Shown here piece by piece: positions 1-64,000 of a stretch of 64,000 nt of DNA (position 1 is its first letter; every line of letters starts with the position of its first letter). Location: contig NC_045139.1 in NCBI RefSeq assembly GCF_008831285.2, positions 21,744,412 to 21,808,411 on the forward strand. Direction: 5' to 3'. Source of the stretch: Nymphaea colorata. Lineage: Eukaryota > Streptophyta > Magnoliopsida > Nymphaeales > Nymphaeaceae. The notes beneath the pieces were generated by a model. It had not been told where the DNA came from. It saw only the letters and a list, made by a program, of their open reading frames with translations, and made no database searches. The position numbers were made by a program, and so were the translations under genes.

Positions 1-1711
1 AATACCTCAATACAATCCAATATGCCATACTCGACCTCTCTGTCCTTCTTAAAAGTAGAAAGAAATCTAATAGCATGATTTAGGTAGTAGGCTGCTGCAT
101 GAAGTGGGCAATGAAGTTGTCCAAACCACCTTTTATTTATAATCTTCCATATAGGCATGTACAATTTCTTTTTTCCCTTCATATTATCTCTAATGGCCTC
201 CTTTGCTTTGTCCATAGCCTCATATAAATATCCAATAGAAGGTCTATCTTCACTATCAACTAATCTGAGGACTTTCACTAGAGGTACACAAATCTTCAAT
301 AAGTTCACACATGATTCCCAAAAGTCAACACTGAATATAGTATCCACAACTGTCGTAGCCCTTCTTTTATAGGCATGTGGATATGCAGTCCAATCATCAC
401 TTGAAAACATCTACCTGAGAGGATTTCTTTGCTTGACTATACCATGCACAGTCAAAACATTTGTAGCAAACCGTGTTTGTGCAGGTCGAATCAATTCAGT
501 CCCATTTGTGAATTTCCTCATCATATTCAAGACATAAACATGATTATAAAGAAACTTCGTGATTTCTTGACATCTTTGAACCGTCAACTTCATATCATTT
601 CTTTCACCAAGATCCTAAAGCATTAGATTTACATAGTGAGCAGCACATGGGCTCCAATAAAATGTCCTATATCGTGTTGCTAACATTTCACCTGCAGCTT
701 TATAATTTGCTGCATTATCAATGATAATTGCACGATATTTTGAGGCCCAACTTCTTGTATAATTTTATCAAAAACCTCAAACAAAACATCAGCAGTCTTA
801 GGAGTATAAGACAAATCAACAGACTTTAAGAACATTGTACCAAATGAGCAATATACAAGGAAGTTTACCAATGTTCTGTTCTTGATGTTTGTTTACCCAT
901 CGGCCATTACACTGCATCATGTCTGCTCAATTTCAGTTCATCACAATATGCTTTGACATCTCTAACTACATTATTGAGAATTTCACCTCACAATTTATGG
1001 AAAGAGGACATTTTATACCCTCGGCCTATAGTAGCAATCGCATTTGTTATGGCCTGAAAATGAAAAGAGTTTGCTGCATTGAAGGGAATAGATGCCTCAT
1101 AGAACCACCTTCCTATGGTTTCATCTGCTACTTCAACAATATCCTTTGAACACATGGCTGTATGAATCTATGGCTGAGCACTAGCAGCAGTATAATTGGG
1201 AAAAAAATTCTTGATTGAACCAGACATATTACTCGACTTCATAGTAGGTACTCTACCACCACCAGTATGACCCCCACTCCTGCCACATCCTCATAAAACT
1301 GTACTTGCACCTCTTCTTTTTCTGGTTGCAGTTGAAGAAAAATCACATGTATGCATGATGTCTTTCCCTTTAATTGTTCCCAAACTGACACCAACATCTT
1401 CTTCTTCGAGCTCAACATCTTCACATTCGCTCAACATCTGCATCTTGCATTTCCTTTTTAATCCTACTTGCTTTCATGGCATTAATAAGCTCCAAACATT
1501 GGTGCCTTACATAGGGTGGCAATGGGTTCTCTTGGGAGCCAATGCATTGAGCCACATTGCTGTGTGTACCAGCTATATGGTGTTTAAAGCAAGAGATCCC
1601 TCCTGATATGATTTGCTTACAAAAATTACACTTAACATTTAACCTATCTTTGGGATTCACCCTTGTACACCACTTCCATGCAGGATCTGACATTATATCT
1701 TCACAAAACAA
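1..1711 (-). pseudogene. hAT transposase relic: BED zinc finger, DUF659, hAT core
   Basis: In coding order from the right, a BED-type zinc finger lies at about 1690-1560, with a DPAWKW start, a CNFC pair and spaced histidines in FKHHIAGTH. A DUF659-like stretch at about 871-700 reads GTMFLKSVDLS, then KTADVLFEVFDKII. A hAT core segment at about 593-440 contains RCQEITKFLYNH and ELIRPAQTRFAT. Below 400 the frame still reads hAT-like (an LLKICVPLVKVLRLVDSE-type stretch). Stops and frameshifts separate these blocks, so no functional protein is possible. The C-terminal dimerisation domain would lie left of base 1. Confidence 0.8.
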
Positions 1712-1994
1712 GTAAAAACATACAAATAAATGTAGAAAATAAGAGAAACGAACGATTCAATGACGAAATGAGTTATTTTTTACCTTCTTGGTGTTAGAAA
1801 CCAAAAACCTTCTTTCTTCAAGCTTCCCACCATCCCCAGACTCCCCACAACGAGAAAGAAAGCTTTTTCACCGGCAAAACTTGATGCAAATAGAGAAAAT
1901 CTCTCCCTCTCACATCTCTTGCAGTGTTTAGAAATAAGAAAATAGAAAGAGTGTGTAGGTTTTAAAATAACACACAAAAAAGGGGCCATCGGAC

Positions 1995-2146
1995 CCCTTT
2001 TTCATTTTACTCCCGTATCGTGCAATATGGGGGTGTATCGCACGTACGATACGCGTACGATACGCATGCATATCGAGTATCGAATGTGTATCATATAGGT
2101 TTCTTCGACCGATACGCGTGCGTATCGTACAATACGAATAACATTG
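1995..2146. repeat. Subterminal GTATCG/CGATAC repeats of hAT family 1
   Basis: Many direct and inverted copies of a core resembling CGTACGATACGC are packed into about 150 bp at the 5' end of the hAT element. Arrays of short subterminal motifs are the usual transposase-binding zones of hAT elements. The same core recurs at 34150-34320. Confidence 0.75.
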
Positions 2147-3075
2147 GTTGTACTTAACTGCAATTTGGTTCCCTGCAATTTAAAATATTCATTCCACAGT
2201 GTGCTCAAGAAGAGCGGATCACGGTCACTGGTAATAGTTCGTGGCATGCCATGTAACTTTCCCACACAGCCATGAAAGCTTTTGGCCACTGACTTAGCTG
2301 AATAGGGGTGTGACAGCGGCATAAAGTGGGCATATTTGGAGAGGCGATCTACAACGACCATGGCACTGACTTTCCTCGCAAGGGAAGAAGGCCCTTGACG
2401 AAGTCCATCTAAAGATCCTCCCAAATGAGCTCTAGGATGGGCAGGGGCTGAAGCAATCCAGCTGGTTTTAGGGAGTCATTCTTATTTCACTGAGAGATGT
2501 CACAGTTCCTCATGTATTCTCGTAGGGCCTTCTTCTGCCAGGCCAGAAAAACATGAGATGTATTCGCCGATACGTTTCTTCTGCTCCCTCATGGCTAAAC
2601 CAGTTCGCATTATAGAAATGATTCGTAAGTACTCTAGGTAAGTCTAATTCAGAAGGAATGAAGATCCTGCCATTGTAGTAGAGGTATGGCTCCTGCCAAG
2701 TGTACCCATAACTCCTCTGAGTGCTGGACTGCAGTTGGGCCTTGATGCCTTGGACAGAATCAGCCTGTTGGTGAGCCACCTGAATCTGATCCCACATCGC
2801 TGCTTGAACCTGAGACAAAATCATTAGAGCAGCTTGGTTTAGATGCTCTACAGCACGCGATAATCCGTTTGCTGCATAGTTTTCTTTTCCTTTCCAGAAC
2901 GTCCCTTCAAAGTAGAATTCCATTAATTTAAGTATCCATTTTTGAAGGACTGGTGAAAGAATCTGCTGCTATAGGCAGAATTTAAGACTACTGTGGTCAG
3001 TCAACATAACAAATCTTCTTCCCGTGAGATAATACCTCCATTTCATGACTGCGAACCCAATTCCAAGACCAAATG
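2147..3075 (-). pseudogene. Ty3/gypsy pol fragment: RNase H, H2C2 zinc finger, integrase core
   Basis: In coding order (right to left), RNase H remnants lie at about 3040-2880: YYLTGRRFVMLTDHSSLK, then GKENYAANGLSRA. An H2C2-type integrase zinc-binding region lies at about 2650-2520, with HEGAEETYRRIH followed by FFWPGRRR. The catalytic core at about 2385-2155 shows VVVDRLSKYAHF and TITSDRDPLFLS, giving two of the three DDE acidic residues. The frame ends at LQLST where the hAT element is inserted, so the last catalytic Glu and the C-terminus are missing from the window. Stops between blocks make it a pseudogene. No flanking LTR was recognised. Confidence 0.85.
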
Positions 3076-4609
3076 AGCTTCCTTAAACTTTTATTGAAGC
3101 TTCATCAAACTTGCTGGTATCAAAGGAGATTGCCATAACCATTGACAACAAAAACTAAAAAAGGACTCCTCCTACACCCATCTGACTTGAGTTTGGAGCT
3201 AAAGCCTATGAAACATCAAAATCAAGAAAACCCCCAAATTTTGATTACTTTCACCTAAGTGATAACACACGATACTAACTCTGCTAATGATGGAAAAGTT
3301 TGGGCCCACTGACAAGCCGTTTTCTGCAAGATAAAGACACAAAGCATGAAGTAGAGTCCAGAAAAACGTACCTCACACAGAAAAAGTGTTGTATTCCACT
3401 TGGGAGAGGCGTCGCTTTGGGGCTGATAGATCGTAGGGCCACGGTTGTGGCTTTCTGATGGTGGTTTTGGTAGAAAATATGCTTAACGAACAGGGGAAAG
3501 CAGCTTCGACGCACATATGGAAAGTTGGTCCTGAGAAATGGAAGGAACGCTGATCCATCTTCTTGCAGGAAAATTTTTGGTGCCAAAATAACTGACTGCT
3601 GGATTTTTGGCAAGTTTTTCAACAATCGTGGACACGGAGCGTTCCACAATGACCGTGAAATCCGTTGGCAATAGAGGCAACGACAACCTTCGTAGACGGT
3701 GGCACATCCATCGGCCTTCAGTGCTCTCCGCCAACCACAGACCCCATCGAGTCTTTCTCATGCCAGCTCTCGACGGTGGTCCTCCCGTCAGGGGACGGGT
3801 GTTTTGTTGTAGTGTCTATCGCCCTTCCAATGCACAGAGGTGATGGCCAAAGGCAAGTGGAAAGTACGGTATCAAAGAAATGAGCTGCTTCACAAATCAC
3901 AATGTCTTCAACTTCTTTATTGTAGTAGTTGGGAAGGACTTGCTAATTAGAGGGCAAGAGACAGATGACACCCCCAAAGGGACTTAAAAAACGAGCAGAA
4001 GATCTCAACCATCGCTTTTGCCAATCCAAATTCATCTACTTGCCACTCTTCTCTAAATTGGGGAGGTGATTGTATAGCTCTATGGGACTGATGGAGCTAA
4101 CTTCTTTGAAGACATCTGCCTCTAAAAAGATTATAAGTGCCTCTTGAAAACTATAAAATCAAAATCCTCAAGATGGTGGTCGAAATTAAGAGACTGCAAC
4201 TTCACATGCAGCAGTGAATAGCCACCAATGAACATCTTGAAACCCATTGTCTTCTCAGCTCGGTAGATCCCTAAAATGGGATTCAAGATAATGAAAAAAG
4301 GTGTTATTAAAGTCGTGCTTCAGGAGGAGCAACGGACGGTCTTCGAACTAGTGGTGTGGGATCGGTTTCTTTGGCAGCAAAGCAAAGGCTGTTGCTGTTT
4401 CTGGACATAGGCAATAGGGACCGAAGCTTCTCACAAACCTGCTTCCCGATTTATAACACTGATTGTCCTTTCCGATTTGTTTGGAATTTTTGAGTATTTT
4501 AATTGGAGCAACCAAAATAAGAATGTCCACTCAAAAATGAAATTGACAGTAAGAGGGCTTGAAAGACTTTTTCCTACTTTTACAAAGTGCACTAAAAAAT
4601 ATTCTTTTA
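3076..4609. other. Unresolved stretch upstream of the gypsy fragment
   Basis: No intact gene is seen. On the minus strand, 4020-4260 has pol-like fragments (an ADVFKEVSSISPIELYNH stretch recalls the gypsy segment just before reverse transcriptase), but RT motifs were not found. The part at 3600-3850 is more GC-rich than its surroundings and carries several overlapping short open frames without recognisable domains. It may be an older nested insertion or LTR. Confidence 0.35.
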
Positions 4610-7187
4610 GGGCCCGTTTGATTGCAGGGAGAAATACTGTTGAGAGGGTGAAATTCGTAAGGGCGGGTGAAGTTTAACGTGCTGAAGATGTTCCCTCTCA
4701 AACGTCGTGAAATTTCACCCGGTAAAAACGTAGGAACGAGTGAAATTTAACTTGCCAATTCTGGAGAGCCGTTAGGGCTCTCTCGTTCTATCATTTCTTC
4801 CCCTCTTTTCCCTCTTCGTCGACGGCCTTCTTCCCATTTCCTCTCTCACTGCCTCGCCTCTATTGCTCTCTCGTTCCTCTCATCTCTCGCTGCCTTTCCT
4901 CTCTCACTCTCTCGTTCCTCTCCTCTCTCGTTGTTCTTTCTTCTCTCGTTGTGTCCATCCTCTCTTCTCTTGCTGTTATCTTGCTCTCTCGTTCCTCCCC
5001 TCTTTTACCAATGTCGCCCGCTTGCAGCAGCAGGTGAGTCCATGATATTTAACACCTTGTCGCTCTCTCACATGCTTGTAGGTGAAAACTCATCTCTCTT
5101 AACTATTTTGTATTGGCAGGCCTTCTTCTGCAGCAGGAGATTTGGCTTAATCCCTCTTCGCTGATCCTTCAGTCAAGTATGCGTCTCACAACTAGCAAAT
5201 TAGCTTTGCTCCTCCGTCCTCTCTTCTTCCCTTTCTCGTCTGCAATAGGAAACTTGTTTTTCCCTTGTCTGGCTTGCAATTACTCTGCTTTTAGAGTATA
5301 TTGTACCTGTTAGTTTCTGTCCTCTATCACATGGATGGACAATAGATTTGCTAAACAACATGGATGAATTTTTTTTTACGTGTTAGTTCTCTGTTATGCT
5401 AATTTGCTGCATATGTTCTGTTAAACAACATGGTTCCATGCATTAAGACCACCAAGCTAAACCCATTAACAAACAAAAAACATAAGTTTAGTAACCAAAA
5501 CAAAATGTTGTAGAACGATGAGGATCTTGTTTCATGGTAGCTTTAACAGTGACGCTTATTAGATAACAATTTAGTTAAACAATCTGATGCTTCTTGCTGT
5601 CCAAATTGAAGTAGAATATACACACAGTTGATGTCCCTGTATTTTTCATGTAGTGCACCTCATTGTGAAATAGTTTTTCTTTTTCTCTAATATTTTCCAG
5701 ACTTGCCTCATTCCTTCTTCTGATATAAGAAAATGTTTGCACATGGTTCTCAAATTTTTTTGTTTTTGTTCCAGTCACGGGCAAAACCTCTTTCAGATCT
5801 GCATCAAATGCAAACTGTTCATGTAAGTGGTAATCTGTAGACTACTTGCAATACCTTTTGTTCTTTGATAAGCAAATTGACATTAAAGTAGTTGAGAATG
5901 GAATTGTTATGACATAAGCTGTGCCATTATCATCGGATTACTTACATCTTCTTACATCATGTGAAGGATTGTCTATAGCTCTATTTTAGTATTGTTGCAT
6001 GGCTGTTTTGTTTATTATATGATTCTTTTCATGGTTTTATGAAATTAAAGTTCCATTAGACTGAAATATAACATGGACTGCAAAAGTTTTACCAAATATT
6101 GGTGATGCTGCATCTGTTTACTTTGTTATAGTTGATTTTTACATTCTTAGAGAACACAAAATTCTGACAATTATTAGTATATCGTTGTAATTCATGAAAA
6201 ATATGTTAATCCTATGAAATAAACTGACAAGTAGGTGTCACACATTTACCAGGAGAGTAGGTGGAGGCATAAAAAGTTATAAACCATCAAGCCAGGACAG
6301 GTGAAAGTTGACTGTGAACTTTAGATGCTCATGAGCGGATTATTAAGTATATGAGCATATACTCCTTGAATTTACAAGATAATTAGCATATACATATGGT
6401 AAAATGCTTTATGGATCACATTTAGCTGTTACTTTTGCAATTACTGTTACTTCTACGCTGTCCCTGAATAATGTAGAATGTATTTATGGGATCTGGAACG
6501 CAGCATTTGTTGTTATTGTGGGCAACACTTGTGGTTTGTTGTTTCTAAAGATAAGTCTTGCATGGATTGCATATTAGAATAGAGAAATATCTAGAGAGGT
6601 CTAAAGTTTACCTTTTAATTAGATATTTTACATTTGTAGGGCAAGAAAAAGTTCAAATTGTTCTTGCTACATGTGTATTGCACAACTTCATAATTGAACA
6701 CAATCTAAATACCGAGTAATTTATTGATGAAGATGCACATTCGAATGACAGTTATAACATCTCAAATGTTTACATATTATCAATTGAATACACACTTTTG
6801 TTAAGGTTTTATAACTTTGATACAGGTTTAATTGTGTTATGGTTCTAACTTTTATTTCGTCAACTATATTGCACTCTTGGATGTCGTGGTTTTGTGTTAC
6901 TTTTTTTTTACCTAAAATTTTTTTGGTACTGCATGCTTAATGCGTAGGTGTAAACATCAACATTTTGTTGTTTTGGAAAATCATCTTTCAATTTCTTTCC
7001 ATGTGAAATTGAGGAGGAGAAGAGAAAAAAAAAACTACTAAAAAAAAAACTACTATTAACAGTCCTGAAAAAAGTCTCTCAAATTTTCTACCATGTGCAT
7101 CAAACATGATTAATTTTACCCTGTAAATGTGCATCAAACATGGTTAATTTTACTACGTTAAATTCTACCATGTCATTAAACAGGGCC
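4610..7187 (+). mobile_element. PIF/Harbinger-type DNA transposon, decayed
   Basis: The left end begins GGGCCCGTTTGAT after TTA (4607-4609). The right end, read inward, begins GGCCCTGTTTAAT, followed outside by TCA (7188-7190), a one-mismatch counterpart of the TTA/TAA target typical of PIF/Harbinger. A transposase C-terminal motif lies inside near the right end (6639-6719). A CT-rich 5' region (4780-5030) resembles a transcribed leader. Near the right end a 34-bp unit with core GTGCATCAAACATG is tandemly duplicated (7095-7162). The rest is AT-rich and non-coding. Confidence 0.6.
6639..6719 (+). pseudogene. PIF/Harbinger transposase C-terminal exon fragment
   Basis: An open stretch right after a TTTGTAG acceptor-like sequence encodes KVQIVLATCVLHNFIIEHN. 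It matches the conserved end of the Harbinger DDE transposase, where an IVLA-C-VLHNF signature is typical. It stops at TAA (6717-6719). No upstream catalytic exon could be recognised. Confidence 0.6.
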
Positions 7188-7485
7188 TCAAATGAAAGAT
7201 GAAGAAATTTCGTACATGGAAAAAAAATGAAGTGCCTTGTCACTACTATAAGAGGAGGTCTATTTATAGTGCTAAAAAATGAACTGTACAACATTCTTAC
7301 AAAAGGGTGTACGTTTTCACATGAAGCATCATGTCTCTTGGCAAATTCAAAAGAGACTTGAAGTTGCAACCATTCACGAAACAAGTGTCTTTGAAAGTAC
7401 CTTTTCATTTTAGATGCCGTTTCACTTTTTGGATATGGATTTTGAATATCAAATCCAAAATATATTACAAATTAATATTTTAACA
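7188..7485 (-). repeat. Copia 3' LTR, partial (U3 side)
   Basis: Read on the minus strand, the LTR begins TGTTAAAATATTAA at 7485, directly after a polypurine tract (7495-7486, TTAAGGGAGA) that follows the RNase H coding end. A TATA-like CTATAAATAG lies at about 7276-7262, in the position expected for a U3 promoter. The LTR runs into the Harbinger element at 7187, which appears to have inserted into it; its other end was not identified. Confidence 0.55.
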
Positions 7486-7861
7486 TCTCCCTTAATTTCA
7501 AATTCTCAGCAAAGATCTGAAATATTCAAACTTGTCTAAAGGTAATGGTCATGTAAATATATATGCTGCTTGTTTGTTGTTTGGCACAAATTCGAGCACG
7601 ATTTCTTCTTTCTCCACTAATTTTCTGATGAAATGATGACAAATGTCTACGTAATTAGAGTGAACTTGGAAAGACGGAATTTTCAATCATCGCAATCCTG
7701 TCACAATTAATAATAATTAGTCCTACAAGCTTTTGTTGCAAATCTATAAGAATTCTTCTTAAGCTAAACCTGGCTTGCTATTGTAGTTGCTGCAATAGCT
7801 TCTGCTTTTGCAGTTGACAATGCAATTGTATTTTGCTTCTTTGATAGCTAAAAGATAACTT
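7486..7861 (-). pseudogene. Copia RNase H C-terminal part (left half of a split element)
   Basis: Minus-strand frames give SKKQNTIALST at about 7850-7815 and, further on, YVDICHHFIRKLVEKEEIV and PLDKFEYF, which form the usual Copia RNase H tail. Frameshifts and stops are present. A polypurine tract and LTR follow. The coding sequence continues on the far side of the LINE block at 15659, where the preceding residues (a YGYVFVLAPK-like stretch) are found. Confidence 0.8.
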
Positions 7862-8348
7862 CCCAATGAAGAGGTGCTGGGAGTTAGGCTCCCCTCTTGA
7901 TATTAACAAAAAATATGATATTTACAAGAAAAGAATGGGATGCATAGCATCAACCATTAACACCCAGGACGTGGCAGTCAGGGTGCCCAAAAAACAAGCA
8001 GCAGAAACACTACTGCTATAGACAACAAAAGAACCCCACAAGATAGAAGAATGCTAGAAAAACAGAGCCTAGTAAAGAACCTACCCAAACAAGAGAGCAG
8101 GGAAACAAGAAACAGATCACCCTACGTCAAGCTTACATCTAAGTAATCAATTTTGCAAACAACACGAACAGCTTCCAGGGAGGGTAGATCTTTAGAAATA
8201 ACCATGTGGTTTAAAATGAGAGAAATGGAGGGCCATCTGGGCGACACATAGTGTCGTCCTTTTATAATGCCCTTTAACCTACGTTTCCAACTCCTATTGT
8301 AAGAGATGATATGAATTTGCCCCTTCTTGAAGGAGAGTTATCTGCCCA
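7862..8348 (-). other. LINE 3' region, non-coding
   Basis: This lies downstream of the ORF2 relic on the minus strand and has no coding sequence. Close to the block edge (about 7874-7905) a GGGAGTTAGGCTCCCC motif forms a short inverted repeat, possibly a 3'-end hairpin. The polypurine-rich remainder shows nothing recognisable. Confidence 0.45.
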
Positions 8349-11300
8349 TTAACTAAGAATCTTCATTTCTACAGCGTCACCTCCTCCTGAAGCCTCCACC
8401 ACTACCGTGCCAAGGTCGTCCATGTTCTCCCTCTGAACTGCACCCACCCATTTTTTCTTGGCCAAAGAGAAGCTAATAATGTGAATCTCCTGCTGCATTC
8501 CAACTGAATCGGCTTCAGGCTGCACACAAGGCTTGTTTGGATCCAAGTTCTAATCAGCCATTTATCCTGGTCCTTCCGATTCATGGCAACAATAGCATCT
8601 TTACAGGAATTCCAGACCATAGACTTTATAGCCTTCTTGGGCATTACATTACATCTATCATGGGCCATCATATTTCGAAGAGCCCACAATTTCCAACAAA
8701 CAATCTAGAAACAGATGCACCAACTCCTCCTGAGCCAACGAGTTTGAAAGGATACTTCATCTAGATTTTGAATTCAGCAATTACTCTTTGCCATGGAACA
8801 CGGCTTTTATGGAACTTCCTCACTATCCAGTCCCAAGTACTTTGAGACACAGCACATGTAAAGAAAATGTGCTTGAATGCTTTCAACATCTTTCCTACAT
8901 AAATGGCACCTGCTAGGAAAGGAAAAACCAAACTTATGAAGCCGATCCTGTGTTAAGAGTCATCTTGCACAAGCCACATAAAGAACCCAATACGTGCTTG
9001 CTGGAGCATCATTATTCCAAATCAAGCATCTCCAATCCTCAACATGGTCTGAGGTTCTAATGTGTCTCCAAAGGAATGCAATAGAAATAAGCATACTGTC
9101 ATTAGCAGCCCACACCACATAGTCCTGATCATTTAGGTTCCTTTTATGTTGGAGACTGGTCCAAGCACCATAAGAAATATGTTCCCTAGTGGTAGCATTT
9201 CTGCTGGCCTCCTCTATGGAAATGTTTATTTTTCCGCAATAGACAAGTAAGAAAGGGCATCCATATGAAGGATCAAAGGGTGCTCAAACCATTTATCTAG
9301 CCATAATCTGACCCTGCTTCCACGGCCCACTTGCCACTTCATTTTATCTGCAACAAGGTTCCATCCCTAGACATAGCTTTACCAAGTCCATGACCCTTTC
9401 CATGGCTTTTTGATAAGCCACAGACTTCTATGACAGGAATGATACCTCTTACTCAACCAAGAGAATACAAAGAATAATTATTAATAGTCCTACAGAAGCC
9501 ATTCACAAGGACTCTGTTTGCATTCTCTAGCTTACGGAGTCCAACTCCTCCATTAGTTGGCTTGCATATATTATTCCAAGCAATTAGATGCAACCTTCTG
9601 GCCCCTAGAGAATCAGCCCACAGGAAATCAGCCATCCAGTCTTCAATTTTGGAGATGGATCTCTTTGGAACACGAAAAGCCTGCATCCAATAATAAGTAA
9701 ATGAAGCGACATTGTGCTTCATTAAGCGTAGACGACCATAATAAAGAGAGGAGATTTGCCTTCCACGAGGCCAATTTTTTCTCCAATTTTAAAAGAAGCT
9801 TGTCACAATGCTCCTCCTTAAGCTTCCCGTTAAATAGGGGAAGGCCAAGATAGGTAGTTGGAAAGGACCCTATAGACCATCCTAGGATGCTGTCAAGTTG
9901 TTGACCCATAGGCTCTGCCATTGCTAACAGAATCACCACGGACTTTTTACGATTGGCTTCAATACCCATTTTCTTCTCCATGTCATCCAGAAAGGCCTTG
10001 ATGCCCCTAAGAGACTTCTTGGTAGCAGCACTGAAAATAAGCACATCATCAGCAAAGAGGAGAGTGGAGATGCTAGGAGTCCTGAGTTAATCTGGGGGAC
10101 AGTAATCTTTTTTGCTACTAATGTGATGCTTGTAGCACCCGCTTCCCCTCAAAACTTCTACCTGCCATGCCGTTTATAATAATTGAATAGGAAGGAGATA
10201 AAACACATTTCATAACAAGATGTACCCATCTTGGGTGGTAGCCCAAACACAACATACTGTTAGAGAGGAAATACCTGGACAGTCTGTCGTAGGCCTTAGA
10301 ATGATCCATCTTAAGAGCCATAGCCTTTTTCCTTGATTGAGCCAGTAGGTGAACTATATCATTTGCCATAGCAACCTGATCATGAATGAGCCTACTCTTC
10401 ACGAAGACCCCTTGATTGGGCCCTATAATACGTTTGAGAGACTCCTGCATTTTCCCCACTATAGCTTAGGAAATAATTCTAAGGAGGCTATTTTGCACAT
10501 AGTAATGGGCCTAAAGCCCTCTATTCTAGTTGCACCATTTTTTTTCCGAATCAGCATAAGATTTGTGTGATTAATGCTTCAGACCATCTTTCCCGTCCTA
10601 AAGAAGGAAGATATAGCTTCGACAGTATCATAACCAACCACTTCCCAAATTCCTGAAAGAAATAGTTAGCAAAGCCAACTGGGCCAGCAGCACTATCCTT
10701 GTCCATGCTTTTCACTACCTTTTATACCTCTGCAAAAGACACAGGCTTCAGAAATCCCTCATTTTTCTGAATCTGAAATAAGCTCACCTTCCCACACAAG
10801 TTGAGGAATGCAACCTTCTGCCCTGTCAGCCCCCAAAATAGAGGCAAAAAAGGTGGTGGATGCTTCCAGAATATCATTTTGGTTATCCTAGGTGGTGTTA
10901 CCTATCTGCATCAAGGAGATTCTATTTCTGGCCTGTCTGCCCTTTGCCACTGCCCGAAAAAAAAGCAGTGTTTCGGTCTCCATCCCTAATCCACTTGGCC
11001 TTCGCACGGTCCTGCCACATAACTTCTTCCCTATTGAGGGCTGTTTCTAGTACATGTCTGATATGAGATTACTCTCTAGAGGCCTCAACATCTCCATACT
11101 CAACCTTACTTTGAGCATCTGCCAAGGAGTGATAGAGACATTGAATATTGTTTTCCAATCTACCGAATTCCATGTTATTCCATCTGCTCAGTTTTTTTGC
11201 ACCCTCTCCATTTTCTTGAGTATTATAATAAAAGGACACCCCGAGTCCCTTACTGCCCATTCATGACTGACAATATCTCGACACTTAGGCTGCAGTAGCC

Positions 11301-12047
11301 AGGGCTTGAAGAAACGGAACCTGGTCTGGTTAAAGGAGGTACCACCCTGAGCAGAACATTCAAAAACCAAAGCTTTATGGTCAGAAGTTAGACGAACCAG
11401 AGTGATGAGCGAGCACCAATTTCCTATCTTTTCCAACCAAGCATGATTAACGAAGCACCAATCCAATTTGCAGTGGATGTGAGCCTCCGCTTGCCTTCTA
11501 TTAGACCACATGAAGTTAGAATGGTCACCGACCTCCTTTAAATTACAGGCTGCAATGAATTGACGAAATGTTCTGCAAGAGAGGGGATTTGGAGAACGGC
11601 CAGTCTTGTTTGCAGGAGAAATCATAGCATTAAAGTCACCCATGAGTAAGCTAGCGAAGGCCGATCCCACAACATCTTCCAATTCAGCCAGGGCGTTGCG
11701 CAGATTGAGGTCGGTGGGCAGGTAGATGCCAAAAATTCTAACTGGGCACGGCCAACCTTCAACTCTGAATAGAGCATTAATCCACCATCTACTGAAGAAA
11801 AAATCAATAAGGGTAGCCTTCCTAGGGCACCAAAGGCAGAAAATATGCCCAATTTCATCAGGAGCATCAACATTGGCAATAACTAGTTACCAGTTCTTTT
11901 ACTAATACTAGTTATAACTGGATTAGAGACTAAAGCATATAAAACAAAACTAATAGCAGGCTTAACATTTTTTATGAGAGAAATGAGGTCTGATTGTAAC
12001 GCAGCCTGAGCAGCACCCCTCATATTCCAGCATATGATCTTATTCAT
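8349..12047 (-). pseudogene. LINE ORF2 relic: endonuclease, reverse transcriptase, zf-RVT region
   Basis: The start ATG is at 12047-12045 (MNKIICWNMRGAAQAALQS, the usual opening of plant L1-type ORF2). The apurinic endonuclease domain spans about 11900-11350, with LLMGDFNAMISP and TSDHKALVF. Reverse transcriptase spans about 10500-9700: GPNQGVFVKSRLIHDQV, a KMDHSKAYDR box, and the catalytic FADD at 10056-10045 followed by VLIFSAATKKSL and TTYLGLPLF. The connection region (SISKIEDWMADFLWADS, HLIAWNNICKP) is at about 9690-9520. A zf-RVT-like WDWIVRKFH segment follows near 8790. Several stops and frameshifts disable it. Confidence 0.88.
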
Positions 12048-13620
12048 TTAGACACTGGCCAGCCATCAGCCGCCCCTTGGTGACAGACGAGAGCTTTTAT
12101 CTTGGCATCATTTTCCTTGTCCACCATTAGGAAGGATTCAAGATCAAATTCTTGACCTTTGCCTTTCCGTCTTTTTCGGCTAACAGTGATCGATCCATCT
12201 GAGTTAATGGACAGTGAATGAAATTTTGCGAGGGGCCCTTTGTTCACTTCTTGAACGACTTTCTGCCTCCCTTTTGGAGGTGCTTTAGCCTTTCGGTGAT
12301 TACCTTTTTCCATAATGAGATCACGGGTAGTCGTATCCTTGGAAAGGATAGGCTGATCCTCGTCAACAGTGGCGGAGAAGGAGAAGCCTGGTGGTGGCCC
12401 CGGCTCTCCCTCCCCATCCTTTTCATGACTAAGAGCTTTAAAGGGGTTATGAATGGAGCAGAGGAAGATGTACCTTTTCCAGTTCCAGTCGGCTGAGGAG
12501 AGGAAGAAGCTCCCTGCAAATCCCAACATTCTTTGAGGGAGGGAGGCGTCTTCAACTCCTTTGAGCAGAGCTGCTCCGAGCCATCGCTCGCGTGCTTTGA
12601 AGAGTCCCTTTGTTTTCCCTGGCTTGAGTGGGTAACCTTCACATTCATATTTTTAACTTCACCCGAGCGTCTATCATGAGCGTTGGATTGTCCATTCTAG
12701 AGACCATGATGGGGAACAAACTTAGGAGCCTTAGAGAGAACCTTTACTTTACTCCATGGGCCCTCACGAGGGACATTCTTAACTAAAGGATCATTAGGAA
12801 CTTTGCAGGCTGATGTCGAGTGGGTCATAGCACCACAAGAAGAGCAGCAAAGGATTTTTTATTCGTAAACGAGTTCCGGTTGCAGGAATCGGCCTTCCCC
12901 TAAGTTGATCTTCACCCCGGCCTTTGGGGAAAAACCTATCGACACCTCCATGGCTATGCGAGCATAGCCAAGCCTTTCCCATTTTTTTGTGCAGGTGTCT
13001 TCCGCCTTGTACATCCTCCCCACACCATAACTGATACCTTTAAAGACATAGTCATTCCATAGCATGGTGGAGAGTCCAGGCAGCTGTACCCAAATCGTCA
13101 CAGCTGCCTCCTTCTTGATTCCCATTTCCTTCCCAGGTTGCCAATTGCTAGCAATCATTCTTCTATTGCCCACACTCCAAGCTACCTTGCGCAAGACGAC
13201 TTGAAGTTCATCCTCCGATTCAACTCGAATAAGGAATCGACCATTACCTATAACGGAGAAGAGGGGATTTCCTACCGCAGTTCATTGTTTTCTTAACGAC
13301 TCAAAGACGTAAGAGACAGTCCAAACCGGGCTTGGTGCTACTGCCCTGTAATCCTGCTACCGCAGCAAACTTGAAAGGCTCCATGAGGAGTGTTAGAGCT
13401 TCTGGGTGTAAAACCACATCCTCTCTTCCCCACCGTCACAAATCGTAGCTTCCGGTATGCTAGAGAGGTCTGGCTTCCCGTGGCCACCAACAATGTCAAC
13501 CCACGATTGATACCGATGCCCATTCCCTGGAATCGAAGAATCCCCAACCTGCTGAGGAGCCTTGGTCGCCCTTTCTCCAACCACCACCTTGTCCCTTGGA
13601 AGTTGGAACCTCCTCGCACT
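12044..13620 (-). pseudogene. LINE ORF1 relic: DUF4283-like domain and CCHC zinc knuckle
   Basis: From right to left, the N-terminal part lies at about 13620-13390. A DUF4283-like nucleic-acid-binding domain at about 13195-12900 contains TIWVQLPGLSTMLWND and YARIAMEVSIGF. A CSSCGAMTHSTSAC zinc knuckle (Cys-x2-Cys-x4-His-x4-Cys) lies at about 12848-12805. A basic C-terminal region ends in DGWPVSK. The stop TGA (12046-12044) overlaps the ORF2 start in an ATGA arrangement. Frameshifts separate the blocks. Confidence 0.78.
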
Positions 13621-13631
13621 CCCTCTCGATA

Positions 13632-13691
13632 CTCCACGCACTCTCTCTCGATATTGTATATCTCCACGCACTCTCTCTCGATATTGTATAT
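13632..13691. repeat. Perfect 2 x 30 bp tandem repeat in the LINE leader
   Basis: Copies at 13632-13661 and 13662-13691 are identical (unit begins CTCCACGCACTCTCTCTCG). They lie just upstream of the ORF1 N-terminus. A third, partial CTCTCGATACTCCACGCA copy precedes them. Confidence 0.9.
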
Positions 13692-13761
13692 TAAATTTGG
13701 GGACGAGAGGTTTCTTATATACAAAAATTGAAAACAAAAAAAAGTTCATTAATTACACTAA

Positions 13762-14678
13762 AGGGCCTGCAGAGGAAATTTATTGTAAATTTTTTTTAAA
13801 AAAATTAATTCATGAAATGAAAAAAAAAATTGGACCGTTGGAGGTGATTCTAGAAATATATTTTCCAAAAAAAATTTTAACACAAGGGTGAAATTTTTTT
13901 TGGACATTTTTTTTTGACATTTGAAAGAAAAAGGGAGGAAAGAGGAGGAAGGAGGGAAGAAGAGGGAGGAAAGAAGAAGGGAAGGAGGGAGGAGGAATAA
14001 TGGACGGGGAGAAAGAAGAAGAGAAGAAGGGAAGGAGAAGAGGGGAAGAGGGCATGGCGAGGAGGGAAGGAAAAAAGGGGAAGAGGGCACGGCGAGGAGG
14101 GGAGGGGAAAGGGGAAGAAGGGAAGGAGAAGAGAGGAAGAGGGCATGGCGAGGAAGGAAGGAAGGAGAAGAGGGGAAGAGGGCACGGCGAGGAAGGAGTA
14201 GGGAAGAAGGAAAGGAGAAGAGGGAAAGAAGGGAAAGAGAAGATGGGAAAAAGGGGAAGAGGGCATGGCGAGGAGGGAAGGAGAAGAGGGGAAGACGGTT
14301 TGGGTGAGGGTTTCAGGTGACGGTTTCTTCTCATCCTCCTTCTTCCTCCTCCTCTCTTCCCTTCCCTTCTTCATCCTCCTTCCTCCCTTTCCTTCTTCCT
14401 TCTCCTCCTCCTTTTCCTTCCCTTTCCTTCTTCCTTCTCCTCCTTCCTTCCCTTCCTCCTTCGCTCCCTTCTTCTTCCTCCCTTCTTCTTCCCTTCTTCC
14501 CTCCTTCCTCGTTCTTCCTCACCATTTCCACCAAACTAATAATTTTTCTTTTCAGAAAAATATTTCCTTTATAACAAAGAGAAGTTGGTTTTGGAAAAGG
14601 GGAAAATATTTCTCATTCTTTAATTCCAGAAATATATTTCTTTTTTAAAAAATATTTTTCTAGCCATCAAACGGCCAT
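13762..14678. mobile_element. Foldback element with purine arm and pyrimidine arm
   Basis: About 390 bp of almost pure G/A (13921-14310) is followed by about 200 bp of almost pure C/T (14325-14520), so the two arms can pair. Candidate ends are AGGGCCTGC on the left and, read inward, ATGGCCGTTTG on the right, each next to TAA (13759-13761 and 14679-14681), as in PIF/Tourist-like elements. The long open frames here are low-complexity artefacts. End assignment is tentative; the purine/pyrimidine structure is certain. Confidence 0.45.
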
Positions 14679-15600
14679 TAAGGGACTGCAAAATAAAAGC
14701 AAAGAGGAAATATACAATATAACTCACAAAAAACGAAATAAAAGGAATGGGAAAATAGTGGAAGGGCAAAACGACACTATCACCCAGCCACAGAAGGAGG
14801 ACGATGCCGCAGCCGAATGGCAAAATGAATATCTCAATGCACAAGAAGGGCGACAGACTCCGGCAAAGAGAAGGTGCCCCTGAAGACCCTGTTATTGCGT
14901 TCTTCTCAAATGCACCACCAAGCTGAAATGAGCCATAACCTCCAAACACGACCTCATGAAATAGTCAAGTTGAGGGAATGACATAAGAGGAAAAGAAGAT
15001 GAATGAAAGGTGGGTCTGGAAGAATACTAACAAGGGAAGGCCAAGAAGAGGTAAAGACACTAAAGAAGAAATGACAAGAAGTAAAAAGGTGAACCCGAGA
15101 CTCAACCACGGCGAGACAGAAGAGATACTGGTTAGCTAAACTGATGCCAAGGTGCTATAAGTGATAAAAAATGTTGATGTGGCCAGAAAGAAGAAGCCAT
15201 GCAAAAGCAATGACACGAGGAGAAGGGCCAGAGAACCAAAGGGATCGGGGTGGGAGCGACGCCACGGAAGAACCAAAGAAAGCCAGGTAGCAAGAAGAAA
15301 AAGTGAAACTCCAGGAAGGTGAAAGAGGCCAGGAAGGGGGTGCAAAGGATGAGAGATCAGCAAGGCGAACGAAAAGAGGAAAGGTGAAAAGCAGGTACAC
15401 CAAAAGTGAGAGGGAGAGGTGTGAGAGATGAAACTACTCCAAACACTAGGGGAAGGCAGATCAAATTTGGAGCAAATGAATAGGGTGATGAGACAGTGCT
15501 CAGTTGCTAAACGCCACCACAAAAAACAAAGAGAAGACTCATAAGCCCAACTAAGGTTGGTAATCCCAGCACCCCCAATAAAATGCAGAAAGGCAACCAT
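14679..15600 (-). pseudogene. Second LINE fragment: C-terminal reverse-transcriptase region
   Basis: Minus-strand frame at about 15600-15400 reads IGGAGITNLSWAYESS followed by LWWRLATEHC and a FICSKF stretch. This is the conserved post-RT region of plant LINEs (G-G-x-G-I-x-N-L, then W-W-R-L-x-x-E). It duplicates a region that the longer LINE already has at about 9550, so it belongs to a different insertion. The 5' part is absent and the sequence abuts the Copia element, as in a 5'-truncated LINE. Confidence 0.65.
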
Positions 15601-15658
15601 ATCTCAGAGAGAAAGAGAGAGGGAAATCGTCCACTGTCGGTTACATACTTCACGCGTT

Positions 15659-16745
15659 GATTAGCTAAGAGATAACTTTGGAGCCAAGACAAAGACATAT
15701 CCGTAAGTACTTTTTTGTTCATCAATTGAGCATGCCTAGTCACTGTTAGTGTAGCCAACAAGTCGAGCCTTCTTTCCGCAACATCCTTGATTCCAAAATT
15801 TTTTTATCTTGCAAATACTTCAAAATTCTTTTTACTCCTGCAAAATGAAGTGTGCTTGGTTCCTCATAAAAAGAGATAGAAGACTAACAACATTTATTGC
15901 TAGCTCTTTTATTAGTGAGGTAAATCAATGATCCGACCAACTTCGATACATAGAGGCATCAACATTTTTAGCACCATCATTTTTTGCTAGCATCTCATTA
16001 ATACTCATTGGAGCTTCATCGTTTTGCAATTCAACATGTTACATTTTTTCAGCAATAATTCAAGATATTTTTCTTGAGAAATAGGCATCTCTTCCCTGTT
16101 CTGCTTCACATGTATTCCAAGGAAATATGTCATAATATTCAAATATGTCGTCTCATATTCCCTCATCATGTCTTCCTTAAACTTCCCACCAATTTTGAAT
16201 TTGATCCAACACAAATCAAATGTACATACAAGCAAATAATTAAAAAATCTTCTTCATTTTTCTATATATAAAGTTGGCTCACTTTCCGAAATCCCTTCTT
16301 TTGAAATTATTGGTTGTTTTCATATTCCATGCTCACTGAGCTTGCTTTAAGCCATATAAAGCTTTTTTTAACCTATAGACTTTTTTCTTTACACGTTTTT
16401 TTACAAAACCAAGGAGTTGCTCAACGTACACAGTTCCTTATTAAGAAATGTTGATTTTACATCTAACTGATAGACGAGAACCATTAAATCAACTGCAATA
16501 GCTCGCACAACTCGGATGGTCTCCATTCTTATGATAGGGGTAAAAGTCTTATTGAAATCTATTCCAAATTTTTGTGAATATACTTTTGCTACAAATAGTG
16601 CTTTGTAGTTTTGAACTAAGCCACCTTCATTGAGTTTACTTCTGAAAACCCATTTTAGGCCCGCTGCATCTTTTCCTTTTCGTCTATCTACTAATTATCA
16701 TGTATTATTTTTTTCAATTGCAAAAATCTCTTCATTCCAGCAGTT
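15659..16745 (-). pseudogene. Copia reverse transcriptase and RNase H start (right half)
   Basis: Right-to-left motifs are: EEIFAIEKNNT and LKWVFRSKLNEGGL (about 16740-16610), METIRVVRAIA (about 16520), a VYQLDVKSTFLN-like box, KFKEDMMREYETT and MTYFLGIHVKQNREE (about 16180-16090), ISQEKYLELLLKKCNMLNC, then RNase H VGYTNSD and STYGYVFVLAPK (about 15740-15680). Several frameshifts and stops are present. It continues at 7861-7486 across the LINE block. Integrase and gag were not found to the right. Confidence 0.85.
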
Positions 16746-19007
16746 TTCCAAATGTTATGTTGACTAGTTTTTTTCGTAACTTTGGGGTTTGGTGGCTTCT
16801 TGAAGGATTCCCAGCCACACCCGTTAGTCACCAAAGAAGCAGCACTCCATGGCTGTCTTAAAGCTCCAACAGCCTTGGACAGGAGCCACCTCAGGTAGGG
16901 CAGGCGGCCCAGCTATGACTAACTAGCAAGTGATCTCCTCTATGGATGCCTCCAGCAGGCAAACCTTGGGCATGGCCCAAGTTCCCCTTTGGTCCAAGGG
17001 GTGGCTACTCATCGCGATCCTGGCTTTGCAACTTCAGCAGCTAGGGAGGTGCCCATGCAGATAATATTGGCTCATAGGGCACTCGGCCACGAAATTGCCA
17101 CGACAAACACAGAGGAGCCCAACCTTGTTCACAAAAGTCATAAGAAGGGATTGCTGACCTTGGCTTTCTATTGTTGAAGTCTCTCCTACCACCACCGCAC
17201 CCACAATTAAGGATGTTGCTAGCCTTGGCCTAGGGTTGCTGGCTGCTTGTTCACTCCCAATGAGTTCCTATCGAGAGGTTCCCCCAGCAATGGTCAGATT
17301 CTCATGTTTGCCCTGGTCACCCAAACCTTCCGTAACTCAGGCAACTGTTGCTCCTAAATAAGGGATTTCGACGGACCAGAGGTAGAACTGAATCTGATGA
17401 AATCTCGTGTTTTTGGTGTGTCTAATATTCTACCAATGAGTTTAGTTGGTTTTTTTTTTGTCTACTACTCTATTAGCGTTTCGTATTCTCCTTCAAGTTT
17501 CTTGCTCAGGCTGTGCATCTTTGTCTGCATCTCACAAACATAGAGGCAATGCTCGTAGCATGCACTTTTATGTGTTCGTTCCACACAGTGCAAACTGTGA
17601 GACATTTTTATTGTTGAGTGGCTTAAGCGGACTCTTGTACCAACTTGATGCAACTCGTGTAGGCGAATCGTTAAAAAAAATAATAATAAGCTACTACTAC
17701 TGCACTACCAACAAGGAAGACTCTTATACAAGGGACAGAGAAACCTAAACTTCATTGGTCAATCCTTCAAGTTGCTCGAAAATTCATAAAAAACATGAAT
17801 TTAAACAAGCAAGACTCAAATATACTTTGATGTAACTCATAACACAAGATGCAAACTCTAAAATACAAAATCCAGATATATCTAAAGGTACTGAGATAAA
17901 TAAGTGCCAGACTTATTTACGACAAGGCCCTGCGTCACAAAGCCGGCAAGAAAAAACTCCACACTATACCCTTTTGTAAGTACAGATCATATACCAACAT
18001 CCCAGAACAAAGTTGGGGAGGCGATCTTTTTTGGCATAAACTGGAAGAGATCTGTCTAACCTTTACTTGCCTCTCAAGAAAGGATTCATAAATTTGGACA
18101 TGCAAATCATTGAGTTTGATACTCTCTGTTCAACCTTCTCTTACCTCCAGAAAAACGTTCAACAAATTTGGACTTGGAGGTCGTTCTTGGATTTTCTCAA
18201 AACGTCTCAGCTCAAGTTATATGTTCACCAACTTTCGGCAGCCTTTATAATCCAAGTCATCTTTACTTTTATTTTAGCCGAACTGGAGATAAGTGGGTTG
18301 GCCGATGTGTAGGGTTGGGTTGACCCATAATGACCCGGCAGGCATATAAGAGCCTGAACAAAGCGCACCCATGGACTAAACCAAGCTTGAGATTGTACAG
18401 TTCATGGGCACGACAATTTGACTAGTACCCATCAGATTCAATTTAAATAGACTTTCAGATTCAATTTGATCACCTAGCAAATGTTCAAGTGTGCTGTCAA
18501 ATGCGCCAAACTTGAGCATGTATGGATAGAATAGTCCCTACCTTAAAACTTTTGGACAGACTTCTAAATTTTTTTTCAAAATGCACTCAGCAAACAGGGG
18601 TGCTTTGGACTTTTAGCATAACGCTGGCTAAATACTGATGGTGTTGTGAGGACGAGGGAAAATAGTATGTAAAGCTCTCAGAAAGGAATGCGTCAGGGCC
18701 CAGACCACTTAATGACCCACATCCCAGGCAAGCCCCCACATCCCATCCTTCCACGAAAAAAAGGGAAACAGAAAAAAAGGGGTTTGCTTCTTAAAGTGGT
18801 CAGCATCCATAAAATAAGGTAGTTATGGCTTTCACATATTATAAAATCTAGTAAATCGCATGTCCTCTATAGAAACCCAGAAAGAGTGAAACAACACAGC
18901 GCATCCTTTCTTCTAAATAACATCATGCATCTTTAAAACTGGCTACACGATGGTAGGCAACAAACAAGTGTTAAAACCCCAGTGTCCATGTCAGTCCATC
19001 ATCTATC
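16746..19007. other. Intergenic stretch, no recognisable gene
   Basis: Nothing coding was recognised on either strand between the Copia fragment and the 3' end of the WBP2-like gene. The part at 16790-17350 is more GC-rich than its surroundings and proline/alanine-coding in several frames, without a domain. Base composition and lack of LTR or TIR signals give no classification. Confidence 0.4.
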
Positions 19008-19013
19008 TTTATT
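19008..19013 (-). terminator. Candidate polyadenylation signal AATAAA of the WBP2-like gene
   Basis: The plus strand reads TTTATT, giving AATAAA on the coding strand 77 bp after the stop codon. The position suits a short plant 3' UTR, but near-matches are frequent in AT-rich DNA. Confidence 0.4.
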
Positions 19014-19089
19014 GACAGCAAAAGGTGCGACCTGTTTGACAGACATGAAATTAAATGAGGGCAGGTATTACAACCAAATGATATGGACA

Positions 19090-19198
19090 TCAAATTGTAC
19101 TTTCCAGATGCGGTGAATGATATGAACGGCGCCTCAGTTGCGATTCTTGCGTTGACTGCTGCAAGAAAATCCTAGTTGGATCGTTTGGATCAATATAC
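19090..19198 (-). CDS. WBP2-like gene, exon 5 (stop codon)
   Basis: The acceptor is TATTACAG. The exon completes an Ala codon, then encodes YIDPNDPTRIFLQQ and a basic SQLRRRSYHS stretch, ending at TGA (19092-19090). Intron 4 is 1,597 bp. Confidence 0.92.
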
Positions 19199-20161
19199 CT
19201 GTAATAAAGATACAAGAATTACAAACTCAAGAAGTCAAAAGGCCCTCTACCATTTGTTTATGCAGTAAACTAGGAGGTGCACCCTTCCAACTACTGAAAC
19301 CAGGATCCATGGAAAATTAAAGAGGAAAAGGTTGGAAAAAAAAAAGGTTGGTAATAGTAGGATAAACAGTGAAACTGGTGGAATTAAAGAGGGATAATAG
19401 CAGCCTCATGTGGCAATGCAGATGAAATGAATGATCAGACGGTGAAGATGTTTTCAACATAGTCACAAATAACGTTTCAAAGTTTTAAACAAATGAATTA
19501 TCATACGTTGAAGATGTTTTCAGCATAGTCACAAATAACGTTTCGAAGTTTTAAACGGTGAGGTTTTTTTCGAGTATAATACGACGAGCTTGAAAAAAGA
19601 GAGAAAAATACGGTAAAATTTTAAAATAAAAAAACTAAAAATAGGAAAAAAATAAAATAAGTGATAAACTAATAACACAAACATCAAAAGATAAGTAGAT
19701 TTGCAACAAATAAAAAATAGAAAATGAAAAAAACTGTTTGGCATTAAAAAGATAAAAATATAAAAAATATGAAAAAGGTGAAATAAATGTGAAAAAAACA
19801 CATTAAAAACGCATTTAAAATGTATTTGTTTTCGTTTTTAACGTTTTTTTAAAAATCGTTTTTTTAAGTTTTAAACAGCAATTTAATTTATCACTTTTTT
19901 TTTTTGGAAAAAAACATGTTTTTTGTGACTATGCTCTTTTCAGTAATGATACAAATACTGATGGTGATAACGGTTGCATAAAGGAAATGATGTTGATAAA
20001 CAATAGTAGTCATGAGGGCAGTTTCATCAATGATCACTGTGTAGAACGGGCAATGGTAATAAAGCACTGAAAAAATAGAAATAGACTTGGTGATGGAAGG
20101 TCTTAAGAGTGGAAGACAAGACACATAACATGAAACTATGAAAGACATAAAATAAGGTGGA

Positions 20162-20201
<40 letters not shown>

Positions 20202-23200
20202 ATTCCACCACCATCAACCCACCCCCTACTCCTAAAACCTAATAAAAGCCTTCAGAAGGTTTCATGTAAGCCTGTTGGAGGATAGGCGTCCATCCATTCA
20301 CTACTGAAAAACCAACAAAATCGCTAGAGCAAAAAAAACATAGCATATTGGATCTCTGAGGATGAAACCCCCATTGGAATTCATTAATATCAAAATAATT
20401 ATTTTCAGTACAATGATAGGAGGAGTATACTCCTAGTAGTACACAAGTGGGGTTGATGATCCTGGTCATCAAGTCAAGGTGAGAATGGTTTAAATGGTGA
20501 CAAGGAGCTTTGGGAAGGATGATGCTGCCTGGTCATACTGAAAGCAAGTAATAGCGATGGCAAATGAAATACTGATGACATTGTCACTAGTTATGGTGCT
20601 CGAAAAATTCTGGGATTGTGTGGAAGGATGAAAGATAATTAGTAAGTGAAAAGAAAAACATAGATCGCTACAACCTCCTTTTTAAGGTAAATTTCAAGTG
20701 TAAGAAAAATTTGCAACAGCACAAAAATTTGCCATCTCAAATAAATATTAATAAACAGCCAGAAGGAACAAAACACAGGTCATTAATCCACTTACGCATG
20801 TCTCATCATTTCATCAACTGGAGTCTGAGAAGCTTGTAAAGGATCTACATGCTGCATATTATGAGAGGTCGCATTTGCAAAGTGCTGGTTATACTGTCTC
20901 ACAGATGAGATCAGATTGAAAAAGAGGGGCACAAATGTTCCGCAACCACCTTCTTTAAATAGTATCTTGAATGAGTGGGTAGAGTAAAGGGCCTGGTGCT
21001 CACCCTCTGGCACTACCTAAAAACACAAGCCTTTTGAGATAAAGAGTGATATATGAATTATGACACTGGATGGAGGAAGAAAAAATTGTACTGAATGAGA
21101 TAAAGAAGATTTTAAAAGGTTAAAATGGAAGATAGATTTCCTATGCTGATCAAACCCAATTCTTTGCCTCACTCGTATTGCAATCCCCAGGATTTTGATC
21201 TTCCATCAAATCTATTTACCTTTAATCAACCAAAAAGCTGGAAATTTATGAATCACATCAAAATCCAACCAAATGAAAGTAATCCTGGATGAATACATAA
21301 ATTTGAAAAAAAAAAGATGCACAATAAATGGGCCAACACACTCAATGTTTTACTTGCTTTTGAAAGTTATTGGTTACCCGAACGAAGATGCTAGGTGACT
21401 TACTGGCTCAACCTGCCCAGAGATATTGTTGCAGAAGAATATCGGCTGATTGAATTTCTCATTATGAACATAAAGCTGAAAAGGAAAAAGAACCAAAATA
21501 TCACATTCAGAAGGCAAAATAGTCACAATATTGGTCTGTATATGCTTAACAAGTCATTAGCCAAGATGAAATGCTCAATTTTCCATTTTCAGTTCAGCTG
21601 TAACATGTAATTGCTAATAAGATTGAGCTGAAAAGGAAAAAGAACCAAAATCTCACATTCAGAAGGCAAAAGAATTAAAAATATTGGTCTGGATAATATA
21701 TGCTTAACAAGTCATTAGCCAGGCTGTGCTGCTCAATTCTCCATTTTTAGTTCAGCTGAACCATGTAACTGCTAATAAGATTGAAGGAGCTTGCACCTTG
21801 ACAGGCACCAAAAAGATCATGCTATATTAAAAATGAAATCAAGGTATCTAGTATAGCATGCAACATGCATCAGGGACCACTCATGTCCCCTCCAGGCTTG
21901 TCGGTATACTGATTCCAGTAACCATCCAGGTAGTATGTGGCTCACGCAGGTGACCTGACCTACACTACCACATCATACTAAACATAGATCTTCAAGAAAA
22001 ATTTTACAATTTTAAGCTTAAAAAATTCAGCAACAATTAGACTTGTTGGCCTAAACAAGTCCACAGTTTTTTATAGGATTCCATGTCAAGCTACAAAGCA
22101 AATTTGTCTCCACAAGTGAACCAAGTCCCAACCACAATTTTCTTTTCCTGTCACCTGTTGAGTAGGCAGAGGGGTACCTCCCTGTTTCATTGAAGAGCAC
22201 CAGGCATTTTCTGTCCACCTATTGAGCAGGCAAAGGATAACTCTCCTTTTTATTGACTATTTTGTTAAAACAGCACCCGGATGCTTCCTGTTACATGTTG
22301 AGTTGGCAGAGAATGCACAATCCGTTTCATTGACCATCTAGCTAAAGATGTACCTTATCTTACATTTGAGCTCCACTAGGCCCCTAGCCTTGGCTGATTA
22401 TATTCTTAGGCAGCATCCCATTTCAAAATGCCTAGGGCATCTTACTGCCTAGGCTTGCTGATGGATGTCCCTTAAAAATGTGAGAGGCTACCAGCATCAT
22501 GACGGCCTAATAGAGATTCAGCTTCCCGAAAACAACAGCACGTTTGGCGAAGGCAAAGGATTGTAGGCAGGCATAGGAGATGATGCGCAGGTCAAAGAGC
22601 CTACAGGGCACTCTGCCAAGGATTAGGCAGCCCGACATTGGCGAGGTATAGTGAAAAAGGAGGTCACTTGCCAAGAGAAGCGGCTACCGACGGTTGAGGG
22701 CCTGAGCAAGTCAAGATGGCAGCATGTAGCTGCAGGGGACTTGAGGGCTGAGACGAACGATCGGTTGCCAAATGTGTGGCTGAAGCTTACAGAGATATTG
22801 CATGAGGGTGGTTGACACTATCGAGAGCTCAAAGCCCACAATTGCCGAGAAGGCATAAAAGAAGGATGCCACTGGTAGACACAAGTGGTTGTCTAAGTCA
22901 CATGGGCATTGGGTAGGGGGGACATTTCCCCATACCCATGTAAGTACACTGGTACGAGGAGGAGATATATCCTTGACACACATTTTTTTGGTTAAAAAAA
23001 ATGGATGGATGGTTTTCAAGAAGGGAGGGCGGGAGGGAGGGAGAAGAGAGAGAGAGAGGGAGCGTACAAAGAGAGAGAGAGAGAGAGAGAGAGAGGAAGC
23101 ATACCTTGTGGCGCCTCTTTCTTTCTCTTCTTTTTAGCTTTTTAAATTTTTCTTAAGTCCATTAAGACTTAAGTTTATTAATATTAGAAAAAAATTATTC

Positions 23201-23598
23201 AGATTACACAAAAAAACTTAAATATTTAAAACCAGTGTCACAGATATCGCGAGATTTCTGCAAATCTAGCGATATTTATGAGAAAATACAATAAAACAAA
23301 AAAGGAGAAAAAAATAGCAACATTTTGAAAATCTCTCCAAAAAATGAAATTCTCATGAATTTATCACGAGATTTAATATTTTCTAGTTTTTGAATTTTTT
23401 AAACATTTTATGATTTTTATTGTTTTTAAAATTTTTTAAAACTTGTCGAGATTTTCCCAAGATCTACTAGAAAACAAAACTTTTCCGAAAAAAAACCCAA
23501 GAAAATCTTCACCAAGATTTCTCTTGAGAGCGATATTTTTGACGATCTTTAACACTAACTAACTAATACAACAAAATTATAAGTTTCACAAAGCTTTG

Positions 23599-23671
<73 letters not shown>

Positions 23672-26600
23672 CACTCTCCCGTGACCCCGGACTCATGTTT
23701 TCTAAGATTGCCATGTCTGTACCTGCATCGTTGTACCCATACCCAAACATGTACACCAGTACCCATGTGACTTAAGTGTCTGTGAAGGCTGACATTAGAC
23801 GACATCAAGCCAAAGGCCAAGAGAGTGATTTTGCATAAATTTATAATTATAGTTCCAGTTGTAATTAATATACATTATACATCACGTTTGTATGTCAATT
23901 CAAATTTTAAACTATTTTTCATCATATGTTCATCTTTTTATTTTTATTTTTTGTTGATTATAATTACACTAGAAGACAATTTTATGAAAAGCAATGTAAA
24001 CATGGATATGATCATGTTGAGGGTCTATGTTCCATCGTTTTTCTTCATTTAGAATAGTACTTTTAGGTTTTTGTTTACAACCTGTTTGGATGGAGAGAGA
24101 GGGAGGGAAAGGAATGGAAAGAAAGGTCTTTCCTGTGACTAATTAATATGGAGGGAAAGGAAGAGAGAACTAATAACAGTGTTTGGATACAAGGGAGAGG
24201 AAAGGGAGGGGAAGGAAATAAGTTTTTAATCTAATTCCAATCTCTCCGAAAATAGAGAGATTGGAAGGGAAAGGAATGGATTATCATTCCCTTTCCTTTC
24301 TTCTCCTTTCCCTCCCCATTCCCTTCCCTTCCTTTCCCTCTCTTTCCCTTCATCCAAACAAAGCCTTGGACTTTTAGGTTTTAAAAATTTGAATTAAGAG
24401 TTGGTATCTAGGAAATTATAAGATTTTACATGGTCTATAGCATCAGAGCTTATTGTGTTAAAATCATGCATTTGCTTTCTATGTTACACGAGTTCTAGAC
24501 TTTAATTGCAGACCTTTATTAAATATGATCTTTCGAACTTCTAATTTTGTTTATCATCATGTTATGAAATGCTTAATGTGTTAGTGCCATCACAAATATT
24601 TGACTGTTTTGTTGCACTGATTAATAAGCATGTGTTTTCTTTTGACAAAGTTCAACTTTGTTGTTAATTTTAACAATTAATATTGCATTTTAGCAATTTC
24701 CCTTTTTTAAAGGAAATAATTAATGTGCCTAGTTCCACACAGGGTTAGGCTCAATTTACTTCCTAGGCTGCACCAAGCACTTTTGGCAGCATAGCTTATG
24801 CTTGTACAACCATTGGAGCAAAGGAAGAATAACTGTGGATGGAGCACAATAACTAGTACTGGATAGTCAAGACATAAAATATGCATATAAGAGACAGAAG
24901 ACATAAGGAAAGGAAACCAAAATAAAAAAAAATGGAGAAAGAAGCAAAAAAGGGAAGACGGAAAAAAATAAGGGGGGAGAAAGGAAAACTAGAACAAGAG
25001 GAAAAGTAAGGAAAAAACACTTTCTTAAAACATTCTTTTTTCATTTAGTGCCAATTTAAGTCTAGGAGGTGCCCAGGTGGCTACCTAGATACAACAGCCC
25101 ACTCGGAAAGGGGGCCACCCAATGCCCAGGCACACCTATATGTGCATCTAGGCATCCTTCTGACTAATGCAGTATACAGTCCGCAAAGATCAGAAAGGTA
25201 GATGAGATCACTAAATCAATCAAATCAAAAACTATTCCAGTGCACATGATACATGCTCAAGGCGTTCTGCAGCCTTGCTTGCACAAGGGACGCGGGCAGA
25301 AATGAGTTGGTTTCATCACCACCTTTGTAAAGTTTTGACTTCTGTGCAAATTAATTAAACACAATGGAATCCTTAAGAGTCATTTAGCAGACTCTCCAAC
25401 AAGTATGTCAACCGTATACTTATATTTGATATTGATTGAAAAGAGGCAACGGCTTTGTTCCATAAACACAGGAAGTAGGACTCTTACCTCAACTACTGTT
25501 ACCTGGGTCTTCCCACAACTTGCTGTACTATATCTTGCATTTTTTTCATCATTAATTTAGGAATATTTGCTCAATAGTAAAGCAACCAACCGGAACAAAT
25601 GTTAGATTTTGATATCAATGTGAAATTGCTCACTATTAGTTCTGGAAAGTACGTCGTTGGTTTTACACAACATATCTTGTCGCTGGCAACTCTAGGCATG
25701 CATCTGGTTGAAAGAAAATAGCATTTAGATGCCTGATTTCAGTTTTGGACTATGCATTACTTTTTGCTCAGGAAGCTCACTTCAATCCACATGGTTTCTG
25801 GTGGCCAGCTTCACCCATATGTAACCTTCTCTATGTTCATGATCTCAAAGGGGGAAACAAAAAGAACCGATAAGCTAAAAAGAGATTGCATGACTGGTGC
25901 TATTGGGCCATATAGACACGAAAACTGACTGAAGCCATATGGGTTCCTGGATCAAAAGTTATAGGGCCATGACAGCCAGATGGTGGCTGATCTAGCCTTA
26001 AATAACAAATGTCACATAGGTACGGGTGCAGGTGCCGGTATGAGTACCAGTGCAGGTACGGGTGCAGACTATTTTCAAAAAACTTGGGTGCATGTTAACT
26101 TACTAAGAAATGATAAACAAGTAAACAACATAAAAGTATCTATGACAAGCAAACAACACAGAAAACATATATCAACATAAACAGTCAACAACACAGTGAA
26201 TACAGAAGATATATACCAAGGGCAGTGTGTTTAAGAAACCTATGAAAAACTTTAAGCATATGGACAAAAATACATATCAATCTCAAAGTAATCTTCTGCA
26301 TATATTGCAAAGTTGCAATGGAATGAGGAAAATCATCTATCAAACAACTAAGCAGCCCCTTAGAAAGTCAAATACGAACCACAACTCAGCATTGTGGAAC
26401 TGGAATCTAAGTCTTAAATGCCGAAATGGAACAGGTTATAGGAGCATGCAAGACGCACAATTATCTAAAAAAAATTGTTGCATATAAATGTAAAAGAGAA
26501 AGGGCGGACAATATGTTTTTCGAAGAAGAAAAAGAAAAATAGTTGATGTAGGTCATAGAAGAAGGGCAGGTGATTCTAAACCTGCGCTCGAAGTAAACGG

Positions 26601-29600
26601 ATAGACTGCTGGACAATAAGAGACTGCTGGAAAAAAAAAGAAGCATAAATATGAAGCTTTAACAAAAATGGCCAAAACAGTCTCTGGAGAAGTCGTTGAA
26701 CAACAACAGCTACGTCGCATTAGCCGGAGACATTGCCTCTCCCTGAAAACTGCTGAAACGAATCGACAGAGCAGCCAACGTCGCTGGAGAACTCCACATG
26801 CGCTACTGCTGTGGGTAATACCCTTGACAAAAGTCGAGGGTTTGCGTTGTGTTGAAAAGGAAAAAAAAAAAAACCTAATTTAAAGACAGTTTTGGACTCA
26901 GTCAACTTTGACCCTATCTAACACGGGTACCGCAATACCGGTACGGGTAAGGGTGCGGCCATGGGTGTGGCCGGGGTATGCCGTTGACGTACCTGAGGTC
27001 GAATCCGACCATTTTTGGACTCGGTCAAAGTTGACCAAGTCCAAAAATGTTCGATTTAGGTTTTTAATGTAGTTTACATTTTAACGCGGTTTACATTTTT
27101 CACATTAAAAATATCATAACCATTAAGTTTTTCATCGACGGTTTTGCTTTATCACTTCGTCACCGACGACGGGAGGCGAATGGCAAGCGGCTAGTGGTGA
27201 TTCACCTCGATGTTTCTGCTTCTTCCTCTTCAACGAGCTCTTTCTTTTGATCTTGCTTGGTTTTTAGGGTTTTCGAATGCAGTAATTGGTTTCATCTAAA
27301 GGATCTTTCGTTGTTTTGTGAAGATCGAGTTCTTTTCTTCATTTTTTGTTCTTTCGTTTTCTCATATGTGCCTATGTACTTGTCTGAAGAGTTTTAGAGC
27401 GTCGTAGTTATTTTTTGTTTTCTCTCATTTGTTTTGTGATGGTTTTGCTTATTTCCGAAGGGTTTGTTTCTTTGTTTCTTTCAAGGGTTCGTTTCTTTGT
27501 TTAAATCTTTTCAATAATGAAATTTCTACAACATTCTATATGCAAATATGATTTCCATTTGTTTGGTAGATCATTTGTTTTTTGTGTTTTTCTTCCATGT
27601 GTGCTTGCACGGTTTTCTGGTAGATCATCTCTTTTTTTTTTACGTGCTTGAATTGTTGATATATATTTTTAGTTATTGGTTATAGTCTATGTCACACAGG
27701 TACTTCTTTTTATGAGGAGTACCTGCACGGTACTGGTACGGTACCGGTATGGGTACCGGTATGGGTCTAGGTATGGCAAAAATATGGTCAACGAAGCACC
27801 GGGTACGGTCAACGTACCCGGATTATTTTTGTCCATTTTTGGACTCGGTCAGCTTTGACCGAGTCCAAAGTTGTCCATTTTTGAACAGTCAAAAACCCTA
27901 ACCCCTTCTCGAGTGCCCGACTTCCTTGCCTTCCTCCTGGTTCGGCCTGCCACACTAGACAATGAATGGGCAAGTTCAGGTAGCTCGCCCAAGACAACGC
28001 CCTTCTTCTGCCGAGATTAGGCACCAAGATCAACTCCAGCGAAGGCCTTGGTCGACTTCTTTCTAGATCGAGCAGGGGCGCTAGAAGAGGTGTCGATGAG
28101 GTTGATGAGCTCGGCCAACGCGGCGCGTGTCTTCTGCGGAGGAACGGTGGTAGCAGAGGAGTCAGCGGTTCTTTTGGCCCTTGCCCACGTGACTGGTACT
28201 CGGTTTTCTTGGTCGCTGGACATGGCTATGGCGGTCGGGTGACTCTACCAAGAGCAAGAAGAAGGGGAGAAGAGTGGAGGAAAGGAGAGAGATGGCCTCC
28301 TTTTGAATGCTCGTAGATCGAGCGAGGGCCCGTACGAAGGAAATGGCGCTCCTTTTCATTTCATCAAATTTTTTGTTTCCCACCTCATTTCATCAAATTT
28401 TTTGTTTCCCACCCGCCACTTCAATTGATCTGGCCAGTTCCTGAAATAAAACAAGATTTCGGGTCTGGATCAGACCTAGGTCTTCCGGGTCTTGGAATTG
28501 TTTCCAGTTTTGAGTGGGAATTGCTCAATCTGCCCACGTTTTTTAGTTATAAATTAAAAATCCCCCTCTCTTTTCCTATTACCCTTTTCACTCTAAACAT
28601 TTCTTGTATTCCTCACAACTTTTCATTTTCATACTGTGTTTTGGATCATAATTTATGAATTGTTTGAATTATATATATATATATATATATCCACGTGTGT
28701 ACGGCCGTACCCCCGCACCCAAATTTTTTGAAAATGTTCCATACCCGCACCCGTACCCGTACCTATGTGACATAGGTTATAGTTTTTTGCTTTTCAAATA
28801 TAAGTTGTAATGGCTGATAAAGGAAAAGGAACGATACCTATAAGTGGAAGTGGAAATATGGCAAGAAGCAGTAGACTGTAGTAGTGTTAATACCGCTGCT
28901 GCAGTAGAAATGGATTCATCTCAGCCTCTTTGGTGCTATGTCAAAAAACTAGGAAAAGCTAGTGGTGGGGGTAGGAATATAATTTTTTTCTTGCAATTTC
29001 TGTAATAATCATTTTACTGGCTCTTATACACGTCACAAGGCACATTTATTGCATATCAAAGGCCATGGAATTAATCCATGTGAAAAAATTAGCAAAGAAT
29101 CGATGAAGGTATTGAAAAAAGAACAAGATGCAGCTGAGACAAAAAAATATTCAACCAAGTCAAGTGAACTATCTATTCCTCTTTATGCAATAAGGTGAAG
29201 ATGCTTCAAAGAAAAGACAAAAAAAACATGGGCGATTGGACCTACCAAAACATTAGCACAAAGCATTCAAAAATATGGGAAGGGTAGAGATGGATAGAAG
29301 GATCAGAAGGTTCTTTTTTGCAAGTTCACTTCCTTTTAATGTAGTCAGAACTCTTTATTGGAAAGATGTTGTTACAGATTTGGCTAATAGCAGTTTGGTT
29401 GGTTATGTAACCTCAAGTTCAGAGAAGTTGAGAACAATAATTATTGCATAAGAGAATGCAAACATCAAAAAATTATTAGAGAAAAAGAAATTTTCATGGA
29501 CACAATATGGAGTATCCATTGTTTCTGACGATGGACTGATATACAAAGACGACCACTGATAAATTTTATTGCTTATTCGCTTAATGGACCAATCTTTTTG

Positions 29601-31224
29601 AAATGTGTTGATGCATTTGGGGAGTACAAAGACGTTGAGTATTTAAAAGGGCTATTCATAGAAGTCATCAAAGAAGTAGGTGAAGACAATGTTGTGCAAA
29701 TTATTACTGATAATGCTCTAGTTTGCCAACAAGCAGGGATGAATTTGGCAAGTGATCCCAAGTATAGTCACATATTTTGGACTCCTTGTATGGCACACAG
29801 TATAAATCTAGCACTTAAAAAGTGTTTGCAACCCATCAAAAGAAGATACAAACACTGTTAAATTTTATTCATGGATTGAGGAGCTTGAGCATGATGTCAG
29901 AAACATCCGAAATTTTGTTGTAAACCACCACAAAGCTCTTACTATATTTAATAAGCATTCTGATTTGAAATTGTTGAAGGTAGCATAGACTCATTTTGCA
30001 TCCATTATTGTAATGATGAAAAGAATAAAGCAGGTGAAACATGCATTAACACTTATGGTGATTGACAATGATTGGGAGTTTTATCGGAATGATGACATTG
30101 TGAAGGGTCAAGAAATGAAAAAATGTATTTTAGATGATGAATGATAACAATGGTTGGATAAGATTACATATTTTCTGCAGTTTACAGAGCTTATTTGACA
30201 GATGCTGAGAGAAGTTGATAAAGAAGGGGCCATGCTTCATAGAGTTTATGATATGTGGAATAACATGATTGAAAAAATTCAAAACATCATTTTTAGACAT
30301 GAGAAGAAGAATGCTGCACTTGATGATTCTGAGTTTTTCGATCATGTGCATAAAATTTTAGTAAGAAGATGGAATAGAAGCAACAACCCTTTGCATTGTA
30401 TGACACACTCCTTAAATCCCAAATATTATGAACAAACATGGTTGGCAGGAGGTACTGGTCGTGTTCCTCCTAATCGAGATCCAGAAATATCAAACAATAG
30501 GGAGATATGTTTGTGAAGACTATTTTCCAATTCTCATCGGTTGAAGACAATAAATAATGAGTTTGCGAGCTTCTCTGGTGGAAGAAGTGATTCATTACAA
30601 GCTGAAATGGCAAGAGATGAAGAAAATCATGTTAATTGGTGGTTATGTTTTGGGGCATCGACACCAAATCTCCAACAACTTGCGTTGAAGTTATTATCTC
30701 AACCTGCAACCTCTTTATGTTGTGAAAGAAACTAGAGCACTTATTCTCAAATTCACAACATCAAAAGAAATAAGCTAACTAGTAAGCGAGCAAAAGATTT
30801 AGTTTTTAGTTTATGTCCACTCCAACCTACCGCTTACTTTCACATACTTCAGATGATTACAAGTATTTCTTTTTTTTTTTTTCATCTTTAATATGTATAC
30901 ATATGTATTAATGTATATTATGTTGGTTGTTTAAAGTTAATATTAACTTAAATTATATTGTGATTTTGTTGCAACTTGAAGTTCAGGATCATCCAAGTAT
31001 TGGTATGTTAATCCGGAAGACATTGACGTGAAACTTGAAGGAGAACATGATTTGAATGCTCTTAATATGGACCTTAAAGAACTGTTGTTCCTTTTAATCT
31101 TGATGATGCGACTAAGGAGAATCAAGAAAGCTGATATATTTTGTATGTTAATTACTTCCATACTTTGTTTATTAGTATGATAGTATCTATAAATTTTGGA
31201 TCATGATTTATGAATATGTTATTC

Positions 31225-31257
<33 letters not shown>

Positions 31258-31816
31258 ACGGCCGTACCCTGCACCTAAGTTTTTTGAAAATGGTCTGTAC
31301 CCGTACCCATACCTATGTAACATAGCTTTGACCGAGTCCAAAAAATGCCAAATACGTAACTGGGTACGTTGCCCATACCCGATAAGGTCAAACAAGTACC
31401 CAAGCCACACCCAAGTGTGTACTGGTACCCGTACGGGTATCGTACCAGTACGGAGCTGGTACTGCTCCCGTGTAACAGAGTAAATAACCAATTACCAACA
31501 GTGGTTCAACTTATAAAAACCAAATACAAGTTGCCCAGCTCTTACAAACTTGACAAGGCTACTGAAACAATTGAAAGAAATCAAGGCTCACATTAGCAAA
31601 GTATTGGGCACTGACATCATTGGCGGTGCTGGTCAGCCGCAGGAAAGGTTGGCATTCAGTTTCCAGGAACCTAATTCATGATTGTATGATAAGGATGGAC
31701 TATCAAACACTGGAAAGATCATTGGTTTAGTTGTGTTGGAGTTGGATCTAACTGCATGCAGATCCACATGTCCTCATTTGTAAAAAATGTATTTTAGAGG
31801 GAATTTTCATTTGGTG

Positions 31817-31849
<33 letters not shown>

Positions 31850-34800
31850 TTACCCTTATATATTTTACTGAAAATTAGGCAAGTTCTATCTGAGACTGAT
31901 GAGATCTGTTGCAGTGTCCTCTTCTGTACCCTTTCTTCTTCATCTACTCTGCCTAGTGAAGCTGCAGCAACAGCAAGTTTTTCATGGTATAAGAGCCAGG
32001 TTAGCAGGCTCCAGATTTTGAAAAGGTATGTCCAAGTAAATCTGCAATTAAAATTTCAGTCAAACTGTTTCTTCCATTCTCAAACCTCTTCCTCAAAGAT
32101 TCTCTCTCTCTTTTTAAACCTGTTTCCTTCTCTGTTCATCCCTCAAAAATCTGTCACAGTATGAGCACTGATGACCCTCGTACTAAACATGTCTGATTTT
32201 TCTTTTCCTTTTTGTAAAGTCAGATCTGAAATAATTTTCGTTCTACTTCATCCTCTCTGAAAATCTATTCCTGATTTGCAATTTTTCATTTTGCACTTCT
32301 TTGTTCCAATTTGCAGATTTTAGCACTGATGTCAGGTCTGCAAGTACAAACCTGGACACTACATTTGATATTGAAATAAATCTGAAAGTTTCTAGGCCAA
32401 CTGAAATTATTACTTAATCGGAGGTGATTTACTTTTTATTACTCTATGTTCCCTTGGGGTTTTCCTTTTCAATGTTTTCTTGTGACTGATTTCATCAAAT
32501 GTAAAGGGCATCATGAGCCCTGATATTGTCTTAAGCCGTCAGAAGAAATAGGGGGAGAAAAGCAAAAAAGGGGTTCAACACCTCACACAAGGTTGATGCA
32601 TCAAAATACAGCTGTGCTTTTGAAATCTGGGATCTTCTTCTCTTATTCTTATTCTTCTTACATCTAAAATCTTCTATCCTTTTATATTCCTACTGAAAAA
32701 AGGCTGGAACTGGAAGCCTCTTCCTTTCACTCGGTTCTGTTTTCCAATTTCTCGAGTCAGCTTGTGTCAGAAAAACTTAACCCTTCTAACTTTTTTACTT
32801 CAAAAGGGCAATCCTTTTATAGGGATCAAGACCTTTCTGTTTCTGGACATGGCAATAGATCATATCTAGCCCACCTCAGTCCCTTACACAATGGAAAAAA
32901 AAAAAGGATGACAAAGGGAATGCTTCAGCTAGGTTTGTGTGCAAAACTTAGTTTACAACGTAGATGAAACAGGATTAGATTTTGGTTGCATTCATTCAAT
33001 CCACCCTATCTCACGAAGTGAATCTCTAATTTTAAATTGTAAAACCCAAAAATCAAAATTACTCATCAAATTAGAAATAAAGAAACGACATAAAAATTTC
33101 AACCTAATCATGCCTTACGCATTAAGTATAAACATTAAACATTGCCTTAATACATTGCTTGGGCCCTTTATTAGAACTTTGATAAACAAGATAAATGGTT
33201 AGGTTGATCAGGAAATACACAGACACACACATAGGTGTGTGCATATGTGTATGTACGTGTGTCTATATATATATATATACAAGAAAAAGAAGAAACAAAA
33301 ACACATCCATGGGTGCTTAGGCATATAGCCATTTTCATATGGCAGGTCACCTAAGAATGGGCAGCCTAGCCAACTGGGCGAAACCCTGGGGCCAATGTAG
33401 TAAAAAGTATATCGTAAGCCGTATCAGTCTAGCTTTAAGATATGCCGTATCGTAAAATATCGTAACATATCGTAACCGTATCATTTTTTATTAAATAAAT
33501 CAGAAAAAATAAGAAAAAAAATCGAAAAATTCATAAAAAATAGTAAAAATCAAGAATAATATGTTCTTCATAAAAAACATGTTTAGAGAATGACAGACTT
33601 ATTATTGCTATAAAGTTACGGTTCATCATTCGTAAACATCAAAATTCATAACAATATCAATCTAGAAAGCACAACAAATCAACAATTACATAACGTATAT
33701 CATGATTTTATAACCATAGATTCATAAGTCATAAGGTCCATAAGTCTATGAGATACCACATCAAAAGCAAGTTTGAAATGTTATATATTACTTCACAAGA
33801 TGATAATGAAATTGTGAAAATGTTCAATGTATTAACATATAAAATGAAAGCACTCTCGACTCTCATTCATAATCTTCATCACATTCATTCTCATCCTCAT
33901 CTCCATCTTCTTCTTCATCTTCATCTTTATGATTTAAAAAAACCCCTTTCCTCCCAACATGAATAAGCCACCCACGCACAAATCCATGGTTTAATCAATG
34001 ATTTCATGGTGAAATCGATTATTTCATGGTGGAAATCGATGACTCTCCTCCAAGGCAGCACAATCTCTAGGTTAGAAATAAAGAAGGTGCGGGTTTTTAT
34101 GAAGAAAACTCAAAAAATGGGGGTTCAGGCCCCTCTTTTTTGAAATCAGCCTGTATCGTACGATACGGAGGTGTATCGCACCGTATCGTACGATACGGAG
34201 GCCTATACCGTATGTATCATACGATACAAGTACAATACACCCTCATTTACGATACAGGGGGGCTATCGTATCGTATTTCCTAAATGATACGTATCGTACG
34301 GTACGGCTCCGTATCGTACGATATGTACAACACTGCCTGGGGCCTACGCACAAATGTTTGATAACATAGTTGTAGATTGATTGAATTATGTAACATGCTG
34401 AACGCACAGAAGCATGACTACTGTTAGTGGGCTCATTTGCCTTGACCAAAAAGGAATACTTTATGAAGAACTCCAGCTTGTCTTCTAATTACACATGCAA
34501 GTGGGTTACCTTGCATTAGATTGGATTCTCAAGGATTTGACAGGATAACCAAACATAATCTTGCTTAGACTTCAGGCCTACATTTCTAACGTTTTTTTTG
34601 GCAGCTCCTGTAATCATTACATCCTTATTTCACAATGTATAATGAATACCAGAAGTCAAAAGGTAGGTCCTACGTGAATGAATGTGTAATCGCATGTGTA
34701 CGATTGCATGTGCTTGTGCATAGTATTTACAAATTACAAAGTAATCAAGATCCTGTGTGATACCTGTACTGCATGAAACTAAAAATCATCAAAATTAAGA

Positions 34801-35938
34801 TGGCCAACAAAATAGAGGTAGCCAAAAAATGCAAAACTGGTTTAATTTCTAAAAGACCATGATTCTGTTAAAAGGAATTTTTCCCCACATGATTAATAGG
34901 AGTTGGAAGATAACATACCAGAGGCATGTCAAAAGCCATAAAGTTGCCAACTTGTTGACTTGTTACAAACACGATCCTTACATTTGACAAGAAAATGGTC
35001 CCCCTTGCCTTTACTTTACCTTCCCTAGCACTAGCAGAATTAAAACAAAAAGACAAGATCAAATGATGGTTCCTGCAAAAAAAAAGAACAGGCATGCATG
35101 TATTTGCATTTCCAAGGCCTTACATGACTAAACGAAAGCATGTTAGCCTATAAAATTTGTACACACAATTCATGAAAAGTTTCTGGAATGAACATATTTG
35201 TCGGATTAGAGTTTGTTTAGAATTACAAGACCAAATTTACAGACTCTGCAACCTTCGGACTTCCATTAAGGCTTGTCCTGTACAAAGCCTAGTCTTGAAC
35301 AATAGTGACTACAAAGCAAAGAGAATGAATGATAGAAGCACTGTGCATAACAGAAGCAGGACGTCTAAAAAACTGTGGAACTTAGGAACAGGGACGCGAG
35401 TTTTCTTGGTAATTATGGAACTTAGAAATGAATGAAATTGAGAAAGTACTCCCAATCATCAGCATCATAATAGATGCCAGAATTTCATAAAACACTTCCT
35501 CTTTTATAAGAATCATGCTAGTTGGAATATATACTTGTCCAATGAAAAATGCTGAATGGATGAGTACTTTTTGTTCTGTACTTTTGAAGGACTCTATGAA
35601 AATAACATGCTCCGTCTAGATGACGCATGACGCATGTCTAGTGCATCGTATTATCTACTTTATCATTCATCAGCTGGATGGAAAAAGTTTACAAGAGACC
35701 AGAAACAGAAAGAATGCATTATCTTTAACAAGTGTTTGATGACAAAGGCTAGTCTGCCATAAAATCATCAGAGGAACCCGAAATAGCACACACGGAAACA
35801 TATTAAAGAAAATAGGGAAATAACTTACGAGGGGATCTTATCGATCTCAAACTCCACACCGTCGCGTGACAAGACGAACATCTCGTTAGTGAAAGGCACT
35901 GGGCGGCCGTCGCCAAATAACTGTGGATTAAGGGCCAT
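19090..35938 (-). CDS. WBP2/GRAM-like protein (complete five-exon gene)
   Basis: Exons in order: 35938-35829, 35030-34919, 21475-21404, 21016-20796, 19198-19090. They total 624 nt and join in frame (phases 2, 0, 0, 2) into 207 residues. The protein begins MALNPQLFGDG and shows the family landmarks VPFTNEMFVLSRDGVEFE, FLSNVRIVFV, NFMAFDMPL, KFNQPIFFCNNISGQVEP, ALYSTHSFKILFKEGGCG, TPVDEMMRHA and DPNDPTRIFLQQ. It matches the plant WW-domain-binding-protein-2-like family, which has a GRAM/PH-like fold; members of this kind are usually about 200 residues. The biochemical role in plants is poorly known. No PPxY motif is visible. All introns are GT-AG. An upstream in-frame ATG exists, but the family start is at 35938. 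Intron 2 (13,443 bp) is full of transposons. No inactivating change is seen, so it is probably functional. Confidence 0.93.
19441..19572. repeat. 66-bp tandem duplication in WBP2-like intron 4
   Basis: The core GAAGATGTTTTCARCATAGT recurs at 19444 and 19510, with about 90% identity over 45-50 bp. An A/T-rich stretch to 19900 follows, with AAAAA-rich low complexity and no other signal. Confidence 0.8.
20165..20200. repeat. (GA)n microsatellite in WBP2-like intron 4
   Basis: An uninterrupted GA run of about 18 units. Confidence 0.95.
20796..21016 (-). CDS. WBP2-like gene, exon 4
   Basis: It starts after TTTTTAG with VVPEGEHQALYSTHSF, the most conserved segment of the family, and ends in PVDEMMRH plus GC (phase 2) at a GTAAGT donor. 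Intron 3 is 387 bp. Confidence 0.93.
21404..21475 (-). CDS. WBP2-like gene, exon 3 (72 nt)
   Basis: The 24-codon exon encodes LYVHNEKFNQPIFFCNN and ISGQVEP, between a TTTTTCCTTTTCAG acceptor and a GTAAGT donor. It is separated from exon 2 by 13,443 bp. The acceptor is duplicated 152 bp upstream (see the repeat at 21475). Confidence 0.93.
21475..21785. repeat. 152-bp tandem duplication covering the exon-3 splice acceptor
   Basis: Copy 1 is 21475-21626 and copy 2 is 21627 to about 21782 (identity roughly 85-90%). Both carry the coding-strand TTTTTCCTTTTCAG acceptor context: the real one at 21476-21477 and a second AG at 21628-21629. Downstream of the second AG the sequence is intron, not exon. 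Confidence 0.88.
22150..22330. repeat. Three diverged repeats of about 65-75 bp in intron 2
   Basis: A motif resembling CCTGTYACMTGTTGAGTWGG followed by GGCARAG recurs at about 22153, 22218 and 22287, with weak similarity elsewhere. The rest of 21786-22892 has no recognisable feature. Confidence 0.4.
22893..23775 (+). mobile_element. Non-autonomous hAT element, related to elements A-C
   Basis: The ends are CTAAGTCACATGGGCA and, read inward from the right, TTAAGTCACATGGGTA. They flank 883 bp and are themselves flanked by GTGGTTGT (22885-22892) and GTGTCTGT (23776-23783), an 8-bp direct repeat with two mismatches. The ends resemble CTATGTCACAYAGGTAC of elements A-C. A CT/GT/TA microsatellite (23600-23672) sits near the right end, as in A and B. 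No coding sequence. Confidence 0.6.
23600..23672. repeat. Compound (CT)n(GT)n(TA)n microsatellite
   Basis: Consecutive CT, GT, TA, GT and TA runs in the 3' subterminal region of the hAT-like element. Confidence 0.95.
24081..24365. mobile_element. Foldback MITE with purine/pyrimidine arms
   Basis: The left arm starts CCTGTTTGGATGGAGAGAG. The right arm, read inward, starts GGCTTTGTTTGGATGAAGGG. Both continue as GGAAAGGAA-type purine tracts, so about 90 bp on each side can pair. The ends are of PIF/Tourist type, but no clear TTA duplication was found. Confidence 0.55.
24366..26006. other. Intron 2 sequence without recognised features
   Basis: AT-rich; no coding, LTR or TIR signal was recognised, except that its last 8 bases (25999-26006) are the left target duplication of element C. 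Confidence 0.4.
27687..28775 (+). mobile_element. hAT element A (inner), non-autonomous, with captured gene fragment
   Basis: It is flanked by the perfect 8-bp repeat GTTATAGT at 27679-27686 and 28776-28783. The terminal inverted repeats are CTATGTCACACAGGTAC and CTATGTCACATAGGTAC (one mismatch in 17). The length is 1,089 bp. Subterminal GGTACGGGTACC-type repeats occur at both ends. A perfect 11-bp-stem hairpin lies at 27841-27866 (GGACTCGGTCA, 4-nt loop). The 3' end has a (TA)n run at 28668-28690. The interior resembles the start of an A-type cyclin gene. Confidence 0.92.
27893..28223 (-). pseudogene. Captured fragment resembling an A-type cyclin N-terminus
   Basis: The minus-strand frame from ATG 28223 reads MSSDQENRVPVTWARAKR, then TTVPPQKTRAALAELINL, then a stop near 28017. 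The same frame continues with RQKKGVVLGELPEL. A3-type cyclins characteristically begin with a TRA-AKR patch followed by K-K-R-x-x-L-x-E-L-x-N. No cyclin box is present. The flanking 28224-28420, also inside element A, looks like a leader with CTCTCC-rich sequence on the coding strand. The resemblance is from motif memory only; a low-complexity coincidence is possible. Confidence 0.5.
28810..30830 (+). pseudogene. hAT transposase relic of element B
   Basis: It starts ATGGCTGATAAAGG. A BED-like finger follows at about 28911-29090: SSQPLWCYVKKLGKASGGG, then CNFCNNHF and a split His pair. DUF659 at about 29240-29860 contains SLPFNVVRTLYWKD, VQIITDNALVCQQAGM and FWTPCMAHSINLALK. The hATC dimerisation domain at 30600-30735 has VNWWLCFGASTPNLQQLALK and SLCCERN. 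Stops and frameshifts occur throughout, so it cannot make transposase. Confidence 0.88.
31734..31984 (+). repeat. Copia-type LTR with primer-binding site
   Basis: It begins TGTTGGAGTTGGATC and ends TTTTTCA, followed directly by TGGTATAAGAGCC (31985-31997), a one-mismatch initiator-methionine tRNA binding site. A TATATATTTTA promoter-like stretch lies at about 31855. No gag or pol frames follow, and no second LTR was found, so the element is truncated. It lies inside WBP2-like intron 2. Confidence 0.65.
31998..33392. other. Intron 2 remainder, possible Copia internal remnant
   Basis: No coding domain was recognised. A polypurine run (about 32549-32575) and a TG/TA microsatellite (33230-33282) are the only features. 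The last 8 bases (33385-33392) are the left target duplication of the next hAT element. Confidence 0.4.
33393..34335 (-). mobile_element. Non-autonomous hAT element, family 1 (943 bp)
   Basis: It is flanked by the perfect 8-bp repeat CCTGGGGC (33385-33392 and 34336-34343). The ends are CAATGTAGTAAAAAGTATAT and, read inward, CAGTGTTGTACATATCG. The subterminal zone (34150-34320) has GTATCGTACGATAC repeats, including the 18-bp perfect palindrome CCGTATCGTACGATACGG (34181-34198) and a 30-bp period. On the minus strand, 33931-33869 encodes an acidic tail (DEDEEEDGDEDE-like) followed by a stop, as at the C-terminus of many hAT transposases. It is therefore probably an internally deleted copy of the family at 1-2146. 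Confidence 0.92.
34344..34918. other. Intron 2 sequence next to exon 2
   Basis: AT-rich intronic DNA; nothing recognised apart from the donor site at its right end. Confidence 0.5.
34919..35030 (-). CDS. WBP2-like gene, exon 2
   Basis: The acceptor is CTGCTAG at 35037-35031. The 112-nt exon completes a Ser codon and encodes AREGKVKARGTIFLSN through FMAFDMPL. It ends in phase 0 at a GTATGT donor. An alternative AG six bases downstream would delete residues conserved in the family. Confidence 0.92.
35829..35938 (-). CDS. WBP2-like gene, exon 1 (start codon)
   Basis: ATG at 35938-35936. It encodes MALNPQLF through EFEIDKIP and ends in phase 2 (TC) at a GTAAGT donor (35828-35823). Intron 1 is 798 bp. 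Confidence 0.93.
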
Positions 35939-36420
35939 AGGCTCCTTTACTCTTTCCCTCTTCTTGTAAGATTGCGCGAAGGGGCAACTGACGAACAGAC
36001 AGGTGAAGTGAAGGCATAAGGATGACGAAGGGTTGACAAGGGAAGGAGAAAACATAAGAAAGGAAACTACGCCGCTTACCCGCGTTGTGATTCGTTCTCA
36101 AACCCCCAGCCGTCCGACCGTCCGTCCGCCGGCCGATCTGCTTCCTTTACACACTCTTTCTTCCTTCCCTCAACCCACGTCTCTGGCAACGAACTTTCGC
36201 GTGATGATGCCAACTGCAGAGCGCCAACCCGAACAGCCCCGCTTCTCGAACCCACTCGACCGCTTTATCTCTGCACCGTCTCCGAATGACCCCCTTCTTC
36301 TTCGGGATTTGCTTTTGAAGACACCCCTCCCCTCCTCGTCCATGGACAGACAGCAAGTCAAAAGGCCGTGTTGCGTGTTAGGCTCGTAAACGCCAAGCGG
36401 GATTCAATGCCAAGGTAACT
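35939..36420 (-). promoter_or_regulatory. 5' UTR and CpG-rich proximal promoter of the WBP2-like gene
   Basis: The 5' leader runs upstream from 35939 and is purine-rich on the coding strand. Beyond about 36060 the DNA becomes GC- and CpG-rich (GTCCGTCCGCCGGCCG and similar) in contrast to the AT-rich surroundings, and no transposon signal was seen. No TATA box could be assigned with confidence, and start-site positions are unknown. Confidence 0.5.
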
Positions 36421-39400
36421 TCCCGAAGGCCACATCACCTATGGACTCCACGTCCTCATTGTGTGGGTCCCATCCCAGAGATGGGACCCAAGCAGAACCC
36501 TTCATCAACAAATTTCCAGGGCGATTCCAGCCTTTCGGACCCAAACCTCCTCAACGACAACTCTGCCTCCAGTCTAACCTGCCCCTGCCACCGCTTTAAG
36601 TCTTACGATGATTGGGCGATTCTAACCTTGACATGACCCCTTCAAACCTCCACAACGTTGGGTTTGTTTGCATTCCCGTCCGAGCAAACGAGGAAACCAG
36701 ACCGTAAGCAGCCAAATGATGCAAATGAGTTTCTGTCCAGCTCAGTGAGTAAGAGCTTTTTGGCTGGTAAAATGAAGACATTTTCGTAGATTTTCTTTTT
36801 GTATGCTCGTGCACAACGTTGATTTTGTAGTTTGTATATTCGCGATCTTGTTGGCAAGGAGAGTAAAGGAGACGACGAAACATCTTAAGATGGTTAAGAC
36901 GAAGAAGAATACTCTAAAACCAGTGTGGAAGTCAGAAAATCCAGAAGACATGGCTATTATTGACGAGTACCACGATTGCGAGTTTAGCAAAACGTTAAAG
37001 AAAGAACATTTGTGGCTGCACATAACTGTGAGCTGTATGTAGGGTCAGAGTCAAAAAATCCTGGGTAAGGGGTACTGAGGAAAATTGCTTAGAAATATCA
37101 ATATGAAAAATAAGAAGTACTTTGGGTTCTAGCTCACACCTGCATTTAGAAGTGGAATTCGGCGTCCTTTAAACACTTCAAACCTGTCCATCCCTCGGCC
37201 GTCTACCCCTATTTCAAGTTGTTTTCTAAACGGTTTATGAATCATTTTCTTATCGTTTTGAATCACCTAACGTTATTCAAATATTCGGACCAATCTTAGC
37301 TCTTTACTCGAAAATGGTTTTAACCTATCCTTTCGTGTCTCCCCCTGCACTTAAGTCACCCCAGAGCCTGTAGATTGCCAAACCAATAGGTCGATGTCTT
37401 ATGTCATTTTACCATTAACAACGATTCAACTTCAAATAGGAATATTTTGTATGCACCTTATGTAGAGGAAGCATTATTTTTAGCTCACTGCTGTCTAGCT
37501 CAATTCATGTCAACTCAATCCAGCTCAATAAGACTCGACAGAGCCTGTTTCCTTAGAAATAGTGTATTTCCGGCTCAATTCCGCACATGTAACCTTTATC
37601 AAGCTTATAGTAAGTTTGTCATATCTCATTTAACTTAACCTACCTTCCATGACTTACATTACCTGGTTTCAGTTCCAACAAAGTTGGACCATGTCTCTAG
37701 ATAGGTTTGACTGCCACTTATGAAAGGTCTAACTCAAATTTAGGTCAGCAGATTGGAGTTAGCTCAGACCAAGCTTGGAGCAAGGTTATCATTCTCAGAT
37801 CGACCTAGACTGAGTTCAATTTAACTTGAATTGCCCCTTTATCTCTAATCAATCCCTAGATGTAAATCTTCAATGCAAACCCAAGAACTATGATCCACAA
37901 TGTATTATAAATCTGAATGTTCATATCACATCTTGATTTAGATTACAAATCCGATCCTTCTTTCAGTAACACATGTTTGGTCTGGATCTTCAATCTTGAT
38001 TGAGAGATAAATATGGATAGAGAGATGAATGTAGATGAAGATGTTAATATGGATGTTGAGACATTAAAAATGATTCAATAAAGCCTCATATATCTCAAAG
38101 TTGTCAAAACAGTTACTCTGACCAAATACGAAAGGACATGCCTAAACGGGATGGGTTTGGTCCTAGTTCAGGTGGATGGCCCCCTACATATGAACTGTCT
38201 TTAGAAAATTTAGTTCAACAGCCCTTGGAGTTTTCTGATAGGGTTTGACAAGCGATGCATGGTCTCTCACCTTTGGATAGAAGAACTTAGTTCTTTGATA
38301 TGTGATCTAATTTGTTTGATTTGGAGTCTCAATTCAATCTTTAATCCAGTATCACTTGTCTGATAACTGTTCCTTTGGACAAAACAGACACAAGGTCCTG
38401 TCTACCACATCCCTGTCTTATCGGTCCTATCATTGATGTTCTCTGTCTATTGTTTGGTGGTTTTAAGAACAAAACATCATGTTCATTCTGTTTGGCATTT
38501 GTTTTTATTGTTTTTTGTCTTGTCCATCTTGTCTGTTGTGTCCAACCTTTGATTTATATTTTGTCCATTTTTGTATGTTCTGTCCAGTGTTTGCATCATG
38601 TACAATCTGTTATATCTGTTATGTTTGATGTTTGATAACTTGAACATTATGTTTGTTGGTTTTGCTTGTTTTGTTTATTGTTTTTAGAGTGTAGAGATGT
38701 CATACAAAGTTACAGCCCACAAAACTAAACTCATTCCTCATTTTTATGTTTGATGGCAAGAGTATGTTATATCAGTCTTATTAAAAATTCATAACAAAAG
38801 CTGTTAAATCAAAATCAACATGTTCAATAACTTAACTTGATCCTGTTAAAGCAAGATAATACATAGAACACCAAAATATCAAAATGAATTTCATAACTTA
38901 AAAAAAAACATTATCAATGTTAGATGTTCAAAGGTTCAAATAAATACTATCAATTATACCCATAATGAATCAAATACAAACTATTGAGGGCCACAAGTTC
39001 GCATACATCGATATAAAAATGTTCACAAAGGTCCATAACCTAGACAGTAAGAGTAGTCCTACTACCAATACAAGCTACCATGCCAACTCCCAGCAATTGG
39101 CCATCTAGCTCACTATAACTGCTAAAATGTAGATGACAAGGTGCCCATGTGTTGTATGTGCCTCATCTTTTTCTAGTTCATTGTAACTAGGATGAAACAT
39201 CATCTTTTAGTTTTTGCATGTCATGAAAATAAAAAGTTAAAGAAACAATTAGATTACATGTATGAAGCATGAAATTAGTCTAGTATAGTTGAAATAATGA
39301 CATAACATAATGAATATATAGCACAGTGAGAATATCTTACTTGAAATAAAATCCTACATAAATTTTCTGGACTAGATTTTAGGTAAAATAGTAAGAAAAG

Positions 39401-42400
39401 CTTGATGCATATATTTAAGAAAGTAAATTGCCTAATTAAGAATACAAAATCATGCCTTGAGATGCATGAATCATCATGACCTTAAGCAAATCTACCATAT
39501 TTACTACCATTTGCTATGAAAATTATGCATATTGCAGAATAATGGGATTCTTGGATGTCGCCACCTACAAGGTTAAAATTTTGGGCAAATCTCAGGGCAT
39601 TTCAAAGGGTCTCCCTACAACATGTATGTAGACAAATTCCACTATGAGGCCCCATATCTTAGTGGCATCATGCTACAAAACAACTAATGAACATATCCAA
39701 AACACTGACTTGAAAATCCAGAGTTTCCATTGGGGATTCCATAGAGATGTGAGAGATGTCAAACATGTTTGAGCCCCTTTGAGTATGCTACGTTTGATCT
39801 CCATATAGTCATCTTCCACGTGACGTATACTTATTTGTGTGGTTCATTAAAAGAAAATATGAAAACCAAGGGTAATGTTACTTGGAAGGTATAGGGCAAA
39901 AAAATCTTTGACAAAAATTAGCATCAAGACAAACATTACTTGGAATATTTTCTATTGCATCATGTGAAAACTTTCTTTGAACATTGGTGTTAGTGGCAAT
40001 CAAACATATGCCTAATTAACCCCGCAGACTCTAAGATGTGGTGAGAAACAAAGGCAACCCCAAATTGAAGTTTTTAGAGCTTGCATAAGCAAAAGAAACA
40101 ACCAAATGGCCAAAACCATAACAAACAAGCTGTCAAAATGAAGCTAGAATGTTTCTAGCACTGTACAATATACATGTAATATAGTTATTGGTAAACTTGC
40201 ATTATTAAATTACTACAAAGATCATTTCAACATTCAATGAAATTTCACAAGTACCATGATTTGGCTTTTAACATTTTAACATTTACAACAAATTGAGAGA
40301 TTCATCGTTAGCAGTACATTCAAATTGTTAGGTAGTTTTTTGGCCAATGGTCTACAAACTTTTGGCTATTACCAAAACCTAAAGTTGTGAAATACCAGTT
40401 CATACAAGATGTTCAATGATATAGTGATCATTAGATGTGAGCTCAACATTCGTAGGTCATTTTTCACTTGGATGAACCTAAAACTAGCTTACTAGGGTAC
40501 CAATTTAAGAAACCCCCAAAAGGATATACTTTTACAAACAAGAAAAACAAATGGTATTGTTTCAAAGTAATGCCTACAAGAGACTTGTTGAAAAGTAAAT
40601 GTAAAGGAATTTATGAAGTAGTGCAATCTAAATAACTTCTCTAAAACCATTTGAACTATTAAGCATATATAGCTAATTGAACATAAACAAATTCAATGAG
40701 AAAAGAAAATAAAAATTTGTCTATGAGGGAGCTTCCAATTCAGCCAATTCATCTCCCTCCTGATAGCCTTTTGCTTCAGCATGAAGCTAAAAGCTAAGTG
40801 GAGTTTAATTTTCATTGCCAACTTGAAGAAAAGTGCTACAACAACAATTAAGGTTTCCCTCTACAGCCATGCAAATCACTTGACAAGGAGATAGAAAGTA
40901 CCTAAAATACAATTCTCAATCCAAATTTGAAACAAAAGAAGAACAAATTGATCAATGGTCCATCTTTATCCTCCCAAAACAAACTATAAGCGCTCCAAGT
41001 CCACAAAGAGTTATAGACCATCAAAGCATCACAATAAAGTTCAAGTAGCATTACACATGGGATGTCAACTTTCATGTATGTGATACAAAAACTAAGCCAT
41101 TAAGAAGTATAATACATTGTCAATAAAGATTAGAAACATACACAAGAGTTGTACTATAATCAAAGTTTTGAACCAACAAGCAGACAATGAGCCAGCCACC
41201 TAACTTAGGCTTGGCCTGTGAACAACAACACCCCAAAGAGAGGAAGCAAGAGCTGGCATGCAATGATCTCCAAAATGGTTAGCCAATCTGTAATTGGTGT
41301 GTTTTCAATCTCAAGCGAGCAGCATTCTCTATGAAAGAAAAGTCTAGACATGTAGAACAACTATCATATCCTAGAGTCTCTGTAACTGTAAGAGCTCAAA
41401 CAAAGTAGATCCAAGTTGTCAGATCTATGTGCTTGAATTGAGTTATTGAAGCTCTAGTGTTAGAATATCAGAGCTAAAGGTTAAATTGACTGTCAACATA
41501 AAAATGATTGACTTTTAGTTTTGCTTTCTTTAGGATACAATACAATTTGATGTTGGTTATGTTAGTTGTGATATATTTCATGCACTACTCTTTGTTTTAG
41601 TTTATGTGAAACAAAACCCTAAAGCATATGAAACCTTATTGTTTGAACAACCATAGATAACAACATAACATTTTAAAGCGAGCGATGAAAAGAAGCAAAC
41701 TAAGTGGTTACACACAAGGTTTCAGAGCTAGACAACATATTTCATGCTTCTGATTGAAACTTTTGTTTTGGTTTCTGTAACACAATTTTAAAATCTATCA
41801 CGCCTTCTTTTGCTGAACGATGACCATGAGGTACACATCAATATAGGTTCAAAACTAAGGGATGAAAATAAACGAATCAAGTGATTGTGCAAATCAACCA
41901 CAAATTAGGATGACAATCAATCACAAAAGGATTTTCATTCCTTGCACTAAAAATATGATTTCAGAAAGCCCTATTTGGGTCAATTTAAAGCAAATAATAT
42001 CACAAAACTCATGAAAACATGGATTAGCCTTAAAAAACAATCAAACTCCAAAATTTTTAAGATAATTAGAACAAAAAAAACCAATCGAGAAATTTTAAGG
42101 GGAAGGGCAAACCAAGCCACCACAACAAACACAATGACAAAAAAGAACATCAAGTCGAGAGACACTAAATCACAAAAGAAATCCTCAACCATTGAGTTGC
42201 CTAGACACATAACAACAGATGGGAAAAAATTGCACAATCAACCTTCAGAGGTGAGAAAGAAAGGGAGGGAGGCTACTTGTGGGAAGGAGGGAGAGATAGA
42301 GAGATGGAAGAGAAGGGAATTGCACAAATTAGGAATGCAAATCATTCATGTGGCCATGAACGACACAAATAGTAAAGTACTGAGAGTGAGATAAAGAGTG

Positions 42401-42588
42401 AGCGAGGAAAAGAATGTTCATACCTACAAAAGGGGGAACCACCATCAATTTTAGTTGAAGAAGAGGGAAGACACAAGAAAAGGGGCTGCATGGGAGATCA
42501 TAAGCATTCCACGAGCTGTATGGTCTGAGAAGCGGCTTGCCTTGAGTGTTGTTTGTGATATGAGCAATGAGTGAGCCAGTGCAGTGAG
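36421..42588. other. AT-rich stretch with no recognised gene
   Basis: Neither strand shows conserved domains. A coding-like stretch at 38130-38240 (plus strand, KDMPKRDGFGPSSGGWPP) could be a gag or gene remnant. No LTR ends, TIRs or target duplications were identified. The 139-codon frame at 41975 is lysine/threonine-rich low complexity. Confidence 0.35.
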
Positions 42589-42650
42589 CAGAGATTCTTC
42601 GAGAGGGAAAGGAAGAGCGAGTAGAGATTCTTTGAGAGGGAAAGGAAGAT
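42589..42650. repeat. 2 x 31 bp tandem repeat
   Basis: The unit GAGATTCTTYGAGAGGGAAA, continuing to GGAAGA, occurs twice with few differences. Confidence 0.75.
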
Positions 42651-42748
42651 GGCTGCATGAAAGAGATTTCCAAGAGGTGCGAAAGAGAACTATAAGAGGG
42701 AAGAAAGGAAGCAGGGTTTCATCAAAAGCTTGAGTAGAGGGATTCCAT

Positions 42749-42915
42749 GGGTGTTTGTTCCATGGCACGGAACACCATGGGACAAGTAGGGTTTTATACC
42801 CCATGTTCTGGTGTCTGCTTTATCCCAACCGTCTATTGCCCAACATTTGTGTTGGCAACAACGAAAATGAAACAAAGTGTTTTGTTCCATGGTGTTCCAA
42901 TGAATTCAAACACCC
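42749..42915. mobile_element. Short palindromic MITE candidate (167 bp)
   Basis: The ends GGGTGTTTG are a perfect 9-bp inverted repeat. Inside each end lies a GTTCCATGG/CCATGG-containing palindrome, so the sequence can fold extensively. No convincing target duplication was found and the superfamily is not assigned. Confidence 0.4.
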
Positions 42916-44594
42916 TTTTAGGAATGTTGCCTCCTTAGCTTCATCCAAGCTAAAAGTCATATAAGAAGAAGAAGGAAAAGGGGGGAATGAAGGAGCAAGA
43001 GTGTGTGGGCATGGTAGGTCTCCTTCTCCATAAATTACTCTTTTCTATATTTCTAGAAATATATTTAATATTTTTAGCTTCTGTAGAAGCTAAGGTGCAT
43101 TTATTTTGGCATAGCTTTTGCATAAACTATACCCTTTTCCTTTGTTGAATTGTTTTGTTAAGTATGACATAATCTAGCTTTCATAGAAAACGAATCATAT
43201 CGACATGAGGTTTCTATAGAAATCATGTTGATCGCAACATGTTCTCATCATTTAAGAACATATTTTTGTTTGTTTAATAAACAACTAGGGGCTCATTTCA
43301 TCTTTGAAATAGATGGAGCTCAATAAAAGACTGAAATATATAAAATGTTTCCTTGTTAATAACATCCATGCATATAGATTTACCTGTGATAGTTATTGTT
43401 CTTCAATTCTATCAAGCACATAGTTTATCTTCACACAAGAATATTTCATTTTTCTGGGTTGCATTTCACCAAAACATGAGCAAGTAGAATTAGTTCCCAA
43501 TTGTTTTTCAGAATAGGACATCTTGTAGAAACATAGGAATTTTCAATCAAGTTTGGAAAGCATATCTTTACACCTAAGGCAAAGTTTTCAATTCCACAAA
43601 AGTACAACTCTCGAGTACATGTTTAGTTTCACTCAATACCTTAAAAATCCAATATGTTTTGACCCTTCTGCCATCCGTTTGACACAAACATATTTTTCTA
43701 TACAATGTAGAATCCGAATTTCAGAATTCACCTTAATTTCTTGGTGTAATAAGTTAGGATCTATGTCGAGTTTTCTCAGTACGTTAAAATGGGCATTTTC
43801 TCTTAATGCATCTATATGTTTCTAACCAAGTTTCATCAATTTTGAAGTCATTTTGATACCCTCGTAGTCGTTTCATTAGAACATGCTTTCTGTATCTGGA
43901 TTTTTATAAGTTCTATAATGTAAATGATTCTTTAACTTTCAGATGTCATAAGTTTGAACCTGAAAGGGTTTTGCAAATTTGTAAAAAAAGATTCTCTTCT
44001 AGGATATACCAGGTGTCAACTTCCCTAGGTTTGAGTCCAATATGACCCTATTAGACCAATCTCTCATCTATCCCAAAATCACAGTTTGAAATATGTTTTT
44101 TTGTTTTAGTTTCAACATAAATTTAAGTTTTTGAAACAAATTCATTTAGATCATATCTTCCATTTTAGATCAAATTTTTTAGTTGCGATAGTTTCTAGAA
44201 AACCAAAATTTCACAGTATATCTTCCAGTCCATGATACATTTTTCAATTCTTTCAATTGGGTGTTGTTCATACATGGTTTTAGTATCTTAGGATCAATTA
44301 TTATGTTAATTAAAGCTCATTTGATAGGCTTACTAGGCTAATGTAGCAAACTAGTTTTATGAAAAAAATCCTTTTTTTGTAATGCCTATGCTTCTCAAAA
44401 AATTTAAGGTTTTATATCACAAATTATGTGAAGGATTTTCCAATTCTATTAATTGGAATAGGTTTCAGAAGTGTCTAGATAGTGTCCATCATGTTTCATT
44501 CCATTTGGAAGTCAGTGCCCTTGTCAATTTGGTCCTAACCAAAAGTTATTTCTACAAGCAAATACATGTCTCTAAGATAGAGTATGCATATAAG
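42916..44594. other. AT-rich stretch with no recognised gene
   Basis: A 90-codon frame at 43553-43825 has no domain that I recognise. No repeat or terminal structure was identified before the MITE at 44595. Confidence 0.35.
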
Positions 44595-45037
44595 TAGGGA
44601 TGTCAACGGATCGGATTCGGATCGGATACATCTTTAATCATATCCGCTTTTTCGGTATATTTGGATTTGGATTCAGATTCGAATTCGAATAAATCAAAGT
44701 CATATCTGAATCCGAATCCAAAATCCGATTTTACAATCCGAATCCGATTTTTTATTTATATCCGAATCCGAATCCAAATTTTGAACCGAATTTTGCCATT
44801 TTCTAAGTATTAGATAGAGGATATTTGTCTAAAAATGAATCCGATCCGAATCCGAATCTGAATCCGATCCGATATTCATGTATATCCGAATCTGAATCCA
44901 AATCCGATCGGATGTCATTTATTAAATCCGAATCCGATCCGATTTCTTAATCGGATATTAAATTTTTATCCATATCCGTTTTTTTTGGATCGGATCGGTC
45001 GGATATCCGATTCAAATTGGATATATTGACATCCCTA
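44595..45037. mobile_element. hAT MITE (443 bp) with GGATCGGAT-type repeats
   Basis: It has a perfect 12-bp terminal inverted repeat TAGGGATGTCAA at both ends. The flanking 8-bp target duplications are CATATAAG (44587-44594) and CGTATAAG (45038-45045), with one mismatch. The body is filled with forward and reverse copies of an ATCCGAATCCGA core, the subterminal pattern of a widespread plant hAT MITE group. No coding sequence. Confidence 0.92.
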
Positions 45038-45045
45038 CGTATAAG

Positions 45046-46140
45046 GGAGGTGTTAAAAGCAGAATGCTTGGGCGCACACTTTCAATGATCCAATGCAGTT
45101 AAGTCTGCCCTAGGTTGCATACGCTACTAACTTCTTTGTTATTTGTTGGAGGGCATTATTTCTTTTCTTTTACAGTTCAATTTGGTGTATAATGTAAAAA
45201 TGCCAAATAGGATAGTGGAACTTGGTTTTGTGCTTTAGCATAAATGACATTGCATATGGTTTACTTCAACCATGCACACTGCCCAATCTTCAATGTATTG
45301 CTTATCTTCAATTGTTGATCATCTAGGACACAAATTTTAAAATTTGAACCATTTAATTCAGGAATAGTACTCAAATTTACAAATATATGGAAGCAGAACT
45401 CACTATACAAAGAACAAACAAAAATACCAAACATGCTCACAATCAATACATATACATAAATTAAATAACAAATATAAATGAATTTAAATACAATAGCCTA
45501 AATCTCATCACAAGGTATTGGTGCAATATTAATATTCAATCTTTGGATTGGAATATTAACTGCAAGTGATATTCTTGGTCAACAATGAATGTAGATAATT
45601 AGCCCTATTAAATAACGAGCCTATCTTTGGATTGACTCACTATTCACATGAAAACCTGAAAATTATCACATATTCATTGTCATATATACTTAAACGTGAC
45701 CAAGCAACAATCTTCCTTTGGGTTGATCATTATCCGCATGGATTAAGTAGACTATCATCTAATGTTCGAAACAGGCAAATTCGTACAACAAAGGTCACTT
45801 TAGCGACATAAAATATAAATATACTCATTTTGAACAATAGACATAGCCAAAGATCAAATTCATAATCCAAATATTCATCTATGGTACACCCATAATTTTA
45901 ATAACATGCAAAACATGATACATATATTAAAATTTACATACAAAATTGTCTTACATTGAATCCAAAACTAAATTATTCAATGAAATAGGCCCAAAAGAGT
46001 CCAAAATTTTATATACCGGTACCATAATTGTGCTTAAGTGGGTCAAGAACTATTGAATCAGCTTTAAAATGGCCCGTTCTTAAACCACAACTAAAACATC
46101 CACATGGCCTTAAATGGGGCTGAACCAGTTTAAAAATTGG
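45046..46140. other. AT-rich stretch with no recognised gene
   Basis: No coding or structural feature was recognised on either strand. Confidence 0.4.
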
Positions 46141-46455
46141 ACAAACTGATCAAAATTAGAACGAATCGGTTCTAAAAAACACTGAACCTGTTTGAAAATG
46201 GCTAAAATCGGTATAAAAACTGAATGAATCGGACTGAAGAACCCTGAATCGGTCTGAAAATTGACTAAACCAGTCTAAAAAACAATTGAACTGGTTTGAA
46301 AAACAACTAAACCGGTCTGAAAAGGGTCCGAATCGGTAAGAACCATTTTAATTTTGAACTGAATCGGCTTCAAAAAAGTACGAACCGGTTCTGAATTGAG
46401 TCAAATCGCTAAACCAAATGAACGGTTCGATTCTCTTCAGAATCGGTTTAGAAAA
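46141..46455. repeat. Degenerate satellite with AACCGGTCTGAAAA core
   Basis: About nine diverged copies of a unit of roughly 30-35 bp, containing AACCGGT or AATCGGT followed by CTGAAAA, lie head to tail. Some copies are inverted or truncated. Confidence 0.65.
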
Positions 46456-46476
46456 GAACCATTTTACAAAGTTTAA

Positions 46477-46915
46477 ACCGTATAGATACGGGTCGGGTCA
46501 GACATGGCCCGACCCGGATCCGACATAACCCTATTTTCAAAATTTAAACCCGACCCGGATCCGACATAACCCTATTTTCAAAATTTAAACCGTATGGATA
46601 CGGGTCAGGTCCGACATAACTCGACCCAGATCTGAAAGAACCGTATAGATACGGGTGGGGTCTGATGTGACCCGACCGAGATCCGAAATTCAAAATCGGT
46701 AACCATATGGATACGGGTCGGGTCCAACATGACCTTACCCGAATCCGAAAGAACTGTATGGATACGTGTCGGGTCCGACGTGAACCGACCTGGATCTGAA
46801 ATACTAAACCGGATGGATACGGGTCGGGTCCGACAGGAACCAACCCGGATCCGAAGGAACCGTATGGTACGGGCTGGGTCCGACAAAACCCGACCCGGAT
46901 CCGAAAATTCTTAAA
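46477..46915. repeat. Degenerate tandem repeat with GATACGGGTCGGGTC core
   Basis: Seven to eight copies of a 50-65 bp unit each pair a GGATACGGGTCGGGTCCGAC half with a GACCCGACCCGGATCCGA half, so every unit is itself an imperfect inverted repeat. Part of the first unit is directly duplicated (46500-46590). The array keeps a minus-strand frame open for 256 codons, which I regard as a by-product. Confidence 0.8.
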
Positions 46916-47129
46916 CGCAAGCGGGCGCGGGCAGCAAAAAGAATTTTTTTTTTTATTTTGATGGACCCGAATCGGGTCTATTATGACCCGACCTGGGTCC
47001 GCCCGCCCGCTCGACCACGCAAGCGGTTCGTAGGCTGCGTCTCCACCGCTCGCGGTGGTGTTCCACCGGCAGGCCACCCAACAGCATGAGTGGCCACCGG
47101 CGGGTTGCGTTTGGACGGCCAGAGGCCTA

Positions 47130-47335
47130 CCGTCGCCCGCCATAATGGCCGGAAACCGGTCATCCCCTTCCCCTTTCCTTTTTCCCTTTTCTGTGGCTTC
47201 GAAGGAGAGCGATCGCGACGCCCGTCTTGGCCAACGCCAGCCAAGACGGCCGAAAACCGGCCGCCCCCTTCCCTTTCTCTTATGTGGCTGCGACGGAAGC
47301 GCGACGGCTTCCATCGCCCATGCCGTTTTTTTTTT
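47130..47335. repeat. GC-rich tandem duplication, about 100 bp unit
   Basis: GGCCGGAAACCGG (about 47147) and GGCCGAAAACCGG (about 47250) each lead into a CCCCTTCCC stretch and then a TGTGGCT segment. The two copies are diverged and sit in a GC-rich island of unknown origin next to a Copia primer-binding site. Confidence 0.6.
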
Positions 47336-47437
47336 TTTTTAATCTTGCAGCCAAAGAAAGGGGATGGTACGAAAGGAAAGAACGAACAAAAAATTCTTCC
47401 AAAAAAATCTAATGATTTAACAATAAATATAGGGCTT

Positions 47438-47800
47438 TGATACCAATTGATGGGAAGATTTCCTCATGCATACACAAAAACGAATGTGCCTTAAACAAGA
47501 TAATGTTTATGCTAAATCATCGAATTGAAACTTTAAGTTGTAGCAGAAGCGTACCTAAATCTATCTGAACGGCACAGACGGTAGATCGCAGTAGGATCTT
47601 TCAGGGTCTGTGTGGCGCACGTGCGGTCTCTCTCAGATGGGGAAAAGACAACCTTAGAAATAATGTTTCAAGTAACCATTGCATGACGTTAGGGACCACT
47701 ATCCTTTTATATTATGAGCAATTACGGATTCAACTCATCAAAGATAATTACGTACAGGTATCTATACATTATAAAATTGTCTCATACTATATAAAATGGC
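47438..47800 (-). repeat. Copia LTR end with primer-binding site (minus strand)
   Basis: The plus strand reads GCTTTGATACCAATTGATGGGAAG. On the minus strand this is an LTR ending CTTCCCATCA, two bases, then TGGTATCAAAGC, a one-mismatch initiator-methionine tRNA site. The LTR would extend right from 47452; its other end was not found, so the end coordinate is nominal. Internal sequence would lie to the left, where only GC-rich and satellite DNA is seen. Confidence 0.5.
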
Positions 47801-50800
47801 GTAATATCCCAAAGTGCAATCACTTAAGCATATATTTACATTAAGACAGCCATAATGTATGAAATTCCTCATTGACATATAACGGCCCACCAAATGATCC
47901 TTACAGTGGCTTGTATAAGACTAGGACATTAAAAGACAACTTCAAATTATTTGTAATCTCCGTTATGGAGATTTCATTATCATACCTATATTCTAATTTG
48001 ATGTTCTTATTGTAATGGTTCTTCAGTCTTTTTCTTCTTCCAATTTCATGTGTTTAAACTTGTGTCTATACGGGTCCATGCTATGCGAGTGTGTTCCACC
48101 ATCTTCTGTGTGCACTTAACCATAATGAATATTCAATAGGAATGTGGTGATAGCTATGGGATTGATGGTTTTGATGTGGATCTCCATTCATTGTACAGAA
48201 TGAAGTTTTAACCTTTAAGCTTGAGTCATGGTAGAATAAGCAAATATTGGAGTCACCTATTTTCTTTTTTGTCAAGAAGAGCGAAATCTACACCGGTGAA
48301 ACAAATCACTGCTCAGTCTAAACGAACCACCACCCTCGTAAGTTGGCTGCATAGGTTCCATTCCATTATGTACCTGTGAAGCAAGTCACTATTATATTCT
48401 TATACAGTGCTATGGGGTTCCTAGCTTTTGACCACTAGACTTCTGGCACCAAATTGGTTCCATGAATGGTTTGGTAAAATAAAAAATCATGCAATTTTCA
48501 TAAAATCAAGGACTTTCAACCCTCATACCTAAACAAAGAAAAAAAATTATTGGTTCATTGAAACCAAAAGAAACAAGTGAACAAAGATTCTTTTGTAACA
48601 AACACGATGACCATAAAAGGAAGTGATTCCTCCTATATAAGGTCAAGTCGACTTCCTCTATAAAGTGAATAGGCTTGTTGATTTTCCCAAATTAGCAAAG
48701 ATAAAAGTAAGCAATAACAATTAGTAGCAACTTAGCACCAAGGCTCAAGTCAAAATACTGCTCCTCTTAAGAATCACCAAAAACCATTTCAAAGACATAA
48801 GTAGCTTCATAAGCCATCAACCTTTTTCTAGCTTTTACATTGAATGTGCATCTGGCACCACAGGTATAGATGGATAGTAAATAAAAAGGAGCATAATTCT
48901 CAATGTAAATAAGCTAAATACAACAAATATCAAACCTCCTTTGTTCTGTTATTTAGTACTAAGTTGTGCAATAAACCACAAAACGGTCAGTCCTTATTTT
49001 TAGAACAAAAGAAAAGATGATGCACTAATGCAGATGAACATACCCAAAATAAATGAAGCATTCATCCAAATAAATAAGGCACAATATCAAACTTGTAAAA
49101 CTATTCTTTAAATTCCAGACAATGCACTTTACAACTTGACACCTCGAGTTTTGCTGTCACTAAGGGAGGAGGATAATTGACCATTTTCGCAGAATCAATC
49201 CCGCAATCTACCAATTCTATTCATATTCCAACGTCTTCTTCATTTACCTACTAATCTATTGCTATGCCCTAAGATATTTATAGGCTAACACTCCATCTGA
49301 TGGCCTCTAATAACTTGTTGCACCTAAGAAACCATTCTTAGGTAAGGCAACTCATGATCATTTACTGCACAACCTATATTAACTGCAGTACAAATCACTG
49401 TTATGCATAGCAATGACTTTAAAAATCCCTAAGGTATTTCTGCAACCCTAATTAGTTGGGCACATGTACAACTCACAAATAAAAAACCAACAACAGAAAA
49501 AAAAAACATTGGGAATGCATCGGCCAAGGGGCTGATGCATACCAGCCATGAGGAGCTGCTGGAGAGTGAAGGGCAGCCCTATTCAGCATGCAGACACATT
49601 TTGGGAATGAGATTTTGGTGAGGAGTTCTGGTGGGTCGAGAGATGGTAGCATATGGCTTCTGATTGCTAACGTAAGTATAATGTATATACTTATATACTT
49701 TATATATGTACTAATATACATATAGTTATTATATATATATAATATGTTGTTACAACTCAGTAAAATAACTATAATTGAGCAAATGAATAAGTAAAATTCC
49801 ATTCATATTTATACGAACTTGAAATAATGTTACATATAATATATACACACTAATGTATATAATAATGTTTTCCATTATTATGTTATCCAATTATATGCAA
49901 CACGTCTACTTCATTTTGTTTCATCGGTAACTAAATGTGTATGGTTGATCATGCCATGCAGCCTAAAGTAAACATCCTGTTCAAATGACCTAACTTGCTA
50001 GTTGTGCGTGCTCTATTATACTATCATTACATTGTAAAGCATTCAAAATTACCTGAAGTTTTGAAGTTATATAACATAAAAAGGCAAGTTTGTAATTCAA
50101 CATCACTGCTTTCTTTTGAGCATGAAAAAACTTCTAATTTCTTCCTAAATCTCTAATTCCAATTTTTAAAACTTAAAAAATATAAAACAAAGCCCAAAAT
50201 TACTAACTGAATGTTAAGAAATGGAGGAATAGTATAAACTCTCAACATAATGACAACATCCATGTTAACTTTACTTGACATACGACAGTTATCTATCATG
50301 ATTATACAAAAAAAAAAAGTATCAAGACGATGCATCCACTGACACATTCGCATACACATGCAAAGTGATTAAAAACTTAAAACAACATACAAATGAGTTA
50401 CAAAAATTGGTTCCTAAGCCAAATCAACAGGGTTGCCGATTCCGTGAATTAGCTTGGATCAACAAAAAATATTGATTATAAAAAATCATTGAAGGGCAAT
50501 ATAATCCTCAACATAATGACAACTTCCATATTTACATTTCTTGATACAAAATTGTCTCTATAATTCAAAAAGAATTAAGAAGAATCATATGTGTGTGTCT
50601 ATAGTTGTTTGGTGTGGTCTGGTGTAGTGATACCAGCAAGATCACTAAAAGGGCTTGGCCCTTACTGCGTTTTGCATCATCATTGGAAAAAAGAAATTAT
50701 GTGTTGATTGAGAATTAAAACGAATGGTGGGTTACCAGATTAATTCATGCCCTTAACGAAATTAGTGAATTGAAATTTTTTATTCAATTTTCTCATATTT

Positions 50801-52414
50801 AGGTTTGGAAGAATGGATAAGCGATATTGATACTAAATGTAACGTGTGATTGGAATCTTTGCAGATGTGCACATGCACATATATGATGTCTAAGTAGGTT
50901 ATGCAGACTCGCCTAGCCACATACCCCTCGTTGGACCATGCGTAGCAAGCTTGACATAAGCAAAGAAATTGGTGTTCTCAAGCATCCGTCAAATTTGAAG
51001 AAGGGTCCAAAGTGATCATTAAGAGAAGATCCGGGCATGAACCATTATTTACATGCAAGGAAGAGAGGGGAGTAACACATCTCTCACTTTCTCACTTTGT
51101 TTTTTGTCTTTGTCATTAATATCGTGATATTTTTAAAATGTCGCAATATTATGTCGATGTTTAACACATCTTCCAATGGAATGGTTTTGTTGTTGGCCTA
51201 AAAATTTAGCAGGTGACGAAGGTCATATGGGTACAACTTTTCTTTCCAAGATCCCACTTGATGTCATGTTGATGTCACAACCAGTATTATTTTTTACTTT
51301 TCAAAAATAATACCCTCAAGGCTTACTATATTCAGCTACAATTTTACATGACGGGAAAGTGGAAAACACTGACAAAAGATGAACATGGGTTAAAGCAGAA
51401 ATTTGAAGGGCATCTTTCAAGATTTGGCCCAACGAATGCACAGCCCTTCTGCATAGTTCTTGACTTTCTGGTTGATCGTATGCATATGTTTAGGGAACAA
51501 TTTTGGCTCCTTACTTTCCAGTTTAGCTGATTTTGAATTTAAGGATGGGCAGGAATGCCCACACCTATAACAATTTTCATTTTCTTGCTATTTTGTTTTG
51601 GAAGGGGTGGGTATGCCTACACCTTTATGTAAACAATTTCATTTGTGCTACATAATCACTTTTTGAGATTGTTAAACAAAATCGAGTGTTGGTTAATTTC
51701 TTTTCTAGTGGTGAAAACCACCGAGCTCTTGGCCTCCTCTTCCATATATGTCAATTCCAAAATGCATATAGCTTGAAAAAGAATGCATATGCCATAGTCC
51801 TCAACAATTTGCACTATCGGGCATCAAGCTCTACTCAATGTAGTAGAATCGTATTGGGTATATTGGTGCATGAGCCCAATTTATTGTTTTAAAATTTTAA
51901 CAGGGGCCAAAATAAAAATTTTCAAATGTTTTATATATATTAAACTAAAATTTTTATACATTTAAATTTTTGAATTTTTTAAAATATGAAAAGGGGCCAA
52001 GGCCCCTGCCAGCCCCCTTGCATCCGCCCCTGCTTGGATGTCTTCAACACCTAGCTCTTGGCATCGTGGAAAGAGCTCATCTCGTCCTTGACAACTGGGT
52101 CCTAACAGCCGAGCCCTCCCAAGCAATGGCTGGCATTCCTACTGCCATCAACATTCTCTACCTGCCAAGTCTTTTCTGAATGACCCACAACTATGCTGTC
52201 ATAGCTTGCACCCTCATTTATCAAACCGGCGACTTTATAGGGCCACATGCAACGAAGAAAGAATAAGAGAAGGAAACATGCAAGGAGGGAATATCATGGT
52301 GTCATATTAGAAAGAAACAAAGAAAAAAAGGAACAACTAGAAGTCTCTAATGTGTGGCAGATCAGGGGTTTCCAACGTCACTCCTTAGGAAGAAAATTGC
52401 GCAACGTATGTGGC
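47801..52414. other. AT-rich stretch with no recognised gene
   Basis: No coding domain was recognised. A TA-rich tract lies at 49675-49745. Around 51990-52035 a GGGGCCAAGGCCCC palindrome followed by GCATCCGCCCCTG looks like the end of a TIR element (inward CAGGGGCGGATGC), but no partner end was found. Confidence 0.35.
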
Positions 52415-52470
52415 TCTAGTACCATGTCGGATCTATATGTGCAGAATTGTTCACTTGTGAAAGCCAAGAA
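52415..52470 (-). repeat. Possible Copia LTR end with primer-binding site
   Basis: The plus strand GGCTCTAGTACCATGTCGGATC reads on the minus strand as an LTR ending GACA, then TGGTACTAGAGCC, which is close to the initiator-methionine tRNA site. Only this junction is recognisable. Confidence 0.35.
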
Positions 52471-53536
52471 AACACGAGAGGAAAAATGGATTCTTCAACG
52501 TTGCAATGGCAGCCTCAAGTGTATCATGTGCGCCCTAATTATGATTAATAATAAGATAAACCTTGTCCAAGTGGTGTAATGTAGAATACAAAAACTGCAA
52601 GACTGCCACTGTTTACACACACAAAGGAAAATGCACTACAAAAAAGTTAACACAAAAAAAAAACGTCAAAAAGAATGTTGGAAATGTCTGTAAGACTTCC
52701 AACGACATTTTCATCTATGCGACCGCAGACGTTAGAGAAGGTGTAATCAGTATAACTTCACAGGCAAAACGTGGATGTCAGTAATTTTCTTTTTAAGAAG
52801 GCTTGGAGAAAGTGATCTTAAAAGAGTGTTTGTGGATGTGCTCTTTCTTTTAGTGCCAAAAAGGGAAACTTCAAGTTTTGAGCCTTCTTTTTCCTCTTTC
52901 ATAGTTGCATTTTACTTTGACTTCCTTCGAAATTTAAAAAAAGGGCACTGCATGCATGAGCAGACCACCAAAATTGCATGTTTGATGCTTTAGTTTTTTT
53001 ATTAGTTTCCTTTTTTTCCACTTCATGCCAAGAGATCGAGAAGCCTGGGGAACCTTTTTTTCATAGACTCAGTTCAGCCATTGTGGGTTTTTCAAGAGAT
53101 CGCCTGGGACACCTTAACTCTCTGGTGTTTCAACTAGTTTTTTCAAGTTTTACCCCTTTTTTTTCCCAAATTCTGCATTGCAGCCACTGAAGTTTTAGGC
53201 ATGTAACTTTTTTGTTGTACAAAGTAGAGTTTGAGGCAGTAAGTAGTTTAAGTTTAATCTTTGATTACATTATTTATCATCATTTCTAACATCAGGAAAA
53301 CATCATTTTTATAAGTTTAACATTCCAGATGGACGTTTTTTCATGTCTCATTATTTTTTCAGTGTTTTATTTTTACCTAACTTTTATTTTTTTTAAATTG
53401 CCAATAATTTCTCAAGTTAGTCCATAAAATAATAATTGTAGATCCCCCAATCAATAACTAATGAAGTGTTGCCCTTAATTGCTTGGTCATCATTACCTAA
53501 GAGTCATCCTTGAAGTAGCAAGACAAAACCCAAGAA

Positions 53537-53538
<2 letters not shown>

Positions 53539-53575
<37 letters not shown>
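53539..53575. repeat. (TA)n microsatellite
   Basis: An uninterrupted TA run in AT-rich DNA. Confidence 0.95.
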
Positions 53576-53578
<3 letters not shown>

Positions 53579-53660
53579 ACATAGGTACCTGATCTGCATC
53601 TACCAAAGTCTAGGCACGTAACCTTTTTTATGTACAATACATGCTTGTGAATAAGAGATT

Positions 53661-53712
53661 TGATCCGATCAAGCTATCCTAACTATACTTGCTATCTGCC
53701 TAAATTCTTGTC

Positions 53713-53754
<42 letters not shown>

Positions 53755-53806
53755 GACAAGATTTTAGGCAGATAGCAAGTATAGTTAGGATAGCTTGATC
53801 GGATCA
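53661..53806. repeat. Near-perfect 56-bp inverted repeat with a (TA)n loop
   Basis: The arms 53661-53716 and 53751-53806 pair at 55 of 56 positions (a T-T mismatch at 53705/53762). The 34-bp loop is a TA run. A partial further copy of the arm sequence (CCGATCAGCCTATCCTAACT) follows at 53821, and AATAAGAG precedes both the left arm and that copy. No TIR-type TSD was identified. Confidence 0.95.
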
Positions 53807-53829
53807 ATAAGAGGTCATTTCCGATCAGC

Positions 53830-55029
53830 CTATCCTAACTATACATATTTAAAACATTCATTATCTATGCCGAATATAAGCAAGATAATACTTACCATGT
53901 GTTGAATACAAAAGCTCCATTTAAGATCTGCAATACACAGTCAGCAGTGGCGGATCCATAATATTTTACACTTGCATTGATGATACAAATTTGGTGTGGG
54001 CAGTTCTGCATATAATTTTAGAATCACATCAACGTGATGTTGAGACACCGTAATGTGATTTTTGATGGGCTGGTGTGGGCAATGGCCCACCTCGGCCAAC
54101 AAGTAGCTCCCCTAATGACAGCCAGAGGGATTAGTCATCATCTCAAAGAAAGCTAAAAATTAATCAAAAATCAAACATCATGCACTTGAAATTGGCAAAA
54201 ATTACAAGCCATATCAAAACTATACAAATAAAAAAAATAACAAAAGAAAGTGTAGAAGAAGAAAAAGAACAAGAAGAATAGATGAAGACTTTGGATCTCC
54301 ATGCACATCGGAAAGTAGTGGCCAAGGGGAAAAAAACGGTTAGTCGTTAAGTCAGGTTAGCTTTGGAGAGGTTGCATAATGCAATATCTCTTGTCCTTAG
54401 CATGCCCATACTAATGTAAGTTATTAGATTTACTGTTTAAAGCTAAGTGGCTTCTCTTGAGAAATTTCTTTTGATAGAACTAATGGCCCTTCAATAAAAG
54501 AAGTGGAGGTGCATACTGAAAAAACTAACGAGGGAATCATTAACAATAACGTGATCAGGTGAGTCCGATATGCTTTTGTATTTCTTGAACAAAATTTAAT
54601 TAGTCTACTCTCACCTTCTAAAAAACCAGGATAGTGTCAGATTTTTCCAGTCAAGATCTAACAACTAGCAGTATCTTAGTTGAGTTAGGAACATGAATGT
54701 AAAACAACCCGTATAATTTAAGGAGCAATTTTAGACATGTTTTGTTCAAATTACATGGAAAATGTTCAACGACGAATCTCTAGCAGAGAGTGCATATGCT
54801 TTCCTGTTCTTTCGTAGGTGATACCCATGGTTATCACATGGTGTTGTTTGTTTGATCTGTTTTTAGTCATTCAGTTATGTACGGGCAACACACACATCGC
54901 ACATTGATATATTTGATCACTCTTTGAGGTCATTTCAGTGACATGCATGACGCTGTGACATAATCATTGGTACGGTGTTGTAGTGAGGTATATGTTTTTC
55001 CCTATTTGTCAAAGGAAGGTGAAACTAGG
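53830..55029. other. Stretch with no recognised gene
   Basis: A CAGTGGCGGATCC motif at 53946 resembles the end of a common plant TIR element, but no second end was found. The rest shows no feature. Confidence 0.35.
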
Positions 55030-56132
55030 GGGAATGCATCTTAACATTTTTGGCCCATTTTCGCCACGCATAAACCACATTTAACTCTTTAATGTCATCT
55101 CGATCTAATGCCTCCATTGCATGGCGATAGAGAACTACATTAAATTCAAACTCTCCATAGGAGCATTGAAGTGTGGTGCTTATTCCATTGCATTTCAAAA
55201 CACATCATCCAATATAATAATTCCACATCTTGTCCTCGCAAGAAATTGCATCCACTAAATAGTTGATGCGTGCAACAACTTCAATTTTAACCCACTCGAA
55301 CATGGTGGGCATGTACACGTCTACAGCATGCATCAATAGCATGATTCTCATTGTCATGTGACCTAAAGAAAATGTTTTGCAATTTTGTTGTAGATCATTC
55401 CTTCTAAGATTCTCTAAAAACAATTTATATTGCTTAAGCAATCCAAATATTGTTTATATATATATATATTCATTCATTGTTCTTAATATATATTGTCGGC
55501 CCTCTGCGTGTTCATAATGTCTGTGCAGAAATACATTGAACCATATGCTAGTGCCCACTTCTTTTTTAAACCTTATACAATCTCTGTAACCACAAGCTGG
55601 CTTATAATTGGTTTTGTTAATCATTTCCATCTATGAAGGCAAAAAAGACTCTTTATACTTCAATATGCGATTTGAGGGACACTCCTTGAATTCATATTTT
55701 GGGTTAAAAATGTGCCTTTAATTTTTTTCAGCTTTTTGGAATACGTGTCGCAAGCAAAGAAGGTGATATGTGTTTGGCCACACCTACGCTATGGCACTTA
55801 CAATGGCATTATCTCCATACATCAAAACCACATGAGCATGCATCCCTATTCATTGTCTCGATAAACTATGTGGACAACCATACAAAAACTTTGAAGAGTC
55901 TCCACTAGATGCAATTATTCGGGCTCATAAACTGTTAAAAGGGTCATTCGTAAATCTTGATCTTCACTATAATGTCGATGAGAAAAATATCATTGAAGCC
56001 CTTATAATCGAGTCATCTACCCAAAATATGTTTGTTATATGTCATTCTCATCCAATTGATGGGTACTCTAAAAACCGGCATCTATGCTCAATTTCTTTTG
56101 GAGACAACTTGCATCGACATATGTTCTGTAGC
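55030..56132 (-). pseudogene. FAR1/FRS-type (MULE-derived) protein relic, C-terminal part
   Basis: In minus-strand order: a FWVDDS-like start of the MULE transposase domain (about 56010), YGDNAIVSAIAWVWPNTYH and LCLRHVFQKAEKN (about 55830-55760), WMEMINKTNY (about 55630), LKQYKLFLENLRRNDLQ (about 55437), FEWVKIEVVARINYLVD (about 55310), and a SWIM zinc-finger region CSYGEFEFNVVLYRHAMEAL (about 55170). The order matches FAR1-RELATED SEQUENCE proteins. In the SWIM motif two zinc-binding cysteines appear replaced by tyrosine (CSY for C-x-C; YRH for CRH). Stops and frameshifts are present. Confidence 0.72.
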
Positions 56133-57395
56133 TGTCACACCCCAACCTTTTGACCCTCAAACAAAGTTTTTTTTTTTTTCTAAACATAAATCATTGAGAT
56201 GCGACTACACAACAATTCAAAAATGAGGGAGCTATGTCTTTCGAAACAATGAGGCAACTCTCATTTATATAACAATTTCAATTCATACAAAGTCACATCT
56301 ATGTGTATGACAAAAATGCCCCAAACCATAACTTTGATGCCTAACAAAAATAAGACATCAAAGAGACCAAACCATGACGCCGGCACTACCAAAGACCCAA
56401 AACTTCTCCAGTAGGATGTGAGTGAAGCCATTTGATCAACCTGCTGCCCCGGGTCCGCCAAAACCTGAAAAAAGAAACAATTGATGGCTTAGCCTTTGCA
56501 GTATGACAACAAGCCAAGAAAATTCCAAACCCTCTTAGGTAGGGCTCAAATCTGAGAACAATCATAAAAACAATCTATCGTCATGTCAGAGCATAAACAC
56601 ACCATTTGCCAAGAAAACCCTTAACACAGACCACGACATGAAAAGGCCACAATACCGCAATCTCAATCACATGCAAGGCATGCTTAAACATTCCATTTCA
56701 GTCATAACATTCACATGCTCATCAATCACATACATTCGTTCACACACATTTCATTTACATACATTCATTTTCATTAGCTTTAGTGAATTGACAGTTCCTG
56801 TGGGTGCAAACACAGGCACGTGCACACCGCGGGTGGCCCATAGCCGAGAGACAACCCCCGTGGTGGCCCAGAACAGTATGGATCCATTCATCCGCTGCAG
56901 CGGTAGAGCACTCATCCATGGATGTGTGAATTCCAAGGAGAGATACTCAGCCTTCTCTAAGACAGCCAAGTTGGGAAGGCGGGAGCCCAACACTCCAAGC
57001 ACATCACACAACAGTACCCTAAGGCCTTGCACTACCTACGCTTCGAACAAGCGAGACCAGTGGCGAAAGCGGGACGTCTCCCAAACACATAGCCACATCT
57101 CACTGGCCTCTCATCTCTTATTCTTTCATTATTATCATTATAAAAGCACATTCACAAAATGACTGGCTAGCTCATGAGGTTGGTACACTTCACGAGTGCA
57201 CTCACACTTCCAATTGCCTCCACACGAGGGTCACACATAACATTACATTCTTAGCTAGCTGTCATACAATACAGGTACAACTACCCTCCAATTCATTCAT
57301 TTACATCATTGTCCGCGACAATGTATATGCAACAATTCACAGTATTCACATTCATAAGCACTCACATCTTATCAAACACATCATTCATATCTTCC

Positions 57396-57867
57396 AAAAC
57401 TTAGTCAAATCCCGAAGAGTAGTCTCGATCTGTGATGGCTCGTAGCTGTCCTATGCAATTATCATTCTATGATGCTCTCTAATGCACAATCGGGGTCGAG
57501 GAGACACTCGACTCGATACCTCACCTCATCTGTCCTAAACAGTTATCAATTATAGCATGCACATGCAAATGCATAACAATTTTCAAAACAAGCTTCTTTC
57601 CAAAACAGAACTTGTCACATGACAAATCATTCACAATCGCACACATCAGTCACACTTTACAAAATTTAGCCAAACCATAGAGAGTAGTCTCGATTCGTGA
57701 TTGGCTCGTATCTGTCCTAGACAATTATCATTCTAGGATGCTTTCTAATGCATAATTAGGGTCGAGGAGACACTCGACTCGATACCCCACCTCATCTGTC
57801 CTAAACAGTTATCAATTCTAGCATGCACATGCAAATGCGTAACATTTTCAAAACATGCTTCTCATAG
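57396..57867. repeat. Direct repeat, period 265 bp, inside the LTR-like element
   Basis: Copies of about 205 bp at 57396-57602 and 57661-57867 share GAGTAGTCTCGAT, GGGTCGAGGAGACACTCGAC and CACCTCATCTGTCCTAAACA. Confidence 0.9.
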
Positions 57868-58904
57868 CCTTTCAAAACAAATCATATCATATATCAACAA
57901 TTTGCATACATACACACATTTGTTCACAAAACAATCCATCAATCACATCACAATCCTAGGATCCCACAATCCTAGGAACACACATTCACTTCATTGCCCA
58001 GGCAGGGATTTGCCTGGAATGCCGTCATACCTATCGCGCGTCCACTAAACACCTCTAACTACGACCCACGTTCCTCAAGGCCTACTTGACGTGTCCGGTG
58101 TACCTGCAAACATAACCAAATGGTAAGTTCTTTACTTGTTTCGCTTACAATCGATACAAATCTGAAAATACCATCATCGAGGCATGTCTTCGCCTCAAAT
58201 TGGTGTCGACCCACGAAGCCCTCCAAAAAAGGTCTTTTCCCAACCCTCGAGGTTACCACCAATGATTAGAACTCAAACTTATATTCGACTTATCACATGT
58301 GCGATTCTCACTTGTTTTTCATAGTTGAGGCGTCTTCCCCACCATTAAGATTTTCAACATACAACGCATATGTACATCAATAGAAGCCTATTTCCCAAGC
58401 TTGCTAAAACGGTTCTAAACCTTCACCACAACATCACAATCTCTACCATGCTTCCTGCTTCGAAGATCAACACACCATGCTAGAAAAACACTTATACACA
58501 TAGATCCTCGTCCATCTCAAAATGGGCATAAACTTCCTCAAAATAGCAACATCTCTAGCATGCCTTCTAAATCATCAATTTCTAATTCTAGCATGCTCAA
58601 ACAATAATTATACGTACTCCAATAGAAAATTTACAACAATCTAAGCTCGATTAGGCCTTTCTCACCCCAATCTTAGAATTCAAACTATCGTAGTGTTCCC
58701 GGCAGCCACTTTAAGAGTTCGGTTGAGTAACAATGCCCAAAATTGATCGCTGCCTCCACCTCCAATGCGTTCTAGCCACTGTTATGAGGGGAGGAACGCG
58801 TCCCCAAACTGCAATCCAATCCAACAGCCACACACACAAGTGAAAATCAACGAGAAATAATGCAAGAGAAGGGTCTACCATAGAATAGGGCCTCCGGCAG
58901 AGAG

Positions 58905-59200
58905 GGAGCTGAAGAGCGTAAACAAAGAGAAGGGTCGGGCAAAGAAAGAGAGAGAGTAGACAAAAGGGGGAAAAGAGGAGGCAGATAGAGGGAGAGCTCT
59001 AGCATGGAGAACGTGTGTAAAGGGGAGCACTGACAGAGAGAGACAGACAGAAGAGAGAGAGCGAGAGAGACGAGAGGGCAAGAGAGAATGGAGGTAGAGA
59101 GAGAGGGGGGGGGTCGAAAAAAAAGGGAACAACACGGGAGAGGAAGGGAACGATGCGGTGAAGGGTGAGGGAGAAGAAGGAGAAAGAAAAGACAGGGAAG
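58905..59200. repeat. Purine-rich GAGAGG tract
   Basis: Almost continuous G/A on the plus strand. It generates long serine/proline/leucine-rich open frames on the minus strand that have no domain. Confidence 0.8.
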
Positions 59201-59456
59201 GATCGGCGTTTCTTACCTGTGTGCCGCCACCGTTAACCTCTATTGCCGCTGCTAAATCCTCCACCTTCATCTTCTTTGCGCTCTATGCAACCCAACGGGA
59301 CAAGAGAGTGAAAAAGGGAGAGACGTTGAAGCAAACGAGGGAGAAAAGGGAAAGACGAGAGAAAAGGCATCGGGCTCCTCTTCAAGTGGAGCTCGGGTCT
59401 GGGTTTGGACCCTGATCCGACCCGACCTGCCCAGAAGTCCGTAACGTTACAGTAGC

Positions 59457-59945
59457 TCTTCATGACACTCTCCTTCATTGAAGGTGGGTTTTAGGTGTGT
59501 GAATAATACATTTTGTCAATCTACCACCCAACCTGTTGATGTAGTTCCATGTCTTTCCCTAAACCGATAACAACATTGACTCTAACTTTCTAATTGTTGC
59601 ATGAAAATATGTTACCTTTTAATATGACCTCAACATGTGGGTAACTATATGAAGAGTCGATGGGTGGTTGTAATCAACAATGAATGTCCTAACAACAAAT
59701 TTGTCAATAAAGCATCCTAATTACCATCTTTGTAGAGCACCTACATGACTACATCTCTATGCCACTCTATAAATATTTTGCTTTACTATGCTTTTAAAAA
59801 TCCTTCGCACGTACAAATGTCCTTCTTATAATAATCTCTTTCTTATTTTTTCTTAGTCATCCTTTCTTACACTAAACTCATGGGTGAGTGCAAATTTTTT
59901 ATAAAAGTTGAGGCGTCTTCATTGTTATTAAGCTTTATTCCTTCA
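59457..59945 (-). pseudogene. FAR1/FRS relic, upstream part beyond the LTR insertion
   Basis: Minus-strand frames contain an ELHQQVGG segment followed in a neighbouring frame by NVLFTHLKPTF, placed as the linker between the FAR1 DNA-binding domain and the MULE domain would be. Similarity is weaker than on the other side; continuity across the LTR-like element is the main argument. Confidence 0.4.
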
Positions 59946-59949
59946 TGTG

Positions 59950-61720
59950 TGACATCAAAATCATCACTTTCCTCTTAAAAAATGTGCATATGTACTAAAA
60001 TACTTTTCGTTGCTCCATGTGCATAGGCATGAAACAATGAGTCAAGCATTTCAAGTTCGACTCTTTAAAGCTTGGCTCAAAGTCGAGTTTGAGCCAACCT
60101 TTTTCTTAAACGAGCCGAGCTAGAATTTACATTAAAACTTGAATATGTAAACGAGCCGAGATCAACTTGAAACTAAAACTTGAGCTCGACTCGTATAAGC
60201 TCGAGTCAGCTCGTTTACCTTATTTCCAAAATATGAAAAAACAGTTTCAAATTTGCAAAAAGAAAAGTTGCAAAGGATAAAAGTTTAGGTCATTTTGAAA
60301 TTAAATGGTATAAAAGCTCTCACTTCACCCTCAACCCTCATTTTCTTCTTTTATTTCTCTTTCTCTTCACTCCTCTTCTCCCAAAACATGGAGCTCCATA
60401 ACCCTCCCAGCATCTCCAGTGGTTAGCATGCCACCGACGTAAGGCTGCAACCCACCATAGCAGAACGAACACGGTTAACTCACGGTGAGTTTTCAAAATC
60501 TTTATTGTTTATTTATTAATTTTATTTTTTCCCCCTTTTGGTTCAGGGTTCTGGTGGATGGAGACAGATTCTGCCTTCTCTAGCGAGGGCACCAGCGACC
60601 CACCATATATGATGACAGCTCACCCAGGATAAACCTTTCATGTCGTTGCAGCCTGCATTGATGAACCCAATCATTTTCTCTAAAATGTCATTTCTGTTTG
60701 TTTTTGAGGTTTTCAGAAACCCCATTTAAAAAATTGAGTTACACAAGCTTAAACGGGGTCACTGCTCTTTGCTTGTAGGATTTTTAGAAACTCCATCTGA
60801 GAAATCAAGTTACACGAGTTTGAATGGGGCCATTCCTCTCTGTTTTTTGGGTTTTCAAAGCTCCAATTTGAGAAATCAAGTTACACGAGCTTAAACGAGT
60901 TGAGCTTGAGCTAGAAACTGACTGTTGAGTCGAGCTGGAGCTCACCTTGAAGAGCACTCTTCGAGATTGAGTCAAGCTCAAGCCAAACAAAAATCAGTCA
61001 AGTTGAGCTTGAGCTGCTTGACTTGTCTCGTGTTCACCCATAATGTGCATCAAGGTCAAACCCACATGCATAAACTCACAACTGGCATGTACATGCATAA
61101 GCGCATCTACTAGAACATTTCCCTCTAGTCTGTGTATATCAAGATTATTATCACATGTAAAACAATGTTCACTATTACAACCTTCCTTCATGGTATATCT
61201 GTAGTGACACCTTTCCTGTATGCGTCAAACTCACAGTAGGCTTGTTTATGCATGTGCACATTTATTGGAAAAATTCCCTATGCTCTATGTGCATCAAGAT
61301 GAATCTCGCATGCAGAATCGAGGTCACCACTATGATGTTTGTCCTGTAAGCATTATTTGAACTCTTTTCTGGCATGCAACAAACTCACCACTTTCTATTC
61401 TTGCATGCACAAATCTACTAAAACACTTTTTCATCTACTCCATGTATGTCATAATAATCATCATTTTGGTGTCCATGAACACTTCACGTTATATCTACTA
61501 GAATATTTCTCTCTATTTCATGTGCATCAATATGATTCTCACAAGCAAAATCATAATGTTTCTGCATGCGCACATCTAGTGAAACATTTTCTTCACATGC
61601 ATAATAGTCACTACTGCCCCTATTCATACATGCGGATATCAATTAGAACACATTCCTCTTCTCCATGAGCATCGCCAAAATTGCTGTCATATTCGACATC
61701 ACTTTCAATAACAACTGCTT
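59950..61720. repeat. Diverged repeat array, period about 78 bp, split by a hAT-like element
   Basis: A unit built around CTACTAGAACAYTTYYCTC, then CTCCATGTGCATCAAGATGA and a CATGCA segment, recurs near 59990-60024, 61110, 61270, 61425, 61505 and 61650. Spacings are close to 78 bp or its double once the inserted element is removed. Copies are strongly diverged. Confidence 0.6.
60025..61042 (+). mobile_element. Non-autonomous hAT-like element with AGCTCGAGTC-type repeats (about 1 kb)
   Basis: It is flanked by ATGTGCAT at 60017-60024 and 61043-61050, an 8-bp duplication of a motif in the surrounding repeat array. The ends are related but diverged (AGGCATGAAACAATGAG on the left; TATGGGTGAACACGAGAC inward from the right), both followed by GTCAAGC. 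Subterminal CGAGCTCGACTCG-type repeats fill both sides. A GGTATAAAAG box at about 60309 precedes a leader-like CT-rich stretch, as in hAT promoters. No transposase. The exact end may be off by one base. Confidence 0.7.
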
Positions 61721-62555
61721 GGTTTACACGTTTTTCAACCATCGTCTTTTATGTGTTGGCATAAGAATTTGTCTTCCAATTACCAGTAGTACTATCATGA
61801 CCAATCAATATTATATTGCTCCACTTAAACTATCAATCATAACAACATCCTTGATTTTCCACTCTTCAAATGTGTTCCCTACATTATTGAATCAAAATAA
61901 AATAAAATTACATGTGCCAGATTGTAGAGCAATACAAGAACTTTTTTTCATGCATAAATTCAATACATATGTACCTAACCATTTTGTTTATAGGAAGAGT
62001 GTAGATTGCTGAATATGAAAGCCCAGGAGGATGGATATTTAGTCACTTTTGTTCCATAACAGTTGGATGTTTCCTTCATTCGGATGAGTTGGATGAAAGG
62101 AGTTATATGTTTGATAAACAACTCTCAAAATAAAAAAGGGAATAAAATTTGCTAAATAAATGGGGTAAGTGCGAGGGCAAACATTTTGTTATGAAAATTT
62201 GATAAGAGCATTTTTGGAATGCCTGCTTCACATTTGGTGTTTCAACACCCAAGTTCAAGGGCACTTGTGGAATGCCCCTTTTACACCAAGTTGAGTACTC
62301 GATGGGTTATTGGGTAACCAGTTTGTCATCGGCTGAACCTAGGCTATACTTGCAGTCCATAAGTGAACCCAACCTATTTTTATGCCGGGTCAACCTGCTC
62401 CAGACCGGGCATTGGGGCCCAACCTGACCCAATTCCCATTCCCTTCTTTGTTGGCACTCTCTCCTTCCATGTTACCTCCCTTCTTTCTCATCCTTTGAGC
62501 CTGTTTCGTGTTTCACTGACATTGGACTGGCCACCGATGTGCAAGGTGGGCCCCG
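61721..62555. other. Stretch with no recognised gene
   Basis: No domain was found in any frame. The part from about 62340 carries GGGTCAACC/GGGCCGGGC-type inverted motifs up to about 62760, probably another decayed MITE-like repeat, without definable ends. Confidence 0.35.

Positions 62556-62589
<34 letters not shown>
62556..62589. repeat. (TA)n microsatellite
   Basis: An uninterrupted TA run. Confidence 0.95.
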
Positions 62590-62590
<1 letters not shown>

Positions 62591-62781
62591 AGGTTTCTTG
62601 TTTTTTTTATACCCCAACGTCCTCGGAGCTGTAACCTGTTTTCTTTTTCTTTTTTTTTTGCTGACAAGGTCGGGCTCCTAACGACTGTGCCATTCTGGGC
62701 CGGGCTGCAAAGGTTGGCTGGGTCAAAAATTTAGGGCTTCGTTGGGCTCAGGCCGGCCCATGCGTTGCGCAACATTCGTCA

Positions 62782-62985
62782 CTAAGCGTGGGCAACGGGC
62801 TTGCGTACTCGATGAGTACTCGGTACTCAATTCGATCGGGTTCAAGTCCGAAACCAAAAAGGCCGATCTGATAATATGTCGTGTCGGTCTTCGGTATTAG
62901 GTAATCGGACTCGAACTCGGTTTCAAGCGTCGAGCGACCCGTGCCCGACTATTGTCGGGCTCGGCCCGGCCGGATGCCCAGCGTG
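62782..62985. mobile_element. Candidate GC-rich MITE in the promoter of the Fes1/SIL1-like gene
   Basis: The left side AGCGTGGGCAACGGGC and, read inward, the right side CACGCTGGGCATCCGGC are imperfect inverted repeats about 200 bp apart. Between them lie GTACTCGATGAGTACTCGGT and other palindromic CTCGG/CGAGT motifs. No 8-bp duplication was confirmed. Confidence 0.35.
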
Positions 62986-63141
62986 ACCGGAACTCAATGG
63001 GATTTATGGAAGGGCTTTCGATGTCAGCCGGCCGGATGAATTACCTGTCAAATGAACAACAAAGGGTCAGGCAGGCGGCATATTCGACTGCTGAGCAATA
63101 GAGTGGTGGTAGGGGCGGTGGGCGGGGGTTGGGTGCCAGGC

Positions 63142-63391
63142 ATGGATCTCCTCCCCCGCGCACGGCTGTGGTTCCCCTTGACCCTGTTTCTATTGTTTCT
63201 GGCGCTGTCGTGGGTGGGTGATACAGCCAGTAATAAGTCATCTTCAGTGGGGGGGATGTTTTGGGCAACGGCCAAGGATGAGTTGTCACAGGTGGAGAGG
63301 TCGGACGCCGAGGAACCTGCGGCGGTGGAACCGGATGAGATGGAAGAAGGAGGATTCTCCTCCGTTGAGAGCATGCTCCAATGGGCCATCG
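63142..63391 (+). CDS. Fes1/SIL1-like Hsp70 nucleotide-exchange factor, exon 1 (partial gene)
   Basis: ATG 63142 starts MDLLPRARLWFPLTLFLLFLA, a basic residue pair followed by a strong hydrophobic core (about residues 9-24), so an ER signal peptide is likely. Next come MFWATAKDELSQVE, an acidic linker, and GGFSSVESMLQWAI. That last motif opens the armadillo-like fold of HspBP1/Fes1/SIL1 proteins, which release nucleotide from Hsp70 (BiP in the ER). The exon ends in phase 1 at ATCG|GTGAGT, splitting the Gly codon of WAIG. Upstream in-frame codons from 63052 are probably 5' UTR, because the signal peptide starts at 63142. The next exon was not found in the remaining 600 bp. The gene product would act in protein folding in the ER lumen if the targeting is correct. 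Confidence 0.72.
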
Positions 63392-64000
63392 GTGAGTCGT
63401 CCGTCGCCCTTCCTTCACGATCTTCTTGTTGCGGGTTTAACGTCCTCTCCTTTTCGTTACTTTCATTTTCTTCTCAACTTGATCATGAAGTTGTTTCTGT
63501 ATATTGTTCGAAGCCGACTAGGCAATCATCCGATACATTCGCAAAAGCAGCATGACATTAAAAATGTTGAGTGAACTTGACTTCTTACCACACGAAAGAA
63601 ATTTCTTCAAAACCCAATCCACCCACCCCAAACTCTGGGATATTATGTGCCTATTCGGAGAAAAAAATGGTTGGGGTCAGTGTTACAACTCATTTCTGTT
63701 CTGGGCTTATATCACTACGGGGAAATTATGTCTCTGCTATCTTTAACCTTATTTGTTGCAATTTAGACGTTGCTTTTTCTCTTCGACGTAGAACCCTTTG
63801 TTCTTACATTGTAGTCATGGTTATGTTCGCCAACCGGCTAGTGATCTCTGCGAGGCACAAGTAGGAGAATTTGCTTAGAACAACCTTTGAAAATTAACAC
63901 CTGTAATTGCTGAGGTAGAAAGGACGGACCAAATTTAGGATTTGTATGTGGGGATCTTTTTATAAAGTAACGTGAACAACCTGTCCATTCAGCAGCGAGT
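63392..64000 (+). other. Intron 1 of the Fes1/SIL1-like gene (continues beyond window)
   Basis: It begins with a GTGAGT donor. No segment matching the next conserved block of the family was found in any frame, so the acceptor lies beyond the window. The sequence is T-rich, as in plant introns. Confidence 0.6.

What the first reader, a model, noticed from the sequence alone, without database searches (positions are those of the whole stretch)
25999..31488. Three hAT elements nested one inside another, each with a perfect 8-bp target duplication
C is flanked by TAAATAAC, B inside it by CTTTGACC, and A inside B by GTTATAGT. Removing A then B restores continuous sequence each time. The ends of all three are related (CTATGTCACAYAGGTAC-like), so members of one family inserted into each other, giving a clear order C, then B, then A. 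Perfect duplications persist although B's transposase is full of stops.
Basis: partly seen in the sequence, partly recalled or inferred. Interest (0 to 1): 0.85.

Follow-up and report, generated by a model that had tools for sequence, protein, structure and literature searches.

The report
Three nested hAT transposons, one gene-carrying
Three related jumping genes in a plant genome landed one inside another in a clear order, and the innermost carries a piece of a cell-cycle gene copied from elsewhere in the genome; it is a tidy example of things already known in plants.

Summary
C (26007-31480), B (26914-31325) and A (27687-28775) are hAT-type elements with related ends and exact 8-bp target duplications; a window-wide scan found these three and no other pair. 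The window's own genome was searchable (407.8 Mb, size fits Nymphaea colorata). All 3 informative B copies (of 23 examined) lack A; 9 of 10 C relatives lack B and read through its target. Divergence from relatives rises A 2.3%, B 5.8%, C 10.6%, matching the nested order. Only B shows a transposase (DUF659 plus hAT dimerisation region, broken). C's empty site could not be tested: its left flank is unique in this genome. Four more A copies were found, and 11 of 17 shorter or related elements match the same gene's upstream region. The captured frame shows no sign of selection. The family has about 2,370 end matches in the genome, so some self-nesting is expected; a double nest is mildly unusual. 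New example of known kinds.

The parts
25999..26006 (.). left target duplication of C (TAAATAAC)
26007..31480 (-). element C, outermost, non-autonomous, 1054 bp without B; orientation opposite to A and B
   Evidence: ends and TSD; 29 further loci with C-like sequence
26894..26913 (.). left part of C's subterminal near-palindrome, split by B; ends with target CTTTGACC (26906-26913)
   Evidence: read through without B in 9 of 10 C relatives
26914..31325 (+). element B, 3315 bp without A; degraded transposase-coding hAT
   Evidence: TSD and ends; Pfam; long relatives at 82-89%
27017..27042 (.). B's own copy of the subterminal near-palindrome
27679..27686 (.). left target duplication of A (GTTATAGT)
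   Evidence: uninterrupted in B copies L065, L067, L094
27687..28775 (+). element A, innermost, 1089 bp, gene-carrying non-autonomous hAT (Pack-hAT)
   Evidence: ends and TSD; four further copies L002-L005
27841..27866 (.). A's copy of the subterminal near-palindrome
27907..28608 (-). captured upstream region and exon 1 of an A-type cyclin gene, antisense to A; start codon at 28223-28221, in-frame stop inside
   Evidence: 83% to L061 on contig C3; host gene exons
28776..28783 (.). right target duplication of A
29416..29532 (+). B transposase, start of DUF659
   Evidence: E 3.4e-4, below Pfam cut-off on its own
29547..29825 (+). B transposase, rest of DUF659, in another reading frame
   Evidence: E 4.3e-28; position
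30613..30807 (+). B transposase, hAT C-terminal dimerisation region
   Evidence: E 6.2e-11
31326..31333 (.). right target duplication of B (CTTTGACC)
31334..31480 (-). remainder of C, right of B
   Evidence: aligned with relatives
31481..31488 (.). right target duplication of C

Best explanation
Three successive cut-and-paste insertions of related hAT transposons. C inserted into DNA whose left flank is single-copy; a transposase-coding element B inserted into C's subterminal near-palindrome; A, a non-autonomous hAT carrying a captured cyclin gene fragment, inserted into the part of B upstream of its transposase. Each insertion made an 8-bp staggered cut that left a direct duplication. Shown: anatomy, duplications, related copies with the same borders, paralogous empty sites for A and B, donor gene of A's cargo, and divergence in the expected order. 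Inferred: that a transposase of the B lineage moved all three, and that the capture went through DNA (the cargo includes sequence upstream of the start codon).
For: Exact duplications at all three levels; window-wide scan gives only these three. A copies L002-L004 end at the same bases (duplications 7/8), L005 has an exact duplication with a diverged left end. A's site is uninterrupted in L065 (87% over 227 columns), L067 (84% over 234) and L094 (90%). B's target is read through in 9 of 10 C relatives. Divergence A 24/1056, B 46/792, C 110/1040, Fisher p 7e-5 for A below B and 2e-4 for B below C. DUF659 and hAT dimerisation in B. Cargo: A 221-922 matches L061 4795-4053 at 83%, and L061 holds Cyclin_N and Cyclin_C exons.
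Against: C's empty site is untested and its outermost bases deviate from the family; only 4 of 15 C-type candidates gave clear ends with a duplication. Two of the three empty A sites (L067, L094) have 8 extra bases just left of the target, and in L067 these resemble the target, so an excision footprint there is not excluded. The divergence comparison uses different numbers of relatives, picked among best hits. Catalytic residues and zinc finger of B were not confirmed.
Confidence: 0.96

Rival explanations
1. One composite element: the nest moved or amplified as a unit, so the inner borders are internal features and not insertion scars.
For: The ends of A, B and C are alike, so outer ends could in principle have mobilised the whole (inference).
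Against: B copies without A and C relatives without B; each element has its own duplication.
Confidence: 0.02
2. The family prefers its own subterminal palindrome as target, so that self-nesting is directed and not chance.
For: B sits in the palindrome shared by A, B and C; a second nest was seen, a 358-bp element inside a C copy (L063 4591-4948); a double nest is expected only about 0.07-0.6 times per genome at 2,000-4,000 copies of 1.2 kb (rough; 2,371 end matches).
Against: Of 17 other verified insertions none abuts family sequence on either side, though 3 of 34 flanks hold family pieces about 300-700 bp away, and insertion of L010 into a decayed B-like stretch is not excluded; A did not go into a palindrome; 31 target sites share only a weak NTTWWAAN consensus.
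Confidence: 0.07
3. The cyclin-like part of A is the original and the 'cyclin gene' acquired it from a transposon.
For: 11 short elements share upstream sequence with the gene, so the direction for that stretch alone is not proved.
Against: At L061 exon 1 is followed by further Cyclin_N and Cyclin_C exons, and one search lists no pair of hAT ends with duplication in L061.
Confidence: 0.02

Closest known systems
hAT superfamily DNA transposons (Class II, 8-bp TSD)
   Same: 8-bp duplications, short inverted ends, DUF659 plus PF05699 transposase in B
   Different: Not placed in a named hAT family; the ends CTATGTCACA do not match the Ac ends that I recall
Pack-hAT / Pack-TYPE elements (Gisby and Catoni 2022, PMC8903248; passages read)
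   Same: Non-autonomous hAT with ends, duplication and a captured host gene fragment, in several copies
   Different: Here a cyclin upstream region plus exon 1, probably in a water lily; the passages I saw concern maize, rice and a test in Arabidopsis
Gene fragments and nesting in maize Ds elements (PMC3260210; passages read)
   Same: hAT elements with captured gene pieces; one case of a Ds-like element nested in another
   Different: Here two nesting steps within one lineage; that paper calls gene capture by hAT rare and Ds nesting rarer than retrotransposon nesting
E2F-motif MITEs of Arabidopsis (as described in the review PMC13317346; passages read)
   Same: Short non-autonomous elements that spread cell-cycle-related DNA
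   Different: The cyclin upstream stretch and A have no strict E2F site; of 8 short elements L011 and L013 have one each, near the left end and outside the cyclin-matching part

Membership tests
hAT superfamily | 8-bp target duplication | tested here: met
   3 of 3 in the window; more at copies
hAT superfamily | short terminal inverted repeats | tested here: met
   mismatches to CTATGTCACA, left and right: A 0 and 0, B 2 and 1, C 2 and 2
hAT superfamily | transposase with hAT dimerisation domain (PF05699) | tested here: met
   B only, E 6.2e-11; DUF659 E 4.3e-28; no match of these pieces in A or C better than E 2
hAT superfamily | N-terminal BED-type zinc finger | tested here: inconclusive
   a C..C..H..H-like piece is seen, but no BED hit, only zf-C2H2_14 at E 0.16
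hAT superfamily | catalytic DDE residues | not tested
   frame broken; no structural comparison made
named hAT family (Ac, Tag1, Tip100) | placement in a transposase phylogeny | not tested
   no plant reference set on hand
Pack-hAT | hAT ends plus duplication without own transposase | tested here: met
   A shares with B only the right-end region and the subterminal motif
Pack-hAT | captured host gene fragment with identified donor | tested here: met
   A 221-922 against L061, cyclin gene
Pack-hAT | moved after capture (several copies with own duplications) | tested here: met
   L002, L003, L004 (7/8) and L005 (8/8)
Self-nested hAT as in double Ds | element of the same lineage inserted into another | tested here: met
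   two levels
Self-nested hAT as in double Ds | causes chromosome breakage | not testable with these tools
   needs an active transposase in plants

The most novel reading that the evidence does not exclude
A hAT lineage captured the 5' region and first exon of an A-type cyclin and spread it across the genome, as about 1.1-kb Pack-hATs and as about 550-690-bp derivatives; the dispersed copies, some antisense, might influence the donor cyclin through small RNAs or lend regulation to neighbouring genes.
Probability: 0.08. Interest if true: 0.6.

Novelty: new member of a known kind. Interest (0 to 1): 0.28.

Why it matters
The locus is a clean, ordered record of three hAT insertions with paralogous empty sites and relative ages. 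It documents gene capture by hAT elements, reported as rare in maize, with donor gene, element copies and probable deletion derivatives all in one genome. It does not open a long-standing question by itself.

Tried and rejected
Composite-element reading: rejected by empty sites. Self-targeting: not supported. E2F dispersal by the cargo: not supported. PDB search with the DUF659 piece: one chance-level hit, E 1. Paper search by end sequence listed 20 of 46 papers, none about transposons by title. Searches on nested hAT and on captured cyclin promoters (listings only) showed no matching case among the listed titles. Window ORFs scanned for context: 2 of 7 had Pfam hits. Not obtained: genome hits for B's left part, cyclin paralogs, copy number of the cyclin upstream cargo.
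Full report
Observation. The three duplications are exact and at the stated places. Borders: C 26007-31480, B 26914-31325, A 27687-28775; lengths without inserts 1054, 3315 and 1089 bp. Random 8-mer pairs of this window agree with frequency 4.3e-5. A scan of the 64 kb for ends within 2 mismatches of CTATGTCACA, 100-6500 bp apart, plus an 8-bp duplication returned 3 window rows, exactly the nest (the other 33 of its 36 rows are in loci fetched by then and repeat some places). B's insertion splits a near-palindrome in C that A and B keep whole, and taking B out restores it.

What the elements are. B holds DUF659 in two pieces (E 3.4e-4 and 4.3e-28, in different frames) and a hAT dimerisation region (E 6.2e-11); no frame is open throughout. 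The transposase pieces find nothing in A or C better than E 2, against E 3e-47 or better in B as control. C lies in the opposite orientation: its left end resembles the right ends of A and B. A and B share the right-end region (80% over 142 columns) and the subterminal motif; C and B share only short end and motif matches. They are subfamilies of one lineage with different interiors.

Genome. The window lies at G000:C2:21744412-21808411 of a 407.8-Mb, 783-contig assembly. The 22-base right end occurs 394 times exactly (reversed control 0) and 2,371 times with up to 3 mismatches (control 3).

Borders in copies. Of 15 A-type or A-ended candidates (the window's own A included as L001), 14 gave ends plus a duplication with at most one mismatch; L007 did not. 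Of 15 C-type candidates, 4 were clear (L035, L038, L043, L057; L043 with a shortened right end); L044 and L045 had an exact duplication with damaged ends; the other 9 failed or gave poor ends.

Empty sites. I looked at 23 B-type copies around A's site (L022, L026, L065, L067, L076-L094). Only 3 have B's sequence on the left of the site: L065, L067 and L094; all 3 are uninterrupted (84-90% across the junction). The other 20 belong to copies with a different sequence left of window position about 28788 and say nothing. L067 and L094 have 8 extra bases just left of the target; in L067 they read CCTTATAG, like the target, in L094 TCTTTATT. A footprint of an excised element or a short repeat change are both possible. 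Of 10 C relatives aligned (out of 29 C-type loci fetched), 9 read through B's target and one (L040) has a deletion there; L041 has a deletion just after (the joined C in that script lacked one base of the target, which shows as a one-base gap). C's left flank has a single match, itself, so no paralogous empty site was found for C; the right flank was not searched.

Order. Divergence from the majority of relatives: A 24/1056 (2.3%, 4 relatives), B 46/792 (5.8%, 8 relatives over about 800 bp, one of them over 350 sites only), C 110/1040 (10.6%, 10 relatives); Fisher p 7e-5 for A below B and 2e-4 for B below C. Values for the other members range over 2.2-7.9%, 2.7-8.3% and 6.8-15.1%. The chance that both duplication copies stay unchanged at these divergences is 0.69, 0.38 and 0.17, so their perfection beside a broken transposase is not remarkable.

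Cargo of A. On the minus strand A reads as a cyclin-like N-terminus with an in-frame stop. A 221-922 (window 27907-28608) matches L061 4795-4053 at 83%. L061 holds a cyclin gene: exon 1 (no Pfam family of its own), Cyclin_N at 2.9e-27 in the next exon (best PDB relatives cyclin A2), a further Cyclin_N piece and two Cyclin_C pieces. I did not build a full gene model. The A3 subtype is my recollection. The cargo spans 405 bp upstream of the start codon and about 338 bp of coding sequence (coordinates). Five elements carry it (A, L002-L005); L007, an earlier branch with part of it, keeps about 21 bases that the five lack. Differences between A and the host gene are even over codon positions 1, 2, 3 (17, 16, 18), and pairs of A copies show no excess at position 3: no sign of selection. 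Of 17 other elements with A-like ends aligned to the host locus, 11 match it: all 11 match a stretch 76 bp further upstream that A lacks, 9 also match the stretch next to it; 6 match nothing. All 11 are 553-687 bp long. Deletion derivatives of the same capture is the simplest reading. No strict E2F motif lies in the host upstream stretch or in A (one relaxed match each); among 8 short elements L011 and L013 have one strict match each, near the left end and outside the cyclin-matching part.

Is self-nesting special? Of 17 other verified insertions none abuts family sequence within the library used (A, B, C and the 17 copies); 3 of 34 flanks hold family pieces 300 bp or more away. L010 has B-like pieces on its left, so insertion into a decayed B-like stretch is not excluded. 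One further nest was seen: a 358-bp element inside a C copy (L063 4591-4948, duplication 7/8). Under uniform insertion, 2,000 to 4,000 copies of 1.2 kb give about 6 to 24 nested insertions and 0.07 to 0.6 double nests per genome (rough). 31 target sites give a weak NTTWWAAN consensus. The triple nest is a mildly unusual accident on present evidence; directed self-targeting is not shown.

Known ground. PMC3260210 (passages) describes gene fragments in maize Ds elements, calls capture by hAT rare, and reports one Ds-like element nested in another. PMC8903248 (passages) describes Pack-hAT elements. 'hAT' does not occur in the held main text of the water lily genome paper, and a search for Nymphaea colorata with transposable elements and hAT listed 2 papers, on other plants (listing only). 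I claim nothing stronger about what is in print.

Noticed in passing
L063 4591-4948 (G000:C10): A 358-bp element of the same lineage nested in another C copy, duplication 7 of 8.
   Followed up: partly
L010, L011, L013, L014, L016, L019, L020, L021, L024, L028, L030: Elements of 553-687 bp with A-like ends that match the cyclin gene's upstream region, further upstream than A does.
   Followed up: partly
L067 (G000:C2:11329250-11330350) and L094 (G000:C10:592880-593130): B copies with 8 extra bases just left of A's target site; in L067 they resemble the target, so an excision footprint is possible.
   Followed up: partly
L002 2607-3151 and L004 661-1324: Other short hAT-like elements with exact duplications stand about 40 and 177 bp from A copies, an arrangement that tandem-insertion models of gene capture call for.
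   Followed up: no
L005 1208-2401: An A copy whose left end differs (A 1-87 at 71%, then normal from A 165), as if the terminus had been exchanged.
   Followed up: no
L076-L093, L022, L026: B-type copies whose sequence left of about window 28788 is unrelated to B's, in several versions: the transposase body has been joined to different 5' regions.
   Followed up: no
window 28356-28413: A 29-bp perfect tandem duplication inside the captured part of A; copies L002-L005 show it too and the host gene does not.
   Followed up: partly
window 2002-2923 (-): Broken integrase pieces (rve, Integrase_H2C2, both below Pfam cut-offs), remains of a retroelement.
   Followed up: no
window 13810-14648: GA/CT-rich low-complexity stretch open in several frames.
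   Followed up: no
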